From: Planctomycetota bacterium
GTDB lineage: Bacteria > Planctomycetota > Phycisphaerae > Phycisphaerales > UBA5793
Direction: 5' to 3'
Assembly (NCBI GenBank): GCA_963205185.1
Contig: CAUJHZ010000046.1
Span: 1-64,000, forward strand
DNA: 64,000 nucleotides
In this document: positions 1 to 64,000 of the stretch, piece after piece
How the letters are laid out: every line of letters begins with the position of its first letter
How positions within the stretch are numbered: the first letter of the stretch is position 1
Program-made: the position numbers and the translations under genes
Notes under the pieces: generated by a model
The model's input: only the letters and a program-made list of their open reading frames with translations
Databases searched by the model: none
What the model was told of the DNA's origin: nothing

Positions 1-3033
<3,033 letters not shown>

Positions 3034-3401
3034 GGTTTCTCCTCACTGGTGCGGGTTGCACCTGGCCTTCATACGTCCCATTCCTTGGAACGGTTCTAAC
3101 TTATCGGCTCCGCGCAAATCCTAGGGGCCATGAGGCTGGTTTGCGGGCAGCCAAACCCCCACGAACCGCCAATCAGGAGCGCGGCCCCGTGTATTTATCG
3201 GTTTTTGGGGCGGGAGGATCGACGGGAGGCCATGAGGCGGGAGGAAATCCGCATGATCGGCGACGGCGACCCCCGGATGCGGCGGTTGAGACTCGCCAGC
3301 CGGTTGATGCGCGGGTGGGTACCACACCTCGCCGCTCCGGGCGGTGTGTGCGGAAGGATTTGACAGATGATCGCATTTGCTCGCTCGCGGCGGTCGGCTT
3401 G

Positions 3402-3660
3402 CACGCCGAAGGCGTGATCGTGAGTAGCCGGCGGTGACGCGAGTCTTCGAGCACCACCCCCGGGAAAGCGGCGCGCATTCCTCTGAACTCCGAAGGAGTT
3501 CTCGGGTCGTGTGGCGCGCAACGGACGTCATGCGCAGCCGCACGCCACGAGCACCCCTTCGGGGCGCGCTACCTCGCGTGCACTGCCCCGGGGGTCGCGC
3601 TCGCTCGCGCTCCCTGGACCCCCGTCTACTCACGATGAGGCCTTCGGCCTCGAAGACGGG
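3402..3660. repeat. Cluster of hairpins with TTCG/CGAA loops
   Basis: Four perfect inverted repeats share a TTC (or GAA) centre closed by C-G, i.e. a UUCG tetraloop on one strand. They are CACGCC-GAA-GGCGTG (3402-3416), GAACTCC-GAA-GGAGTTC (3485-3501), CCCC-TTC-GGGG (3554-3564) and GAGGCC-TTC-GGCCTC (3637-3651). The last sits inside an outer 7-bp stem (CCCGTCT at 3621-3627 with 3654-3660). UUCG tetraloops are very stable in RNA, so a structured transcript or decayed repeat elements are possible. Confidence 0.6.
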
Positions 3661-3700
3661 ACGTTGCGAACGCGTGACACGTGCGCAAGTCAATCGCAGC

Positions 3701-3789
3701 GAATTGCCGGGCCTGCGCCGAGCCTTGTCCCGACCTGCGGGCGCGCATGCGAATCGCCGGGCCTGCGCCGAGCCTTGTCCCGGCCTGCG
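3701..3789. repeat. 39-base direct repeat, 50-base period
   Basis: Two copies (3701-3739 and 3751-3789) differ at two positions and are separated by 11 bases. Each contains GCCGGGCCTGCGCCGAGCC. They lie immediately downstream of the amidohydrolase stop codon. I see no open frame that uses them and no third copy. Confidence 0.8.
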
Positions 3790-3815
3790 AATCTCGGCGT
3801 AGGTTTGGCAGCGCG

Positions 3816-4829
3816 CTACAGCAGCGAGCCAGTCGCTTCGCCGCCGTTGAGCAGCACGCGGCTGGCGGGCTCGAGTTCATCGCGCTCGCTTGATCGAATC
3901 GCCACGCGGAAGCCCGGGCGCAGCGCGGCTGACGCCCATTGCCCCTGCGGATTCAGCGTAATGAGACCGACCTGGTGGTCATCGACGATGTCGCACGATT
4001 CGATGATCCGCTCGATCACCTGCGTCGCCGCCTGGGCCGGTGAGCGGCCGGAGCGCATGAGTTCGACGGCCAGGAACGTGCCGCAGGTGCGCATGAGCAG
4101 TTCGCCCGTGCCCGTCGCCACGGCAGCGCCGAATCGGGGATCGACGTAGAGCCCGCAGCCGATGATCGGCGAATCGCCCACGCGGCCGGGAACCTTGAAC
4201 GCCATGCCGCTCGTCGAACACGCGCCGGCCATCACGCCCGCCGCGTCGATGGCGAGCACGCCGACGGTGTCGTGGCGCCGGTTGTGCGGCAGGGATTCGT
4301 CGGCCGCGATGCGCTGTTTGTCATCGCCGGGGCCCTCTCCTTCCACGCCGCGCCGCTCTTCGACGTTGCGGGGCGGGAGCCAGCCGCGGTAGCGTTCGCC
4401 GGTGAGCTGGGCCGGATCGGTCTTCCACTTCTGCCACACTTTGCGCGCTTCATCGGTGAGCAGATCGCAGCGCTCGAAGCCTTCGCGGCTCGCGAATTCG
4501 TCGGCTCCGGAACCGGCGAGCAGCACATGGTGCGTGTGCTCCATGACCCGCCGTGCGATCGACACGGGGTAGTTGTGCTCGCGCACGAAACACACGCCGG
4601 CGCAGCGGCGCGGCGAGAGCATGATGCAGCCATCGAGGCTCACGCGGCCCGAGGCGTCGGGCAGGCCGCCGAGACCGACGGAATCGACGCCCGGATCGGC
4701 GTCGATGGCGATGCAGGCGCGCTCGACGGCGTCGAGCGCTGAGCCGCCGGCGCTGAGCACTTCCCAGCCGACCGCGTTGGCGCGGCGGCCAAGAGACCAC
4801 GTGGAGAGGATGATCGGCTGGCCGGGCAC
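3816..4829 (-). CDS. Glycosylasparaginase / isoaspartyl peptidase family Ntn hydrolase
   Basis: A 337-residue member of the N-terminal nucleophile asparaginase-2 family. Precursors self-cleave before a Thr that becomes the nucleophile. Here the site is HDTVG with Thr188 as the predicted new N-terminus, giving alpha (about 187 residues) and beta (about 150 residues) chains. Downstream STSGMAFK and GRVGDSPI match the glycosylasparaginase subgroup better than plant-type IaaA. Likely activity is hydrolysis of N4-linked GlcNAc-Asn, isoaspartyl peptides or Asn. The start is GTG, 13 bases after the stop of the M16-like gene, so the two are probably cotranscribed. No signal peptide is visible, so it appears cytosolic. 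Confidence 0.88.
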   Translation of the reverse strand: MPGQPIILSTWSLGRRANAVGWEVLSAGGSALDAVERACIAIDADPGVDSVGLGGLPDASGRVSLDGCIMLSPRRCAGVCFVREHNYPVSIARRVMEHTHHVLLAGSGADEFASREGFERCDLLTDEARKVWQKWKTDPAQLTGERYRGWLPPRNVEERRGVEGEGPGDDKQRIAADESLPHNRRHDTVGVLAIDAAGVMAGACSTSGMAFKVPGRVGDSPIIGCGLYVDPRFGAAVATGTGELLMRTCGTFLAVELMRSGRSPAQAATQVIERIIESCDIVDDHQVGLITLNPQGQWASAALRPGFRVAIRSSERDELEPASRVLLNGGEATGSLL

Positions 4830-4842
4830 GCCGCGCCTTTCG

Positions 4843-6249
4843 CTAGTCGCCCTTGAGAATGAACAGCGCGCGGTTGTTGTCGGCGAAGTACTTGTCGCGC
4901 GCCGCCGTCAGGTCTTTCGGATCCATGCGCTGGAGTTTCGTGCGATAACCGTCCCAGAACGCCGTGTCGCCGTACATGGCGCGGAAGCCGGTGGCATACG
5001 CGATGGTGTAGAGCAAGCCGGGCTGGTGGGCGAGTTCATCGACAACGCCCCCGCGCAATGGCGCGCCGAGTTGCCAGTCCAAAGCGCCCAGAGTGCGGAG
5101 CGCATCGGCGTGGGTGTACTTGCGGTTCTTGATCTTGGCGTCCCAGTAACCCAGAGCCTGCGCCGGCCCCTTGGGGTAGCGCCAGGCGTGTGGCGTAACG
5201 TAGGCCGCGCGCGGGTCGAGCAGCATGTCATACTGGAACTCGATGCGGCTCTGCGAACCCTGCAGAGTCGCGGCATCGCGCATGAGCGCGCGACTGACGG
5301 TGAGGAACGCGGGATGATCGGGGCTGGTGATCGGCGGGGCAAAGAACGCGGCCACGCCGTGCGGCCGGTTGCCGGGCAGGCCGCTCGAATCAAGCACATC
5401 GCGCGCGACCGATCCGACGGGGCGGACGGTAAGGGGAAACTCCGGCCGAGAGCCGCCGGGCAGCGCACCGAGCGCCTTGTCCGCCGCGGCGTCGAGGCCG
5501 ATGCGGCTCACGTCGCCGGCGAGCACCACCGTCACGTTGCCGCCAATGATGCGCTGCTGCCACTCGCGCAGCATTCGGTCGGGCTGGAGGCGGGCCAGGC
5601 GCAGCGGGTCGATGCCGCGCGGCGCATCGGTCTCGTGCCGGAACGACTTGGCGACGAGCCAGGACATCGGCTTGACCAGCGGCTGATCGTCGAAGAGCGA
5701 TTTGATCTCCGCTTCGATCGAGCCTGTCTCGCGCGAGATGTCTTCAGCGGTGACGTTGAGCGTGCGCATGTGACGGGCGATGCGCTCCACCTCTTCGGCG
5801 GCCTTGTCCGATGGCACGACCACGCCGTAGACGCTCATGGCGTCGTACGAGCGGATGTTCCAACCGGCGGGGTACGCCTCATTGAGTTGCTTCACGCTGC
5901 GCGGCGGGGAATCCTGCGAGGCGCAGGTCATCAGCAGCCGGTCGAAGAGGCGAGAGAGCCCGGGCGCATCGCTCGGATCATTTGACGAGCCGGATTCGAA
6001 CACGACGACGATTGCGGCCGACTCGACGCCGGCGATCGGCTGCGTCAGCACGCGCACGCCATTGGGCAGCGTGCGCTCGGTAACGATCTGCGGCGCCGGT
6101 GGTGTTTCGGTCTGCTCGACGGCCTCGGTGGGACGCTTGTCGCCGGCCGGTGGCTCGGCGTCCTGTCGCGCCAGCGCGGGGTCAGCGCTGAGAGCCATGA
6201 GGAGCAGTGGCGTCGCCGCCGCGGCAAGAAGTCGGAATCGGTCCAGCAT
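4843..6249 (-). CDS. Secreted M16 (insulinase-family) peptidase homologue, probably inactive
   Basis: I start it at 6249, where an ATG follows GGGAGG and opens a signal peptide (residues 1-28, ending ALA-RQ). Upstream in-frame codons give only Arg-rich sequence. The 468-residue protein has an M16-like N-terminal fold (NGVRVL..., VVVFESGSS..., GLSRLFDRLL) and a second M16-like half with VVLAGDV. The inverted zinc motif HxxEH is replaced by Arg100-x-x-Asp103-Arg104, so it should not bind catalytic zinc. Non-catalytic M16 subunits normally pair with an active partner, and none lies nearby. It would be periplasmic. It precedes the amidohydrolase gene by 13 bases. Confidence 0.82.
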   Translation of the reverse strand: MLDRFRLLAAAATPLLLMALSADPALARQDAEPPAGDKRPTEAVEQTETPPAPQIVTERTLPNGVRVLTQPIAGVESAAIVVVFESGSSNDPSDAPGLSRLFDRLLMTCASQDSPPRSVKQLNEAYPAGWNIRSYDAMSVYGVVVPSDKAAEEVERIARHMRTLNVTAEDISRETGSIEAEIKSLFDDQPLVKPMSWLVAKSFRHETDAPRGIDPLRLARLQPDRMLREWQQRIIGGNVTVVLAGDVSRIGLDAAADKALGALPGGSRPEFPLTVRPVGSVARDVLDSSGLPGNRPHGVAAFFAPPITSPDHPAFLTVSRALMRDAATLQGSQSRIEFQYDMLLDPRAAYVTPHAWRYPKGPAQALGYWDAKIKNRKYTHADALRTLGALDWQLGAPLRGGVVDELAHQPGLLYTIAYATGFRAMYGDTAFWDGYRTKLQRMDPKDLTAARDKYFADNNRALFILKGD

Positions 6250-6362
6250 GATGGCCTCCCGTGGCGCCGAAGCAGCGCGGGGAAAGGATACGGCGCTGCC
6301 AGACCGGATGCGATAAAGCCGCTGCTCTGGCGGGATTACGATTGCTCGCCGCGATTGAGCGT

Positions 6363-6392
6363 TTGGCTCGGCTGGCGGGCGGCGTCTACACT
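6363..6392 (+). promoter_or_regulatory. Putative argS promoter (TTGGCT-N18-TACACT)
   Basis: A -35-like TTGGCT (6363-6368) and a -10-like TACACT (6387-6392) are separated by 18 bases. The -10 ends 8 bases before the argS ATG, so transcription would begin at or within a few bases of the start codon. No Shine-Dalgarno is visible. It lies inside the divergent spacer between argS and the M16 gene. Confidence 0.5.
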
Positions 6393-6400
6393 GCGGCCGC

Positions 6401-8221
6401 ATGGACATCGATCCGATCGAACTTCTTGGCCGGCGCTTCGTGGAGGCCATCGTGGCGGCTTTCGGCGACGAGTTCGCCGACACCGATCCACTGGTGCGAA
6501 GCGCTCAGAACCCGCAGTTCGGCGACTTTCAATCCAACGTGGCGATGGGTCTGGCCAAGCGCGTGGGCCGGCCGCCGCGCGAGGTGGCCAAGGCGATTCT
6601 CGATCACGCCCGCCTGGATGACCTGTGCGAGCAGCCCGAGATCGCCGGGCCAGGCTTTGTCAACCTGCGGCTGCGGGGCGATGCGCTGCCGCGCCTGTTG
6701 ACGCAACTCGAACACGACCTGACGCGCGCATCGAGCGCGACGCCGCCGGCCGATGCGCCGCGCGTCGTGGTGGACCTGGTCGGCGTGAACATCGCCAAGC
6801 AGATGCACGTCGGGCACCTGCGGTCGTCGATCATCGGCGACAGCCTCTGCCGCGTGCTCAGCCGCGTCGGCGACCGGGTCATACCGCAGAACCATCTGGG
6901 CGACTGGGGATTGCAGATCGCGATGGTGATTGCATCGCTGCGGCGGCGGCACGTCGATCTCGATTCGCTCGATCTTGATGCGCTTGAAGCCGCCTATCGC
7001 GACGCGAATCTCGAATGCAAGGCCGACCGGCAGGCGCTCGAAACGGCGCGGCGTATCTCGGCCGGAGCGCACCGCATCGCCGAGTGGGAAGCGCAAGTCT
7101 CCGGCGCCGAGCAGCGCCTCGAAGAAGCCAAGAGCACGCTCGTGCGATTGCAGCGCGGCGATGCGGAGATCGTCGCCGCGTGGGAGAAGATCACCGCCAT
7201 CACCCTCGCCGCGTGCTACGAGATCTACGACCTGCTCGATCTCACCGTGACGCAGGAGCACAACCGCGGAGAGTCTTTCTATCGAGAGCGGCTCGGCCCC
7301 GTCGTCGAAGAGTTCATTTCGAGCGGCATCGCCAAAGAGTCGCAGGGCGCGATCGTGGTCGAGATCGAGGGCGATGAGACTCCCCTGCTCATTCGCAAGT
7401 CCGACGGCGGGTTTCTCTATGCCACGACTGATCTCGCGGCGATCCGCTACCGCGTGCAGGAACTCGGCGCGCAGCGCGTCATCTACGTCGTGGACGCCCG
7501 GCAGCGCGACCACTTCCGCAAGGTGTTTGAGGCGGTGCGAATGATCGGCTGGGATCGGCTCCCCGACGGCTCGCGCGCTGAGCTGCGCCACGTGCCGTTC
7601 GGGGCGGTGTGCGGCGAAGACGGCAAGCCGCTCAAGACCCGAAGCGGCGACAACGTCAAGCTCAAGGACCTCCTGCTCGAAGCGATCCAGCGGGCCGGAG
7701 CCATCGTACGCGAAAAGAACCCCGAGCTGCCGGCTGGCGAGCAACAGCAAGTCGCGCGCGCGGTGGGCATCGGCTCGGTGAAGTATGCCGACCTCTCGAC
7801 GCAGTTGCAGAAGGACTACGTCTTTGCGTGGGACCGGATGCTCGCGTTCGAAGGCAACACCGGCGCGTACTTGCAGAACCAGTACGTGCGGATCCGCTCG
7901 ATCGGCCGCAAGGCGCCCGACGATGTGCGCAGCGACGCGGCGTTTCTCATCGCCGCCGCGGAAGAGAAAGCGCTGGCGCTGGCGCTGCTGCGCTACCCGG
8001 GCACGCTGGCGAACGTGGCGCAGACTCTCGAGCCGCATCGACTGTGCCAGTATCTCTATGATCTGGCGGGCGCATTCTCGGTGTTCTACACCCAGTGTCC
8101 GGTACTCAAGGCGGAGACGAAGGAACGGCGCGATGCGCGGATCCGCCTGGCGCGCCTGACGGAGTCAATCCTCGCCGACGGCCTGGGGCTGCTGGGCATT
8201 CGCACGCTCGAGCGCATGTAA
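6401..8221 (+). CDS. argS: Arginyl-tRNA synthetase
   Basis: Class I aminoacyl-tRNA synthetase of 606 residues that charges tRNA-Arg with arginine. It shows the ArgS-specific N-terminal domain (1 to about 100), the HIGH signature as HVGH (136-139) inside NIAKQMHVGHLRSS, a KMSKS-like KTRSGDNVKL around residue 412, and a C-terminal DALR anticodon-binding domain ending GLGLLGIRTLERM. Compared with E. coli ArgS there is an extra helical segment around residues 180-265. The chosen ATG lies 8 bases after a -10-like hexamer with no ribosome-binding site, suggesting a leaderless message. Confidence 0.97.
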   Translation: MDIDPIELLGRRFVEAIVAAFGDEFADTDPLVRSAQNPQFGDFQSNVAMGLAKRVGRPPREVAKAILDHARLDDLCEQPEIAGPGFVNLRLRGDALPRLLTQLEHDLTRASSATPPADAPRVVVDLVGVNIAKQMHVGHLRSSIIGDSLCRVLSRVGDRVIPQNHLGDWGLQIAMVIASLRRRHVDLDSLDLDALEAAYRDANLECKADRQALETARRISAGAHRIAEWEAQVSGAEQRLEEAKSTLVRLQRGDAEIVAAWEKITAITLAACYEIYDLLDLTVTQEHNRGESFYRERLGPVVEEFISSGIAKESQGAIVVEIEGDETPLLIRKSDGGFLYATTDLAAIRYRVQELGAQRVIYVVDARQRDHFRKVFEAVRMIGWDRLPDGSRAELRHVPFGAVCGEDGKPLKTRSGDNVKLKDLLLEAIQRAGAIVREKNPELPAGEQQQVARAVGIGSVKYADLSTQLQKDYVFAWDRMLAFEGNTGAYLQNQYVRIRSIGRKAPDDVRSDAAFLIAAAEEKALALALLRYPGTLANVAQTLEPHRLCQYLYDLAGAFSVFYTQCPVLKAETKERRDARIRLARLTESILADGLGLLGIRTLERM

Positions 8222-8236
8222 AGGCGGGCTTTGCCG

Positions 8237-8281
8237 CGGAGATCGCTGAGATCGCGGAGATCGCGGAGATCGCGGAGATGG
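8237..8281 (+). repeat. Five tandem 9-base repeats
   Basis: Five units of CGGAGATCG (the second has CTGAGATCG, the last CGGAGATGG) run from 8237 to 8281 between argS and the deacetylase gene. The length is a multiple of three, and on the minus strand one frame would read Ser-Ala-Ile repeats, but no gene covers it. It is a likely site of slippage and copy-number variation. Confidence 0.85.
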
Positions 8282-8297
8282 ACGCAAGGATTCTCGA

Positions 8298-8990
8298 ATG
8301 AAGATACTCGTCGTCGGCCCGCATCCGGATGATCAGGAAATCGGCATGGGCGGGACGATCGCGCGCCTCGCCGGGCAGGGGCACGACATCCTGCTGCTCG
8401 ATGTGACCAACGGCGAGCCGACGCCGCACGGCTCAGTGGAGATTCGCGCGCGGGAGGCGGCCGCTGCCGCAGAGATCCTCGGCGTGCGGCGGCGGCTGAT
8501 CGATTTTCCGAACCGGTACGTTGAGAACACCCTCGAACTGCGTCACGCCATCGCGTCGGTCATCCGCGAGCACCAGGCGCAGATCATCTTCGCGCCGTAC
8601 TTTGAGGATGCGCATCCAGATCATATTGCCGTGACGCAGGCGGTGGTCGGAGCCCGATTCGCCGCGCGACTGGTCAAAGTCGAAGAGCCGTGGGGGCAGA
8701 CGGGCGAGCCGATTAACCCCAAGTGGCTGTTCTTCTACTACGCGATGCACCTGCGCAAGGTGCACAATCCGACGTTTCTCGTGGACATCAGCGGCTATGA
8801 AGAGCGCAAGTACCAGTCGATCGAGGCCTACCACACTCAGTTCGTGATGTCGGAGAAGAACCGCAAAGTGCTGCAGGGCATCCGCGCGATGGCGACCTAC
8901 TTCGGATCGCGGCTGGGAGTTGACGCCGCTGAGCCGTTCTTTTCGCAGGAGCCGATCGGCCTGGCATCGCTTGACGGGATGGTCATGTAG
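8298..8990 (+). CDS. LmbE/PIG-L family deacetylase, BshB1-like
   Basis: A 230-residue zinc-dependent N-acetylglucosamine deacetylase of the PIG-L/LmbE family. The catalytic and metal motif PHPDDQE is at residues 8-14 and the second metal motif HPDH lies about residue 110. The C-terminal segment EPFFSQEPIGL resembles BshB1, which deacetylates GlcNAc-malate in bacillithiol synthesis. No bshA or bshC is present in the window, so the substrate is unproven and another GlcNAc conjugate is possible. AAGGA lies 8 bases before the ATG. No signal peptide, so it is cytosolic. Confidence 0.85.
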   Translation: MKILVVGPHPDDQEIGMGGTIARLAGQGHDILLLDVTNGEPTPHGSVEIRAREAAAAAEILGVRRRLIDFPNRYVENTLELRHAIASVIREHQAQIIFAPYFEDAHPDHIAVTQAVVGARFAARLVKVEEPWGQTGEPINPKWLFFYYAMHLRKVHNPTFLVDISGYEERKYQSIEAYHTQFVMSEKNRKVLQGIRAMATYFGSRLGVDAAEPFFSQEPIGLASLDGMVM

Positions 8991-8993
8991 CGG

Positions 8994-9548
8994 CTACTGG
9001 AGCGCGGCGATCTCGCGGCGAAGCGCGTCGGCGCTCTGCACGCCGACGGCGACCTTGCGGACCTGGCCGGTTGCATCGACGAAGACGAGGGTCGGGATCG
9101 ACGACACGCCGAAGACCTGCGCGAGGCTGGTCGAGGCAATGAGTTCGTTCTCGGCGCGGCGCCCGGTGCTTTCGATGTGCTTTTGCACGACGGCAGATCC
9201 GCCCTGATCGACGGAGAGCGCCACGACGTGCACGTTGCCGCTCAACTCGGATTCCATCTCGGCGAGGATGCCGCGCTGGGTGCGGCAGGGGCCGCACCAC
9301 GTGGCCCAGAAATCGAGGATCACAGGTTTGCCGATGAAGGACGAGAGATCAACCGTCTCTCCGGACAGCGTTGTCGCCTGCAGACCTTTAATGGTTTCAG
9401 CCTGGCCGGCACTGGAGTCGCGGCCGAGGACGCTGTCCATGATGCCCGTGCACGTGGGGCAGAAGCCCGTCGTGCCCGCCACGGCGATGTACGTAACGAT
9501 GGCGGCGGGAACGGCGGCGATGATCAGAATGGTCTTGGCGGCGGGCAC
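8994..9548 (-). CDS. Membrane-anchored TlpA-like thioredoxin
   Basis: A 184-residue TlpA/ResA-like protein. One uncleaved-looking N-terminal membrane helix (residues 6-25) is followed by an extra CPTC pair (Cys30, Cys33) and a thioredoxin domain with the active site WCGPCR (Cys85, Cys88) and the cis-proline SSIPTLVF. It should act outside the cytoplasmic membrane on disulfides, for instance in cytochrome c maturation or oxidative folding. The start is GTG (complement of 9546-9548). It converges with the deacetylase gene, with only 3 bases between stops. The CPTC just after the helix is unusual and may relay electrons or bind metal. Confidence 0.85.
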   Translation of the reverse strand: MPAAKTILIIAAVPAAIVTYIAVAGTTGFCPTCTGIMDSVLGRDSSAGQAETIKGLQATTLSGETVDLSSFIGKPVILDFWATWCGPCRTQRGILAEMESELSGNVHVVALSVDQGGSAVVQKHIESTGRRAENELIASTSLAQVFGVSSIPTLVFVDATGQVRKVAVGVQSADALRREIAALQ

Positions 9549-9684
9549 GATAGGATCTCCCGGAAGGGTGGCGACTGCTCAGGGCTACGGCCTGCGCAGC
9601 CGCCCGGTTCGTGAATCAATCAAATCTCCTGCTCGCAGCGAACGGGGCGGCTGGGCACGTCCGATACTACACCGGCGGAACCTC

Positions 9685-11286
9685 GTGACCTTTATCTGTG
9701 TTCCCATCTTCGTCGAAGACGCGCTCAGCGCCGCCCAGGAGGGAATCGATGCGCGCGAGGCGGGCGCCGATCTCATCGAGTGGCGGGTGGATGTGGTCGC
9801 CGACGACGTGGCGCTGATCGACCGCCTCGTGCGCGAGTCGCCCCTGCCTTGCATCGTGACCTGCCGCAGCCGCGATGAGGGCGGCGAGTACGACGGCGAC
9901 GAGCAGCAGCGCATCAGCCTGCTCGAGCACATCGGTCTGCACGCCCGGCCGCGCTTCATCGACGTTGAACTGGCGACGTTCGAGCGGTCGGCGAATCTGC
10001 GCCAGAAGATCAAACTGGCGATCCAGCACCCTGAACAGCTGCGCGAACTGGATTCGACGCTGATCCTCTCACATCATGACTTCAGCCGCCGGCCCGCCGA
10101 TCTCATGCGGCGACTGGCGCGCATGGCCGCCGAGCCGGCGTGCGGGGTGATCAAGATCGCCTGGATGGCGCGCTCGCTGCGCGACAATCTGGAGGCGTTC
10201 GAAATCCTGCGGGCGCGGCACAAGCCGACGATCGCGCTGTGCATGGGTTCGCTCGGGCTCATGAGCCGCGTGCTGGCGCCCAAGTTCGGGGCCCTGCTCA
10301 CCTTTGCTTCGCTGCGCGAATCCACCGCGACGGCGCCGGGTCAGCCGACGGTCGGCGAACTCGTCGAGACGTACCGCTTCCGCACGATCGGGCCGGCGAC
10401 GAAGGTCTACGGCGTGATTGGCTGGCCGGTCGAGCACTCGCGCAGCCCCGCGATTCACAACGCTGCCTTCGATCGCATCGGCTTTGACGGCGTCTACCTG
10501 CCGCTCCCGGTCGCGCCCGATGAACTGGCGTTTCGCACGACGCTCGAAGCGCTCATCGAAGATCCGGCGCTGAGTTTCCGCGGCGCGAGCGTCACGATTC
10601 CGCACAAGTCGCATCTGCTCCAGTTCGTAGAGAAGCGCGGCGGCAGAATCGATCCCGATGCGCTCAGCGCCGGGGCAGCCAACACATTAATCGTCGGCGA
10701 AGACGGTTCGCTCGAAGCGCGCAACACCGACGTCAGCGGCATCGTCGAATCGGTCGCAGCGGCGCTGGAGATCAGTAAGAGCGATCTGCGGGGCCGGCGG
10801 ATTGCCGTCATCGGCGCGGGCGGCATGGCGCGGGCGTCGATCGCAGGCTTCGCGCGGCAAGGCGCGACGGTGGTCATTCATCATCGCGACTTCGAGAAAG
10901 CGCAGCGCCTCGCCGGCGAATTCGCGGATCGCACCCAGTCAGAGCCGGGCAGGGCGGGAAAGGTCGTGGCGGCGCGCATCGAGAAGTTGTGCCGCACGTG
11001 TTGCGATGTGATCATCAACGCCACGCCGGTGGGCATGACCGGCGGCCCCGATGCGCAAGGCCTGCCCCTGCCGGTTGATGCCGGCGCCACCTGGCTCGAT
11101 CATGGCCCGCTGGTGGTGGAAACCGTCTACGCCCCGCAGCGCACGCCGCTGATCGAGTTCGTCGCTGCGCACGGCGGGCGAACGCTGGGCGGGCTGGACC
11201 TGCTGATTCGCCAGGCTTACCACCAGTTTCGCGCCTGGACGGGCAGCGACCTCGATCTGCAGTCGTTTCGGCAGGGTTGCGAATAG
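9685..11286 (+). CDS. aroDE: Bifunctional 3-dehydroquinate dehydratase / shikimate dehydrogenase
   Basis: A 533-residue fusion catalysing two consecutive shikimate-pathway steps: 3-dehydroquinate to 3-dehydroshikimate, then NADPH reduction to shikimate. Residues 1-225 are a type I dehydroquinase with the His of LSHHDF (130/131) and the Schiff-base Lys157 in VIKIAWM. From about Lys240 the AroE half begins with YGVIGWPVEHSRSP and continues with GASVTIPHKS and a nucleotide-binding GAGGMARA. The chosen GTG (9685) follows GGCGGAA. Upstream in-frame sequence overlaps the opposite thioredoxin gene and looks non-coding. Such AroDE fusions are known in plants and some bacteria, including Chlamydia. 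Confidence 0.95.
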   Translation: MTFICVPIFVEDALSAAQEGIDAREAGADLIEWRVDVVADDVALIDRLVRESPLPCIVTCRSRDEGGEYDGDEQQRISLLEHIGLHARPRFIDVELATFERSANLRQKIKLAIQHPEQLRELDSTLILSHHDFSRRPADLMRRLARMAAEPACGVIKIAWMARSLRDNLEAFEILRARHKPTIALCMGSLGLMSRVLAPKFGALLTFASLRESTATAPGQPTVGELVETYRFRTIGPATKVYGVIGWPVEHSRSPAIHNAAFDRIGFDGVYLPLPVAPDELAFRTTLEALIEDPALSFRGASVTIPHKSHLLQFVEKRGGRIDPDALSAGAANTLIVGEDGSLEARNTDVSGIVESVAAALEISKSDLRGRRIAVIGAGGMARASIAGFARQGATVVIHHRDFEKAQRLAGEFADRTQSEPGRAGKVVAARIEKLCRTCCDVIINATPVGMTGGPDAQGLPLPVDAGATWLDHGPLVVETVYAPQRTPLIEFVAAHGGRTLGGLDLLIRQAYHQFRAWTGSDLDLQSFRQGCE

Positions 11287-11418
11287 GCGCGTCCGCGATG
11301 GTTATTGACCAATTCGGCCGGGATTTGCGGGCGGTCTGGAAAACAGGGACCCGATCTCGCCGATCAGAAACTAAACGGGCCATTACAGAGGCCGGCGGCC
11401 CCCGCCGCGGCGAAGATC

Positions 11419-12654
11419 ATGCTGCACATCGACCTGACGCAGACCAAGCCGGGCATGACGATCGGGATGCCGATTCTGCATCCCCAGCGTCCGGACTCAA
11501 TTCTGCTCAAGGCCGGGTTCCGCGTCGATGACAAAATGATCCGCCGCCTGCGCGACCTGAATCAAAAGGCCGTGTGGGTCGTCGCTCCCGGATTCGAGTC
11601 GATCGATCAGTTCCTCAGCAGCAACATTGAGCTGGGTCGGCGGCGCCTGCTGGGCGTGGTGACTCAGGCCCTGGGCGACATCTACGACCCGCGCGGCAAG
11701 AGGCAGATGTGGGATGAATTTGCCGAGACGCTTGCGGCGCTGACCGAGACGCTCGTGGCCGAGCCCGCCGCAGCGCAATTCATGGAAGATGATGACCCGG
11801 TCGAGTTTCGCATGCTCAGCCATGCGGCCAATGTCGCCTACCTCTCGACGCTCATCGGGATGAAACTGCAGGGTTACCTCATGCGCCAGCGCAAGAGGCT
11901 CAACGCCAGACATGCGACCAACCTCGTCACCCTTGGCCTGTCGGCGATGCTCCACGACGTCGGCCTCTCGCAGTTGAGCGAGTCGGTGCTCGTGCGCTGG
12001 GAGGAGCATCACGACGAACTCGACCCGGCGTGGCAGAAGCACGTGCAGTTCGGTTACGAGATCCTCACCGGCAAAGTCGATCCGACCGCCGCGGCCGCCG
12101 TGCTGCACCATCACCAGTACTTTGACGGCACGGGGTTCCCGCAGAAGCCCAACTGGGACGGCCAGGGGAAATCGGGCCTGCGGGGCGACTCGATTCACGT
12201 CTTCGCGCGCATCGTCACCGTCGCCGATCAGTTTGACGAACTGCGCACGTTCTACTCCTCGCGGCCCCGACCCAATGTGGCGGTGCTGGCGCAACTCACC
12301 AGCGGGCGGATGCGCCGCCGCTTCGACCCGGTGATTCTGCGGACGCTGCTGGAGATCGTTCCCGCGTACTCACCCGGTCGGCGCGTAACGCTTTCGACCG
12401 GGGAGGAGGCGTTCGTGCTCGCGTGGCGGCCGGCCGAGCCCTGCCGGCCAAAGGTCGCCGTGATCGACGACCTGGAGCCGCTGTGCCGGGGCGAGTCCCC
12501 GCCGCACCGCGTGCTGGACCTGGCGACGACGCCGGAAGTGAGCATCACGCACTCGAACGGCGTTGACGTCAGCGAGTGCCAGTTCAGCCTGACCGAGGAC
12601 ATCATCCCCCGCGGCGGCCAGGGGCTGAACGTGCAGGCACTGGACGCGGCGTAG
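11419..12654 (+). CDS. HD-GYP-type protein, possible c-di-GMP phosphodiesterase
   Basis: About 411 residues from the ATG at 11419. The upstream extension is Pro/Ala-rich and unconvincing. An N-terminal region (LTQTKPGM..., ILLKAGFRVDDKMIRRL...) resembles the DUF3391-like lead of many HD-GYP proteins. The HD domain keeps its metal ligands (a SHAAN His, LHDVG, KHVQFGYEIL, LHHHQYFDGTGFP, IVTVADQFD). The diagnostic GYP is GFP and the usual HHE-x-W-D-G is HHHQYFDG, so activity on cyclic di-GMP is plausible but not assured. A C-terminal region of about 130 residues follows with no recognised domain. No diguanylate cyclase lies nearby. Confidence 0.78.
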   Translation: MLHIDLTQTKPGMTIGMPILHPQRPDSILLKAGFRVDDKMIRRLRDLNQKAVWVVAPGFESIDQFLSSNIELGRRRLLGVVTQALGDIYDPRGKRQMWDEFAETLAALTETLVAEPAAAQFMEDDDPVEFRMLSHAANVAYLSTLIGMKLQGYLMRQRKRLNARHATNLVTLGLSAMLHDVGLSQLSESVLVRWEEHHDELDPAWQKHVQFGYEILTGKVDPTAAAAVLHHHQYFDGTGFPQKPNWDGQGKSGLRGDSIHVFARIVTVADQFDELRTFYSSRPRPNVAVLAQLTSGRMRRRFDPVILRTLLEIVPAYSPGRRVTLSTGEEAFVLAWRPAEPCRPKVAVIDDLEPLCRGESPPHRVLDLATTPEVSITHSNGVDVSECQFSLTEDIIPRGGQGLNVQALDAA

Positions 12655-12721
12655 CCCCTTCCGCAGGCGCTCCATTGAGCATCCCACTGGTTCCACGCCG
12701 GGGATTCGCCTGAGTTTCCGC

Positions 12722-12749
12722 TTGGCGCGGCGGGCCAGCCGGTTACACT
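12722..12749 (+). promoter_or_regulatory. Putative pseudopilin promoter (TTGGCG-N16-TACACT)
   Basis: TTGGCG (12722-12727) and TACACT (12744-12749) are 16 bases apart. The -10 ends 5 bases before the ATG at 12755, giving a predicted leaderless transcript. It closely resembles the argS promoter in both hexamers. Confidence 0.5.
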
Positions 12750-12754
12750 CCTGT

Positions 12755-13459
12755 ATGCCTACCTCTCACCGTTCGCTGCAGCGTCGCGGGGCTTCTCTCA
12801 TTGAACTGCTCATCGTGCTCGGTGTCATGGTCGCTCTCATTGCGATCGTCGGCACCGCCATCACAGGCACGAGCGGCTCAGCCGGGCCAGGCAGCCCGGG
12901 AGGCGTCGAAGGCGCCAAAGATCGCCTCGAGCGGCAGATCCAGCAGATCGATCTGCACAATGTCTACGTCGGGTTCTTCGCCTTTGCCTCCGAGCACAAC
13001 GGCAAGTACCCCTCCACGCGCACGAGCGGCGGCTCGATGACTTCTGATACGACTCACGAGGTCTTCGCCGAGTTGATTGACTACGGCTCGCTGGCGCCTC
13101 AGCAACTCGTCAGCCCCAATGAAATGGAAATCGACACCATTCAGGTCGGCTCGCCCAACTCGTTCGGCAAGAACAACACCAGTTATGCGCTCCAGGATTA
13201 CGATGCCGACAACTGGCTGCGCTACCGCCACTGGAACGATTCGGCGGGCTCGCAGTTCGTGCTTCTCTCCGACCGCTGGTACGACGATCGGGTGGTCCCC
13301 GAGTATCACTCAATCAACGGCGACTGGTGGCACGTGCTCCTGGGCGACGGCTCGACACACATCGCGCGCCACTCGCCCAACAAGCCCAACACGGACGATG
13401 ACCTCTTCCGCCGCGATTCGTCCCAAGGCGACTACGATGCGCTGATGGTGCACGACTGA
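12755..13459 (+). CDS. Type IV pilin / type II secretion pseudopilin-like protein
   Basis: A 234-residue protein with a class III signal: a short basic leader (MPTSHRSLQRRG) then A-S-L-I-E-L-L-I-V-L, with the conserved Glu at +5 of the processed form and a hydrophobic helix of about 20 residues. Prepilin peptidase would cut after the Gly and methylate the new N-terminus. The rest is polar, with FAFASEHNGKYP typical of planctomycete prepilin-type proteins and a C-terminal WWHVLLGDGSTH segment. No secretion or pilus genes adjoin it, so it may be an orphan pseudopilin. The upstream alternative start would overlap the promoter. Confidence 0.85.
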   Translation: MPTSHRSLQRRGASLIELLIVLGVMVALIAIVGTAITGTSGSAGPGSPGGVEGAKDRLERQIQQIDLHNVYVGFFAFASEHNGKYPSTRTSGGSMTSDTTHEVFAELIDYGSLAPQQLVSPNEMEIDTIQVGSPNSFGKNNTSYALQDYDADNWLRYRHWNDSAGSQFVLLSDRWYDDRVVPEYHSINGDWWHVLLGDGSTHIARHSPNKPNTDDDLFRRDSSQGDYDALMVHD

Positions 13460-13484
13460 CTGAGCGCCGTCGATGAGCCGCATC

Positions 13485-13498
13485 CCGCCCGCGGGCGG
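13485..13498 (+). terminator. GC palindrome after the pseudopilin gene
   Basis: CCGCCCGCGGGCGG is a perfect 14-base palindrome 25 bases after the pseudopilin stop. It has no T tract, so a terminator role is only a guess. Confidence 0.25.
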
Positions 13499-13575
13499 AT
13501 TGTGCACAAACCGAGTCAGCACTGCCGATGAACCGATCGAGCAGCCGATCGGGTTGCAGATGAGGGAAAGCGCGA

Positions 13576-14205
13576 ATGCCCACGTTGACCGGACCCCAGG
13601 CAGTCACCCCCGACGAGGTGGTCCTGGCGGAGGACGAATTGCTGGCCGAACTGCCGGAGGCCCCGGCCGTGGATGAAGCAACGGCTGCCCGAGTCGAGGC
13701 GATTCTGCTCACATCGGAGCGCCCGCTTTCGGTGCGGCGGATCGGCGAGACCCTCGCTGCCGCCGACGGCCGCATCATCGATGAAGCGGCGATCGAGGCC
13801 GCCGTGGCGCAACTCAACGAGGCCTACGACCAGACTGGCCGCTCGTTCCGGATCGAACGTGTGGCGGGCGGTCTGCGCATGATGACGCGACCGGAGTTCG
13901 GCTCGCTGGTTTCGGCGTCGCTCAAGGCCCGCGACGCCGGCCGCCTGAGCCAGGCCGGGCTCGAGACGCTGGCGATCGTCGCCTACCGACAGCCGATCAC
14001 GCGCTCGGACATCGAGGCCATCCGAGGCGTGGCGTGCGGCGACATCCTGCGCGGCCTGCTGGAGCGGCGGCTGGTCAAGATCGTCGGCCGGGCGGAGGAA
14101 CTCGGCCGGCCCATGCTCTACGGCACAGGGCGAGAATTCCTCGAGGCGTTCGGCCTGGCATCGCTCAAAGACCTGCCCAGCGCCCGTGAACTGCGCCAGC
14201 CCTGA
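13576..14205 (+). CDS. scpB: Segregation and condensation protein B
   Basis: A 209-residue ScpB, the winged-helix partner of ScpA and SMC in the chromosome-condensing complex. The family pattern is clear: ARVEAILLTSERPLSVRRI near residue 35, then FRIERVAGGLRMMTRPEF, LSQAGLETLAIVAYRQPITRSDIEAIRG and LLERRLVKIVGR. The first 30 residues are an acidic extension and the C-terminus is short. The start is supported by GAGGGAAAG at -14 to -6. scpA is not adjacent. The gene stands alone between the pseudopilin and the dihydropyrimidinase. Confidence 0.95.
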   Translation: MPTLTGPQAVTPDEVVLAEDELLAELPEAPAVDEATAARVEAILLTSERPLSVRRIGETLAAADGRIIDEAAIEAAVAQLNEAYDQTGRSFRIERVAGGLRMMTRPEFGSLVSASLKARDAGRLSQAGLETLAIVAYRQPITRSDIEAIRGVACGDILRGLLERRLVKIVGRAEELGRPMLYGTGREFLEAFGLASLKDLPSARELRQP

Positions 14206-14254
14206 CCGCCTCACCGCCTGAACACGGCTGAGTCGGCGCGGAAGTCGGCGCACG

Positions 14255-14283
14255 TTCTTAACGTGGTGCGAAGCCCCTACACT
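14255..14283 (+). promoter_or_regulatory. Putative dihydropyrimidinase promoter (TTCTTA-N17-TACACT)
   Basis: TTCTTA (14255-14260) and TACACT (14278-14283) are 17 bases apart. The transcript would carry a roughly 30-base leader with GAGGAGG (14303-14309) ahead of the ATG at 14324, unlike the near-leaderless genes elsewhere in the window. Confidence 0.4.
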
Positions 14284-14323
14284 TCGGTTCACGACCGACC
14301 TGTGAGGAGGCCCGCCTGGTCCG

Positions 14324-15808
14324 ATGCCACGACACAAGTCCGCCAGAACACTGATCCGCGGCGGCACGATTCACTCCGCCACTCATTCGTTTCGAGGTGA
14401 TATCGCCATTGCCGACGGCCGCATTGCGGCCGTCGGCGCGGCTCTGCCAGTCGATGCGGGCGCTCGCGTCATCGAAGCCGCGGGCATGGAGGTCATTCCG
14501 GGCTGCATCGATGTGCACGTCCACCTGGCGCTGCCGTTCTGCGGCACGGTGTCGTGCGATGATTTCGAGTCCGGCAGCCGCGCCGCGGCGTGCGGCGGGG
14601 TGACCACGCTGATCGATTTTGCCATTCCCGGCGCCGGCCAGTCGCTGCGCGAGGCGCACGACGCCTGGCGGGCCAAGTCGGAGGGCATCTCCGGCGTCGA
14701 TTACACCTGGCACATGGCCCTCACTGATCGCCGCCACATCGCCGAAGTCCCGGCGATGATCGACATGGGCCTTCCCACCTTTAAAGAGTTCATGATCTAT
14801 GAATCGGAAGGCTGGAACAGCGACGATGCGATGATGTTCGCGACGCTCGAACAGGTGCGCGAGCACGGTGGAATGCTGATGGTGCACGCCGAGTCCAGCC
14901 GCGTGCTCGACCTGCTGATCGAACGCAATCACACGCCGGCGCAGATGCGCAAATACGGCGCGCGGCTCCACCCCATGACGCGGCCGAACTTTGTTGAGGC
15001 CGAGGCGATCGAGCGGGCCATTCACTGGGCGAGCGCCACTGGCGGAACGCTTTACATCGTCCACATGTCCACGGCCCAGGGCGCCGATCTCGTTCGCCAG
15101 GCACGGCAGCGCGGCGTCAACGTCTGGGCCGAAACCTGCACGCAGTATCTCACGCTCGACGACCGCGTTTTTGAATCGGAGGACGGCCACCTGTTCGCCT
15201 GCTGCCCGCAGGTGAAAAAGCAGGCGGACGTCGACCGCCTATGGCAGGCGCTCGAGCGAGGCGGCGACGAGGTATGCGTGGTTTCGACCGACACGTGCAG
15301 TTTCACGCGCGAGCAAAAGGGCATGTGGTGGGTGGAGCACGAGCCGGGCCGGCGCGGCAGACCCGGCGAATCGGACGCCGGATCGAAGCGCGAGGGCTAC
15401 GGCGACTGGACCAAGATCCCCATGGGACTGCCCGGGCTCGAAACGATGGTGCCGCTCGTGTACACGCTGGGCGTCAGGCCGGGGCGGATCTCGATGAACC
15501 GGCTCGTTGAGTTGTGCAGCACTAATCCGGCACGGATCATGGGGATGGGCGATCGCAAGGGGCACATCGCGCCGGGGTTCGATGCCGATCTGGTCATCAT
15601 CGATCCAACCCGAACAAAGGACGTGGACTGGAGGCAGATGCACAGCCGCTGCGACTGGTCGCCGTACCAGGGCATGAAACTCGGCGGCTTTGCTCGCACC
15701 ACGCTGCTGCGCGGTGAGATCATCGTCGATGGATACAAGTACGTCGGCAAGCGTGGCCAGGGGCAGTTCATCGAACGCCACGGGCCCGGCTCACTCAAGC
15801 CCGCCTGA
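14324..15808 (+). CDS. Dihydropyrimidinase / hydantoinase
   Basis: A 494-residue cyclic amidohydrolase that opens dihydrouracil or dihydrothymine rings (or hydantoins), the second step of reductive pyrimidine breakdown. The binuclear zinc site is complete: DVHVHL, the lysine to be carboxylated (Lys154 in TFKEFMIYE), MVHAES, YIVHMST and the catalytic Asp in VSTDTCSF. C-terminal CSTNPARIMGM and GFDADLVIIDP are typical. A PreA-like dehydrogenase for the preceding step is encoded at 39.5 kb. The stop is 7 bases before the map start, so this gene likely feeds transcription into map. Confidence 0.93.
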   Translation: MPRHKSARTLIRGGTIHSATHSFRGDIAIADGRIAAVGAALPVDAGARVIEAAGMEVIPGCIDVHVHLALPFCGTVSCDDFESGSRAAACGGVTTLIDFAIPGAGQSLREAHDAWRAKSEGISGVDYTWHMALTDRRHIAEVPAMIDMGLPTFKEFMIYESEGWNSDDAMMFATLEQVREHGGMLMVHAESSRVLDLLIERNHTPAQMRKYGARLHPMTRPNFVEAEAIERAIHWASATGGTLYIVHMSTAQGADLVRQARQRGVNVWAETCTQYLTLDDRVFESEDGHLFACCPQVKKQADVDRLWQALERGGDEVCVVSTDTCSFTREQKGMWWVEHEPGRRGRPGESDAGSKREGYGDWTKIPMGLPGLETMVPLVYTLGVRPGRISMNRLVELCSTNPARIMGMGDRKGHIAPGFDADLVIIDPTRTKDVDWRQMHSRCDWSPYQGMKLGGFARTTLLRGEIIVDGYKYVGKRGQGQFIERHGPGSLKPA

Positions 15809-15815
15809 TCAAATC

Positions 15816-16607
15816 ATGAAACAGAACCGCGATTCCATCACACTCAAGAGCGCCGCCGAGATCGAGCAGATGCGCGCCGCCGGCCGCGTGGTTGCCGCCA
15901 CGCTCGATGCGTGCGAACGAGCCTGCCGGCCGGGCGTCACGACGCGCGAACTCGACGATATTGCGCTCAAGACGTTCTCATCGCTCGGTGCGACGGGACT
16001 GTTCTTCGGCTACCCCGACTATCAGCCTCGCAGCGGCTATCCGCGGCACACGTGCATCTCCGTCAACGAGGAGATCGTGCACGGCATTCCCGGCGATCGC
16101 ATCATCCGGGACGGCGATCTCGTCTCCATCGATTGCGGCGTGCGGCTCAATGGCTGGTGCGCCGACAGCGCCCGATCGATCGCCGTGGGGAACGCCTCCT
16201 CCCAGGCGCGCCGCCTCGTGGACGTGACCAGCCGGGCGCTGGCTCTGGCGATCGACGCCATCCGGCCCGGCATGCGCTGGAGCGCCATCGGCAGCCTGCT
16301 CGAGGACCTGGCCGAGAGTGAGCGGCTGGGCATCATCCGCGAATACGTGGGGCACGGCATCGGCCGGTCGATGCACGAGTCACCCAAGGTGCCCAATTAC
16401 CGGGTCAAATCCGGCAGCGCCGAGGACTTTCTGCTTCGGCCCGGCCTGGTGATTGCCATCGAGCCCATGCTTACGCTCGGAACGGGCCAGACGCTGACGC
16501 TGCGCGATGGCTGGACCGTAGTGACGCGCGACCGCCGGCTTGCCGCCCACCAGGAGCACACCGTCGCCGTCACGGCCGAAGGCGCCGACATCCTCACTCT
16601 GGCGTAA
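15816..16607 (+). CDS. map: Methionine aminopeptidase type I
   Basis: Removes the initiator Met from nascent proteins. 263 residues from the ATG at 15816 (MKQNRDSITLKSAAEIEQMR). The five metal ligands are recognisable: Asp in VSIDCGV, Asp in WCADSAR, His in GHGIGRSMHE, Glu in AIEPML and Glu in QEHTVAV. Upstream in-frame codons overlap the dihydropyrimidinase and are rejected. map directly before infA and rpmJ is the classical superoperon order, although secY and adk are missing upstream here. Confidence 0.96.
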   Translation: MKQNRDSITLKSAAEIEQMRAAGRVVAATLDACERACRPGVTTRELDDIALKTFSSLGATGLFFGYPDYQPRSGYPRHTCISVNEEIVHGIPGDRIIRDGDLVSIDCGVRLNGWCADSARSIAVGNASSQARRLVDVTSRALALAIDAIRPGMRWSAIGSLLEDLAESERLGIIREYVGHGIGRSMHESPKVPNYRVKSGSAEDFLLRPGLVIAIEPMLTLGTGQTLTLRDGWTVVTRDRRLAAHQEHTVAVTAEGADILTLA

Positions 16608-16667
16608 TGCCCATGCGGACGCAAGGCAGGGAATTTGCCCTGCTGGTCCGGGCGATCCGGCGCGACC

Positions 16668-16673
16668 TACAAT
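16668..16673 (+). promoter_or_regulatory. -10-like TACAAT upstream of infA
   Basis: TACAAT lies 59 bases before the infA start. No good -35 occurs at 16-18 bases, so only the -10 is supportable. infA could also be read through from map. Confidence 0.3.
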
Positions 16674-16732
16674 CGCGTTCAGTTTTTTGAGGTTTGGCGA
16701 GGTTGGTGGGTCGGCCTTGCCGCGGAGTCCGT

Positions 16733-16948
16733 ATGGCCAAAGACGACAAGATAGTGCTGCAGGCTGAGGTGGTTGACGCGATGCCCAACGCCATGTTCAA
16801 GGTGCGGCTCGAAAACGGCCACGAGATCCTCGCCTACGTCTCCGGGAAGATGCGTAAGTTCTTTATCCGCATCCTCCCCGGCGATCAGGTGTCGGTCGAA
16901 CTCAGCCCTTACGACCTGACCCGCGGCCGGATCACCTATCGGTATTGA
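16733..16948 (+). CDS. infA: Translation initiation factor IF-1
   Basis: A 71-residue single S1/OB-fold protein that occupies the ribosomal A site during initiation. The sequence [20 protein letters not shown], then [40 protein letters not shown]..., is canonical throughout. The ATG at 16733 follows GCGGAG. The 13 in-frame codons upstream do not match the family. It sits between map and rpmJ as in many bacterial superoperons. Confidence 0.98.
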
Positions 16949-16967
16949 TCCTCCCCGCCCGCAGCGC

Positions 16968-16995
16968 TTGGCCTGTGCGGGAAAACGGCTATCAT
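16968..16995 (+). promoter_or_regulatory. Putative promoter of rpmJ-rpsM-rpsK-rpoA-rplQ
   Basis: TTGGCC (16968-16973) and TATCAT (16990-16995) are 16 bases apart, in the spacer between infA and rpmJ. A start near 17002 would leave a leader of about 40 bases containing the hairpin at 17012-17026 and the rpmJ ribosome-binding site. Confidence 0.4.
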
Positions 16996-17011
16996 TGAGT
17001 TCGCGAAACGA

Positions 17012-17026
17012 CCGGCCCGGGGCCGG
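17012..17026 (+). promoter_or_regulatory. Leader hairpin before the rpmJ ribosome-binding site
   Basis: CCGGCC-CGG-GGCCGG forms a 6-bp stem with a 3-base loop ending 4 bases before GAAGGG, the rpmJ ribosome-binding site. Ribosomal operons are often controlled by proteins binding leader structures. Whether this one does so is speculation. Confidence 0.35.
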
Positions 17027-17042
17027 CTGAAGGGATTGTGTC

Positions 17043-17159
17043 ATGAAAGTCAAATCGAGCGTCAAGCGCCGCACGCTGGACTGCCAGATCGTCCGCCGCC
17101 GCGGCAAACTCTACGTGATCAACAAGAAGAACCCGCGGATGAAGCAGCGCCAGGGTTGA
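17043..17159 (+). CDS. rpmJ: 50S ribosomal protein L36, zinc-free form
   Basis: A 38-codon gene, [20 protein letters not shown] followed by [18 protein letters not shown], matching L36 along its whole length. Zinc-binding L36 has a C-x2-C ... C-x4-H set. Here only one Cys (residue 14) remains, so this is the C-minus type. GAAGGG lies just upstream. It is the first gene of the ribosomal-protein and RNA polymerase alpha run. Confidence 0.95.
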
Positions 17160-17209
17160 GTGAGTCAGTTCGGCCCCGTGCGTGAGCGGGGTCTGTTGAG
17201 GTACAGGAC

Positions 17210-17587
17210 ATGCCACGTATCGCTGGTGTTGATATTCCCGACAACAAGCCGATCCGCTACGCGCTTCGGTACATCTATGGCATCGGCCCCAAGTTCGCCG
17301 ACGACATTCTCGCCGAGGCCGCGATCGACCCGACCAAGCGGGCCCGCGACCTGTCCGGCGAAGAAGCCAGCCGCATCAACAGCATCATCGACTCGAGCTA
17401 TCTCGTCGAAGGTACGCTGCGGCGGCAGGTGTCGCAGAACATCCAGCGCCTGCGCGACATCCGCTGCTACCGCGGCGAGCGTCACCGGCGCGGCCTGCCC
17501 GTCCGGGGCCAGCGCACGCGCACCAACGCCCGCACCCGCAAGGGCCGCAAGAAGACCGTCGCCGGAAAGAAGAGCGTCAAGGCCTGA
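17210..17587 (+). CDS. rpsM: 30S ribosomal protein S13
   Basis: A 125-residue S13 that contacts the head of the 30S subunit and the P-site t[23 protein letters not shown] at the start, [13 protein letters not shown], and the basic tail with [20 protein letters not shown] are canonical. The spacer from rpmJ contains a small CCCCG/CGGGG hairpin (about 17174-17191). rpsK follows after 116 bases. Confidence 0.98.
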
Positions 17588-17703
17588 TCGCCTTGTGAGC
17601 ATACATATCGCGCTCCGCGCCCGTGGCCGGGCCGGGGTGAATCAGCCAGTTGCCTGCCGCAGGTTTCGGAGAAGGCAACGCCAGGAACTGAAAGGGTTTG
17701 TTC

Positions 17704-18081
17704 ATGGCCAAGAAGACCGCCAAGGTCCGCAAGAACGTCATTCGGGGCATCGCACACATCCGCGCGACGTTCAACAACACACAGGTCACCATCACCGACG
17801 TCAACGGCGAGACCATCGCCTGGGACTCGGCCGGCACGGTCGGCTTCAAAGGCGCGCGCAAGAGCACGCCTTTTGCCGCGACTCGCGCTGCGGAGTCGGC
17901 GGCGTCGAAGGCCCGCAAGGTCGGCATGAAGGAGATCGAGATCCGCGTGAAGGGACCGGGTGGCGGGCGCGAGTCGGCCGTCACTGCCCTCTCGCACTCG
18001 GGTTTGAAAGTCACGGCGATCGAGGACCACACGCCCGTGCCGCACAACGGCTGCCGTCCTCCCAAGAAGCGCCGAGTCTGA
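17704..18081 (+). CDS. rpsK: 30S ribosomal protein S11
   Basis: A 125-residue S11, part of the 30S platform near the Shine-Dalgarno helix. The family sequence [35 protein letters not shown] and the C-terminal [18 protein letters not shown] are clear. The ATG at 17704 is chosen over a TTG two codons upstream because MAKKT is the usual N-terminus, with AAAGGG upstream. rpsD, which normally follows rpsK, is absent. The next gene is rpoA. Confidence 0.98.
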
Positions 18082-18236
18082 ATCAACTGCTCGCCGCGGC
18101 CTGACGGCCCCGACGAGCCTTGGCCTTTGATTGTCTGCTCCGCCGGATTCAGCAGGGGCTTCGCTTCGGGCAGAGGCGAATGTCTCCGATCAGCCGGCGG
18201 TTTCCCCCGAAGGGATCTGCCCAAGGAACGAAGACC

Positions 18237-19259
18237 ATGAGCACCAGACGCGTACGCTGGAGAGGGCTTGAACTGCCCGGCCGTGTCGTCCAGGACCCGG
18301 CGATGAACACCCCCACTTTCGGCCGGTTCACCGTCGAACCGTTCGAGCGCGGCTTCGGCACCACCGTGGGCAACAGCCTGCGCCGCATCCTGCTCTCGAG
18401 TATCGAGGGCGCGGCTGTCAGCAGCGTGAAAATTGTCGGCGCCGAGCACGAATTCTCGACCCTCAGGGGCGTGCTCGAAGACGTCACCGACATCGTCCTC
18501 AACGTCAAGAACCTCGTCGTCGAACTCGAAGGCGACGAACCCAAGACCATGAGCCTGGCCGCGACGGGGCCGGGCGAAGTGACCGCCGATCTCATCGAAG
18601 CCGATGCGGCGATCACCATCCACAACAAGAACCTCGTCATCGCCACCCTCACCGAAGAAGTCGATTTCGAAATGCACTTCGTCGTGTCCAAGGGTCGCGG
18701 CTACGTGCCCGCCGCTGAGCAGTACGAAGCGATGGAGGAGCAGGAGATCGGCGTCATCCCGCTTGACGCGATCTACTCGCCCGTCCGCCGCGTGCGCTAC
18801 AAGGTGGAAGACACCCGCGTGGGCCAGAAGACGAACTACGACAAACTCGTCATCGAAGTCTGGACCAACGGCACGGTCGCGCCTGAGACGTCGCTGGTCG
18901 AGGCGGCCAAGATCCTGCGCAAGCACCTCAACCCGTTTGTGCAGTATACCGAGATCGGCACGACCCGCGTGTCTCCCGAGGCCTCGGCGGCCGCCGGAGT
19001 CGAGGAGAAACTACTGCGCAAACTGCGCATGCCGATCAACGAACTGGACCTCTCCGTTCGCGCCAGCAACTGCCTCGAGGCCGCCCGCATCCGCACCGTC
19101 GCGGAACTGATCAGCAAGAGCGAGAGCGACCTGCTCAAGGTCCGCTCGTTCGGCAAGACCTCGCTGCGCGAAGTGAAGAAGAAACTGGAAGAGATGGAAC
19201 TGGCGCTCGGGTCCGAACTGCCCGAGGGCTTTGACCTTGAAACGATGAGCGTGCGCTGA
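18237..19259 (+). CDS. rpoA: DNA-directed RNA polymerase subunit alpha
   Basis: A 340-residue alpha subunit. The N-terminal assembly domain shows FTVEPFERGFGTTVGNSLRR and ILLSSIEGAAV. The C-terminal domain (about 262-325), with NELDLSVRASNCLEAARI and SFGKTSLREVKKKL, contacts UP elements and activators. The ATG at 18237 follows AAGGAACGAAG. The longer in-frame extension up to 18120 is not family-like. The 155-base gap between rpsK and rpoA is where rpsD would be expected. Confidence 0.98.
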   Translation: MSTRRVRWRGLELPGRVVQDPAMNTPTFGRFTVEPFERGFGTTVGNSLRRILLSSIEGAAVSSVKIVGAEHEFSTLRGVLEDVTDIVLNVKNLVVELEGDEPKTMSLAATGPGEVTADLIEADAAITIHNKNLVIATLTEEVDFEMHFVVSKGRGYVPAAEQYEAMEEQEIGVIPLDAIYSPVRRVRYKVEDTRVGQKTNYDKLVIEVWTNGTVAPETSLVEAAKILRKHLNPFVQYTEIGTTRVSPEASAAAGVEEKLLRKLRMPINELDLSVRASNCLEAARIRTVAELISKSESDLLKVRSFGKTSLREVKKKLEEMELALGSELPEGFDLETMSVR

Positions 19260-19290
19260 GCGCGCGTTGCAGACAAAGGAGTGACCGGTC

Positions 19291-19833
19291 ATGCGTCACC
19301 GGATGTATGGACGAAAGTTCTCGATGGACACCGAGCACCGCCGCGCGATGTTCCGCAACCTGGCGGCCGGGTTCTTCGAGCACGGGCAGATCACCACGAC
19401 CCTGCCCAAGGCCAAGGCCGTTCAGCCCTTCGTCGAGAAGATCATTACGCTGGCCAAGCGCGGCGACCTGCACGCCCGGCGGCGCACGATCCAACTCCTC
19501 CGCGATCGCATCATGTGCGATGACGAGAGCAAGATCGAGCGCGACCGCTACGGCGAAGTGAGCAAGGGACCCAAACTCGTTCGCCACATCTTCGAGAACG
19601 TCGGGCCGCGCTTTGCCGATCGTAACGGCGGGTACACCCGCATCGTGAAACTGGCAAAGAACCGCATCGGCGACGGGTCGCAACTGGTCGTGCTGCAGAT
19701 GGTCGGCGACGAGCAGGGTCCGGAGATCGGCGGCCGCCGCTCGCCGCGCCGCGTCGCCAAGCAGCGCCGCCGCGACTTTGCGAGCAAGGCGCAGAGCAAG
19801 GCGCAAGCGGAGCCGGCTGCGGCTGAAGGTTGA
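19291..19833 (+). CDS. rplQ: 50S ribosomal protein L17, extended
   Basis: L17, a protein at the peptide-exit side of the 50S subunit. MRHRMYGRKFSMDTEHRRAM, LAAGFFEHGQITTTLPKAKA and VGPRFADRNGGYTRI are canonical. At 180 residues it is longer than the usual roughly 120: an insert (about 62-90, IMCDDESKIERDRYGEVSKG) and a basic/Ala-rich tail (150-180) account for this. It ends the ribosomal run and is followed by a terminator-like hairpin. Confidence 0.97.
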   Translation: MRHRMYGRKFSMDTEHRRAMFRNLAAGFFEHGQITTTLPKAKAVQPFVEKIITLAKRGDLHARRRTIQLLRDRIMCDDESKIERDRYGEVSKGPKLVRHIFENVGPRFADRNGGYTRIVKLAKNRIGDGSQLVVLQMVGDEQGPEIGGRRSPRRVAKQRRRDFASKAQSKAQAEPAAAEG

Positions 19834-19900
19834 TCAGGCCAGTCATTTATCGGCGACCCTCATGTCACCGATGATGATGAAATTCACATGAACCCATGTC

Positions 19901-19925
19901 GGGCGGCGTCCTCGCGACGCCGCCC
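19901..19925 (+). terminator. Hairpin between rplQ and pheS
   Basis: A perfect 10-bp stem (GGGCGGCGTC at 19901-19910 with 19916-19925) closes a CTCGC loop and is followed by the T-containing GCTTGCTTATACT. It fits an intrinsic terminator for the rplQ end of the operon, with a weak T tract. The same T-rich tail contains the pheS -10. Confidence 0.6.
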
Positions 19926-19932
19926 GCTTGCT

Positions 19933-19938
19933 TATACT
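19933..19938 (+). promoter_or_regulatory. Putative pheS -10 element (TATACT)
   Basis: TATACT ends 8 bases before the pheS ATG, the same spacing as in argS and hslU, which suggests a near-leaderless transcript. A -35 would fall inside the terminator stem and is not recognisable. Confidence 0.4.
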
Positions 19939-19946
19939 CCCGTCTC

Positions 19947-20945
19947 ATGACCGCCGTGCTCGATGAACTCAACTCGATCGAAAGCCAGGCGCTGGCAGCG
20001 CTGGGCGAGGTGTCCGACCCGGCCGCGCTCGAGCAGTGGCGCCTCGCTTGGATCGGCCCCAAGGGCCGCCTCAAGGGCCTGCTCGGTTCGATGAAAGACG
20101 TCGCCCCCGCCGACCGGCCCGCAGTCGGCAAGCGGATGAACGAAGTGAAAGTCGCGCTCGAAGGGGCGTTCGAGCAGTGCAAGTCGTCGGTGGGCGCCGC
20201 CAAACCGCAGGCGGCGGGGCCGATGCTCGACGTCACCGAGCCGGGGCTGGACATCACCATCGGCCGCAAGCACGTGATCACGCGCACCATCGATGAACTC
20301 ATCGAGGTGTTCGCTCGCATGGGCTTCACCGTCGCCTCCGGTCCCGAGGTCGAAGACGAATACCACAACTTCGTCGCACTCAACATTCCGCCCGACCACC
20401 CGGCCCGCGACCCGCTCGAGAACTTCTACATCGACGGCCGGCACCTGCTGCGCACGCAGACGAGCACGGTGCAGATCCGCGCGATGGAGAATACCAGGCC
20501 GCCGCTGCGCATCGTCTCGTGCGGGCGGGTGTATCGGCCCGACGAAGTGGATGCGACGCACTCGTTCATGTTCCACCAGATCGAAGGCCTGTACGTCGAT
20601 CGCAAGGTGTCGATGGTCGATCTGAAGACGACGCTGCTGCAGTTCGCGCACGCCTACTTCGGCGCCGAGGCGGAAGTGAAGCTCGTGCCGTCGTTCTTCC
20701 CGTTCACCGAGCCCAGCGCCGAGATGCACATCAAGATGAACGTGCGCGGCCAGTGGCGCTGGGTCGAACTTGGCGGCTGCGGCATGGTCGACCCGAACGT
20801 GTTCGAGGCGGTGGGCTACGACCCGGAAGAGTGGACGGGCTTTGCCTTCGGCCTGGGCATCGAGCGCATCGCGATGCGCAAATACGGCATCCCCGACATC
20901 CGCTGGCTGTTCGAGAACGATTTGCGCTTCTTGACGAGCGTGTAA
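19947..20945 (+). CDS. pheS: Phenylalanyl-tRNA synthetase alpha subunit
   Basis: A 332-residue class II synthetase catalytic subunit. The N-terminal coiled region (LAWIGPKGRLKGLLGSMKDV), motif 2 (RIVSCGRVYRPDEVDATHSF), HQIEGLYVD and the C-terminal glycine-rich motif 3 (FGLGIERIAMRKYGIPDIRW) are all present. The start at 19947 (MTAVLDELNS) avoids an upstream extension that runs through the terminator. pheT is not downstream. The next gene encodes a membrane zinc-ribbon protein, so the two synthetase subunits are unlinked here. Confidence 0.97.
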   Translation: MTAVLDELNSIESQALAALGEVSDPAALEQWRLAWIGPKGRLKGLLGSMKDVAPADRPAVGKRMNEVKVALEGAFEQCKSSVGAAKPQAAGPMLDVTEPGLDITIGRKHVITRTIDELIEVFARMGFTVASGPEVEDEYHNFVALNIPPDHPARDPLENFYIDGRHLLRTQTSTVQIRAMENTRPPLRIVSCGRVYRPDEVDATHSFMFHQIEGLYVDRKVSMVDLKTTLLQFAHAYFGAEAEVKLVPSFFPFTEPSAEMHIKMNVRGQWRWVELGGCGMVDPNVFEAVGYDPEEWTGFAFGLGIERIAMRKYGIPDIRWLFENDLRFLTSV

Positions 20946-20959
20946 GAACGGGGCGGCCC

Positions 20960-21619
20960 GTGATCCATCGCCGCGATTGCCTTGCTGATCTCACGCCTGA
21001 CCAGCGCTCGCGGGCGCGGGCCGATGCCGAGCAGCGGCTTCATCGAGACCTGGACCCGTGGCCGGTGCTGCTGGTATATGGCCTGGCGCTTGGCGCCGGC
21101 CTGGTGGTGTACGCGCTCGGCGCGTTCGTGCTGACGAGGGCCAGCCTGGCCTCCATTGCGCCGGTGCTTCTCGCGGCACTGCCGCTGTCGCACGCCAGGA
21201 TCGTCCGCAAACAGGATGCCGGGTCTGCCCTGCTGCGATTCGTCTACGGCATTGTGGTGGCGCTGGCGCTCGTCTGCGTGGCGGTGTTCATCGAAGTGCG
21301 AGCCATGGTGCTCGACCTGACAGTGATCATCGTGCTCACACTATTCGTGAGAGGATTCGCCGAGCAGGCGCTGCGCAAGTACCTGCTTCGCCCGTCGGGT
21401 CGCAGCAACGACGGCTCATCCATCGTTACCGACCATTGTCTTGCCTGCGGCTACTCCTTCGATGGATTGCCGCGCACCGTCATCCGCTGCCCGGAGTGCG
21501 GCGAAGTTCGCATCTTCCCCGCCGATTCGCGGCTGGGACTTGGGTCGGGCAAACCCGTCATGGCCTCGCCTGAACAAATCAAGTTCGACACGGCACACTC
21601 GGCGGGCGAGGTAGAGTAA
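20960..21619 (+). CDS. Membrane protein with internal zinc ribbon
   Basis: A 219-residue protein from a GTG at 20960, 14 bases after pheS. Four hydrophobic segments (about residues 35-60, 63-77, 93-112 and 115-130) precede a cytosolic-looking zinc ribbon: Cys160-x2-Cys163-G-Y ... Cys177-P-E-Cys180-G. The C-terminal 40 residues are polar. This ribbon plus transmembrane design recurs in three other genes of the window and is common in planctomycetes, with no assigned function. The next gene, 11 bases on, encodes a similar protein. Confidence 0.75.
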   Translation: MIHRRDCLADLTPDQRSRARADAEQRLHRDLDPWPVLLVYGLALGAGLVVYALGAFVLTRASLASIAPVLLAALPLSHARIVRKQDAGSALLRFVYGIVVALALVCVAVFIEVRAMVLDLTVIIVLTLFVRGFAEQALRKYLLRPSGRSNDGSSIVTDHCLACGYSFDGLPRTVIRCPECGEVRIFPADSRLGLGSGKPVMASPEQIKFDTAHSAGEVE

Positions 21620-21630
21620 CAACGCCATCA

Positions 21631-22425
21631 ATGCCCAGCGATCCCGCCAGACCAATCCGCATTCATGACAGGCCGCCGCCGCCCGAGTGGCAGGGGCGCA
21701 GCCGGTGGTTTCCGCATCTGCATCTCGGCACGGCCATGACGTGGTCTTCGCTCGCCCTGGCCTCGTCCGCGGGTGTGCTGGTTGTCTTGCTGATCGCCGC
21801 AAGCACAAGCCGCTCCACGCACCCCTACTTCCTCTCGGCAAAGGTGATCGCGACCGCAGACGGCTATGCATTGCTCGATCGCTCCACACCAGCGGCATCG
21901 CTGCCTCGCGGCGCCGACATTGGCGAGTTCATCTGGGGCCGGCTCGCGATCAGTCGCGGCATCATCGGGCCGTTCGCGATTCTCCGAGGCTCGCAACCGA
22001 ACGTGACGCTGTTCCTGGATGACGGCGAAGAGATGTCGGCCGAAGACGCTGTGCGACTCGCCCGCACCGCGCCGAGAGCGTTGCGCGATTATGAGTTCGG
22101 CGAACCGCTCGGCGTTACCTCTCTGGCGGCCGGAGTACTGCAGTTTCAGTTCGAGCAGCACGAGCGCCGCTTCGTTTGGACCGGGACCGCGCTCAATGTC
22201 GCATTCTGGTTGGTGCTGCTCGCATTCGTCTGGTCCGCGTGCTGGTTCGTGTTCTCGCTGATGAACTTCTTCGACCCGCGCCGCAAGCGGGCCGCGCGGC
22301 TTGCCGCAAGCGTTTGCCCGACATGCAACTACGACGTCCGGCTCATCGACTCGCCGCGCTGTCCCGAGTGCGGCGAGCGGTTGGTGGTGGACCGGTGGGC
22401 GCCGGCGGGACAGTCTTCAGCGTGA
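21631..22425 (+). CDS. Membrane protein with C-terminal zinc ribbon
   Basis: A 264-residue protein with a transmembrane helix near residues 30-55, a large non-membrane region (about 56-185), a second helix around 190-215, and a C-terminal ribbon CPTCNYD ... CPECGERL (about 229-252). The two-helix topology would put the central region outside the membrane and the ribbon in the cytosol. It probably shares an mRNA with the preceding ribbon protein. Its stop overlaps the end of the convergent channel-like gene by 9 bases. Function unknown. Confidence 0.75.
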   Translation: MPSDPARPIRIHDRPPPPEWQGRSRWFPHLHLGTAMTWSSLALASSAGVLVVLLIAASTSRSTHPYFLSAKVIATADGYALLDRSTPAASLPRGADIGEFIWGRLAISRGIIGPFAILRGSQPNVTLFLDDGEEMSAEDAVRLARTAPRALRDYEFGEPLGVTSLAAGVLQFQFEQHERRFVWTGTALNVAFWLVLLAFVWSACWFVFSLMNFFDPRRKRAARLAASVCPTCNYDVRLIDSPRCPECGERLVVDRWAPAGQSSA

Positions 22426-23145
22426 CGCCGACTGCTCGCCGAACCGGGCCGCGCGCCGCCTGGCCGTCACCCGGCCGAAGATCGGCATCACGATCGGCAG
22501 GACCATGAACGACCATGCCGGCGCGGCGGGCCAGAGCGGCACGGGCAGCAACGCGATCGCGATCGCCGCGATGCCCGTCGAGCCGACGATGCACCACGCG
22601 GCGATTTCGCACAGCGTGTCGAAGCGCTCGCGCCCGTCGAGTTCCAGCGCCTCGCGCCGCCGCCATGCGTGGGCGTTGAGCAGCACGATGCAGGCGCACA
22701 TGACCGTAAAGCCGATGGCGTAGGTGAGGCACATGCCGTTGACATCCGCAGGATTGACATGCGGGGCATCGGAAGCGAGCCGGCCGCCGCTGACGAACCA
22801 CATGAACGTTGTGGTCATGAAGCGGAGGGGGAAGACGTAGACGAGCGTCGTGAGCACGAGCGCAAAGCTGAGCAGCACCGTGGGAACGTCATCGAGGCCG
22901 AAGCGCCGGCTCCACGTGTGGTGCGCGTACCAGAACATGAACATGATGGCTGCGGCGCACACGAATGCCGGCACGTCGCGCATGAGCCTGACCATCTCGC
23001 CGTACGACGCCGGCACCTGGCTCACGGAGATGACGAGCATGGTCAGGGCGAAGGCGAACGCGGCGTCGGTGAGCGTTTCGATGCGCGTCATGTCGCGGCC
23101 GCGCTGCCGGAAGCCGTCCCTGCGGGGAAGTTCGTCGAGGTTCAT
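22417..23145 (-). CDS. TMEM175/DUF1211 family membrane protein
   Basis: A 242-residue six-helix protein of the TMEM175 (DUF1211) family, some members of which conduct potassium. The first helix carries the signature region MTRIETLTDAAFAFALTMLV, where the usual RxxxFSD reads RIETLTD. ATG 23145 (MNLDELPRR) follows GGAG and is preferred to a TTG at 23175. A stretch rich in Phe/Trp (IMFMFWYAHHTWSRRF) matches helix 3 of the family. It probably belongs to the minus-strand run 24778 to 22417. Confidence 0.8.
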   Translation of the reverse strand: MNLDELPRRDGFRQRGRDMTRIETLTDAAFAFALTMLVISVSQVPASYGEMVRLMRDVPAFVCAAAIMFMFWYAHHTWSRRFGLDDVPTVLLSFALVLTTLVYVFPLRFMTTTFMWFVSGGRLASDAPHVNPADVNGMCLTYAIGFTVMCACIVLLNAHAWRRREALELDGRERFDTLCEIAAWCIVGSTGIAAIAIALLPVPLWPAAPAWSFMVLPIVMPIFGRVTARRRAARFGEQSASR

Positions 23146-23175
23146 GCGCTGCTCCAGGTGCTGATCACGGGGCAA

Positions 23176-23679
23176 TCATTGGCGCGCTGCCGCGTGCTTC
23201 GCCAGGTGAGCCAGCAGGCGACCGCGCGTGGCCTGCATGACCCAGGCCAACCACAGTCGCACCATCCACCGCGGCACCCAGCGCGCCGTCCATACGCCGC
23301 GCACTTCGTAGAGCAGGCTGTGGCCGCCCGGCCGGCGCTCGCTGAGAACATAGCGGCACATATGCGGAAACCCCACGCCTCGGCCGCGCTGCGACAGGTC
23401 GCTCACGGCCAGTTCCACGCCCGGCCGCCAGCGCAGGATGCGCCCGGCCCGGTCGATGTGCACACCCAGCAGCGCGTGGCGGATGGTGATCGCCTCGCCG
23501 CGGATATCGCCGGGATCGTCCGGCTCGCCGTTGTCAAAGGTGATGCGCTGATGCAGCGGATCGGCGATGAGAAACGCGCGAAAGTCATGCAGCAGGCGCC
23601 GGGCCGTCTCGAGCGGGACATCGCACTCGACGCGCATGCGGGCGCAGACGCGCCAGCGTTCATCCACCGTGATGCGCAT
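23176..23679 (-). CDS. SRPBCC/START-like protein
   Basis: A 167-residue protein from ATG 23679. The alternation of short strands with a C-terminal amphipathic helix (RWMVRLWLAWVMQATRGRLLAHLAKHAA) and the ordering CDVPLETARRLLHDFRAFL ... suggest the helix-grip (polyketide cyclase/START-like) fold, which binds hydrophobic ligands. No catalytic residues can be assigned. Its start lies 20 bases inside the end of the upstream membrane gene, which also ends in an SRPBCC-like domain, so the two are translationally coupled and may act together. Confidence 0.55.
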   Translation of the reverse strand: MRITVDERWRVCARMRVECDVPLETARRLLHDFRAFLIADPLHQRITFDNGEPDDPGDIRGEAITIRHALLGVHIDRAGRILRWRPGVELAVSDLSQRGRGVGFPHMCRYVLSERRPGGHSLLYEVRGVWTARWVPRWMVRLWLAWVMQATRGRLLAHLAKHAAARQ

Positions 23680-24778
23680 CAATGCCTCCCGTGGTGCCGA
23701 TGCGGTCCTTGCTCTCATTCGATCGCCGCTGGGCTTCGAGGCGAATGCCCTCGATCACGTGCGCGTGCAAGCCGTGCACGGCGTAGCTCTCAAACGGCAG
23801 CCACGCAAAGCGCGGCCCGAGCCGCGGACGATACGTGGTAGTCAGAATGACCTTTGTCGTGTGGTCATCGACGGCGATGAACTGGAACGAGCCGGAGAGC
23901 AGCTCGGCATCGTGTTCGTAGACGCGGAACTGTTCGACCACGTCGAAGTCGAGCCGAGTCGGCGCGTCGTAGAGCGTCACCTGCTTGACCAGCCGGCCGT
24001 AGGTGTAGTTGCAGGTGCGCTGGTCGCCGACGCCGGTGATGGCGCCGCTGGTCGAGACGGGCGTGGCCAGGCCGGTGCGGATGAGCCACGGCGCCTTGTG
24101 CTGCACATCTTCGTAGAACATGAGCGAGTCCCAGCATAACTGAGCCGGGTACGCGATGACGCCCTCCGTTGAGATGGTCTCGAAGCCGGCGGTCGGGAGC
24201 GGCCGGCCCTCGACGGCGCCGTATGCCAGCGGGAATGCGAGCACGAGCCAGACGGGCAGATGCTCGCGCTGGCTGAAGCCGCTGCGCTTGAGCCGGAGGC
24301 GCAGATACAACCCCGAGACGATGCCGGCGCAGATCGGCACGGCGACGATGACGGCCAGCACGACGCCGCAGTACGCGCCGGCCATGCCGAAGGTCATCAG
24401 GCCGATCACCCAGGAGAAGAGCAGGATGACGCCAAAAAGTACGAGCATGTACCAGCGGAGCATGACTCGGTAGCCGAGGATCACGCCGCACGCGAAAGGC
24501 AGGGCGAACCACAGCGCGGCGCCCCAGTTGCCGTAGATGATCAGCAGCGCTCCGACTCCGAACCCGCCGCCGAGTGCCAGCAGCAGCCCGGGCAGCCAGA
24601 AGGTCCAGAACAGCAGCGGCGGCTTGAGGGTGAACGAAGTCGGATCACGAAAGTCAAACGGCCTGCCGCACTCGGGGCACTTCCTACTGTCCAGACCCCC
24701 GAGGGGATAGAAGCAGTCGATGCAGCGCGGCTCGGCCTGCGGGTCGTAAGGCGAGATGTTCGGCGCGTCAGCAGCCAT
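23660..24778 (-). CDS. Zinc-ribbon membrane protein with C-terminal SRPBCC-like domain
   Basis: A 372-residue protein. An N-terminal ribbon (Cys19-x2-Cys22 ... Cys34-P-E-Cys37-G) is followed by four to five membrane helices (about 55-180) and then a soluble C-terminal region of about 170 residues resembling an SRPBCC fold (LDFDVVEQFRVYEHDAELLSGSFQF ...). The first 16 residues are polar. It overlaps the next SRPBCC-like gene by 20 bases, and the channel-like gene follows, so all three probably form an operon. Function unknown. The ribbon relates it to three other genes in this window. Confidence 0.7.
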   Translation of the reverse strand: MAADAPNISPYDPQAEPRCIDCFYPLGGLDSRKCPECGRPFDFRDPTSFTLKPPLLFWTFWLPGLLLALGGGFGVGALLIIYGNWGAALWFALPFACGVILGYRVMLRWYMLVLFGVILLFSWVIGLMTFGMAGAYCGVVLAVIVAVPICAGIVSGLYLRLRLKRSGFSQREHLPVWLVLAFPLAYGAVEGRPLPTAGFETISTEGVIAYPAQLCWDSLMFYEDVQHKAPWLIRTGLATPVSTSGAITGVGDQRTCNYTYGRLVKQVTLYDAPTRLDFDVVEQFRVYEHDAELLSGSFQFIAVDDHTTKVILTTTYRPRLGPRFAWLPFESYAVHGLHAHVIEGIRLEAQRRSNESKDRIGTTGGIDAHHGG

Positions 24779-24844
24779 GCAAAGAGCAGCGAAAGATGGT
24801 GCATTAATAGCGCGAGCGGCATCTGGGAACCTGAACAGCGCAAT

Positions 24845-24868
24845 AAAAACGCCCGCGGGGCGCGGGCG
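24845..24868 (-). terminator. Intrinsic terminator of the metal ATPase gene
   Basis: Read on the minus strand, an 8-bp GC stem (CGCCCGCG / CGCGGGCG at 24861-24868 and 24850-24857, GGG/CCC loop) is followed directly by TTTTT (24845-24849). It lies 43 bases past the ATPase stop codon. This is the only textbook intrinsic terminator I found in the window. Confidence 0.85.
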
Positions 24869-24910
24869 CGTGAGTCGAGTGCTGAGCCGGTCTGACGAGC
24901 GTTGCGAGGA

Positions 24911-27019
24911 TTACGCTCCGGCGGGCTGGACGGTGTAGTGGCCGATGCCGGTCGAAGAAGCGATGGGTTCGTGGCGGTCGTGCTCTTCGCCGTAGCGCAC
25001 GAGGCGGAAGGAGTTGGCGATCACGAAGACATCGCCGAATGAGTGGTAGACGGCGGCCCAGAAGATCATGCTGCCGCCCAGCTGTCCGCTGGCGGCAAGC
25101 GTGATGCCGATGATCGCGATGACGATCGAAGCGATGATGTTCTGCGTGATGACCATGCGCGTCTTGCGGGCCAGTTCGAGCAGGAAAGGCAGCCGGTCGA
25201 GATCGTCGTTCATCAGCGCGATGCCGGCGGAGTTGGCTGCGATGTCGGTGCCGCCCAGGCCCATGGCCACGCCGACGTCGGCCGCGGCCAGCGAGGGGCC
25301 GTCGTTGATGCCGTCGCCGACCATCATGACGCGACGGCCGCTGCGGGTGAGTTCAACGATGCGCGCGTGCTTTTCTTCCGGGTGGCACTCGGCCTCGATG
25401 TGGTCGATGCCGACGACCTGTCCGACGCGCTTGGCCACCGGCAGCCGGTCGCCGGTGAACATGCACACGAGGCGCACGCCCAGTTCGCGCAGGCGGGCCA
25501 CGGCGCCGGGCGCCTGCTGGCGGACCTTGTCCTCGAGGCCGACGGCGCCGAGGTACTTGCCGTTGCGCATCACGTGCACGCCGGTCATGCCCTCGATGCG
25601 GCCCTCGACGGCGGCGATCTGCTCACCGATGGACGAGTCGATGCGCTGGAGCCACTTGGCCCGGCCCACGTAGAGCGTCTCGCTGCCCTGCGTGACTTTC
25701 ACGCCCAGGCCGTGCACCTCTTCCGCCTGCCCCTCGCGCGGCGGGGTGATGCGCGCGGCGCGGGCTGTTTCGAGGATCGCCGCGGCCAGCGGGTGATTCG
25801 AATGCTGCTCGGCCGTCGCGGCGGCGGTGAGCAGATCAGCGCCATCCACGCCTTCGGACGGCGCGAGGCGGCTGACCGCGAAGTGGCCGGTCGTGATCGT
25901 GCCGGTCTTGTCGAGCACCACGGTGTCGATGCCTGCAGCCGTATCGAACACGGTCGTGCTCTTGATCATGATTCCTAGGCGGGCGGCGGCGGCGAACGCA
26001 GCCACCATCGCCGTGGGCGACGCCAGCAGCAGCGCGCCCGGGCACGTGACCACGAGCACCGAGATGGCTTTTTCGATTGCGGTCTGCGAGCCGGTCACGT
26101 CGCCGGGCGTGTTGGAGAGAATGAACACCGCCAGGGCCACGAACAGCACGATCCACACGTAGTGGCTGGCGACCAATTCGATGATCTGCTGGCGCGGCGT
26201 CTTGGACTGCTCGGCTTCGTTGATGAGATTGACAACCTTGCCGATGGTCGTGTCTTCGCCGACGCGCGTCACTTCAACGTCGATCACGCCGGTGAGGTTC
26301 GTCGTGCCGGCGTAGACCATCGAACCCATCTCGACTTCGACGGGAGCGGATTCGCCGGTCAGGCTGGCCTGGTTGATCGTCGTGCGGCCGGTGGCGACGC
26401 GGCCGTCGGCGGGGAAGTTCTCGCCGGCGCGGACGCGGATGATCGTGCCGACTTCGAGTTTGTCGAGATCGATCTCGCGCTCGACGTCGTCGATCACCAC
26501 GCGAGCGGTGTCGGGCGTCAGTCCGACGAGCTGTTCGATGGCGCGGTGGGCGCCCCAGGCGGTGCGGCGAAGCACGGCATCCATGAGAAAGAGAATGAAC
26601 GCCAGGCCGCCGGCGACGGCGTACTTGCCCGTGGCCAGGGCGGCGCCGATGGCCAGGGCTACGAGCACCGAACTGCTCGGCCGGCCCTTCTTGATCTCCC
26701 GTCCCGCCGCCATGAGCAGCGGAATCCACAGCAGCACCGCCCCGATCGCGGCGGGTATCACGCGGATTTCGTCATCGAGGCCGAAGAGCCCGGCGATCAC
26801 CGTCGTGAGCACCATCGCCCCGCCGACGAGCGCGAAGACGATCGAACCCTCGGAAGAATTGGTGCTGTGCATTTCGCAGCAACTGGCGTCGTGGATGTGC
26901 TGGTGCTTGTGGCCGGGGCCGCCGTGGCCGTGGCTGTGATCGTGCCCCGCGTGGTCGTGCGCGTGATCATGGGAGTGATCGTGGGGCTGGGAGGCAGGCG
27001 GGGAACCGGCTTGAGACAT
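24911..27019 (-). CDS. P1B-type heavy-metal ATPase with His-rich N-terminus
   Basis: A 702-residue metal-pumping P-type ATPase from ATG 27019 (GGAG upstream). The first 60 residues are dominated by HDHSHDHAHDHAGHDHSHGH-type repeats and then CC, a probable zinc, nickel or cobalt reservoir replacing a ferredoxin-like metal domain. The phosphorylation motif DKTGT (Asp370), TGES, the SNHPLAA loop and GDGINDGPSLAAADVG are intact. The membrane metal motif that is usually CPC, SPC or CPH reads Thr-Cys326-Pro-Gly328 (TCPGALLLASP), so the cargo cannot be inferred from it. Efflux of a divalent metal is most likely. It is followed by an intrinsic terminator and appears monocistronic. Confidence 0.9.
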   Translation of the reverse strand: MSQAGSPPASQPHDHSHDHAHDHAGHDHSHGHGGPGHKHQHIHDASCCEMHSTNSSEGSIVFALVGGAMVLTTVIAGLFGLDDEIRVIPAAIGAVLLWIPLLMAAGREIKKGRPSSSVLVALAIGAALATGKYAVAGGLAFILFLMDAVLRRTAWGAHRAIEQLVGLTPDTARVVIDDVEREIDLDKLEVGTIIRVRAGENFPADGRVATGRTTINQASLTGESAPVEVEMGSMVYAGTTNLTGVIDVEVTRVGEDTTIGKVVNLINEAEQSKTPRQQIIELVASHYVWIVLFVALAVFILSNTPGDVTGSQTAIEKAISVLVVTCPGALLLASPTAMVAAFAAAARLGIMIKSTTVFDTAAGIDTVVLDKTGTITTGHFAVSRLAPSEGVDGADLLTAAATAEQHSNHPLAAAILETARAARITPPREGQAEEVHGLGVKVTQGSETLYVGRAKWLQRIDSSIGEQIAAVEGRIEGMTGVHVMRNGKYLGAVGLEDKVRQQAPGAVARLRELGVRLVCMFTGDRLPVAKRVGQVVGIDHIEAECHPEEKHARIVELTRSGRRVMMVGDGINDGPSLAAADVGVAMGLGGTDIAANSAGIALMNDDLDRLPFLLELARKTRMVITQNIIASIVIAIIGITLAASGQLGGSMIFWAAVYHSFGDVFVIANSFRLVRYGEEHDRHEPIASSTGIGHYTVQPAGA

Positions 27020-27215
27020 CGCAGACTTCTCCAGATGGGCAGCGGCCCGGAGTCGAGGCGGGAACCGTAGGCCCGGCGGCACAGCGAGTCCGGGGGCGAT
27101 CTATCGCGATACGGGCTCGGCAGGCGCCCGGTTCGACGGGATCGGGCAATTCCAGCGCCAGGTCGCGGGCCAGCCGCACGACCGATGCATCGGGGGCGGT
27201 CGCATATCATCGGTC

Positions 27216-27512
27216 ATGCCCACGTACGTCTACCAGGTCATCAACGAAGACGGCAGCGAAGGCGAGGTCTTCGAGGTCTACCAGAAGATGAGCGATCAGC
27301 CGCTGAAGAGGCACCCTGAGACGGGCCGGCCGGTGCGGCGGGTCATCCAGGCCGCCAACATCCCCCTCAAGCACACCGACAAGGCCGAGGCCAAACGCAT
27401 CAGCAACGAGAACCTCGATCGCCTCGGCTTCACGAAGTACGAACGGGCGGGCGGCGGCTTCTACGAAAAGAAAGCCGGCAAGGGGCCGAATGTCATCTCG
27501 GCGGACGATTAG
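27216..27512 (+). CDS. FmdB-family small protein without zinc cysteines
   Basis: 98 residues. The start MPTYVYQVINEDG, the middle FEVYQKMSDQPLKRHPETG and PVRRVI, and the end GFTKYERAGGGFYEKKAGKGP align with the FmdB regulatory-protein family (MPxYEYRCxxCG ... FEVxQKMSDEPL ... CPxCG ... GFTKY). Both C-x2-C pairs of the zinc ribbon are replaced by non-cysteine residues, so the metal-binding function is lost or the fold is zinc-independent. A -10-like TATCAT ends 5 bases before the ATG. It converges on a small secreted protein gene. Confidence 0.82.
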   Translation: MPTYVYQVINEDGSEGEVFEVYQKMSDQPLKRHPETGRPVRRVIQAANIPLKHTDKAEAKRISNENLDRLGFTKYERAGGGFYEKKAGKGPNVISADD

Positions 27513-27527
27513 CCGTCGGGCGGCGGG

Positions 27528-27923
27528 TCACTCCGGAATCTGCACGACGTTGCTGGTCTGGCAGACGTAGGTGGTGTTGAGCACCATGAGCTGAAGGTAG
27601 CCGCCGCACGCATCGGGCGAAGCGCTACCCGTGACGGACCCGGAGCCCGCGGACCGGGTCGAAACGACGCGCACCAGACGCACGCCGCTCATGCCGATCC
27701 ATGTTCCCTCGCAGACGCGGATGCTGCGCGACAGTCCGAGGTCTTCGCCGTAGAGGATCGCCATCTGGCGGTTCGGCTCAGCGCCACTCCAACGCAGTGT
27801 GAGTTCGCCAGGGCACTGACCCGCAACTTCAAGGTTCAAATCGCCAGCGCTTGCCGGGAGGGAGCATGCCGCAATAGTCCCAGCCGCAGCGATGCACGAC
27901 ACGAATCCACGTGATGTGTTCAT
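27528..27923 (-). CDS. Small secreted protein of unknown function
   Basis: 131 residues with a signal peptide (about 1-26, ending SLPASAG) and a mature domain containing CPGELTLRWSGAEPNRQMAILYG, then CEGTWIG, CGGYLQLMVLNTTYVCQTSNVV. This Cys-containing beta-rich pattern recurs in secreted planctomycete proteins, as far as I recall, but I cannot name a family. The four Cys of the mature part could form two disulfides. ATG 27923 has GAGGAG upstream. It lies between the FmdB-like gene (convergent) and the ABC permease. Confidence 0.7.
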   Translation of the reverse strand: MNTSRGFVSCIAAAGTIAACSLPASAGDLNLEVAGQCPGELTLRWSGAEPNRQMAILYGEDLGLSRSIRVCEGTWIGMSGVRLVRVVSTRSAGSGSVTGSASPDACGGYLQLMVLNTTYVCQTSNVVQIPE

Positions 27924-28059
27924 GCCCGACTCCTCGCAACGCGCAACGATGACTCTCTGTGAATAGCGCCTCGCGTCACCTCACAAAGCATACCGGAACA
28001 ACGCTCGAAAGTGCGTCAAAACGCCGTATTCGAGGCGGTTTCCCTCAAACTCCTCGACC

Positions 28060-29355
28060 TCAACCCACTTCGCGGGTCTGGAAGAGGATGACGGCCAGCG
28101 AGAGCATGCCCGAGATGTAGAGCAGGCTGTAGAGGCCGACGAGACCGAGGTGCGTGGGCGGGATGAAGTGCCCCTGGTTGAGCGCATCGCCGAACGACAT
28201 CGCCTGCAGATTCGGCGGGACCGACCAGGCGATGCGCCACAGCGAGTGCACCCGCTGCGGACCGTCGATGAGATAGTCATCGATCCGCGGCGGCCGCTCC
28301 ATCGGATCGTCGCCGCGCTTTACGAGATCGGCCGTGTTGTACGACACGCTCTTGAGCACGGCCTGGCCCGGGCCGAGCAGGCCGAAGCCGAGGTTGTCCG
28401 AAGAGAGGTAGACGGGTTCGTCGTCGGTGATGTCGATGCCGCGATCGACGGTGATGTGATACGTGTCGCCGTCATCGCTGAAGTTGTCGTTGTGATCGTC
28501 GATGACGTTGATGGCGAGGATGCGGCCGCGCGACTTGGATTCAAACGCCCGCCGGCCGAAGAGCGTGTCGGTGAGCAGCCCGGCCATGAAGACCACGAGG
28601 CAGACGACCACGGTCATAACCTGCCCGAGGCGCGTCGAGGCGGCCAGCGCCACGGACGCAATGACGAGCAGCGCCAGAAACACGCCGGCGAGCGCCAGGA
28701 CGATTTGCGGATCGAAACTGCCCGAGATCATCCTCATGGTGCCAAACGGCGTCTCCATGGGTTCGAACATCTGGAACTTCCATTCCTTGTCGAACATGAG
28801 AACGCCGATCCAGGCGAGAATCGAGAGCGGCAGCATGGCGCCGACGGCGGTGCTGGTAAAGACCCAGCCATAGAAGAAGTTGCACCAGATGCCAATGAGC
28901 AGCGAGCCGCAGAGGGCGATGAGGCCAAAGACGATCACGGGCATGTCGGCGCTGTCCCGGGCCGTCTGCATGACGCCATAGCGCTTGATGAGCAGAAAGG
29001 TGCAGGACATGATGATGGCGGCGACGACGATGGCCGACGCCACGCCGACGTACTTGCCCAGCACGAATACCGGCCGGCCCACGGGCTTGGAGACCAAAGC
29101 CAGCACCGTCTTGTTCTCGATTTCGCGCGTCACCACGCTCGTGGCCACGAAGGCGGCGATGATCAACCCGCACAGGAAAATCGTCGCCAGGCCCATGTCA
29201 ACCATGAAGAGGTTGTCGTCCGAGAGCGTGAAGGTGCTCAGGCCCGGCGTAATAAGGAGCGCAATGAGCCCGATCCCCAGCATCACAAGGTAGATCGGCT
29301 GGCGGATGCTCTCGAGGAACGTGTTGCGGACGATAGCGAAGAACTGCTGGAACAT
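28060..29355 (-). CDS. ABC-2 type transporter permease
   Basis: A 431-residue permease. Helices lie near residues 18-40, 55-75, 100-122, 140-165, 170-190, 215-240 and 245-262, followed by a soluble region (about 270-395) and a final helix (about 405-425). The ABC-2 coupling segment REIENKTVLALVSKPVGRPVFVLGKYVG matches the equivalent RDKQIFQIASKPLSRFKYLMGKWIG in the permease at 35371-37386, so they are homologues. It is divergent from the SPFH-ABC operon with a 320-base shared spacer. No ATPase is adjacent on this strand, so it may use the one at 34125. Confidence 0.85.
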   Translation of the reverse strand: MFQQFFAIVRNTFLESIRQPIYLVMLGIGLIALLITPGLSTFTLSDDNLFMVDMGLATIFLCGLIIAAFVATSVVTREIENKTVLALVSKPVGRPVFVLGKYVGVASAIVVAAIIMSCTFLLIKRYGVMQTARDSADMPVIVFGLIALCGSLLIGIWCNFFYGWVFTSTAVGAMLPLSILAWIGVLMFDKEWKFQMFEPMETPFGTMRMISGSFDPQIVLALAGVFLALLVIASVALAASTRLGQVMTVVVCLVVFMAGLLTDTLFGRRAFESKSRGRILAINVIDDHNDNFSDDGDTYHITVDRGIDITDDEPVYLSSDNLGFGLLGPGQAVLKSVSYNTADLVKRGDDPMERPPRIDDYLIDGPQRVHSLWRIAWSVPPNLQAMSFGDALNQGHFIPPTHLGLVGLYSLLYISGMLSLAVILFQTREVG

Positions 29356-29675
29356 GAATCCATCCGCGAGGCGGTGACGACCTGGCGCGGGAGCGGCCGG
29401 GGAGACTTGGTACGCCGGCTATCGTAGGCGGGTTTGCCGGAGCGCGAAAAAACCTCGAACTCTCTTCGAACCGGACACAATTCAGGCCCGTAGCCGAGTC
29501 TTTGAGGCTGACGGTGCGATGAGGTCAGGCCCTCGTCGCGGCTTGCGGCGAAACGACCGGCCGCCACTCTTACGTGCGGGCGGTTGCTTGAATTGCAGGC
29601 TTCGGGTATCGTTCGCTCTTTCGACGGGGGACTCTCCCCGACACGTTCGTGCGGGTTCGAGGGCAGCGCCACATC
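29356..29675. other. Divergent promoter region of the SPFH-ABC block
   Basis: 320 bases between the minus-strand permease and the first SPFH gene, with no supportable gene. It contains the promoter-like pair at 29584-29612. I see no long repeat or operator palindrome. Confidence 0.5.
29584..29612 (+). promoter_or_regulatory. Putative promoter of the SPFH-ABC operon (TTGCTT-N17-TATCGT)
   Basis: TTGCTT (29584-29589) and TATCGT (29607-29612) are 17 bases apart, giving a leader of about 55 bases before ATG 29676. Confidence 0.35.
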
Positions 29676-31778
29676 ATGCGAATCAATCACGAGACATACA
29701 GGCGGGCCGCGGTGGCGGCCATCTTCGCCTCCATCTTCCATCTCGTGCTCACCGCGGTTGTCTTCATGCTCGGCTTCGTCCTCAAGGACGACGCCACGCG
29801 CATTGCCGCCTATTCAATGCTGTGCGGCATCCCCGTCTGGGTCGTCCTCATCCTGCTGTTCCACCAGCACCGGCTCGAGCGGCTCGAGTCGCTCGAACAC
29901 GAACAGCTGCGCACGCGCGCCGAAGCCACCGGCAGCATCTTCGACTTCGACGAAAACGAAGTTCCCCAGCACGCCAGCCGCCTGAAGTGGATGCACCGCT
30001 ACCTGGTGCCGGCCTCCAGCCTCGTCATCGCCGCACTGCTCATCGCCATCGGCTGGTGGCAGCGCGGCGTGGTCTCCTCGCGGGGCGACTATGGCGCCGT
30101 GGTTGCCGGCGCGGGCTCAGCGGGTTATGGCGTGGGGATCACGGCGGCCATCGCGCTGGTCTGCTTCGTCGTCTCCTGGTTCCTCGGCGGAATGAGCCGC
30201 CAGCCGTCGTGGCGGCTTCTGCGCGCCGGGGCGACGGTCACCATCGGCGCCGCCCTGCTCAACGCCGCCCTCGCCGTGGGCTACGGCTTCCGACTCAACG
30301 GCAACGAAGACGTCCTGGCCGCACTGGCCTACGTCTTTCCGATCTACATGATCGTCCTCGGCCTCGAGGTGATTATCGCGTTCGTTCTCAACCTCTACAC
30401 GCCGCGCAAGCCGGGCGAATACCCGCAGCCGGCATTCGATTCGCGCGTCCTCGGGTTGCTCGCCGCTCCGGAATCGGTCGTCAAGTCGATCAACGACGCG
30501 ATCAATTACCAGTTCGGCTTCTCCGTCACTTCGACATGGTTCTACCAGTTGCTCAGCCGGCAGATTCTGCCGCTGCTGGGATTTGTCGTGCTGCTCATTG
30601 CCCTGCTGCGGTGCGTGGCGATCGTGCAGCCCGGCGAGCAGGCGATCGTGACGTCGTTCGGCGATCTGCGCCGCGACGGTCACGTGTTCGAATCCGGCGC
30701 GGTCATCAAGTGGCCCTGGGAGCGGCTCGAGCGCTACCCGGTATCGCAGATCCACCAGGTGCTTGTCGGCACGGAGAGCGAAGACGGGCACACGAAACTG
30801 GATGAGCAGGCGCCGATCCTCTGGGACAACGCGCACACGCTGGGCAGGGAAGAACTGATCATCGTCGGCCCGGGGTGGATCGGCTCGGAGCAGGAGACGG
30901 AGAACTCGGGCTTCGGCAATCTGGCGCGGAGCATCGCGGTCGTGAACGCCGAGGTGCCCGTGCAGTTCCGCATCAAGGATGGCCGGGACGCCGACGGAAA
31001 CTCCGAACTGCTCAACTACATCAACTTCGTCGGCGGCGACGTCAGCCAGCGTGAAGCGCTCATCCGCCAGATTGCCACGCGCGTGGTGAATCGCCGGCTC
31101 GCAGGCATGTCGATCGAGCAGGTGCTCGGGCCGAGGCGGGCCGCGCTTTCCGACGACCTTCGCGCGCGAATCCAGGCGGAACTGGACCGGTGGAACTCGG
31201 GCATCCAGGTCGTGTTTGTCGGCGTCGCGGGCATCCACCCGCCCAAGGACGTCGCGGCGAGTTTCGAACAGGTGCTCGAAGCCCGCGAGACGCGGGAATC
31301 GACCATCCAGGATGCGCTGCGCGTCGCCACCGAGCGGCTCGCCAAAGCCGCCGGCTCGGTCGAGCAGGCGCAGGCGATCGCGCGCGAGATCGACAAACTC
31401 CGCAGCATCGGCCTGAGCGACGAGGGCTATGCCGAACAGTCGCTGGTGGTCGAGCGCGTGCTCCTGCAGGCGGGCGGTTCCGCGGCGAGGGAGATTCTCG
31501 AAGCCAAGGCCGACCGCTGGACCACGCAGAACGACAAACTGGCCACGGCCATCCGGCACAACAGCCGTTTGATGCCCTATGAACAGGCGCCGGAGTTGTA
31601 TTCCGTGCGCGAGTATCTCAGCACCCTGCGCCGCGCGCTTCAGGGCCGGCAGCTGGTCATCATCCCCGACGGGGTGCCGGCGCGCACGACCATCGATCTC
31701 AAGCAGGATCCGACGATGATCAACCTCACGGACATCAGCGCTTCCGCGGATGCGGCCGAGAGGTTGCGAAACGAATGA
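29676..31778 (+). CDS. Polytopic membrane protein fused to an SPFH/Band-7 domain (HflK-like)
   Basis: 700 residues. The N-terminal 300 hold five to six hydrophobic segments (about 10-32, 40-60, 110-130, 145-168, 182-202 and 215-240), an architecture not typical of HflK. A further helix (about 290-312) leads into a Band-7 domain (IVQPGEQAIVTSFGDLRRDG ... GAVIKWPWERLERYPV), then a long Ala/Glu/Arg coiled coil (about 515-610). SPFH proteins form large membrane cages around proteases or microdomains. A GTG nine codons upstream is possible, but ATG 29676 has GAGGGC upstream. It heads a six-gene run with two further SPFH genes. Confidence 0.85.
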   Translation: MRINHETYRRAAVAAIFASIFHLVLTAVVFMLGFVLKDDATRIAAYSMLCGIPVWVVLILLFHQHRLERLESLEHEQLRTRAEATGSIFDFDENEVPQHASRLKWMHRYLVPASSLVIAALLIAIGWWQRGVVSSRGDYGAVVAGAGSAGYGVGITAAIALVCFVVSWFLGGMSRQPSWRLLRAGATVTIGAALLNAALAVGYGFRLNGNEDVLAALAYVFPIYMIVLGLEVIIAFVLNLYTPRKPGEYPQPAFDSRVLGLLAAPESVVKSINDAINYQFGFSVTSTWFYQLLSRQILPLLGFVVLLIALLRCVAIVQPGEQAIVTSFGDLRRDGHVFESGAVIKWPWERLERYPVSQIHQVLVGTESEDGHTKLDEQAPILWDNAHTLGREELIIVGPGWIGSEQETENSGFGNLARSIAVVNAEVPVQFRIKDGRDADGNSELLNYINFVGGDVSQREALIRQIATRVVNRRLAGMSIEQVLGPRRAALSDDLRARIQAELDRWNSGIQVVFVGVAGIHPPKDVAASFEQVLEARETRESTIQDALRVATERLAKAAGSVEQAQAIAREIDKLRSIGLSDEGYAEQSLVVERVLLQAGGSAAREILEAKADRWTTQNDKLATAIRHNSRLMPYEQAPELYSVREYLSTLRRALQGRQLVIIPDGVPARTTIDLKQDPTMINLTDISASADAAERLRNE

Positions 31779-31821
31779 CACCGGCCCGCGCCACGTCCCG
31801 GCCGGCGGAGGCTATCGCTCA

Positions 31822-32775
31822 ATGAACCGAATCGCCATGTACGTCATCGCGGCCATAGTCGCCATCACCCTGCTGCTGTTCACCTGCACGTTCCAGGTGC
31901 GCTTCAACCAGACGGCGATCGTGACGACCTTCCGCAAGATCGGCCGCGTGGTCGAGGAGCCCGGCCTGCACTTCAAGTGGCCGTACCCCATCCAGTCCGT
32001 CAAGCATTACGACTCGCGCGTGCGCGTGCTTGAGACGCGGCTCGAGAACGTGATGACCAAGGACAGCCAGCTCGTCATCGCGCAGGTGTTTCTCGCGTGG
32101 AAGATTGAAGATCCGCGGACCTTCTTCCAGGTCATCACTTCCGAGGCGAGCGCGGACAAGCGGCTCAACGAGCGGCTGCGCTCGGCCCTCGGTCTGTTCG
32201 CCGAATACGACTTCCATGACCTTCTCACCAGCGAAACCGGCGAAAGCGGAGCCGGCCAGAGCAACCTGGCTGCGATCGAAAGCCGCATCAAGGAACTGCT
32301 CGAAAACCCTTCGGACCAGGCGGCGGGCGTGGAGTCGGCGTACGGCATCAAGCCGGTGGCCGTGGGCATCAGCCGCTTCATTCTGCCCGAGAACACGAGC
32401 AAAGCGGTTTTCGAGCGGATGAAGAAGACGCGCGAAACGATCGCAGCCGACACCTCCTCATCAGGCCAGGCCGAAGCCGAGCGCATAACGTCCAAGGCTG
32501 AGAGCGATGCGCGAACGATCGAATCGTTCGCACGCGTGCGGGCCGACGCCATTCGCGCTGAAGGTGATCTCGAAGCCGCCGCGCTCGCCGCCCAATTGGC
32601 GCGCAACGAACGCTTTGCGATTCTTCTGCAAAAGCTCCAGGCGCTCGAAGCCATCATCAGCAAGGACACGAAGGTCATCCTGCCCGCTTCGCAGTGGCCC
32701 TTTGACATGCTCATGGGACCCGATGGAATGCCCATCAAGATCGCGGCTCCACAGCGCGCGGAAGGCGGCAACTGA
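31822..32775 (+). CDS. SPFH/Band-7 protein, HflC-like
   Basis: 317 residues, the length of HflC. One N-terminal helix (about 5-23), then the SPFH domain: FNQTAIVTTFRKIGRVVEEP, GLHFKWPYPIQSVKHYDSR, RLENVMTKDSQLVIAQVFLAW. After it comes a helical stretch with AEAERITSKAESDARTIESF and the ending VILPASQWPFDML, close to the HflC C-terminus (ERMKKTRE...). GGCGGAGGC precedes ATG 31822. In E. coli HflC pairs with HflK and FtsH, and here both neighbours are SPFH proteins. No FtsH is encoded in the window. Confidence 0.9.
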   Translation: MNRIAMYVIAAIVAITLLLFTCTFQVRFNQTAIVTTFRKIGRVVEEPGLHFKWPYPIQSVKHYDSRVRVLETRLENVMTKDSQLVIAQVFLAWKIEDPRTFFQVITSEASADKRLNERLRSALGLFAEYDFHDLLTSETGESGAGQSNLAAIESRIKELLENPSDQAAGVESAYGIKPVAVGISRFILPENTSKAVFERMKKTRETIAADTSSSGQAEAERITSKAESDARTIESFARVRADAIRAEGDLEAAALAAQLARNERFAILLQKLQALEAIISKDTKVILPASQWPFDMLMGPDGMPIKIAAPQRAEGGN

Positions 32776-32778
32776 TCC

Positions 32779-34086
32779 ATGGCTGAAGATCAGCACAACC
32801 CGATTCCGCCGGGCGGAGATCCGGGCCCGATCCATCGGCCGGCCCAAGCGGGTCGCCCGTTCGCGCCGACGACGACCGCCGATGATGAGTTCGACCCGGC
32901 CAACCGTTCGCTTGCCAGCGCGCTGCGCATCTCCTTTGTCGCGCTGCAGGTGGTCATGGTCATTCTCGTGGCGATGTACTTCTTCTCCGGGCTGCGCCAG
33001 GTGCCCGAGCAGTCGCGCGGGCTGCGGCTGCTCTTCGGCCGGCTGCAGGACGCGACCCCGCTCGAAGCGGGAGGCTATTTCGTCTGGCCCTATCCGATCG
33101 GCGATTTCATCCTCGTGCCCAGTTCGCAGCAGTCGGTCGAGGTCGATGAGGCCTTCTGGCCCCAACTCAGCGACCTGCAGAAAGCCAAGCCGTTCACGAG
33201 CCTGACCGAGACGGAAAAGTTCACCCTCGTGCCCGGCAAGGACGGGTCGGTCATCACCGCCGACCACAACCTCGCGCACACCAAGTGGAACGTGCAGTAT
33301 CGCATCGTCGACGCCCGCCAGAACCAGGAGACGGTTCCGCTCCTGGAGAACCAGCCCCTGGTTCGCAGCGCTGTCGAACGGGCGGTCGTGCTCGGCGCCG
33401 CCGAAACGACGCTGGACGAGATCATCCAGTCGCGCGACCGGCTCAGCGGCAAGGTGAAGGCGTACGCCCAGGAGTTTCTTGATCGCATTCAATGCGGCAT
33501 CGAAATCTCCACGGCCACCTATGACGCCTACCCGCCGGTGCCCGCGCAGGCCAGTTACGAGCGCGTCAACCAGGCGCACGTCGAATCCGCACAGGGCAAG
33601 GTCGAGGCGGAGCGCCAGGCCAGCGAGATTCTCAACGCGATGGCCGGGCCGGCCCACCAGCGGCTCAGCGCGCTCATCAGCGAGTACGACCAGTTGCTCG
33701 CGCTGGCCAAGGTCGATCCCGACAAGCATGCCGCCGCGGAAGCGAAGCTGCAGGAGATCAACGACCTGCTCTTGAGCGACGCCGTCGGCGGCAAGGTGGC
33801 GACGATCATCGGCACGGCGCGGAGCGATCGCGGCGAACTGGTATCCGGCTTCCGCAGCGACCTGGCCCGCTTCAACGCGTGGATCGACCGCTACGAAGAG
33901 AATCCCAGCCTGGCGACGGCCCTGCTCTGGTCGGAGATGATGGTCAACATCTCGACCAAGGACCTTGAGTGGTTCAGCATCGCGCCCGGCACGACGCAGA
34001 TCGACATCGAAATCAATCCCGATCCCGAGCGGGCCCGGCGCATCAAGAGCGAAGAGTACAAGAAAGCGGGTCGGGCGTCGCCCTGA
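32779..34086 (+). CDS. SPFH/Band-7 protein, HflK-like
   Basis: 435 residues starting 3 bases after the HflC-like gene. A proline-rich cytosolic N-terminus (1-45), as in HflK, precedes one membrane helix (about 52-70) and the Band-7 domain (VPEQSRGLRLLFGRLQDATP, GGYFVWPYPIGDFILVPSSQ, TADHNLAHTKWNVQYRI). The region after it (AAVPAQASYERVNQAH-like, coiled coil about 265-350) again follows HflK. The C-terminal DLEWFSIAPGTTQIDIEINP is not part of classical HflK. GGAAGG precedes the ATG. It is the third consecutive SPFH gene. Confidence 0.88.
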   Translation: MAEDQHNPIPPGGDPGPIHRPAQAGRPFAPTTTADDEFDPANRSLASALRISFVALQVVMVILVAMYFFSGLRQVPEQSRGLRLLFGRLQDATPLEAGGYFVWPYPIGDFILVPSSQQSVEVDEAFWPQLSDLQKAKPFTSLTETEKFTLVPGKDGSVITADHNLAHTKWNVQYRIVDARQNQETVPLLENQPLVRSAVERAVVLGAAETTLDEIIQSRDRLSGKVKAYAQEFLDRIQCGIEISTATYDAYPPVPAQASYERVNQAHVESAQGKVEAERQASEILNAMAGPAHQRLSALISEYDQLLALAKVDPDKHAAAEAKLQEINDLLLSDAVGGKVATIIGTARSDRGELVSGFRSDLARFNAWIDRYEENPSLATALLWSEMMVNISTKDLEWFSIAPGTTQIDIEINPDPERARRIKSEEYKKAGRASP

Positions 34087-34124
34087 CCCGGGGCCGCGCG
34101 TCCCGCGGCGAAAGCGCATTGCAG

Positions 34125-35366
34125 ATGAGTCCTGTCGATTCCACAACTCGAACTCCGGTCGTCCTCGCGCAGGGCCTGACCAAAGTCTTCTCCGACTTCT
34201 GGCTCCGCGCGCAGGTGCGCGCCGTGGACAATCTCGATCTGCGCATCGAGCCGGGGCAGATCTTCGGGCTCATCGGGCCCAACGGCTCGGGCAAGAGCAC
34301 GACGATCAAGATGATCCTCGGCCTGCTGCACAAGACCTCGGGCCGGCTTTCGGTGCTGGGTAAGCAGCCTTCGGACATCGCCGCCAAGAAGCGCATCGGC
34401 TACCTGCCGGAGGAGTCGTACCTCTATCAGTTCCTGAACTCGCGCGAGACGCTGGACTTCTACGCCAAGCTGTTCGGCTACCCGCGGGCCACGCGCCGCC
34501 GCCGCATCGATGAACTGCTCGAGATGGTCGGGCTCGACGCGGTGGCGCATCGCCCCGTCGGCCAGTTCTCCAAGGGCATGCAGCGCCGCGTCGGCATCGC
34601 GCAGGCCCTCATCAACGACCCCGAGTTTCTCATCCTCGACGAACCCACGTCCGGCCTTGATCCTTTGGGCATTCGGCAGGTCAAAGACCTCATCATCGAT
34701 CTGGGCAAGCGCGGCAAGACGATCCTGCTCAGTTCGCACCTGCTCTCCGAGGTCGAAGATGTGTGCGACTCGATGACGATTCTCTACGGCGGCAAGAAGC
34801 GAGCCGAAGGCACGCGCGACGAGCTGCTCACCGCCGACGATCGCACGATCATCGAAACCGAAGCACTCTCGCAGGCCGAGGCGGATGACATCGCCCGGTT
34901 CATCGAGCAGAAGGAAGGCCGGCGCATCATTCGCGTCGCGCCCGCGCGGCAAAGCCTCGAATCGCTGTTCATGTCGATTGTCGAAAAGGCCCAGGCCGAA
35001 CGCGTCAAGACGTCCGGCGCCGGGCGCGGCGGGCCGACTGCGGCGTTCCTGCGCGGCGTCGAGCCTGATTCCGAGCGAAGCGGCGACAAGGTCATCGCCG
35101 ATCTGATGAAAGAACCCGAAGTCCCCGCCACTTCGCGAGCCGAGCGCCCCGCGGCCGATCAATCGCAACAGGCGGACAAGCCGAATCAGTCGGTCCTCGA
35201 CTCGCTCGTGGACAGCGGCCAGGCGCCGGCGGCCCGGCCGGCCGATCGATCCAAGGAGCCGGCGCCGAAGCGAGAGCGCACCGCCGAAGACGTCGATCGC
35301 TCGGTGCTCGACTCGCTGATGGGCGGCTCGCAGGAATCTCCGGGCGACAAGCGCGAGGAGAGGTGA
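34125..35366 (+). CDS. ABC transporter ATP-binding protein with long C-terminal tail
   Basis: 413 residues from ATG 34125. The nucleotide-binding domain (about 12-235) has Walker A GPNGSGKST (51-59), signature FSKGMQRRVG, Walker B LILDEPTSGLDP and the switch His in LLSSHLLSEV. This is the NatA/GldA/CcmA-like branch that drives ABC-2 permeases. A domain of about 80 residues follows, then a disordered Pro/Ala/Glu tail containing two copies of S-V-L-D-S-L (NQSVLDSLVDSGQ and DRSVLDSLMGGSQ), possibly short docking motifs. The next permease begins 4 bases after its stop, which is strong evidence that they work together. Confidence 0.93.
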   Translation: MSPVDSTTRTPVVLAQGLTKVFSDFWLRAQVRAVDNLDLRIEPGQIFGLIGPNGSGKSTTIKMILGLLHKTSGRLSVLGKQPSDIAAKKRIGYLPEESYLYQFLNSRETLDFYAKLFGYPRATRRRRIDELLEMVGLDAVAHRPVGQFSKGMQRRVGIAQALINDPEFLILDEPTSGLDPLGIRQVKDLIIDLGKRGKTILLSSHLLSEVEDVCDSMTILYGGKKRAEGTRDELLTADDRTIIETEALSQAEADDIARFIEQKEGRRIIRVAPARQSLESLFMSIVEKAQAERVKTSGAGRGGPTAAFLRGVEPDSERSGDKVIADLMKEPEVPATSRAERPAADQSQQADKPNQSVLDSLVDSGQAPAARPADRSKEPAPKRERTAEDVDRSVLDSLMGGSQESPGDKREER

Positions 35367-35370
35367 TCGC

Positions 35371-37386
35371 ATGATCGACCGTCTCTTCGAGATGCTCTCG
35401 CGCCTGAATCGGCTCCAGCAGGGCCTGCGGTTCAAGATCGTGGCGACGGCGCTGGGCCTGATCGCGGTGACCGTCGTGGCCATCCTGGCCGCGCGCACGA
35501 ATCTCGCCTGGATGCCCGAGACGCTGTCGAGCAACCTCGTGAGCAGCGCCGTGATCGGCGCCCTGGCGGTGGTCGGCGTCATCTGGCTGGGCCGCACGCT
35601 TTCCGCTGCGGGTATTGCCGTCGTCGCGCTGCCGTTCTGGTTCGTGTTTCGAATGCTGGACATGGAACTCTGGGCCCAGATCGCACTGGGCATCGGATCG
35701 CTGAGCATTCTCTTCCTGGTGCTCATTCAGGTCGCCCGGCTCCTGCTCTCGGCCCCGATCGGCCCGCTGGCGGTCGCGCGATTCGTGCTCGATGAAGCGG
35801 TGCGGATGAAGCTCGCGCTCGTCTTCATCGTCCTGCTCATCATCTACATTCCTTTCCTCGCCACCCAGCTCGACACGCACGAGCGGCTGCAGTATCGCGT
35901 GCAGACGTTCCTGAGTTACGGCACGGGAGTGAGCTACGCGCTGCTGGCCGTCATGACGGTCTTCCTTTCCACGGCGACGGTGGCATTCGAGCAGCGCGAC
36001 AAGCAGATCTTCCAGATCGCCAGCAAGCCGCTGAGCCGTTTCAAGTACCTCATGGGCAAGTGGATTGGCCTGGCGGTGCTGAACGGCCTGCTGCTGCTCA
36101 TGACCGGCGGAGCCATCTTCTGGTTCACCCAGTACCTGCGCACCCAGCCGGGCATGGACGCCTACGACGAGATGGCCGTCACCGAGCAGGTGCTCACCTC
36201 GCGCATCGGCGTGCGGCCGACGGTGCCGGATTTCCGCGAAGAAGCCAAGGCGCGCGCAGCCCAGCGGGCGGCAGAAGATCCTGAACTCAAGGACAACCCC
36301 ACCGCCATCGCGAATCTCGCCAACGAGATGCTCAGCGAACTCCAGTCGCAGATGCTCTCGATCCCGCCCGGCGAATACCGCGAGTACCTCTTCGAGAACG
36401 TCACGCCGATCTCGCGGAGCTTCAAGACCACCGTTCACTTCGACGGTGAGCCGATCGTGGTGCCCTCGCGCATTCAGTCGCCGTTTGACTTGATGGTCAG
36501 GAGCGAAGACGGCGAGACTTTCTACGTTCCCCAGACGCCGTCCCAGCCCGGCCAGTTCCAGCTCGGCTTCGCGGAGGACGCCACGCTCATTCGCTTCATC
36601 CCTCCCGATTCGCAGCAGACGTTTCCGAATCCGCTGCGCGAGGGCCAGACGGTGCGCATCGAGTACTACCCGGAGAACGCGCTGACGCTTCGCTACAAGC
36701 TGAACTCGGGCCAGGACATGCCCGATGTCTCGGTGCCGATCACGATCTGGCTGGAAGGCAACGTCATCATGCCGCAGGAAGCGGTTCTCGTGCAGACGCA
36801 GAACGTGATGATCCCGGCAGGATTCGTGAACGACGATCACACCCTGAGCGTGCGCATCGCCAACGGAAACATGAACACAGGGCAGGTGTACGGCGAGACG
36901 ATCACCATCCCGTGGGATGGCCTCGAGATCATGTACAAGGTCGATACGTTCGAGGCGAACTACTTCCGCGCCATGCTCATTGTCTGGCTCAAACTGGGCT
37001 TCCTCGCCATGCTCGGCATTGCCGCCGCGACGTTCGCGAGTTTCCCGGTGGCGTGCCTGCTGGCGTTCACGATCTTTTTCGGCGCCGAATCGGCGCCATT
37101 CCTGGCCGCGTCGCTGGAGAACTTCGACAAGGTCGATCCCGTAACGAAAGAGCGGTACTACTTCAACACGATCATCTGGGAGATCGCCTCGGCGATGCAG
37201 TGGCTGCTGCGGCAATACGGCAGCGTGCGACCGACGCAGAATCTCATCGAGGGCCGCAACGTTTCGTGGGCGGTGGTGTCGCAGACGTTCATTTGGATCT
37301 CGGTATTGTGGACCGGGCTCACGGCCTTCATCGGATGGGTGATCTTCCGGGCCCGGCAACTGGCTATCTACTCGGGGCACGCATGA
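35371..37386 (+). CDS. ABC-2 permease with large non-membrane domain
   Basis: 671 residues. About seven hydrophobic segments occupy residues 18-250, ending with the ABC-2 coupling segment EQRDKQIFQIASKPLSRFKYLMGKWIG and two further helices. Residues about 255-525 are soluble and probably extracytoplasmic, beta-rich (TVHFDGEPIVVPSRIQSPFDL ... WLEGNVIMPQEAVLVQTQNVMIP). Helices near 535-565, 570-590 and 640-660 close the protein. GAGGAGAGG precedes the ATG, 4 bases after the ATPase stop. Its own stop overlaps the next start as ATGA. The cargo is unknown. The architecture resembles gliding/Nos-type ABC-2 systems more than drug exporters. Confidence 0.88.
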   Translation: MIDRLFEMLSRLNRLQQGLRFKIVATALGLIAVTVVAILAARTNLAWMPETLSSNLVSSAVIGALAVVGVIWLGRTLSAAGIAVVALPFWFVFRMLDMELWAQIALGIGSLSILFLVLIQVARLLLSAPIGPLAVARFVLDEAVRMKLALVFIVLLIIYIPFLATQLDTHERLQYRVQTFLSYGTGVSYALLAVMTVFLSTATVAFEQRDKQIFQIASKPLSRFKYLMGKWIGLAVLNGLLLLMTGGAIFWFTQYLRTQPGMDAYDEMAVTEQVLTSRIGVRPTVPDFREEAKARAAQRAAEDPELKDNPTAIANLANEMLSELQSQMLSIPPGEYREYLFENVTPISRSFKTTVHFDGEPIVVPSRIQSPFDLMVRSEDGETFYVPQTPSQPGQFQLGFAEDATLIRFIPPDSQQTFPNPLREGQTVRIEYYPENALTLRYKLNSGQDMPDVSVPITIWLEGNVIMPQEAVLVQTQNVMIPAGFVNDDHTLSVRIANGNMNTGQVYGETITIPWDGLEIMYKVDTFEANYFRAMLIVWLKLGFLAMLGIAAATFASFPVACLLAFTIFFGAESAPFLAASLENFDKVDPVTKERYYFNTIIWEIASAMQWLLRQYGSVRPTQNLIEGRNVSWAVVSQTFIWISVLWTGLTAFIGWVIFRARQLAIYSGHA

Positions 37387-39317
37387 GACGCGACCGCTGG
37401 ATTCAGATCATCGCCGGCGTGGTGATGCTCGCCTCACTGCTGGGCGCGGGCTGGCTCATGCCCGCTATCAACGCCTCGGCGTCTGATGCGCAGTTGAAGT
37501 ACACCGACGAAGCCGCGGCGGGCGCGCCGGCGCCGGTGGTGGTGGCGCAGAGCATCGGAGTGGTGCGCGGCATCATCGCCAACTACCTCTGGATCCGCGC
37601 CGACAAGCTCAAGGAAGACGGCAAGTTCTTCGAGGCCTACCAGCTCAGCCGGTGGATCACCCAGCTCCAGCCGCGCTACGCCTCGGTCTGGCAGTTCCAG
37701 GCGTGGAACATGGCCTACAACATCTCGGTGGCCACGCACACGCCGCAGGAGCGCTGGCAGTGGGTGCGCGATGGGATTCAACTGCTGCGCGATTCGGGCA
37801 TCCGCTACAACCCGAGCGAGATGATGCTCTATCGCGAGCTGGCGTGGTTCTTCCTGCACAAGATCGCCGGCAACACCGACGACGCGAACAAGTATTACAA
37901 ACAGCAACTCGCCGACGAGTGGCAGGGGCTGCTCAGCGAGCCGCCGTATTCGTTTGAGGGCCGCAAGGCGGCGATCAAGACCATCGCCGATGCCCCCGAG
38001 CGCTGGGATCGCGTGGTGGAGCTGCAGCCGGCCGCGGCGTCGCTGCTCAAGGATCTCTACGCAGCCGGATTCGAACTTGACGAGCGCCTGCTCCGCACGA
38101 TCGAATCGACGCGGTCACTGGTTTCGAGCCCCGTCGCCAAGGCTTCGGGCATGGCCGAGCAGTTCGCGCAGGTGACCGACGCCAGCCGACTCTCGCCGCA
38201 GGGTCTGGCGGTGCGCCAACTGCAGCCGGCGCTGACCAACGAGGCCTACAAGGACGCCTGGCCGCTGGTCATCGCCTACACGCGCAAGCGGATCCTCAAA
38301 GACGTCTACAACATGGACCCCGGCTACATGCTGCAGTTCATGGAGGAGTTCGGCCCGCTCGACTGGCGCTCTCCCTCGGCGCATTCGCTCTACTGGGCCG
38401 CCGTCGGCGTCGAACGCGGCCTGACGCGCCGCGAGCAGAACAAGTTCGACCGCGTCAACACCGACCGCATCCTGTTTCACTCCGAGCAGTCGCTCAAGCG
38501 CGCCGGGCGCATCTTCTACGATTTTGTCTCCAAGGAAATCTCCTACGGCCCGGACCTGCGATTCGTGCCCTACTACGAGCACACCTACGTGCTGATGAAC
38601 CAGCGGCTCATCGACGAATGGGGCATCGGCACGCCGGCGACGTTCATCGACGGCTATCGCAACTTCCTCATCGACAGCGTGCGCGAAGCGTACATGTTCG
38701 GCGATCACGAGCGGGCCCAGGAGATCTACTCCCGGCTGCGCAATGATGAGAAGTTCTTCCAGCCCGAACATCCGGACCGGTTCGAGGCGCCGCTGGAATC
38801 GTTCATCATGAACGAGACGGCTGACCGCTGGTCGTCGATCACCGTCGCCACCAACGACTGCATCGCGCTGCTCACCTCCGCATTCCGCTTCGGCCTGGGC
38901 CGCGGCGACCAGCAGACGTTCAATCGCAACATCCGCATGGCTCGGGCGATCTATGACTACTTCTACCGCGAAGTGGGCAACCGCGAGACCGTGCTCACGC
39001 CCGGCGAAGGACGCCTCTCGTTTGAATGGGATGCGATGATGCTTCAGGCCTTTCAGATGGTCATGACCGACGGCATCTCAACGATGGGCGAGCGCATGGC
39101 GGTCTGGGAGCGGGCGGACGACAGTCTGAAGCTCAAGGTCTACGACAGCATCCTCACCGCCCTGCAGGACAACTTCGAGCGAAGCGGCCTGACGGACCGG
39201 ATGACCCTCGACCAGGCCTTCCCGCCGCCCGAAGGGCTCGAAGCCTACCGCCTGCAGAAGCAGCAGGAAGCCCAGAGCCAGCCTCAGGGCCCGACGCTTC
39301 CCATCGAGCGCAAATAA
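37383..39317 (+). CDS. Membrane-anchored helical (TPR-like) protein of the SPFH-ABC operon
   Basis: 644 residues, starting within the ATGA overlap with the permease gene. One N-terminal helix (about 8-28) anchors an all-helical, Trp/Tyr-rich domain. Segments such as IIANYLWIRADKLKEDGKFFEAYQLSRWITQLQPRYASVWQFQAWNMAYN and LYRELAWFFLHKIAGNTDDANKYYK look like degenerate tetratricopeptide repeats. No catalytic motif is visible. It would face the extracytoplasmic side if the helix is a signal anchor. The tight coupling to the permease suggests an accessory or substrate-handling subunit. I recall no characterised homologue. Confidence 0.75.
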   Translation: MRRDRWIQIIAGVVMLASLLGAGWLMPAINASASDAQLKYTDEAAAGAPAPVVVAQSIGVVRGIIANYLWIRADKLKEDGKFFEAYQLSRWITQLQPRYASVWQFQAWNMAYNISVATHTPQERWQWVRDGIQLLRDSGIRYNPSEMMLYRELAWFFLHKIAGNTDDANKYYKQQLADEWQGLLSEPPYSFEGRKAAIKTIADAPERWDRVVELQPAAASLLKDLYAAGFELDERLLRTIESTRSLVSSPVAKASGMAEQFAQVTDASRLSPQGLAVRQLQPALTNEAYKDAWPLVIAYTRKRILKDVYNMDPGYMLQFMEEFGPLDWRSPSAHSLYWAAVGVERGLTRREQNKFDRVNTDRILFHSEQSLKRAGRIFYDFVSKEISYGPDLRFVPYYEHTYVLMNQRLIDEWGIGTPATFIDGYRNFLIDSVREAYMFGDHERAQEIYSRLRNDEKFFQPEHPDRFEAPLESFIMNETADRWSSITVATNDCIALLTSAFRFGLGRGDQQTFNRNIRMARAIYDYFYREVGNRETVLTPGEGRLSFEWDAMMLQAFQMVMTDGISTMGERMAVWERADDSLKLKVYDSILTALQDNFERSGLTDRMTLDQAFPPPEGLEAYRLQKQQEAQSQPQGPTLPIERK

Positions 39318-39323
39318 TCTGGC

Positions 39324-39457
39324 GGTGCCGTGGTCCAGAGGTCGGCTCTGCGACCGGCGGGCCACGCCGTCGCGCGGTACTCGAGCCAACGTGGAAGGTG
39401 CGGCGCTCCGCCGTTCGCGTGGCCTGCGCTCGCAGGGCCTCGCTTGACCACGGCACC
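39324..39457. other. 134-base nested inverted-repeat element
   Basis: A perfect 12-bp inverted repeat (GGTGCCGTGGTC at 39324-39335 with 39446-39457) encloses further pairings: GGTCG/CGACC (39340-39344 with 39351-39355), GGCCACGC/GCGTGGCC (39360-39367 with 39417-39424), CGGCG/CGCCG (39401-39405 with 39409-39413) and CCTGCG/CGCAGG (39423-39428 with 39431-39436, overlapping the previous pair by two bases). It fills most of the gap between the operon end and the next gene. It could be a structured RNA, a terminator complex or a small palindromic mobile element. Confidence 0.6.
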
Positions 39458-39522
39458 CCGGGGCGCGCGCCGATCTATCATTAGACGGTGGAAATGTCAG
39501 CACATCAGCGAAAGCGCTGCTC

Positions 39523-40689
39523 ATGCCCGATCTGAGCGTCTGTATCAATGGCATGCGGTTCCCGAACCCGTTTGTGATCGCCTCGGGCCCGCCGGGAACG
39601 AACGCCAACGTCATCGGCCGCGCCTATGACGAGGGCTGGGGCGGGGTGGTGTGCAAGACCGTCTGCCTCGACGCCGAATCGATCATCAACGTCAGCCCGC
39701 GCTATGCGCACCTGCGCGCTGCCGATTCCGATGAGATCATCGGGTGGGAGAACATCGAACTCATCAGCGATCGACCTTTCGAGACCTGGCTCGACGAATT
39801 CAAACGCATCAAGGATCTGTATCCGCAGCGCCCGCTGATCGCTTCGGTGATGGAAGAGTGCTCGCGCGACCGCTGGGTCGAGATCATCCAGCGCTGCGAC
39901 GAGACAGGCGTGGATGGATTTGAACTCAACCTCTCGTGCCCGCACGGCCTGCCCGAGCGGCGCATGGGCCAGGCGATGGGCCAGGACCCCGAGATTGTGC
40001 GCCAGGTGTGCCAGTGGGTCCGCAGCGCCACGCGCAAACCCATCTGGGCCAAGATGACGCCCAACATCACCAGCATCGTCGAGCCGGCCCGCGCGGCACT
40101 CGAGGCAGGATGCGACGGGATCACCGCCATCAACACCATCCTTTGCGTCATGGGCATCGATCTCGAGACGCTGCGCCCCCTGCCGACCGTCGAGGGCTAC
40201 TCGGAGGCGGGCGGGTACTCGTCCAAGGCCATCCGGCCCATCGCGCTGCGCATGGTCATGGAGACGGCCCGGCTGGTGGCCGCTGATTTCCCGACGACGA
40301 CGGTCAGTGCCGCAGGCGGAGTCGAGAGCGGCGACGACGCGGTGCAGTTCATTCTGCTGGGCGCCGGCACGGTGCAGGTGTGCACGGGCGTGATGAAGTT
40401 CGGCTACCGCATGATCCGGCCGATGCTCGACGATCTGCGGGCTTTCATGGATCAGCATGGATTCGAGACGGTGGATGAGTTCCGCGGCCGGAGCCTGCCT
40501 TACTTCACAACCCACGCCGATCTCGTCGCGCGCCAGGCGGCGGCCCGCGGGGCCCACGGGGGTGAGGCGCAGGCAGCCGAGGCCGGGAGCCGCGACGACC
40601 GCTGGCAGGCCGACCGACTCGTGGAGCAGTCCCGGGCTCTCTCGTCGCAGGAGCCCGACGCGGCACTGACGCGCGGCCCCTCCCAATAA
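39523..40689 (+). CDS. preA: Dihydropyrimidine dehydrogenase subunit PreA-like, lacking the ferredoxin domain
   Basis: 388 residues of the dihydroorotate dehydrogenase-like flavoprotein family, closest to PreA, which reduces uracil and thymine with NADH. Family marks are FPNPFVIASGPPGTN, VCKTV, FELNLSCPHG, PIWAKMTPNI, GITAINTI and the FMN phosphate loop SAAGGVESGDDA and GAGTVQVCTG. E. coli PreA continues with two 4Fe-4S clusters. Here that domain is absent and the last 60 residues are Ala/Arg/Glu-rich. preT is not adjacent. The dihydropyrimidinase at 14.3 kb would take the next step. Confidence 0.87.
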   Translation: MPDLSVCINGMRFPNPFVIASGPPGTNANVIGRAYDEGWGGVVCKTVCLDAESIINVSPRYAHLRAADSDEIIGWENIELISDRPFETWLDEFKRIKDLYPQRPLIASVMEECSRDRWVEIIQRCDETGVDGFELNLSCPHGLPERRMGQAMGQDPEIVRQVCQWVRSATRKPIWAKMTPNITSIVEPARAALEAGCDGITAINTILCVMGIDLETLRPLPTVEGYSEAGGYSSKAIRPIALRMVMETARLVAADFPTTTVSAAGGVESGDDAVQFILLGAGTVQVCTGVMKFGYRMIRPMLDDLRAFMDQHGFETVDEFRGRSLPYFTTHADLVARQAAARGAHGGEAQAAEAGSRDDRWQADRLVEQSRALSSQEPDAALTRGPSQ

Positions 40690-40774
40690 CGCCCGGGAAA
40701 GCGTTCACGGCGGATGCACCTACAATCCCACTTGCCGGCCGCCCGCCGCGGGCCGATACTACTTCTCAGCCCCA

Positions 40775-41152
40775 ATGTCCCGAATCGACCGCTCAACCCG
40801 ACCACTGCCGACCTCGCTGGCGACGCTCGCCGCGCTGGTGGCCATTCTGGCCGCGGCGTCGAGCCTGCCGGACGGCGCCGTCATCGAGCGGTCGCGCGGC
40901 TGGATCATCCGGCCGATCGATGGAGATGAACCCGGCTCCAATGGCGGCAGATCCCTGACTGACTGCCTCGCGCAGGCGGCGCGGCACCTGCTTGGCGCCC
41001 GCGCGGAGCTGACGGTCGCACTGGCTCCGCTGCACGTGGTTCAGTCGGGCCGGGCCGCGACGACCGTCGCCGTCGCGCCTGAGAGTTGCCGCTGGCGGCC
41101 CGGGCGGCGGGTGCTCGTGACCCATCTCGCGCTGCCTCCCCCGCTGGCGTGA
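40775..41152 (+). CDS. Small exported or membrane-anchored protein of unknown function
   Basis: 125 residues with an N-terminal hydrophobic segment (about 13-32, LPTSLATLAALVAILAAASS) and a mature part ending VAPESCRWRPGRRVLVTHLALPPPLA. No motif is recognised. Two lone Cys are present. Its base composition matches the neighbours and it lies alone between preA and secA. A -10-like TACAAT sits about 50 bases upstream. The overlapping reverse frame is arginine-rich and less plausible. Coding status is likely but not certain. Confidence 0.5.
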   Translation: MSRIDRSTRPLPTSLATLAALVAILAAASSLPDGAVIERSRGWIIRPIDGDEPGSNGGRSLTDCLAQAARHLLGARAELTVALAPLHVVQSGRAATTVAVAPESCRWRPGRRVLVTHLALPPPLA

Positions 41153-41270
41153 TGACGCGTTGCCGGCGTGGCGCTGCGCCTTTGGCGCGCAGCCGCTGAG
41201 CGTCGGCGTCGCCGCGATCCGTGCGCTCCGATCGATTCATCACCCTCTGCAGCCAGTCAAGGATTGAAAC

Positions 41271-45155
<3,885 letters not shown>

Positions 45156-45202
45156 TGCGCCGCTGCAAGCGTTGAACCTTTGAGGCGCAAGGGCTGCTCT
45201 CC

Positions 45203-46267
45203 ATGCTCCATCTGGCCGCGTATCTCCACCGCCTCGACCCGTTCGCCTGGCGCATCTCGGGCGACTTCGGGATCCGGTGGTACGGCATCGCCTACGCCGC
45301 CGGATTCGTCTGCCTCTATCTCTTCGCCACGCGCCTGGCCAGGCGCGGGCGGATCGTGCTCACGCCCGAGCAGGTCGGCGACTACGTCATGTACGCGGTC
45401 GCCGGCGTGCTGCTTGGCGGCCGGCTCGGGTGGGTGCTTTTCTATCACCCGTCGGCGTTGTGGACATTCACATCGTCCGCGCCGTGGTGGGAGGTGCTGG
45501 CCATCAATCGCGGCGGCATGGCGAGCCACGGAGGCATGCTCGGCGTGATCATCGCCATGGCCATCTTTGCGCGCCGCAATCGCATCAATCCATTCGGGCT
45601 GCTCGATGTCAGCGCGCTTCTCGTGCCGCTGGGTCTGTTCTTCGGCCGGCTGGCCAACTTCATCAACGGCGAGTTGCGCGGCCAGCCTTGCGGTCCCTCA
45701 TTCCCCCTGGCCGTCAGGTTTCCCCACGAGATCGTCGAGGAGTGGGGCGTTGCCGAGTTCCGCGCTGCGCCTGGACTGGCGGACTACTTCAACATTCCGC
45801 CGCTGCGGTGGCAGGAGTTCCTGCGCTCGGTGGAAGAGCGGGTTCCGACCGCGGTCGCCCAGTTTCAGCAATATCAATACGACCTGCTCGCGGCCGTCCG
45901 CGCCGGCAACCAGCAGGTCATCTCGATCGTCGAGCCGATGCTGGTCGCCCGCCACCCCTCGCAGCTCTACCAGGCCCTCGCCGAGGGCATCGTGCTTGGC
46001 GCGGTGCTGTGCTTTGTCTTCTTCGTTGTTCGGCCGAAGCGTTACGGCGTGGTCGGCTGCTGGTTTCTGATCATCTACGGCATCCTGCGCATCATCACCG
46101 AAATCTGGCGCCTGCCTGACGAGGGCATTGAGCGCGTTCTCGGCCTGAGCCGGGGGCAATGGCTGAGCGTGGCGATGGTAATCGCCGGCGCCCTCGCGCT
46201 GGTCTGGGTGCTTCGCCGTCCCCTGCCGCCGGGCCGCGCGGCGGATTCGCCGCACGCCGCAGCGTGA
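45203..46267 (+). CDS. lgt: Prolipoprotein diacylglyceryl transferase
   Basis: 354-residue polytopic inner-membrane enzyme that attaches diacylglycerol to the lipobox Cys of prolipoproteins. RWYGIAYAAGF, GVLLGGRLGWVLFYHP, NRGGMASHGGMLGV and the Lgt signature FGRLANFINGELRG are present, as is RHPSQLYQALAEG. A typical Lgt is about 270-290 residues. The extra length is an insert of about 60 residues between NGELRG and RHPSQLYQ (PGLADYFNIPPLRWQEFLRS...), probably a periplasmic loop. It starts 48 bases after secA, and a lipoprotein gene follows within 17 bases. Confidence 0.95.
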   Translation: MLHLAAYLHRLDPFAWRISGDFGIRWYGIAYAAGFVCLYLFATRLARRGRIVLTPEQVGDYVMYAVAGVLLGGRLGWVLFYHPSALWTFTSSAPWWEVLAINRGGMASHGGMLGVIIAMAIFARRNRINPFGLLDVSALLVPLGLFFGRLANFINGELRGQPCGPSFPLAVRFPHEIVEEWGVAEFRAAPGLADYFNIPPLRWQEFLRSVEERVPTAVAQFQQYQYDLLAAVRAGNQQVISIVEPMLVARHPSQLYQALAEGIVLGAVLCFVFFVVRPKRYGVVGCWFLIIYGILRIITEIWRLPDEGIERVLGLSRGQWLSVAMVIAGALALVWVLRRPLPPGRAADSPHAAA

Positions 46268-46283
46268 ACCGATAGAATCGCAC

Positions 46284-47168
46284 ATGCGCTCCGCATCGGT
46301 GGTCTGTTGCGTCCTGCTCGCGCTCATCCTGAGCGCATGCCGTCGCACGGCGCCCCCTGCATCGCCGCCGCCCGCCCCGCCGCCGGGTATGGTCTACATC
46401 CCGGGCGGGAAAACGAAGATCGGCGCGACCGACGGCCTGCCGCAGGAGCAGCCGGTGTTCACCGCTGACGTCAAGCCGTTCTTTCTCGATGTTCATCCTG
46501 TCACAGTCGCTCAGTTTCGAGAGTTCGTGGACGCCACCGGCTACCGCACGCAGGCGGAGGAGTTTGGCGATTCGGCTGTGTTCGACTTCGACACTGGCGA
46601 GTGGAGCCTGGTGAATGGCGCGGACTGGCGCCATCCGTTCGGCCCCGACAAGCCCGCCGCAGCAGACGATCATCCCGTAACGCAGGTGTCGTGGAATGAT
46701 GCGATGGCCTACTGCAACTGGGCAGGCAAGCGGTTGCCGACCGAGGTCGAGTGGGAGCACGCGGCTCGCAACGCGCGAAACGGCGGGCCGCAGTATCCAT
46801 GGGGCAATGAACTCGTCATCGACGGCAAGTACATGGCCAACGCATGGCAGGGCTCCTTTCCGGATCTCAACACGGCCGCGGACGGCTACATGGCCACGTC
46901 GCCCGTCGGCGCTTACGGCGCCTCGCCGCTGGGCCTGACGGACCTGGGCGGCAACGTGTGGGAATGGACGGCGGACTGGTTCCGGCCTTATGCGAACCGC
47001 GACCAGCCGTTCATGCCCGGAAAGAACAGCAAGAAGGCCACACGCGGCGGATCGTTCCTCTGCGACCCGGTGGTGTGCCACGGCTATCGCGTCTCGGGCC
47101 GCTCAGACTCGACGCCCGAAACCGGCATGTGCCACACGGGCTTTCGCTGCGCGCGGGATATTCCCTGA
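46284..47168 (+). CDS. Formylglycine-generating-enzyme-like lipoprotein
   Basis: 294 residues. A lipobox LILSAC (Cys19) after a short signal makes it a predicted lipoprotein, apt beside lgt. The FGE-sulfatase (SUMF1) domain spans 35-294: GMVYIPGGKTKIG, VTVAQFREFVDATGY, VTQVSWNDAMAYCNWAGKRLPTEVEWE, GNVWEWTADWF and the C-terminal RGGSFLC ... C ... GFRCARD. The two active-site Cys of true FGE, spaced five apart, are both present (Cys260, Cys265), so oxidation of a sulfatase Cys to formylglycine is possible, although an extracytoplasmic site would be unusual. No sulfatase gene is nearby. TAGAAT ends 5 bases before the ATG. Confidence 0.9.
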   Translation: MRSASVVCCVLLALILSACRRTAPPASPPPAPPPGMVYIPGGKTKIGATDGLPQEQPVFTADVKPFFLDVHPVTVAQFREFVDATGYRTQAEEFGDSAVFDFDTGEWSLVNGADWRHPFGPDKPAAADDHPVTQVSWNDAMAYCNWAGKRLPTEVEWEHAARNARNGGPQYPWGNELVIDGKYMANAWQGSFPDLNTAADGYMATSPVGAYGASPLGLTDLGGNVWEWTADWFRPYANRDQPFMPGKNSKKATRGGSFLCDPVVCHGYRVSGRSDSTPETGMCHTGFRCARDIP

Positions 47169-47264
47169 TCGTCGCGCGTCGGCTCGCCGCGCCAGGCCTG
47201 TGCGCGTATTCTGACCTGCCGGTGCGATTTCACGCCGTCGCCGGTCTTTCACGAGAGAAGAGAG

Positions 47265-48323
47265 ATGCCCAGGAAAGCAGTGCCCGATCCCGAGCGCCAG
47301 ATCGACCTCGACCTCGTTCGCGCCACGGAGAACGCCGCGATGGCGGCGTGGAAGTGGTTCGGCAAAGGCGACAAGAACATCGCCGACGGCGCCGCGTCCG
47401 ACGCGATGCGCGGCATGTTTCAACTCATCCACTGCAAGGCGCTCGTGCGCATCGGCGAAGGCCGCAAAGACGATGCACCCGGAATCTTCACCGACGAAAA
47501 ACTTGGCACATGGGTGGAGGGCAGCATTCCGCTGGCCGTCGCGGTGGATCCGATCGACGGCACCACGCTGACAGCCAAGGGGCTGCCGGGGGCGGTGTCC
47601 GTTCTGGCGGTTGCTGCCTGCGACGATCCGAACGATGATCCCGCGGAACTCTTTCCGGTGATCCCCTCCTACTACATGGAGAAGATCGCCTACGGCCCGA
47701 AGGTGGCCGAAGGCCCGGGCAAGATCCGCATGGATGCACCGATCGATGAGAATCTCGACATCATTGCCTTCAAGTTGAAGAAGCGCGTGCGCGATCTCGT
47801 GGCGGTGCTGCTCGACCGGCCGCGGCACCAGCACATGATCGACGCCATCCGCAAGGCCGGGTGCGGCATACGACTCATTTCCGACGGCGACGTGGCCGCG
47901 GCGATCGCGCCCAGCCTGCCCAACTCCGGGGTGGACCTCTACATCGGCATCGGCGGAAGTCCCGAGGCGGTGATCGCATCCGCCGCGATCAAGTGCCTCG
48001 GCGGCGAGCACCTCTCGCGCATGTGGCCGCGCGATGACGCCGAGCGCGAGTCGCTCGTCAAGGAGCACGGCTGCACGGAAGCGGACTTCTCGAAGATCTG
48101 GACCGTCAACGAAATGGCCCGAGGCGATCACATCATCTTCGTCGCCACCGGCATCAGCGACTCGCCGATGCTGCGCGGCATCCGCTACGACCAGCAGCAC
48201 TGCATCACTGAGTCGATCCTCATGCGCTCGCGCTTCCGGACCGTGCGGCGCATCGAAGCGTTCCACAACATCGACAGCAAGACGATCCGCCTCGCGTCCA
48301 CCGGCGAAGAAATGCGCCTCTGA
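47265..48323 (+). CDS. glpX: Class II fructose-1,6-bisphosphatase
   Basis: 352 residues of the GlpX family, dephosphorylating fructose 1,6-bisphosphate in gluconeogenesis. The N-terminal DLVRATENAAMAAWKWFGKG, the metal site VAVDPIDGTTLTAKG, APGIFTDEKLG and IGIGGSPEAVIASAAIKCLGG are canonical, and VATGISDSPMLRGI lies near the end. GAGAGAAGAGAG precedes the ATG. A TATTCT (47207-47212) could be its -10. It converges with the minus-strand membrane gene, 9 bases apart. Confidence 0.96.
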   Translation: MPRKAVPDPERQIDLDLVRATENAAMAAWKWFGKGDKNIADGAASDAMRGMFQLIHCKALVRIGEGRKDDAPGIFTDEKLGTWVEGSIPLAVAVDPIDGTTLTAKGLPGAVSVLAVAACDDPNDDPAELFPVIPSYYMEKIAYGPKVAEGPGKIRMDAPIDENLDIIAFKLKKRVRDLVAVLLDRPRHQHMIDAIRKAGCGIRLISDGDVAAAIAPSLPNSGVDLYIGIGGSPEAVIASAAIKCLGGEHLSRMWPRDDAERESLVKEHGCTEADFSKIWTVNEMARGDHIIFVATGISDSPMLRGIRYDQQHCITESILMRSRFRTVRRIEAFHNIDSKTIRLASTGEEMRL

Positions 48324-48332
48324 CGACGACGC

Positions 48333-49106
48333 TCAACCGCCGCCTTCACCCTCCGGCGGCGCCGGCTCTTCTTGCTCGCCTGGCGGGGCCTGCTCGCCGC
48401 CACCAGCCGGCGCCTCGAGCTCGCTTTCATCGAAGACGAGATCGCCAAGATCCGGGTCGTGCAGGACGATGCGCGAGATGCCCACCTGTTCGAGCCGACC
48501 GTTCGGCCCAACGAGCATCTTGACCGTCATCGTCGTATCCAATGTCTTCTTGCTGAAGACCAGTTGGCTTCGCACATCCATCGACTGCTCGCCGACGCCC
48601 GAGCCGCCGGGCGGCTGGCCGGTCGAGGATTGAATTCCCTGCTGGACGCTGCCGTAGCGAGCGGTGACCTCATCGGCGAATGCCTGAAGTTGCGCATCGC
48701 TGACCTGAACCTCCACCGGCGGGTAGAGGTGCGCCCGAGCCGAGGCAAAGTCGCCGATCTGCACATCGCTGATGAACTCCATAGGACCCTGCGCGACGAG
48801 CATGGCCATCTTCCAATATTCCTGCGCGTATGGCCGCACCCACTGGATGAACAGCGCCTGCCCCGCCAGCGACAGGATGGAGATGATGATCGCCGCCGCC
48901 GCGAGCCCCGTACCCTTGCGCCGGCCATTGGACGACGAAACTGAGACGAGCCCGCCCACGCCCATCAGCAGCCCGAGCAGCGATGTGAGCGGGCAGCAGA
49001 TGATCACACTGCAGACAAAGCCCGAGACCGCCAGCAAACTGGTGCGCGGCGGCTCGCCGGCGTGATCTCGATAAGGGTCCATTCCGCCTGCGTCGAACTG
49101 GCTCAT
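48333..49106 (-). CDS. DUF4190-like membrane protein with extracytoplasmic domain
   Basis: 257 residues. Two hydrophobic helices (about 23-55, SLLAVSGFVCSVIICCPLTSLLGLLMGVGG, and 66-88) with a short basic turn NGRRKGTG match the DUF4190 hairpin pattern. Residues about 95-225 form a soluble domain without recognised motifs (FISDVQIGDFASARAHLYPP...), reminiscent of DUF4864-like folds. The last 30 residues are Pro/Glu/Gly-rich. ATG 49106 follows AAGGAA. Function unknown. Confidence 0.7.
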   Translation of the reverse strand: MSQFDAGGMDPYRDHAGEPPRTSLLAVSGFVCSVIICCPLTSLLGLLMGVGGLVSVSSSNGRRKGTGLAAAAIIISILSLAGQALFIQWVRPYAQEYWKMAMLVAQGPMEFISDVQIGDFASARAHLYPPVEVQVSDAQLQAFADEVTARYGSVQQGIQSSTGQPPGGSGVGEQSMDVRSQLVFSKKTLDTTMTVKMLVGPNGRLEQVGISRIVLHDPDLGDLVFDESELEAPAGGGEQAPPGEQEEPAPPEGEGGG

Positions 49107-49178
49107 GCTCTTGTTCCTTCGGAGAGGCTCGAGGCACTCACATGTCTTATTGGGATTTTCCGTGCGACCATAAGCGGC

Positions 49179-49640
49179 TCAGGGAGACTCATCCAGCACA
49201 TCGTGCACCCGAATCCACTCCCAGCGGGGCTTCCACTTCTCGACCAGGGCCACGTGGCTCGGGTGGTTGACGTAACCGCGATACGCCTCCTCATCCGCGA
49301 AGCCGACGTAAAAGCCCACGTCGTAGTCGCCATCCACGTTGGTGCGGCCGACGTCCAGGTGCGTCCCGCAGTAGTACGACAGCACACCGGGGATGGCCGC
49401 GAGCTGCTCATCGCAGTCGGCGATCAGTTCCGGCGCCTCTGCCGGATTCCTGAGTTTGAAGAATGCGAGATGGTTGATGCGCGCCGGGCGCGGCGGATGC
49501 GCGCCCTCTGGCGATTCGGAGGGGCAGCAGATCGAGCGGCAGCCGCCGGCAATGATCAGGCAAAGCGCGACTGCGGCCGGCAGCACGAACCGGCACAGCG
49601 GGATTCTGCACCACGAAGAAAGGCGACGAGGTCGGTCCAT
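49179..49640 (-). CDS. Dabb (stress-responsive A/B barrel) lipoprotein
   Basis: 153 residues. A signal with lipobox LIIAGGC (lipidated Cys near 34) is followed by a dimeric alpha/beta barrel (Dabb) domain: INHLAFFKLRNPAEAPELIADCDEQLAAIPGV, NVDGDYDVGFYVGFADEEAYRGYVNHPSH and W-x-W-I-R-V-H-D-V. Dabb proteins are small dimers of varied, often unknown, catalytic roles, and lipid anchoring is uncommon. Its ribosome-binding site GGAG overlaps the stop of the DUF1015 gene (4-base spacing), so the two are coupled. Confidence 0.85.
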   Translation of the reverse strand: MDRPRRLSSWCRIPLCRFVLPAAVALCLIIAGGCRSICCPSESPEGAHPPRPARINHLAFFKLRNPAEAPELIADCDEQLAAIPGVLSYYCGTHLDVGRTNVDGDYDVGFYVGFADEEAYRGYVNHPSHVALVEKWKPRWEWIRVHDVLDESP

Positions 49641-49643
49641 TAT

Positions 49644-50957
49644 TTACTCCAGTGACTTGAACATGAGGCCGGTGGGCATCTTCGGCCAGAAGAACGTCGA
49701 ATCCGCCGGCAGCAGAAAACCGCCCGCGGCAATGGCGAGCACATCCTCGAGACGCAGCGGCAGCATGACCAGCCCGATCTGCGGCCGCTCGAGCGGCCCA
49801 TCGGTCTGGCGCAATTCACCGATCTCGGCCACCGCCCGCTCGAGCGGATCGCGCCCTGCATTGCACCGATCGCGCAGCACCCGATCGACGATGAGGCGGC
49901 GGCAAACCACCGGCGCCGCCCGCCGCCACGCTTCCGGGGCTTCGGGCGCGGATGGAGCGAGCGGATCGACCTCGCGCGTGCTGATGACAAAGCACCGCCC
50001 GGACTCGAAATCGACGAGTCCCATGGGAATCGACCGCTCAAACCAGGCGCGAAAGACATGGCACTCCAGGTCGGCTTGCGTCCCAGGCGTCTCTTCGATG
50101 CGGAACAGATCACCGAGTTCCTGCAGCAGGGCTTCGAGGCTGTAACGCTCCATGCCGCCGTACACGTGGTGCAGCGGCCGGATGGCCATGCCCGCATCCT
50201 GCTGCGCGACCAGCGCCATCATGCACGAGCGCGCGGCACGCGGCGCTGCGTGACCCAGCGACTCAAGATAAGCGAACTGCGAAGCGTAACGATGGTGCCC
50301 GTCGGCGATGATGACATCGCGCGAGCCGAACGCGGCGGTGAGCCTGTCCACATCGGTGTGGTGTTCCACGAGCCAGAGTTCGGCGAGCGTGCCATCGGGC
50401 GAAACGCCCACCGCGCGCGGCTCATCGCGGATAAGACGATGTCGAAGTTGCTCTTCGACCGCGCCGTCGTCGTCGCTGTAGATGCCAAAGACCGGCGATG
50501 TCTGCACGTGAAGCGACTGGAGCAGCGCCAGCCTGTCGCCGCGCGGCCCCGAATCCGTCTCCTCATGGGCGTACAGGCCGGATGATCGACCCAGCGGCGC
50601 CAGCGGCACCTCAGCGAGGACGGCGTGCCGCCGCGCAATGGAGCCGCGATCGCGAAACGTCTGCCGCAGCAGGCCGAACACCGGCCGGTCGCTCGCCGCC
50701 AGCGCCCCGGTTCGCACCCAAGCCTCGAACACGCCGCGCGCACGGGCGTACTCCTCGCGGCGGCCGATGCGGTCCACGGGCAACTGCGGCAGATCAATGG
50801 CACAACTGTTAAGCGGATCGGCGCGGAGCAGCCGGGCGCGCAGAGCCGAGGTCACGACGTCGTAAGGCGGCGCCAGCCGGCTCGACAGATCGGTGCACCT
50901 CGCCGCCGCACCCTGGGCATACATTAGAGCCTGCTGTATCGGCGCGATGCCCGGCAT
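49644..50957 (-). CDS. DUF1015 family protein
   Basis: 437 residues of the DUF1015 (PF06245) family. Characteristic segments are LAPPYDVVTSALRARLLRADPLNSCAIDLP near the start, LYAHEETDSGPRGDRLALLQ, VFGIYSD, the strongly conserved IADGHHRYASQFAYL and ALVAQQDAGMAIRPLHHV. The family is widespread and poorly characterised. The DGHHRY segment looks like a catalytic or metal/phosphate site. No signal peptide, so it is cytosolic. It is translationally coupled to the Dabb lipoprotein. Confidence 0.88.
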   Translation of the reverse strand: MPGIAPIQQALMYAQGAAARCTDLSSRLAPPYDVVTSALRARLLRADPLNSCAIDLPQLPVDRIGRREEYARARGVFEAWVRTGALAASDRPVFGLLRQTFRDRGSIARRHAVLAEVPLAPLGRSSGLYAHEETDSGPRGDRLALLQSLHVQTSPVFGIYSDDDGAVEEQLRHRLIRDEPRAVGVSPDGTLAELWLVEHHTDVDRLTAAFGSRDVIIADGHHRYASQFAYLESLGHAAPRAARSCMMALVAQQDAGMAIRPLHHVYGGMERYSLEALLQELGDLFRIEETPGTQADLECHVFRAWFERSIPMGLVDFESGRCFVISTREVDPLAPSAPEAPEAWRRAAPVVCRRLIVDRVLRDRCNAGRDPLERAVAEIGELRQTDGPLERPQIGLVMLPLRLEDVLAIAAGGFLLPADSTFFWPKMPTGLMFKSLE

Positions 50958-51026
50958 AGCGTCCCCTGAACGACCGCTACAGACTAGGAATCGCGTCAGG
51001 AACGAACAAGTGCACCGCAGAACGGC

Positions 51027-51992
51027 TCAGCGCCGCCGCCGCCCGGAAGTCGAAGACTCCAGCAGCCGCAGCCGAGCGTTGAGCCGGGCGAATTCGTCGA
51101 TGAGCGGCAGGTACTGGGCTTCCAGTTCGCGGCGGCGCTCAGGCGAGTCGGCGTCGGAACTGCTTTCCATCACCCGCGCGATATCGCGCGAAACCTCCAC
51201 GCGCCGGCGGTTGTATGCTTCGATCCACTGGGCGTCATCCACTCCGCCGCCCAGCGAGACGGGCGCGGCCGAGGCTTGCCCGGCCGGCACGATGTTCATG
51301 TCGATGAGCAGCCGCTCGTCGGGCGGGAACTGCTTCTCGCGCATTTCTTCCCACTTCTGGGCCATCTCCCGCTGCATCTGGGCGATGAAGTCATCGAAGC
51401 GGGGAAGGCCGCGCGGGTCCGCCAGAGCAAACTCGACGTCCAGTTCGCGCATGCCGCGGCGGATGCGCGCCTTGACGATGTCGCCCGCCTGGCATCCGGC
51501 CATCCGCTTGAGCAGTTCGGGCTGCTGCTGCGCCCGCATTTCGGGCAGCAACTGGCCGTTGAGCGCAAGAAACTGATCGCCGGGCTGAAGGACGCGCGCC
51601 GCGGGCGTGCCGTCGATCACGGTCTGAATCACGGCTACGGGCGACTCGCCAAACTGGATGCCGATCGCACCGGGATTATCAATGTAGCGTTGCCGCGACG
51701 CCATGAGAAAACGTTCGATGGCCTCGGGCGGCAAGGTTTCCCAACGCGCCTGCACGAACTCGATGATCTCCTCGATCTCGATGGCCGCATCGCCGACGAG
51801 ACGATCGGTCGCCGCCTGACGGGTGCTGAGATCGGGATTGTCGAGTTCGCGCGCGTAGGTTTCGAGCGAAGCCAGCACATCGGCAGCGCGGGCCTGATTG
51901 TCGGCTCGCGCGGCGCCGGGTACCGCGGCGGCCAGCGCGCTCGACGCGCCGAACAGTGTCGCGGCAATAAACATGTGGCGCAACTTTGCCAC
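51027..51992 (-). CDS. Secreted PDZ-like domain protein
   Basis: 321 residues from GTG 51992, chosen for a strong GGGAGGAG about 6 bases upstream and a signal peptide (MAKLRHMFIAATLFGASSALAA, cleavage near residue 30). After a helical segment (ADVLASLETYARELDNPDLS...) comes a PDZ-like part (IGIQFGESPVAVIQTVIDGTPAARVLQPGDQFLALNGQ), then a coiled, charged C-terminus (RRRVEVSRDIARVMESS ...). No protease domain is present. It may tether or present peptides in the periplasm. Longer upstream in-frame sequence is Arg/Pro-rich and rejected. Confidence 0.72.
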   Translation of the reverse strand: MAKLRHMFIAATLFGASSALAAAVPGAARADNQARAADVLASLETYARELDNPDLSTRQAATDRLVGDAAIEIEEIIEFVQARWETLPPEAIERFLMASRQRYIDNPGAIGIQFGESPVAVIQTVIDGTPAARVLQPGDQFLALNGQLLPEMRAQQQPELLKRMAGCQAGDIVKARIRRGMRELDVEFALADPRGLPRFDDFIAQMQREMAQKWEEMREKQFPPDERLLIDMNIVPAGQASAAPVSLGGGVDDAQWIEAYNRRRVEVSRDIARVMESSSDADSPERRRELEAQYLPLIDEFARLNARLRLLESSTSGRRRR

Positions 51993-52110
51993 CGGCGCTC
52001 CTCCCGCCGCGGCCGAGAGTACCGCAGCGTCAGGCTCTATTCTACGAACCGAAGGCCCGGCGGGGGCAAGGGAAAGCCTGAGGGCCGGTCGGGAGGGACG
52101 TTCAGGCGCG

Positions 52111-52899
52111 TCAGCGCGCGGCATGCGGCGCGGCGAGAAGACTGGCGCGGTGCCGGCCGATGAGCGACTGCAGATCCTCGAGCGCCACCCCCAGCCGGGA
52201 ACCGGGCTCTGGCTTTGAAGACGGGCTCGATGGCTCGCCTGTGGGCGATGGCAGGTCGATCTCGCCAATCTGGGCGGATTTCAGGCGGTCCTGGGCCGAT
52301 TCAAGGGCCTGACGCAGCTGGTCCAGGTCCGTTTCCGCCTGCTCCTGCAGGGCGTCCAGCGGCGCCAGTTCGGCGCTGAGCCGCTCGCGGGCACGCTCCC
52401 TGGTGCGAACGGCGAGGCTCTGGGCGTCGAGCCCCTCAAACGGACTGCCATCAGATTCGAGGCGATCTGCCCGCTGAAGGGCGCTCTCCGCTCGGCGCAG
52501 GGCCCGCGTCCGCGCCTCCGCCCGGAGCAAGGCCAGACGCGCCTCGGCCGCCTGCACCTCCGCCTGGATTTCGAGCACCGCCCGCTCGAGTTCCCGCGTC
52601 CGGGAGAGCTGGTCGGTCGAACGCGCCGGCTGCACGCGCGCGGCGGCGGATTCGGGCGTCATCTCAGGGAACCCGACGGCGGGCTGGGGATCCAGTTCGC
52701 CCGCAAGGCCTGCCCGCGGCTCTGAGACCGAGCCGGCCGTTCCAACCGCCAGCACCGCCGCCACCACGCCGACGCAGCTGCCCAGCGCCCCACCCGCGCC
52801 CGCCAGCCGGCGGGACTGTGCGGGGGCGGTGATCAGAGCGTCATCGAGATCGAGGCTCTCCTCGGTTGCGGCAGCGGCAGGAAGACGCGGATCAAGCAC
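52111..52899 (-). CDS. Single-pass membrane protein with coiled coil
   Basis: 262 residues from GTG 52899 (GGAG upstream). A short acidic N-terminus (EESLDLDD), one Gly/Ala/Val-rich membrane helix (about 30-53), a linker and then a long Ala/Arg/Glu coiled coil (about 95-225, with ELERAVLEIQAEVQAAEARLALLRAEA) end in a Pro/Ser stretch and a basic C-terminus. No motif is recognised. Its start lies 251 bases from the divergent tpiA start, so the promoters of both probably lie in 52900-53149. Confidence 0.6.
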   Translation of the reverse strand: MLDPRLPAAAATEESLDLDDALITAPAQSRRLAGAGGALGSCVGVVAAVLAVGTAGSVSEPRAGLAGELDPQPAVGFPEMTPESAAARVQPARSTDQLSRTRELERAVLEIQAEVQAAEARLALLRAEARTRALRRAESALQRADRLESDGSPFEGLDAQSLAVRTRERARERLSAELAPLDALQEQAETDLDQLRQALESAQDRLKSAQIGEIDLPSPTGEPSSPSSKPEPGSRLGVALEDLQSLIGRHRASLLAAPHAAR

Positions 52900-53149
52900 G
52901 CACGGCGCTCCAGCACACTTAGGTCCGAGAACCAGCCGGATCAGCCGATCCGGCGGCGCATCGATGTGAGAAATCGGCCTTGAATGTGGCGCGGTTAAGC
53001 CCAGTGCGATGGATTGCGGAGGTTTGCTCGATCCAGCCCTCCCCGACCGGCTGCAGCTGCGCTCGGGCCGGGCTAAGATCGCCGTTCTCATCCCCTTCGC
53101 ACAGAGGGCGGCGGGTGATTGCACCACGCTCGCCGCCGAGGAGGTCATC

Positions 53150-53914
53150 GTGCCGCGCAAGCCGATCGTTGGCGGGAACTGGAAGATGAACACCAACCGC
53201 GGCTCGGCGGCGTCACTCGCCTCGGCCGTGGCGTCGGCGCATCAGGACGATTCGGGTGTGGAAGTCATCATCTTCCCGCCGTTCCCCTACTTGCTGGAAG
53301 TCGGCCGGGCGATCAGCGGTTCGGCGGTGATGCTGGGCGCCCAGGATGTGTACCACGAAGCCGACGGCGCCTTTACCGGCGAAGTGAGCGCTGCCATGCT
53401 GCGCGACTGCGGCTGCCGCTGGGTGCTCACCGGCCACAGCGAGCGGCGGCACGTGATTGGCGAAGATGATGCACTCGTAAACCGCAAGACCCGGGCGGCT
53501 CTGGAGGCCGGCCTCAGCGTCATCCTCTGCATCGGCGAGACCCGCGAGCAGCGCGCAGCAGGTGAGACCGATGATGTCAACACCCGACAACTCACCGCCG
53601 GGCTGCAGGGAGTCTCCGCCTCGCAATCCGGGCGCATTGCGATCGCCTACGAGCCGGTCTGGGCAATCGGGACTGGCTTGACCGCCACTCCCGACGACGC
53701 GCAGGCGGCGCACGCGGCCATTCGCGCCACGCTGGCAGAGATCTTCGATCCCAGCACCGCTGCGGCGATGCGGATCCAGTACGGCGGGTCGATGAAACCG
53801 GGGAATGCCGCCGGTTTGATGAAAATGCCGGATGTGGATGGCGGATTAATCGGTGGCGCCTCGCTCAACGCGGGGGATTTCAGCGCTATTGTTCAGGCTG
53901 CCGTTCGGGCCTGA
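53150..53914 (+). CDS. tpiA: Triosephosphate isomerase
   Basis: 254 residues from GTG 53150, with GAGGAGG directly upstream. Interconverts dihydroxyacetone phosphate and glyceraldehyde 3-phosphate. Catalytic residues are visible: Lys12 in GGNWKMN, His in LTGHSERR and Glu in AYEPVWAIGTG. The phosphate loop GGSMKPGNA and GGLIGGASLNA complete the barrel. A -10-like TAAGAT lies at 53074-53079. secG follows 59 bases downstream, a common bacterial linkage (tpiA-secG). Confidence 0.97.
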   Translation: MPRKPIVGGNWKMNTNRGSAASLASAVASAHQDDSGVEVIIFPPFPYLLEVGRAISGSAVMLGAQDVYHEADGAFTGEVSAAMLRDCGCRWVLTGHSERRHVIGEDDALVNRKTRAALEAGLSVILCIGETREQRAAGETDDVNTRQLTAGLQGVSASQSGRIAIAYEPVWAIGTGLTATPDDAQAAHAAIRATLAEIFDPSTAAAMRIQYGGSMKPGNAAGLMKMPDVDGGLIGGASLNAGDFSAIVQAAVRA

Positions 53915-53973
53915 GAGCGGCCGACGAGGCCGGTTTTGAGCGGCCGGGACTCTTCCAGAGGTGGTTTTCGATC

Positions 53974-54627
53974 ATGGCTGTGCTTTCCGTTCTTCTGTCT
54001 TTGCTGTTCATCATCGTCGCCGTCGCGCTGATCCTGGTGATCCTCATCCAACGGCCGCAGGGCGGCGGGCTCGCCGGGGCGTTCGGCGGCGTGGGCGGCG
54101 CCAGCAGCCAGTCGGCCTTCGGCGCCAAGACTGGCGACATGCTCACGTTCGCGACCGTCGCGATGTTTGTGCTCTTCATTCTGACCTCCATGGGCATGGT
54201 CTGGTTGAACCAGGCTCAGTTTGGCGCTTCCACTCCCGCCCCGCCCGACCCGCCGAGCAATCTGGCCGTCACCATCCTCTCGCCGACTGAGGCTCGCCTC
54301 ACCTGGAAGGACAATTCCAAGAACGAGACCGGCTTCTTCATCGAGCGGTCGGAGGATGGCCTGACCGGCTGGACCGAAGTCGGCAACGTGGATGCGGAAG
54401 CGATCACGTTCACCGACCAGAACCTCGAGCCGGAATCGACCTACTTCTACCGCGTATCGGCGCGCAACACCGAGGGCCCATCCACGGCTACGGAGGCGAT
54501 CAACATCACCCTCCCGGCGGCGGAGGCGCCGCCGGCGGAAGGTGAGGAAGGAACCGGCGAGGAAGAGGCGCCTGCCGAGCCCGGCAGCAATCCGGCCGAA
54601 GAGCCGGCCGCGGACGACGGCAACTGA
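53974..54627 (+). CDS. secG: SecG fused to a fibronectin type III domain
   Basis: 217 residues. The first 80 are SecG, the non-essential SecYEG subunit: helix 1 (about 3-25), the conserved cytosolic loop LIQRPQGGGLAGAFGG and SAFGAKTGD, and helix 2 (about 57-78). Instead of a short tail, a fibronectin type III domain follows (about 88-178: PPDPPSNLAVTILSPTEARL, TWKDNSKNETGFFIERSEDG, TYFYRVSARNTEGPS) and then an acidic Glu/Ala/Pro tail. With SecG's N-out/C-out topology the new domain would lie in the periplasm at the translocon exit. tpiA precedes it and yicC follows. Confidence 0.93.
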   Translation: MAVLSVLLSLLFIIVAVALILVILIQRPQGGGLAGAFGGVGGASSQSAFGAKTGDMLTFATVAMFVLFILTSMGMVWLNQAQFGASTPAPPDPPSNLAVTILSPTEARLTWKDNSKNETGFFIERSEDGLTGWTEVGNVDAEAITFTDQNLEPESTYFYRVSARNTEGPSTATEAINITLPAAEAPPAEGEEGTGEEEAPAEPGSNPAEEPAADDGN

Positions 54628-54646
54628 GTCGGGGGGTTTCCGCCAC

Positions 54647-55537
54647 GTGATCCGATCGATGACCGGTTTCGGCGAAGCGGCAACGGAAGTTCAGTCCGTC
54701 CACTACGCCGTCGAATTGCGCTCCATCAACAACAAGTTCTACAAGGCGGCCATCCGATTGCCTGAGGAACTCGAGGGGATGGAGGCGGAGATCGACAGCC
54801 GCCTGCGCCGCCGGCTCGTGCGCGGGTCGATCACGCTGAAGGTGCGGATTTCCGATCCGACCGCCCGCGCCGCCTACCGCATCAACACCGAGGCGCTGCA
54901 GTCCTACATCGAATACCTCGGCCGATTGCCTCATGAAGTCGGCCATCCCGTGCCCATCGACGTGGCGGCGCTCATCCAGTTGCCCGGAGTGCTGCAGCCG
55001 CCCGACGATTTCGAATCGCGCATCGACACCGCCCGGCCGATCATCCACGACCTGATCGAGCGGGCGTGCGACCGTCTCATTGAGATGCGCGACCGCGAGG
55101 GCGCCATGCTGCACCAGGACCTCCACCGGCACCACGGCGCCATCGTGGAGCGCCTCGAGAGCATCGCCCGCCGCACGCCGCTGGTGGTCGAGGAATACCA
55201 CCAGCGCCTTCGGCAGCGGATCGAATCGATGCTCAAAGACGCGACGGTGCACGTGAACGAGACCGACCTCGTGCGCGAGGTGGCGATCTACGCCGAACGC
55301 AGCGATATCGCCGAAGAGATCACCCGGCTCAACGCGCACCTGAGCCAGTTTCGCGACCTCATCGACGCGAAAGACTGCGAGCCCATCGGCCGCACGCTCG
55401 ATTTCCTGGCACAGGAACTGCTCCGCGAAGCGAACACGATCGCCAGCAAATCCAACGATTCGCAGATCAGCCGCGACATCGTGGAGGTAAAAGGAGCGAT
55501 CGATCGCATCAAGGAGCAGGTACAGAACGTAGAGTAG
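54647..55537 (+). CDS. yicC: YicC/YloC family RNA-processing protein
   Basis: 296 residues from GTG 54647, giving the family N-terminus (M)IRSMTGFG; GGGGGG lies upstream. YicC/YloC proteins are linked to RNA decay, with endoribonuclease activity reported for some. Signatures seen: VELRSINNKFYKAAIRLPEE, DTARPIIHDLIERACDRLIEMRDREGAML, REVAIYAERSDIAEEITRLNAHLSQF and the C-terminal GRTLDFLAQELLREANTIASKSNDSQIS. gmk, the usual neighbour, is absent. An aminoglycoside-phosphotransferase-like gene follows after 11 bases. Confidence 0.95.
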   Translation: MIRSMTGFGEAATEVQSVHYAVELRSINNKFYKAAIRLPEELEGMEAEIDSRLRRRLVRGSITLKVRISDPTARAAYRINTEALQSYIEYLGRLPHEVGHPVPIDVAALIQLPGVLQPPDDFESRIDTARPIIHDLIERACDRLIEMRDREGAMLHQDLHRHHGAIVERLESIARRTPLVVEEYHQRLRQRIESMLKDATVHVNETDLVREVAIYAERSDIAEEITRLNAHLSQFRDLIDAKDCEPIGRTLDFLAQELLREANTIASKSNDSQISRDIVEVKGAIDRIKEQVQNVE

Positions 55538-55548
55538 GTCGAGGCAAC

Positions 55549-56613
55549 ATGGCAGAAGGCACCAACCAGGACGTCCGCAATGACGCTGCGCTCGCCATCG
55601 CGTGCAGCCAGTACGACGTGGGTCCGATCCAGACGATCGTGGAAGCGATCGTGGGTTCGCGGCGGTCGCGCAAGTGGGTCATCCGCGCCAAGCGTGGCGA
55701 CTTCGTGCTCAAGGAGCGCTCCGAGCAGCTCGCCACGGTCGAACAGGTCGCGTTCGCCCATGAAGTTCAACTGCGCCTCGAAGAAGCGGGCTTTCCTGTC
55801 GCCGCCATCATCGGCACGCGCGAAGGCAACCGCTCGCTCTACCAGGGCAGCGAGCGCATCTACGAACTGACGCGGCTCATTCGGGGCAGTTCGTTCGATC
55901 GCGGCGCCGAGCAGGCCCGCGAAGCCGGCCGGACACTGGCGTGGTTCCACTCGGCCCTGACGGGCATGGATGTGCCGGCGCTGATGTCCTCCAAGTCGTT
56001 CCACCGGCGCGGCGACATCGCAACCATCGCTGACCACATTCCGCGGGCGATCCGCATCGTCACCAATGACGACGCGGCCCGGAAGGCGGCCGGAGAAGTC
56101 GTCAAGACGCTGCTGGCGACCTATGAGCAACTCGTCCGCAAGACCGATGTCATGGGATTCAGCCAGTGGCCCAAATTCGTCGTGCACGGCGACTGGCATC
56201 CGGGCAACCTGCTCTTTGCCGAAGATGGCAACGTCGCGGGCGTGTTCGACTTCGACACCGTGCGCCTCGAGCCGCGCATCGCCGACGTCGCCAACGGCGC
56301 GCTGCAGTTCTCGATGAAGATCACCTCCGACGACCCGTTCAGCCATCCGGACGGCCTGAACGAGTCGATTCTCATCTCGTTCCTGAGCGGCTACGACGCG
56401 TTCGAGCCCTCGTTCATGCTAAGCGTTGCGGAAATGCAGGCGCTGTGTTCGCTCATGTCCGAGGCGCTCATCGCTGAAGCGTTTCCGGTGATCGCCCAGA
56501 CGGGCCGCTTCGGCCGCTGGGGCGGGCTCGAGTTCCTGCAGATTGTGGACCGCAAGGTGCAGTGGCTGACGACCGCGGCCGAGGAACTGCTGGCGCGGAT
56601 GAATCAGGATTAG
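55549..56613 (+). CDS. Phosphotransferase (APH/CotS-like kinase fold)
   Basis: 354 residues with the aminoglycoside phosphotransferase/choline kinase fold. The N-lobe has KWVIRAKRGDFVLKERSEQ (probable ATP-binding Lys). The catalytic loop is VVHGDWHPGNLLF (Asp base, Asn metal ligand) and the DxD equivalent is VFDFDTVRLEPRIADVA. The sequence YELTRLIRGSSFD in the hinge resembles the CotS/HSK2 branch. The substrate is unknown; sugars, homoserine-like or lipid-head alcohols are all possible. It starts 11 bases after yicC, so likely cotranscribed. No resistance context is evident. Confidence 0.82.
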   Translation: MAEGTNQDVRNDAALAIACSQYDVGPIQTIVEAIVGSRRSRKWVIRAKRGDFVLKERSEQLATVEQVAFAHEVQLRLEEAGFPVAAIIGTREGNRSLYQGSERIYELTRLIRGSSFDRGAEQAREAGRTLAWFHSALTGMDVPALMSSKSFHRRGDIATIADHIPRAIRIVTNDDAARKAAGEVVKTLLATYEQLVRKTDVMGFSQWPKFVVHGDWHPGNLLFAEDGNVAGVFDFDTVRLEPRIADVANGALQFSMKITSDDPFSHPDGLNESILISFLSGYDAFEPSFMLSVAEMQALCSLMSEALIAEAFPVIAQTGRFGRWGGLEFLQIVDRKVQWLTTAAEELLARMNQD

Positions 56614-56666
56614 CCGCAGCGCCGGTGGCGGCGGCGCATCAATGATTCACCGGAGGTTCGTGTCAC

Positions 56667-58187
56667 GTGCAGGTCATCACGCTTCTGATCGTCGCGCTGG
56701 TGTACCTGTCGCAGGATGCCGCCGGTTGGTCGCCCTGGAAGCCGGGACTCACGGACCAGCAGCGCGTGCTGTGGAGCCTCGCGGGTCCGGCGGCGATTGT
56801 CGGCGCTGCGTGGATCGCCTTTCGCCTCTGCCGGCGCGCGATGGAGCGGCGCGGCTCGTGGCGAGCGGTGCTGCGGGCGGATCGATTGCTGGCGGCCTGC
56901 ACGTGCCTGGCCGTCGCGGCGCATGCCTTCAACATCATCGTGCTTGACCTGGTCGGCGCCATTCGAGGAATCTTCGGCGACTGGATCGCGCTCGACGAGG
57001 CGCTGGCCGTGCTCCCGCCGGTGCTGGCCATCCTCGGCGCGTGGTGGAGCTACTACCCGATCAACCGCCGCCTGCGCGAGGCAGCGCTCATCCGCAGCCT
57101 CGATACCGGCCGGCCGATCTACCCCATCTGGACGCGCGGGCAATACGTGCTGGCTCAGGCGCGACTGCACTTCGGGCTGGTGCTGCTGCCCGCGATGCTC
57201 ATCATGGGCTGGGCCGAGGCGGTCGACTTCTACTTTCGCATGCAGGGACAGCAGCCTTCGTGGGTTCCCGGCGGGCTCATCGCCGCGGGCATCGGCGCCA
57301 TCTTCCTCCTGGCGCCCACCATGATGACCCACATCTGGGACACCACTCCGCTCGCGCCCGGCGATCTTCGCGGCCGGCTTGAACATCTGTGCGCCGCGCA
57401 CGGCGTGGGCGTGCGGCGCCTGCTCGTGTGGAACACGCACGGCGGCATGATCAACGGTGCCGTGATGGGCGTCGTCGGCCGTCTGCGCTACATCCTGCTT
57501 ACCGATGCGCTGCTCGACACCATGACCACCAGACAGGTCGAAGCGGTGATGGCGCATGAAGTCGGCCACGCGCGGCGGCACCATCTTCCCTGGCTTGCGA
57601 TCTGCCTCGTCGCCATTCTGACGACGACGGCGCTGCTCACCACGCTGGCCATGCGCGGCGTTGAGCCATGGCTCGACGCGCAGTCCGAGCCGGTCGCCGC
57701 GCAGCCGGCGCTGCAGCCCGCTTCCGATCTGCCCCGGGGCGAGTCGCTCGCGGTCATCCGCGTTTTGGGCGGGCGCCGGCCGGCGCAATGGCTCGAGCCG
57801 CTCGGACTCGTCGCGACGATCGTCATCGCTCTGGGCGCGTTCGGCTGGACGAGCCGGCGCTTCGAGCGCCAGGCGGACGCGTTTGCGGTGCAGCATCTCA
57901 GCGGCCTGACTCGCGCCGGCGGCGGCGAAGCGCCGATCACCGCCGAGGCGGCTGGCGCCATGAGCGAAGCGCTGCTCATCGTGGCGGAACTCAACCACAT
58001 TCCGCCGCAGCGCCGCAGTTGGCGCCACGGCTCGATCCAGTGGAGGCGCGACTACCTCCGCTCACTCATCGGCAAGCGCTGCGACGCCTTACCGATCGAC
58101 CGGCAGATGAAGTGGATCCGCATCGCGGCGGCAGCGCTGCTGCTCATCTCGCTGATTGCGACGTGGTGGCTCGACGGATTCGCATAA
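56667..58187 (+). CDS. Membrane zinc metalloprotease of family M48 (HtpX-like)
   Basis: 506 residues from GTG 56667 (CGGAGG upstream). Helices lie near 3-15, 36-55, 70-90, 108-128, 170-190 and 205-228. The protease domain then has AHEVGH (His297-Glu298-x-x-His301) and the third zinc ligand in RRFERQADAFA (Glu400, with Asp404). The pattern VWNTHGGMINGAVMGVVGRLRYILLTDALLD is typical of M48. Two further helices flank the motif (about 312-330, 378-395) and one ends the protein. Active site apparently intact. Likely role in membrane protein quality control. Confidence 0.9.
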   Translation: MQVITLLIVALVYLSQDAAGWSPWKPGLTDQQRVLWSLAGPAAIVGAAWIAFRLCRRAMERRGSWRAVLRADRLLAACTCLAVAAHAFNIIVLDLVGAIRGIFGDWIALDEALAVLPPVLAILGAWWSYYPINRRLREAALIRSLDTGRPIYPIWTRGQYVLAQARLHFGLVLLPAMLIMGWAEAVDFYFRMQGQQPSWVPGGLIAAGIGAIFLLAPTMMTHIWDTTPLAPGDLRGRLEHLCAAHGVGVRRLLVWNTHGGMINGAVMGVVGRLRYILLTDALLDTMTTRQVEAVMAHEVGHARRHHLPWLAICLVAILTTTALLTTLAMRGVEPWLDAQSEPVAAQPALQPASDLPRGESLAVIRVLGGRRPAQWLEPLGLVATIVIALGAFGWTSRRFERQADAFAVQHLSGLTRAGGGEAPITAEAAGAMSEALLIVAELNHIPPQRRSWRHGSIQWRRDYLRSLIGKRCDALPIDRQMKWIRIAAAALLLISLIATWWLDGFA

Positions 58188-58197
58188 TGAGATCACG

Positions 58198-59229
58198 TCA
58201 CGGCCGCGGAATGCTGGCCGCAAACTCGCGGGCGGCGGCGACGATGCGCTCGGCCGTGCGCACTGCGGCGAAGCCGGCGTGCACATCGACTTTCGGCCGG
58301 CCGCCCTGGCGCACCACGGCCGCGAAGTCGCGCAACTGCATCTGCAGTTGATCCGCATCATCCACCTGGAGCGGTTCGATATTGACAAGGTCGGTGTAAT
58401 CGAGATCGGAAAGATCGCGGCCGGCGGTGAGTTCGGCCCGCACCCGCGCCAACTGCTCGGCGTTGGCCTTGTGCCGGATCATGAGCCCGTTCTTGCGCGC
58501 GAAGTCGATGCTCACGTAGGCGTCCTCGGCGACGATGCGGATCTTGCGCTCGGTCTTGAGCGCCAACCGGCTCGCGGTGACGTTGGCCACGCAGCCGATG
58601 GGAAACTCGAGCCGCGCGTTGCAGACGTCTTCGGCCGCGCCCAGCACGGCCACGGCGCTGGCCTGCACGCGCTGCGGCTCGCAGCCGGTGAGCATCAGGA
58701 GCACGTCAAGGTCGTGAATCATCATGTCGAGCACCACGCCGACATCGACGCTGCGAAACGTCATCGGGCTCACGCGGTGCACCTCAATGAAGCGCGGCAC
58801 GAGGTCCTGCTGGCCGGCCAGCGCGCGGACCGCGGGGTTGTAGCGCTCGATGTGCCCGACCTGCAGAATCGTGCCGGTCGCGTCGGCCAGTTCGGCCAGT
58901 TGCCTGGCTTCGGCGACGTCGGGCGCCAGCGGCTTTTCGACCAGGCACGCCACGCCCGCGCGCAGCAGCGGCTCGGCCACGCGGCGATGGTGCTTCGTCG
59001 GCACCGCCACCGTCACGGCATCGACACCCGCGGCGATGAGTTCATCCGTGTCGCCAAACCCAGAGGCGCCGTACTCGCTCGCCACTGCCGCACATCGCTT
59101 GGCATCGGCATCGACGACACCGACGAGGCGCACCTCGGGCATCTGGCTGTAGATGCGGGCGTGGTGGCGGCCCATGCGCCCCACTCCGACCACCCCGACG
59201 CGCAGCGGCTCTCTCTGATCTGCTGGCAT
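58198..59229 (-). CDS. Gfo/Idh/MocA family oxidoreductase
   Basis: 343 residues from ATG 59229 (AGGAG upstream). The N-terminal Rossmann fold has VGVVGVGRMGRHHARIY and an acidic residue after strand 2 (GVVDADAKR), which favours NAD(H). The family EKP motif is LVEKPLAPD, and the C-terminal domain contains VGHIERYNPAVRAL, MIHDLDVLLMLTGCEP and the substrate-site His in the same segment. Sugar or cyclitol dehydrogenation is typical, sometimes on nucleotide sugars. No sugar-biosynthesis neighbours help to decide. It converges with the M48 gene. Confidence 0.9.
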   Translation of the reverse strand: MPADQREPLRVGVVGVGRMGRHHARIYSQMPEVRLVGVVDADAKRCAAVASEYGASGFGDTDELIAAGVDAVTVAVPTKHHRRVAEPLLRAGVACLVEKPLAPDVAEARQLAELADATGTILQVGHIERYNPAVRALAGQQDLVPRFIEVHRVSPMTFRSVDVGVVLDMMIHDLDVLLMLTGCEPQRVQASAVAVLGAAEDVCNARLEFPIGCVANVTASRLALKTERKIRIVAEDAYVSIDFARKNGLMIRHKANAEQLARVRAELTAGRDLSDLDYTDLVNIEPLQVDDADQLQMQLRDFAAVVRQGGRPKVDVHAGFAAVRTAERIVAAAREFAASIPRP

Positions 59230-59275
59230 GCCCTGCTCCTGGTTCAACCCGGCTGCCTTGTCATTCCCGCCCGGC

Positions 59276-60199
59276 CTAGTCGCGCACGAGCGCGGTGCTC
59301 TCCCCGCCGCCCTGACGCGCTGCCTCGATGCGCTCGATCATCTCGGCGGTCTTTCCTTCGAAGCGGCGCCGGTACGAGATCGCCCAGCGCACGAGGCTCA
59401 GCACGCGCAGCATGGAGATCGCGTAGAACACCTGCGCAAACGCAAAGCCGACGACGACGAGATACCCGCCCATGCAGCACAGCGGAACGGCGCCACTGCG
59501 ATACTGAATCGTCTGAAGGATCGCCACGTACGGGCTGATGAATGCGATGCACAGCCCCAGCGCCCACGACAGGTTGCGGAATCGATCGGCGAGCCGGCTG
59601 TCGCCGCCTGCATCGGCCACGCGCGCCAGCAGCAGGCACGAAAGCGCCTGCATGCCGACCCACGCGAACGCCGTGATCGAAACGACCGGCAGGATCAGCG
59701 TCGGCGAGCTGCTCGGCTTCCACGGATTGAGCACCAGCGCGACCAGAATGAGCCCGAAGGCCGAGAGGGCCATGACCAGTCGCAGCATCGCCGTGAGCGA
59801 GCGATGCATCTGCAGCGGCGGCTCTTCGAAGCGATTCCAGGCGCCCGTGAAGAGAAGCACCGCCGCCGCAGCGGGCACGAGCATGCACGCGGCAAGGATC
59901 AACCCCTGCTTCATGAGCAGGCCGTAGTAGCACCACATCCACACCGCCATTCCGGCGGCCCAGGCGGGCAGGATCAGCGTCAGCGCCAGCTGCAGCGAGG
60001 CGAGCACATCGGGCGGCGCCCCGTTGAGTCCGGTGCCGCTCGCGCGGAGGATGCGCCGGCCGCACTCGGGGCACGCGGCGCCGAAGCGCAGGCCGCGCAG
60101 CGCGTAGCCGCACTGGATGCACCGGCGATCGTCGTCGATGAGATCGGCGCCGGTCTGCCCGCGCGAGCGATAGAACTGGTCCGCAGCCGTCTGTGCCAT
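59276..60199 (-). CDS. Zinc-ribbon polytopic membrane protein
   Basis: 307 residues from ATG 60199. N-terminal ribbon Cys27-x2-Cys30-GYALRGL ... Cys43-P-E-Cys46-G, then six to seven hydrophobic segments (about 72-95, 98-120, 140-160, 172-195, 215-235 and 245-270) and a basic/Glu tail with a possible coiled coil (RRRFEGKTAEMIERIEAARQ). Same design as the ribbon membrane proteins at 21-24.8 kb. Divergent from hslU, sharing a 68-base spacer. Function unknown. Confidence 0.72.
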   Translation of the reverse strand: MAQTAADQFYRSRGQTGADLIDDDRRCIQCGYALRGLRFGAACPECGRRILRASGTGLNGAPPDVLASLQLALTLILPAWAAGMAVWMWCYYGLLMKQGLILAACMLVPAAAAVLLFTGAWNRFEEPPLQMHRSLTAMLRLVMALSAFGLILVALVLNPWKPSSSPTLILPVVSITAFAWVGMQALSCLLLARVADAGGDSRLADRFRNLSWALGLCIAFISPYVAILQTIQYRSGAVPLCCMGGYLVVVGFAFAQVFYAISMLRVLSLVRWAISYRRRFEGKTAEMIERIEAARQGGGESTALVRD

Positions 60200-60253
60200 G
60201 GCCGGCAATCGTAGCGGCAAAGAGGCTCAGCCGGGGCGCCGCCGACTTGCGCC

Positions 60254-60259
60254 TAAGAT
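60254..60259 (+). promoter_or_regulatory. Putative hslU -10 element (TAAGAT)
   Basis: TAAGAT ends 8 bases before the hslU ATG, the spacing also seen for argS and pheS. There is no ribosome-binding site between them. No good -35 is visible. Confidence 0.35.
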
Positions 60260-60267
60260 CCGTTTCC

Positions 60268-61638
60268 ATGACGCCACGTGAACTCACGCCGCGGCAGATC
60301 GTCGCGGAACTGGACAAGTACATCATCGGCCAGGGCGACGCCAAGCGGGCCGTGGCCATCGCGGTGCGCAACCGCTGGCGGCGGCAGCGGCTGCAGGGCG
60401 ATCTCGCCCACGAAGTCTCCCCGCGCAACATCATCATGGTCGGCCCCACCGGCGTGGGAAAGACGGAAATCGCCCGGCGCCTGGCCCGCCTCGTCGATGC
60501 CCCGTTCATCAAGATCGAAGCGACGAAGTTCACCGAAGTCGGCTACCACGGCCGGGATGTGGATTCGATGATCCGCGACCTGCTCGACCTGGCGATCAAG
60601 ATGGTGCGCAACGAACAGGCGGAGGTGGTTAAGGTCAAGGCGCAGGAGGCGGTCGAGCAGCGGCTCGTGTCCATTCTGCTCGGGCGCGAGCCTTCGGCAG
60701 GCGGGTACATCCGCGCCGAAGAATCCGAGATGGGCGGCGACGAAACCAGCCGCACCACGCGCGACCGCATGCTCGAGCGCCTGCGCCAGGGAGTGTTTGA
60801 CGATCGAGAGATCGAGCTGTCGGTGCGCGAGTCGGCGTCGGTGCCGCTCATCGGCGGCATGGGGCCGGATCAGCTCGATCCCGGCGTGTCGAGCATGCTC
60901 GAACAACTCATGCCCGCGCGGCACAAGATGCGCAAGGTGAGCGTCACCGAAGCGCGGCGCATCCTGCTCGAAGAAGAAACGGACAAACTCATCGACCGCG
61001 ATCGGATGATCAGCGAAGCGATCGCGCGCACCGAGCAGTCGGGCATCATCTTTCTCGACGAGATCGACAAAATCGCGGCGGGATCCAAGGGCACGGCGGG
61101 CAGCGCCGACGTCTCGCGCCAAGGCGTCCAGCGCGACCTGCTGCCGATCGTGGAAGGCTCGAGCGTTGCGACGCGCCACGGCATGGTGCAGACGGACCAC
61201 ATTCTGTTCATCGCCGCCGGCGCATTTCACTCGGCCACGGTAAGCGATCTCATGCCCGAACTGCAGGGCCGCTTTCCAATCCGTGTCGAACTCGCCGGCC
61301 TGACGCGCGACGATTTTGTACGCATTCTCCGCGAGCCGGATCACTCGCTGCTCAAGCAGCAGAAGGCGCTGCTCGAGACCGAGCGCCTGACGATCGAGAT
61401 CGAAGACGACGCCATCGACACCATGGCTGACATCGCGGCCCGCGCCAATTCGACGATGGAGAACATCGGCGCCCGGCGTCTCATGACCATCGTCGAGCGA
61501 CTCTTCGAAAACATCAGTTTCGATGCGCCCGATATGCCGCAGCGCGGCGAGAGCCAGGTGCGCATCACCGCCGCGATGGTGCGCGAGCAGCTCGAGTCGA
61601 TCGTGGCCGATGAAGACCTGAGCCGCTTCGTGCTCTGA
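60268..61638 (+). CDS. hslU: ATP-dependent protease ATPase subunit HslU
   Basis: 456-residue AAA+ unfoldase that caps the HslV peptidase. LTPRQIVAELDKYIIGQGDAKRAVAIAVRNRWRR, Walker A GPTGVGKT (Lys65), ATKFTEVGYHGRDV, the I domain (about 140-250), Walker B IIFLDEIDKIA and the C-terminal SRFVL tail that inserts into HslV are all present. The order hslU-hslV is the reverse of E. coli hslV-hslU. Confidence 0.97.
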   Translation: MTPRELTPRQIVAELDKYIIGQGDAKRAVAIAVRNRWRRQRLQGDLAHEVSPRNIIMVGPTGVGKTEIARRLARLVDAPFIKIEATKFTEVGYHGRDVDSMIRDLLDLAIKMVRNEQAEVVKVKAQEAVEQRLVSILLGREPSAGGYIRAEESEMGGDETSRTTRDRMLERLRQGVFDDREIELSVRESASVPLIGGMGPDQLDPGVSSMLEQLMPARHKMRKVSVTEARRILLEEETDKLIDRDRMISEAIARTEQSGIIFLDEIDKIAAGSKGTAGSADVSRQGVQRDLLPIVEGSSVATRHGMVQTDHILFIAAGAFHSATVSDLMPELQGRFPIRVELAGLTRDDFVRILREPDHSLLKQQKALLETERLTIEIEDDAIDTMADIAARANSTMENIGARRLMTIVERLFENISFDAPDMPQRGESQVRITAAMVREQLESIVADEDLSRFVL

Positions 61639-61650
61639 CGGGGAACCACC

Positions 61651-62223
61651 ATGCACGGCAACGTCCAAGTCCAGCGCGGCCTGTTTCACGCCACCACCAT
61701 CGTGTGCGTGCGCCGCGACGACCAGGTCGCCATCGCCGGCGACGGCCAGGTGACGCTCGGCCAGACGGTCGCCAAGGCCAACGCCGTCAAGGTGCGCAAA
61801 CTCGACGGCCTCGGCGCCGGCAGTCGCGGCGTGCTCGTCGGCTTCGCCGGTTCGGCGGCGGATGCGTTCGCGCTGCTCGATCGGTTCGAGGCTCACCTCA
61901 AGAGTTCGCCGCAGAACCTGATGAAAGCCGCGATCGAACTCGCCAAACAGTGGCGCACCGACCGGGTCATGCGCCGGCTCGAGAGCCTGCTCGCCGTCGC
62001 CGACGCAAAGCAAAGCCTGATGATCTCCGGCCAGGGCGACGTGATCGAACCGTCCGACGGCATCATCGCCATCGGCAGCGGCGGCTCCTACGCGCAGGCT
62101 GCGGCGCGAGCGCTGCTTGCTCACACCTCGCTGTCCGCAACGGCCGTCGCCGAGGAGAGCCTCAAGATCGCCGGCGAGATCTGTGTGTACACCAACACGA
62201 ATGTCACGGTGCTCACGCTGTGA
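61651..62223 (+). CDS. hslV: ATP-dependent protease peptidase subunit HslV
   Basis: 190-residue proteasome-like threonine peptidase. The catalytic Thr follows a 14-residue leader: [10 protein letters not shown] puts the nucleophile at Thr15, so maturation needs propeptide cleavage (E. coli needs only Met removal). [49 protein letters not shown] and [18 protein letters not shown] are canonical. It starts 12 bases after hslU. Complex partner is HslU. Confidence 0.97.
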
Positions 62224-62373
62224 ACGAGGCGGCGGATTATCGGTGTGTTGCGACGAGGCAACGGACCGATCCATCATCAGGGTTTCGTTGACCGGACGGG
62301 GCCGACCGCGCTTCCGCGGCGGCGAGGCTCCGGCGCCGAGATCCGATCGAATCGTGCCGATTCTGTTTGAGTC

Positions 62374-62763
62374 ATGTTCATGAGTGCACAACGCCGCAAA
62401 CATGCCGCGCGCACTGCCCGCCAGCGGCTCGGATCGATGATGCTCACCATGCTGCTCGGACTGCAGGCGATCTGCCTGGCTGTCTTTGCCTCTGACCCCG
62501 GTGGAGCGCCGCTGCGCGGCGGCCTGCTCGAAGCGATGTGGATGAACCGCAGGCCGGGTCTGGCCATGGCTTTTGTAGCGCTCATCGGACTCGGTCCGGT
62601 GCTCTCGCTCGCGCTGTGGCGCTGCGCCGGCTGGCGCAGGTGGCTCATGATCGCGATGTGGATCGCGTTCATCGTGCTGCTCGATGGCGTCAGCGCGCAG
62701 AAGATGGGCTCGGTCAGTCGCGTGCTGTGGTTCTGGAAAGTCCAGCCGTGGCTCAATCCCTAA
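62374..62763 (+). CDS. Small membrane protein of unknown function
   Basis: 129 residues. A basic N-terminus (MSAQRRKHAARTARQR) is followed by three hydrophobic segments (about 21-40, 62-82 and 88-105) and a short Trp-rich end (WFWKVQPWLNP). No motif is recognised. An internal ATG two codons later (62380) is an equally good start. It overlaps the end of the convergent BFD-type ferredoxin gene by 11 bases. Confidence 0.6.
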   Translation: MFMSAQRRKHAARTARQRLGSMMLTMLLGLQAICLAVFASDPGGAPLRGGLLEAMWMNRRPGLAMAFVALIGLGPVLSLALWRCAGWRRWLMIAMWIAFIVLLDGVSAQKMGSVSRVLWFWKVQPWLNP

Positions 62764-63040
62764 GCGGCTCTTCGTCACGTTCGGGCCGCTGACCCGTGGC
62801 GTGATAGTCCAGCCGCTGCCTGGCATACTGCTCAGGCGAGATCGCCAGATCGGGCTCAAGGCCCGCTTCGTGCATCGCGTACAGACGCTTGAGATAGGGA
62901 ATGCACCAGCCGCACCCGGTCCCCGCGCCAAGGCACTCGCTGATGAGCGACGCCACCGGCGGGTTCTCGCGCTTGAGGTAGGCAACGATCTTGCGCTGCG
63001 TCACGTGATAGCAGAGGCAGACTTCCTCGTCAGGGTTCAT
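62753..63040 (-). CDS. BFD-like [2Fe-2S]-binding protein
   Basis: 95 residues from ATG 63040. The pattern Cys8-x-Cys10 ... Cys43-x2-Cys46 inside EVCLCYHVTQRKIVAYLKRE and GAGTGCGWC is the Fer2_BFD [2Fe-2S] motif of bacterioferritin-associated ferredoxin and related modules. Classical Bfd is about 64 residues. Here a C-terminal segment of about 45 residues (LDLAISPEQ-type, then acidic) is added. Bfd donates electrons to release iron from bacterioferritin. No bacterioferritin lies nearby, so the partner is unknown. Confidence 0.87.
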   Translation of the reverse strand: MNPDEEVCLCYHVTQRKIVAYLKRENPPVASLISECLGAGTGCGWCIPYLKRLYAMHEAGLEPDLAISPEQYARQRLDYHATGQRPERDEEPLRD

Positions 63041-63150
63041 AGGGGATGGTAGAGTCAAGAGGCACGACGCCAAACCCGGTTCAGCCGCGACTCGGAGGCT
63101 CTGCGCAGGGGAGCGCGGCGCGCGATGAGCCAGCGTGCCCCCTCCTTGCC

Positions 63151-63288
63151 TCACGCCTTCCCCTTCACCATCGCCTCGACCCACACCGGCACGTACGGAA
63201 TCGTGCAGCCCTTGGACACCGGCCAGTCCTTGTAGAGGCCGATCTTCTCGTCGTCCCGGACGTGATGGCGGATGAGATCGCGGTGAGG
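63151..63288 (-). pseudogene. In-frame gene remnant after the ankyrin stop codon
   Basis: The frame directly after the ankyrin gene's TGA continues without a stop for 45 codons to a TGA at 63151-63153. It reads PHRDLIRHHVRDDEKIGLYK, then DWPVSKGCTIPYVPVWVEAM, then VKGKA, which has the balanced composition of a real protein C-terminus, unlike other frames here. No start codon and ribosome-binding site precede it. It may be the 3' end of a truncated gene, or a segment cut off by a recent nonsense mutation. I do not recognise the family. Confidence 0.45.
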
Positions 63289-63948
63289 TCATTTGAAGCG
63301 CATCGCCGCCTCTTCCAGAAGTTCGAGCATTCGGTACTCAGAGTCGCCTGGCTTTGCTGGCTCCTTCCAGCCGCAAGGTGGCCCACCTTCGGGTTCACAT
63401 TGTTCGATGCGCCAGCGTGGATTCGCGCCCGCAATCATCCGTCGCGCGATGTCGATGACGGTTTGCCCCCACTTGTCGCGCAAGAGCGGATTTGCTCCGC
63501 GCTCAAGCATGAACGGAACCACGCGCTCGTACTCAAAAAGGGTCTCGTAAGAGATGTGCAGCGGCGTCTGATCATCATCGTTGGTTGCATTGATGTCGGC
63601 GCCCGCGGCGAGCAGTTGTTCGGCTGCCACGAGGTTCAATCCGTCGCCGCTCAGCGCCTCGTGCATCGGCGTGTCCCCGTGGGCATCGCGAGCGTTCGGA
63701 TCAGCTCCTGCTCGCAGGAGGGACTCGATGATCCGTCCCGTTCGCTCGTTCTCTTCGTCGCCGTCGCCATCGCCCATCCAGGCCGCGGCGTGCAAGGTTG
63801 TAAAGCCACGCTCGTCGGCAACCTGTGGATCAGCACCCGCGGCGAGCAAGGCATCAACCGCATTGGCGTCGAAGAACATGGCAGCGTCAATCAGCGGATG
63901 TCGCTGGGGAAGGCGATCGTCGGCAGAAGAGTCGGGGTCTCCGTTCAT
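63289..63948 (-). CDS. Ankyrin-repeat protein
   Basis: 219 residues from ATG 63948, with GTGGAG upstream. Four to five ankyrin repeats cover about residues 15-170. Recognisable units are HPLIDAAMFFDANAVDALLAAGADP, RGFTTLHAAAWMGD ... LLRAGADPNARD, HGDTPMHEALSGDG ... LLAAGADINATN, DDQTPLHISYETL ... MLERGANPLLRD and WGQTVIDIA. There is no signal peptide, so it is probably a cytosolic protein-interaction module. The last 45 residues are non-repeat. Its stop is followed in frame by a 45-codon remnant. Confidence 0.85.
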   Translation of the reverse strand: MNGDPDSSADDRLPQRHPLIDAAMFFDANAVDALLAAGADPQVADERGFTTLHAAAWMGDGDGDEENERTGRIIESLLRAGADPNARDAHGDTPMHEALSGDGLNLVAAEQLLAAGADINATNDDDQTPLHISYETLFEYERVVPFMLERGANPLLRDKWGQTVIDIARRMIAGANPRWRIEQCEPEGGPPCGWKEPAKPGDSEYRMLELLEEAAMRFK

Positions 63949-63969
63949 TGTTATCTCCACACTCGACGT

Positions 63970-64000
63970 TCACCCCTCCCGCTTCACCAACTCATTGATC
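63970..64000 (-). CDS. Possible 3' end of a gene running off the window
   Basis: On the minus strand, the last bases read in frame as I-N-E-L-V-K-R-E-G-stop, with the stop at 63970-63972. It lies 21 bases upstream of the ankyrin start, as in an operon. Only nine codons are visible, so this is tentative. Confidence 0.3.
   Translation of the reverse strand, partial: INELVKREG

Follow-up and report, generated by a model that had tools for sequence, protein, structure and literature searches.

We lean towards reading the P1B ATPase encoded in the window (the whole stretch of 64,000 nucleotides that was analysed) as an exporter of a divalent borderline-soft metal, most likely Zn2+, whose membrane site would have been rebuilt from Cys-Cys-His to Cys-His-Asp. 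Co2+, Fe2+ and Cd2+ are the alternative cargoes. Specificity is plausibly affected by a change that the first-pass annotation of this DNA did not mention, an acidic residue in helix M6, D663, four residues past the His of that helix. By sequence group and by its neighbours, the pump belongs to a planctomycete SPFH-cassette P1B family, a grouping made here.

The pump and its host

Translation of 24911-27019 on the reverse strand gives a 702-aa frame without interruption. The ATG at 27019 is preceded by GGAG, and an alternative GTG start of the same frame lies at 27082. The features of the gene are as follows.

24911..27019 (-), P1B ATPase, 702 aa, ATG start, stop codon included (translation, profiles, model)
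26849..27019 (-), His-rich N-terminal tail (residues 1-57 with 15 His), disorder predicted from pLDDT
26876..26881 (-), CC motif, residues 47-48 (CCEMH; relatives often have CC(S/A)HH) (alignment)
26579..26581 (-), D147 of helix M2, which precedes by three residues the position (150) of a Glu in two-Cys relatives
26036..26044 (-), C326-P327-G328, metal motif of helix M4 without the third Cys (alignment)
25898..25912 (-), DKTGT phosphorylation motif, D370 (alignment)
25043..25045 (-), H659 in helix M6, aligned with the His of the P1B-4 HEGST motif and with the M6 Asp of ZntA
25031..25033 (-), D663 in helix M6, four residues past H659 (alignment)

The P1B identity proposed in the first-pass annotation holds. 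The pump scores 516 bits against the heavy-metal P-type family TIGR01525 (cut-off 346); it is also above the cut-off of the Cd family (TIGR01512, 415 bits, cut-off 313.5) and under that of the Cu family (TIGR01511, 373 bits, cut-off 397). Pfam detected the E1-E2_ATPase and Hydrolase families and nothing else, and an HMA domain was not found at E <= 0.001. The AF2 model has a mean pLDDT of 84.7, with residues 1-53 below 50 and predicted to be disordered, and compares with the solved P1B pumps 7r0g, 4bbj, 7qbz and 4umv at Z of 28-32. The alignment behind the structure prediction held 56 sequences, not all rows, and excluded L097, whose sequence as cut is interrupted by a stop at residue 28, before the membrane region begins, and which was retained in the motif counts. 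By profile, fold and catalytic motifs, the protein is a member of the P1B family.

More than ten His had been reported in the first 60 residues; we counted 15 of the pump's 29 His there (hypergeometric P about 5e-10). The CC said to follow this segment is present, at residues 47-48 and thus inside it. The Cys-Pro-Gly at Cys326 was correctly read and lies in M4.

The host is a planctomycete of the Phycisphaerales type, with an assembly of 76 contigs and 4.55 Mb. All but one of the 21 named relatives (20/21) are titled Phycisphaerales, Phycisphaerae or other Planctomycetota. The exception, L009 (WYBR01000111.1), is titled Vicinamibacteraceae, and because its gene is 87% identical to that of the window, the record is probably a mislabelled planctomycete bin. 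Four other P-type matches of the host were classed by motif as a copper-type CPC pump, an SPC/HEGGT pump of the P1B-4 type (L002/L195), a CPH paralogue (L003) and a CcoI-like CPC pump; a ZntA-like M6 was not seen among these four. A sixth P-type ATPase match in the host (L005, G000:C41:29358-29933) was not reached by the pump query and lies outside the alignment.

Distribution and phylogenetic placement

With 298 genomes of the class sampled, a homologue close enough to rank with the window clade was identified in every one of the 49 genomes in families f1, f2 and f3 (counted by hand from the table), with E of 2.8e-204 or better in 48 of them. In the remaining genome, G036, the gene is split over two contigs and enters no motif count. 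One genome of family f4 (G008) also has a window-clade homologue. No plasmid-borne close relative was found among the 40 matches listed of at least 5000, and all 40 are below 37% identity.

Using ZntA, CopA, three pumps of pMOL30 and the host's own paralogues as references, we recovered a family of 125 rows (SH-aLRT 97) and within it the 67-row window clade (SH-aLRT 100), in a quick tree with long reference branches whose deep order is uncertain. The pMOL30 pumps RMET_RS30580, RMET_RS30150 and RMET_RS30255 are presumably CopF, CzcP and PbrA, respectively. They come from two stretches of the plasmid, and two further stretches contained no P1B pump. Phylogenetic placement among the P1B subgroups had been proposed as a check, with a position inside a characterised subgroup that uses CPG for a known metal as the contrary outcome; the pump groups with none of the P1B-1, P1B-2, CPH-type and P1B-4 references, and no such position was found among these. 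The earlier view that it stands outside the known classes is thus borne out with respect to these references, while a class defined by Gly is not.

We distrusted the branching that made the CPC members together the sister group of the window clade, the stem being long (0.66 changes per column). Ordinary descent of the clade is favoured because the conserved genes around the pump correspond between the window genus and CPC relatives of the same class. In the larger tree, the main family and the P1B-2/P1B-4 group are joined at a support of only 56, and f3 is set against the other clade members at a support of 41, so that loss of the acid in f3 and its never having been present both fit.

Variation of the M4 motif and of M2

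Duplicate sequences were merged ahead of each count; as cut, one stop lies near the end of L001 and two near the start of L218. Within the clade (n=67) the M4 motifs are CPG (25), CPS (20), CPA (9), VPA (6), CPT (4), APS (1), CPV (1) and TPG (1). The third position is never Cys, and 8 of the 67 have neither motif Cys. The non-clade members of the family (n=58) have CPC (47), CPS (6), CPG (2), TPC (1), CPL (1) and CPM (1). Gly is therefore one of several Cys replacements. The proposal that Gly marks a new metal class was ruled out, as S, A, G, T or V stands there in the clade, and for the same reason the third motif residue is read as simply "not Cys".

CPG is also found in L078, L007, L079, L008 and L080 (same family, 70-98% identity) and in L081 from a sister family; a sequencing or assembly error as its source was ruled out, since the motif recurs across several assemblies. 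Among the literature matches listed for CPG or for CPS, CPT or CPA motifs, there was no report of a CPG P1B pump; a CPS motif is mentioned in print. The His-rich N-terminus is not specific to CPG, as 18 of the 58 non-clade family members have at least five His and all 18 are CPC pumps.

The catalytic motifs TGE, HP and GDG(I/V)ND are intact in 125/125 family rows, and DKTGT in 124, the last row having DKSGT. At position 150 of M2, Glu is present in 48/48 family rows with the third Cys versus 3/77 without it, and in 67/67 two-Cys rows of the larger set described below. Since this Glu is gone throughout the 67-row clade, the site appears to have been altered at more than one place. Two further pumps (L209 and L218) have CACP in place of CPC, with the Pro one residue past the second Cys.

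An acidic residue in M6

The 42 clade rows with the M6 His all have an acid at 663 (Asp in 32, Glu in 10); 34 of them have the CC and 37 at least five N-terminal His. The other 25 clade rows have Gln (20) or Tyr (5) at position 659, and in these the acid at 663, the CC and the five-His tail are each absent (0/25). Judging from the alignment, the acid, the CC and the His tail co-occur with the M6 His as if parts of one machine.

Among the family rows that keep the third Cys, His659 is present in 48/48 and an acid at 663 in one TPC row only. We extended the comparison to a larger set of 161 rows, namely those with His, Gln or Tyr at 659 (proteins below 600 aa excluded). There the acid occurs in 52 rows, and 52/52 lack at least one motif Cys. 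It was detected in none of the 65 rows with CPC and His (S in 43, V in 10, A in 7, T in 3, G in 1 and I in 1), and position 663 is not acidic in the two CAC rows. Family f73, with matches in 5/7 genomes, has E663 in both TPC pumps found (one genus) and Ser in its three CPC pumps. D663 was also found in L235, a second-copy CPS pump.

Seven pumps (L230, L231 and L237-L241) have a GAC motif, in which the first Cys and the Pro are replaced, together with HxxSE in M6 and E663 in all seven. They come from a few planctomycete families and apparently form a separate group; the GAC and TPC pumps retain E150 of M2. L234, a P1B-like pump that is the second copy in G429, has YPD for CPC and HLFD in M6, thus no motif Cys and two Asp.

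The reading that we favour would run as follows. The ancestral-type site, as in the relatives, would comprise CPC in M4 and a His in M6. The third motif Cys would have been lost, here to Gly, and the acid at 663 would take part in its place, so that a carboxylate would replace a thiolate and the His and two negatively charged ligands would be preserved. The His-rich tail and the CC would gather cytosolic metal and pass it to C326, H659 and D663; ATP would phosphorylate D370, and the E1-E2 cycle would release the ion outward. We infer the binding of metal by these three residues, the identity of the metal, the direction of export and the role of the tail from the sequence.

When descent is allowed for, the link between the acid and the loss of a motif Cys appears modest. 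Parsimony reconstruction gave only four gains of the acid, 4/4 on Cys-lacking branches (56% of the tree length; P about 0.10), and 2/4 on the very branch of Cys loss (P about 0.01); the same reconstruction also infers Cys regains, which are considered doubtful. An independent-pairs test of the link was not significant (p 0.25-1).

The weakness of these tests fits another explanation, which we judge unlikely though the most serious of the rivals: that the third Cys was dispensable and drifted, that D663 is structural, and that the cargo is that of the CPC relatives (probably Zn2+/Cd2+), held by one Cys and the His. The mix of S, A, G, T and V in the clade would be expected under such drift. Rows with a motif Cys missing and a non-acidic residue at 663 number 42, of which 27 are His-less and the others are 6 CPS, 5 SPC (of the P1B-4 type, in which Glu is at His+1), 2 CPM, 1 CPL and 1 YPD; the persistence of the CPS, CPM and CPL pumps, which have the His and no acid, counts for drift and against a ligand swap. 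The same can be said of L115, a clade member with APS, which has no motif Cys yet retains the M6 His and Asp (it has no CC and two N-terminal His). Drift is harder to reconcile with the strict division of the clade, in which D/E663 accompanies the His in 42/42 and is missing from 25/25 His-less members, with the restriction of the acid, across separate lineages, to pumps that lack a motif Cys, and with the additional loss of E150, which suggests a rebuilt pathway.

Comparison with known P1B classes

The signature of P1B-1 (Cu+) is CPC in M4, YN in M5 and MxxSS in M6 (PMC4932525); the window pump has CPG and HSFGD (HxxxD), is under the TIGR01511 cut-off and falls outside the CopA group. P1B-2 (Zn2+/Cd2+/Pb2+) has CPC, N(x)7K in M5 and DxG(x)7N in M6 (PMC6305203). 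The window pump has CPG, Ala at the M5 Lys position and His at the M6 Asp position. It resembles the P1B-2 pumps E. coli ZntA and C. metallidurans RMET_RS30255 in scoring above the TIGR01512 cut-off and in that position 659 aligns with the ZntA Asp (D714), and differs from them in having no third Cys and no M5 Lys, in the M6 His for Asp and in that no HMA domain was found. CPG also separates it from P1B-3-type pumps, which have CPH in M4.

The best PDB sequence match of the pump is the P1B-4 protein sCoaT (7QBZ, 282 bits). P1B-4 pumps (sCoaT; RMET_RS30150) share with it the position of the M6 His, a single motif Cys and a carboxylate in M6; they differ in having SPC rather than CPx and HEGxT rather than HxxxD (in the window pump, CPG and HSFGD), and group with P1B-2 on the trees, apart from the window family. 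In a P1B-4 structure the M6 His is sandwiched by the SPC residues (PMC8880997). By analogy, P1B-4 may reach a similar ligand set by another route.

Compared by published motifs, the closest characterised parallel appears to be CtpG, a zinc exporter of Mycobacterium bovis BCG with APC and HEFTE motifs; zinc is its strongest activator, and change of APC to APA or deletion of APC seriously affects activity and zinc efflux (PMC9045314). Both pumps have one M4 Cys, and in our own reading of HEFTE the Glu at His+4 has the spacing of H659 and D663, so that the His and the acid at His+4 are shared. CtpG differs from the window pump (CPG and HSFGD) in keeping the third motif Cys and not the first, in a second Glu at His+1 and in coming from another phylum. 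From the P1B-4 and CtpG parallels we predict a Zn2+-like cargo; the new ion specificity suggested at first pass thus gives way to an ordinary divalent ion as the likeliest cargo.

Membership in one of the named subgroups P1B-5, P1B-6 or P1B-7, in which case the pump would not be new, seems improbable to us. The tree references span only P1B-1, P1B-2, CPH-type and P1B-4, which leaves room for it, and P1B-6 and P1B-7 were known by sequence and biochemically unexamined as of 2016 (PMC4932525; substrates of the three subgroups are given in Table 4 of PMC7558416). It is made less attractive by the separation of the family from all of those references and by the lack of any CPG pump among the literature matches listed.

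The direct relatives of the window pump are the CPC+His cassette pumps of Planctomycetota (L118, L131, L164 and others), at about 43-44% identity, with which the window genus shares the cassette described below. They differ from it in having CPC, Ser663 and Glu at M2 position 150.

A ligand-poor branch

The 25 His-less clade members have kept TGE, DKTGT, HP and GDGIND in 25/25, and seven of them have lost both motif Cys as well (6 VPA, 1 TPG). The six VPA pumps (L105, L106, L107, L108, L109 and L050) have Gln and Val in M6, so that metal ligands are not recognisable there, and lack a His tail. Pairwise dN/dS (NG86) was 0.09-0.33 for the VPA pumps (five pairs) and 0.03-0.15 for the f3 pumps (four pairs). 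Because these values are low across the nine pairs, the His-less pumps tested appear to be maintained under purifying selection.

A tentative interpretation of the sequences, which we hold with less conviction than the Zn2+-like export proposed above, is that one largely vertical family runs from Cys-Cys-His pumps through the Cys-His-Asp type of the window to ligand-free, tail-less P1B-derived ATPases that would no longer move heavy metals. The ligand-poor members with intact catalytic motifs and dN/dS of 0.03-0.33 could also mean that the whole clade is abandoning metal transport for another ion or a non-transport role, with CPG as an early step, but this is quite improbable for the window pump, which retains the Cys and also the His, Asp, CC and 15-His tail, the four that are jointly absent in the other set, and looks like the metal-competent half.

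The SPFH/ABC cassette

The neighbouring genes of the window that belong to the cassette are as follows.

28060..29355 (-), ABC-2 permease-like cassette gene
29649..31778 (+), SPFH/Band 7 protein a
31750..32775 (+), SPFH/Band 7 protein b
32779..34086 (+), SPFH/Band 7 protein c
33969..35366 (+), ABC transporter ATPase, open frame, true start probably further in
35371..37386 (+), ABC-2-type permease, open frame, Pfam match under cut-off
36912..39317 (+), last cassette gene, open frame, no Pfam family found

Considering loci longer than 9 kb, with neighbour genes called by codon-position GC, we found at least two SPFH genes near the pump in 35 of 48 non-clade loci, and in 29 of these 35 an ABC ATPase too. 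The common order is an ABC permease (sometimes divergent), three SPFH genes, the pump, an ABC ATPase, an ABC permease and the last gene; besides the window, cassette loci include L118, L131, L164, L165 and L176. The window retains the cassette genes at 28060-39317, and its pump has been displaced to one side of them. Among the 53 other clade loci, at least two SPFH genes are nearby in only three (L078, L007 and L008), all from the window genus or its nearest kin. An SPFH relative was identified in 41/41 genomes searched, the window's own included, with an identity of only 32-43% in f2 and f3, which suggests that the pump left the cassette in these two families. Many f2 and f3 relatives adjoin a gpsA-like gene (named by eye). 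The pump gene of the window seems to derive from a cassette of planctomycetes that comprises three SPFH proteins and ABC genes.

A small zinc-ribbon protein, which we take to be FmdB-like, is encoded divergently from the pump at 27216-27512 (29.5 bits to Zn_ribbon_8, for which the Pfam cut-off is 34.4), and zinc-ribbon matches were also found near the pump in L078, L007 and L193. Among the conserved neighbours, inspected by eye and, for those of the window alone, with Pfam, no metal regulator or chaperone was recognised.

The cassette looks like a scaffolded membrane complex. A partial analogy is offered by the PacL-CtpC metal efflux platforms, in which a P1B pump is also encoded with a membrane scaffold protein and whose foci do not require flotillin (PMC9374683); by our own reading, PacL is not an SPFH protein. 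Among the literature matches listed, we found no paper on an association of P1B pumps with an SPFH/ABC cassette, and the word ATPase is absent from the main text of a survey of prokaryotic SPFH proteins (PMC2636767).

Significance

It has long been asked which residues determine metal choice in P1B pumps, and classification by motif relies heavily on M4. The present family suggests a testable rule, namely that an acid four residues past the M6 His can substitute for an absent motif Cys. The family also links P1B pumps with an SPFH/ABC membrane cassette, on which the literature matches listed included no report. Its related genes further provide natural intermediates and an end state free of ligands; if the tentative descent from Cys-Cys-His through Cys-His-Asp to ligand-free ATPases is true, the family would be a natural series of how the specificity of a P-type pump is rewritten.

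Follow-up and report, generated by a model that had tools for sequence, protein, structure and literature searches.

The window analysed here, a 64,000-nucleotide stretch of a Phycisphaerales planctomycete genome, contains a gene (SPFH1) whose product joins an SPFH domain to an additional N-terminal membrane module of six helices. This module is likely a distant homologue of the cation diffusion facilitators (CDFs), and the canonical metal site of that family is lost. SPFH1 belongs to a locus that is conserved over the phylum and consists of an ABC-2 permease, three SPFH genes, an ABC ATPase and a second ABC-2 permease. We tentatively propose that the degenerate CDF-derived domain may act as a membrane adaptor, linking a cage of the HflK/C type to the export proteins encoded alongside it. 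The architecture of the protein, its topology pattern, the CDF fold, the loss of the canonical site, the conservation and the gene linkage are supported by computation. The features involved are the following.

24911..27082, minus strand: heavy-metal P1B-type ATPase with a CPG motif and a His-rich N-terminus (TIGR01512/TIGR01525)
28060..29355, minus strand: ABC-2 type permease A, 431 aa, divergent (PF12679 E 2e-7, above cut-off; 11/12 family members match)
29676..31778, plus strand: SPFH1, six-helix CDF-like module, HflK-like TM helix and Band_7/SPFH domain, 700 aa
29688..30413, plus strand: six-helix module of SPFH1, residues 5-246, with the fold of the CDF/SLC30 transmembrane domain (VIA-align against YiiP 8f6k_B; hhalign against planctomycete CDFs)
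30366..30368, plus strand: codon of Glu231 in TM6, the sole invariant acidic residue within the membrane (95/95)
30393..30566, plus strand: linker, residues 240-297, conserved and predicted to be cytoplasmic (conservation; positive-inside charges)
30570..30626, plus strand: TM7, the HflK-like helix, residues 299-317
30621..31313, plus strand: Band_7/SPFH domain, residues 316-546, followed by a helical C-terminal region (Pfam; structural matches to HflK)
31822..32775, plus strand: SPFH2, HflC-like, 317 aa, one TM (TIGR01932 hflC 129.4 bits, slightly below the cut-off of 134.4)
32779..34086, plus strand: SPFH3, HflK-like, 435 aa, one TM (Band_7 E 1.7e-15; TIGR01933 70 bits)
34125..35366, plus strand: ABC transporter ATPase, GldA/DrrA-like (Pfam ABC_tran 1.2e-33)
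35371..37386, plus strand: ABC-2 type permease B, 671 aa (the window's copy matches PF12679 weakly; 8/11 family members match)

The open reading frame of SPFH1 is real, and orthologues that begin with the same pattern support its ATG at 29676. A Band_7 match (PF01145; E 5.7e-19, 69.3 bits against a cut-off of 23.6) assigns the protein to the SPFH/Band_7 superfamily, and its structural matches comprise HflK (7vhq, 9cz2), prohibitin and stomatin. The score against the HflK equivalog TIGR01933 stayed below the cut-off (90.1 versus 159.4 bits), and with its seven helices SPFH1 departs from the single N-terminal TM of HflK. Hydropathy revealed six N-terminal peaks (residues 13-31, 43-61, 110-128, 152-170, 184-202 and 220-238) followed by one at 299-317, and all seven recurred in the profile averaged over an alignment of 29 orthologues. 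The helices predicted by AlphaFold2, mostly with a pLDDT above 90, coincide with these peaks. Mean numbers of Lys and Arg were 2.1, 6.8, 2.2 and 7.3 for the inside segments and 0.6, 1.7 and 1.0 for the outside loops; a predicted topology with a cytoplasmic N-terminus and a periplasmic Band_7 domain, as in HflK, fits the positive-inside rule. The initial annotation had described a polytopic region ahead of an HflK-like helix and a Band-7 domain at these coordinates, which are correct, and hydropathy, charges and AlphaFold2 all bear this out, the N-terminal segments being predicted to span the membrane. Its estimate of 'five to six' extra helices can be narrowed to six, with the HflK-like helix as the seventh. 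That the extra module is confined to the first of the three SPFH proteins also held, as SPFH2 and SPFH3 have one membrane segment each, and the distinction it drew from HflK, HflC and flotillins on account of this module is supported.

The structure of the module was predicted with AlphaFold2 from residues 1-292 and 75 orthologues, and the module alone reached a pLDDT of 91.9 and a pTM of 0.86. Both this and the full-length prediction gave a six-helix CDF fold. In VIA-align, the best match of the predicted module was YiiP (8f6k_B; Z 18.8, rmsd 3.1, 202 residues), and the full-length model likewise reached Z 18.8 to CDF. The top 29 structural matches of the module were all CDFs, with Z falling from 18.8 to 8.1 while the first unrelated protein scored 7.7; the CDF structures matched were YiiP, ZnT1, 3, 4, 7, 8 and SLC30A10. 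Foldseek returned a probability of 0.99-1.00 against CDF chains, yet an E value of 0.06, which is weak alone, and the claim on the fold therefore rests on the VIA-align Z scores, their clean separation and the profile tests. In the latter, hhalign aligned the module with 15 ordinary planctomycete CDFs across TM1-TM6 (score 41.7, P 5e-5), compared to at most 25.2 for control comparisons in local mode with reversed profiles, 60 block-shuffled profiles and other locus families. In one orthologue, L086, the module taken by itself exceeded the Pfam Cation_efflux (PF01545) threshold (27.0 versus 26.6 bits), and a custom CDF HMM scored it at 29.5 bits in an unchanged register. The same Pfam family was matched at E<=1 by 9 of the 75 orthologous modules, and SPFH1 of the window gave no PF01545 match. 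The fold match, the profile comparison with its controls and the passage of L086 over the Pfam threshold together make a distant homology of the module to CDFs likely. Searched by sequence against solved structures, the module gave weak matches only (NPC1L1, E 0.022). An origin of the six helices from an ABC-2 permease was rejected, the profile score being no better than the controls, and a Pfam match to LRR19-TM (18 modules, best E 0.0011) was taken as hydrophobic chance.

CDFs bind the transported metal by Asp and His residues of TM2 and TM5 (PMC5666860). In the hhalign register, the TM2 ligand pair corresponds to Ser47/Gly51 and the TM5 pair to Val188/Ala192 of the window protein. Among 95 sequences, the second TM2 ligand site (position 51) is Gly in 90, His occurs at position 47 in 15 and at position 188 in 10, and the residues listed for the TM5 Asp site (position 192) do not include Asp; none of the sequences has an Asp/His ligand pair in either TM2 or TM5 (0/95). 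Three distant SPFH1 members have a Cys-x-x-x-Cys, in TM5 only. Since the canonical ligands are lost, a conventional CDF transport cycle is unlikely on sequence grounds; loss of the canonical site is not proof of loss of transport. The module might instead be an active, non-canonical transporter that moves a cation or a proton via Glu231 and neighbouring residues of TM6 and TM5. Consistent with this, the six-helix CDF fold is intact, Glu231 stands alone as an invariant TM6 Glu with Asn at position 235 in 67/95 sequences, and a heavy-metal P-type ATPase is encoded nearby. In addition, a canonical CDF (PF01545) was not found in the window's genome, compared to 128 of 149 sampled planctomycetes that have one. 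However, apart from the absence of paired ligands, ordinary CDFs co-occur with the fusion in many planctomycetes, and a C-terminal regulatory domain was not seen: between TM6 and the SPFH helix there is a linker of about 60 residues with no Pfam match in that stretch. Altogether, we regard active transport by the module as distinctly improbable.

Despite the loss of the metal site, the module is under strong constraint, judged from the alignment. Its mean column identity is 44%, compared to 36% for the whole protein over the same 75 sequences, and conserved positions include L-R-x-G at the start of TM5 and Q64, H65, E71 and E74 at the end of TM2. The linker carries the motif Y-x-PR-x-x-GE-x-P-x-PAFDSR...NYQFGF...WFY (residues 240-297). 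Because the module is the better conserved part and the linker, predicted to be cytoplasmic, contains invariant residues, specific contacts are suggested. The higher conservation also argues against a passive anchor that would merely shape or stiffen a lipid patch within the cage, its CDF likeness reflecting ancestry or helix packing and no partner being bound. Such a role would agree with the organization of membrane patches by SPFH proteins (PMC12344292) and with the lack of an evident active site in the module; we consider it rather remote.

SPFH1 is present in all 61 genomes sampled from the Phycisphaerales, as assigned by record titles (61/61; that of the window and 60 others), and the module occurs in 77 of 392 planctomycete genomes spread over the phylum. 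A search for stand-alone homologues of the module yielded zero copies in these 392 genomes. Candidates were rejected as short ORFs at contig ends (G415:C112 and G010:C27) or as fusion genes split between frames (G163 and G226; at the respective loci, L211 and L212, the two-frame split falls within the module and may reflect a frameshift, a sequencing error or a genuine split), and the weakest module match, G063, has an SPFH-like region fused as well, as judged by eye. No module homologues were found in the plasmid records or viral contigs searched. A scan of genome contigs gave 396 relatives, and the best 80 of the 396 bear a planctomycete or an unclear label. One locus, L033, is labelled Vicinamibacteraceae (Acidobacteria) and has 69% identity to the window; it probably stems from a mislabelled planctomycete genome. 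As a family, the SPFH1-type fusion was not found in Pfam or NCBIfam, and no annotated family with exactly this fusion came to light. Both parts of SPFH1 are of known kinds; a search of open-access papers yielded no description of their fusion or of the locus.

Linkage was counted only on those Phycisphaerae contigs long enough to show the given neighbour. Permease A is located upstream of SPFH1 in 73/74 loci and is divergent in 72/73; SPFH2 follows in 73/73, SPFH3 in 69/69, the ABC ATPase in 65/66 and permease B in 64/65. The sole Phycisphaerae locus seen with three SPFH genes but without adjoining ABC genes is L105 (10001-15000). Among 20 distant loci sampled over the phylum, SPFH1 and SPFH2 are adjacent in every case (20/20), and most of the other locus genes are present on contigs that extend far enough, the gaps falling mainly at contig ends; neither permease A nor B is seen at L162. 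Because of this strict linkage, we propose the ABC-2 exporter as the candidate client of the cage, and the degenerate CDF domain with its conserved linker as the surface that would contact it. The window also encodes a 131-aa protein with a signal-like start (27528-27923, minus strand), flanked by the genes of the P-type ATPase and permease A, and a similar sequence occurs in just one related locus, L033.

In many of the 20 distant loci, an orthologue of the P1B ATPase separates SPFH3 from the ABC ATPase, and in other Phycisphaerae it is encoded beside permease A. Full-length ATPases from these loci scored 403-504 bits against that of the window, and those of the window's own genus higher, versus 180-264 bits for the four P-type paralogues elsewhere in the window's genome. 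The locus ATPases formed one clade in a tree, apart from the four paralogues. As the orthologues occupy differing positions in the locus, the linkage has outlasted several rearrangements. In most Phycisphaerae loci, the P-type ATPase does not occur within 10 kb, and it is hence a non-obligate neighbour. The ATPases of the window's genus have CPG where CPC is usual and a very His-rich N-terminus, while those of related loci have CPC, CPS or TPC. At the TM8 motif, the enzymes of the window's genus share a His with most locus orthologues; Zn/Cd ATPases have an Asp at this position.

The initial annotation had suggested that the extra module could serve an SPFH cage as an internal receptor or gate. 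In terms of proteolysis, the three SPFH proteins would then be the genome's HflK/C around FtsH, and the module would bind or admit membrane-protein substrates at the rim. The trio is HflK-, HflC- and HflK-like, and a Band_7 search of the genome found only two other SPFH proteins, one flotillin-like and the other unassigned. No HflK/C-like set besides the trio was found in the genome and a single FtsH gene is present, so that a role with FtsH is also natural. In E. coli, FtsH lies inside HflK/C, a cage with an opening for substrates (PMC12048511), which would fit as well. However, FtsH is encoded on a different contig with no linkage to the trio seen, the linkage that is conserved is that to the ABC-2 exporter, and a transporter fold would be unusual for a protease receptor. 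We thus hold a proteolysis receptor to be unlikely, if the most serious of the alternatives. The evidence favours an adaptor for the co-encoded transporters at least as strongly, owing to the combination of a CDF fold that has lost its metal site with near-perfect linkage to the ABC-2 exporter and often to a P-type ATPase. Another SPFH protein of the window's genome, 528 aa long (L145, contig C76), has two hydrophobic segments next to each other and gave no match in NCBIfam.

HflK and HflC, modulators of the FtsH protease, form the SPFH3 subfamily in an earlier classification (PMC2636767), a name not to be confused with the gene called SPFH3 here. SPFH1 resembles them in its Band_7 domain with a helical C-terminal region and one TM directly before the domain, and hflK- and hflC-like genes adjoin one another in both cases. 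In contrast to HflK/HflC, SPFH1 has six more N-terminal helices with a CDF fold, and its locus includes a third SPFH gene and is linked to ABC-2 and P1B transport genes. With CDFs such as YiiP/FieF, ZnT/SLC30 and SLC30A10, the module shares the six-helix TM fold and a sequence similarity that is distant but above controls. It differs from them in lacking paired TM2/TM5 metal ligands and in being fused to an SPFH protein, and in that no C-terminal cytoplasmic domain was detected among Pfam matches after TM6. Members of the SPFH1/2/5 subfamilies are paired with NfeD proteins, as in QmcA-YbbJ (PMC2636767), and there too an SPFH protein and a membrane partner share an operon. In those pairs the partner is separate, whereas here the polytopic part is a CDF-like module within the fusion; the neighbours found to be conserved are the ABC-2, ABC ATPase and P1B ATPase genes.

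According to the adaptor model, SPFH1 would be an HflK-type cage subunit whose N-terminal TM domain derives from a CDF of the YiiP/ZnT family. Together with the HflC-like SPFH2 and the HflK-like SPFH3 it would form a periplasmic SPFH cage, and the six-helix module and the conserved linker would occupy the membrane and the space beneath it at the rim of this cage. There, they may bind and hold the ABC-2 exporter, which consists of an ATPase and two permeases; the heavy-metal P1B ATPase may be held likewise in many planctomycetes. Inside the cage or next to it, the transporters could then work, or be protected or regulated. We infer the mixed cage, the physical contact with ABC or P-type transporters and the adaptor role; gene linkage is not proof of contact, and the non-obligate P-type ATPase, the absence of ABC genes at L105 and of permeases at L162 speak against the model. 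A precedent is provided by ZnT6, a CDF protein that acts as auxiliary subunit of ZnT5 in the ZnT5-ZnT6 heterodimer (PMC5666860), and the module may by analogy be an auxiliary transporter partner, although ZnT6 is eukaryotic and has no SPFH fusion. Furthermore, SPFH rings have been proposed to enclose membrane proteins (PMC12344292), as HflK/C of E. coli does with FtsH (PMC12048511). A bolder version of this model, to which we give little credence, is a supercomplex in which a cage, with a built-in CDF domain that works through a relocated site at Glu231, houses both the ABC-2 exporter and the P-type ATPase and controls the traffic of metals or substrates across the inner membrane.

What SPFH cages contain is a long-standing question, and FtsH is the main established client in bacteria. 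The linkage of SPFH1 to one defined ABC exporter, almost without exception, names a candidate client that is testable in a cultivable planctomycete. Moreover, as a CDF domain that is devoid of its metal site and still strongly conserved, the module can help to separate the scaffold and transport roles of this fold.
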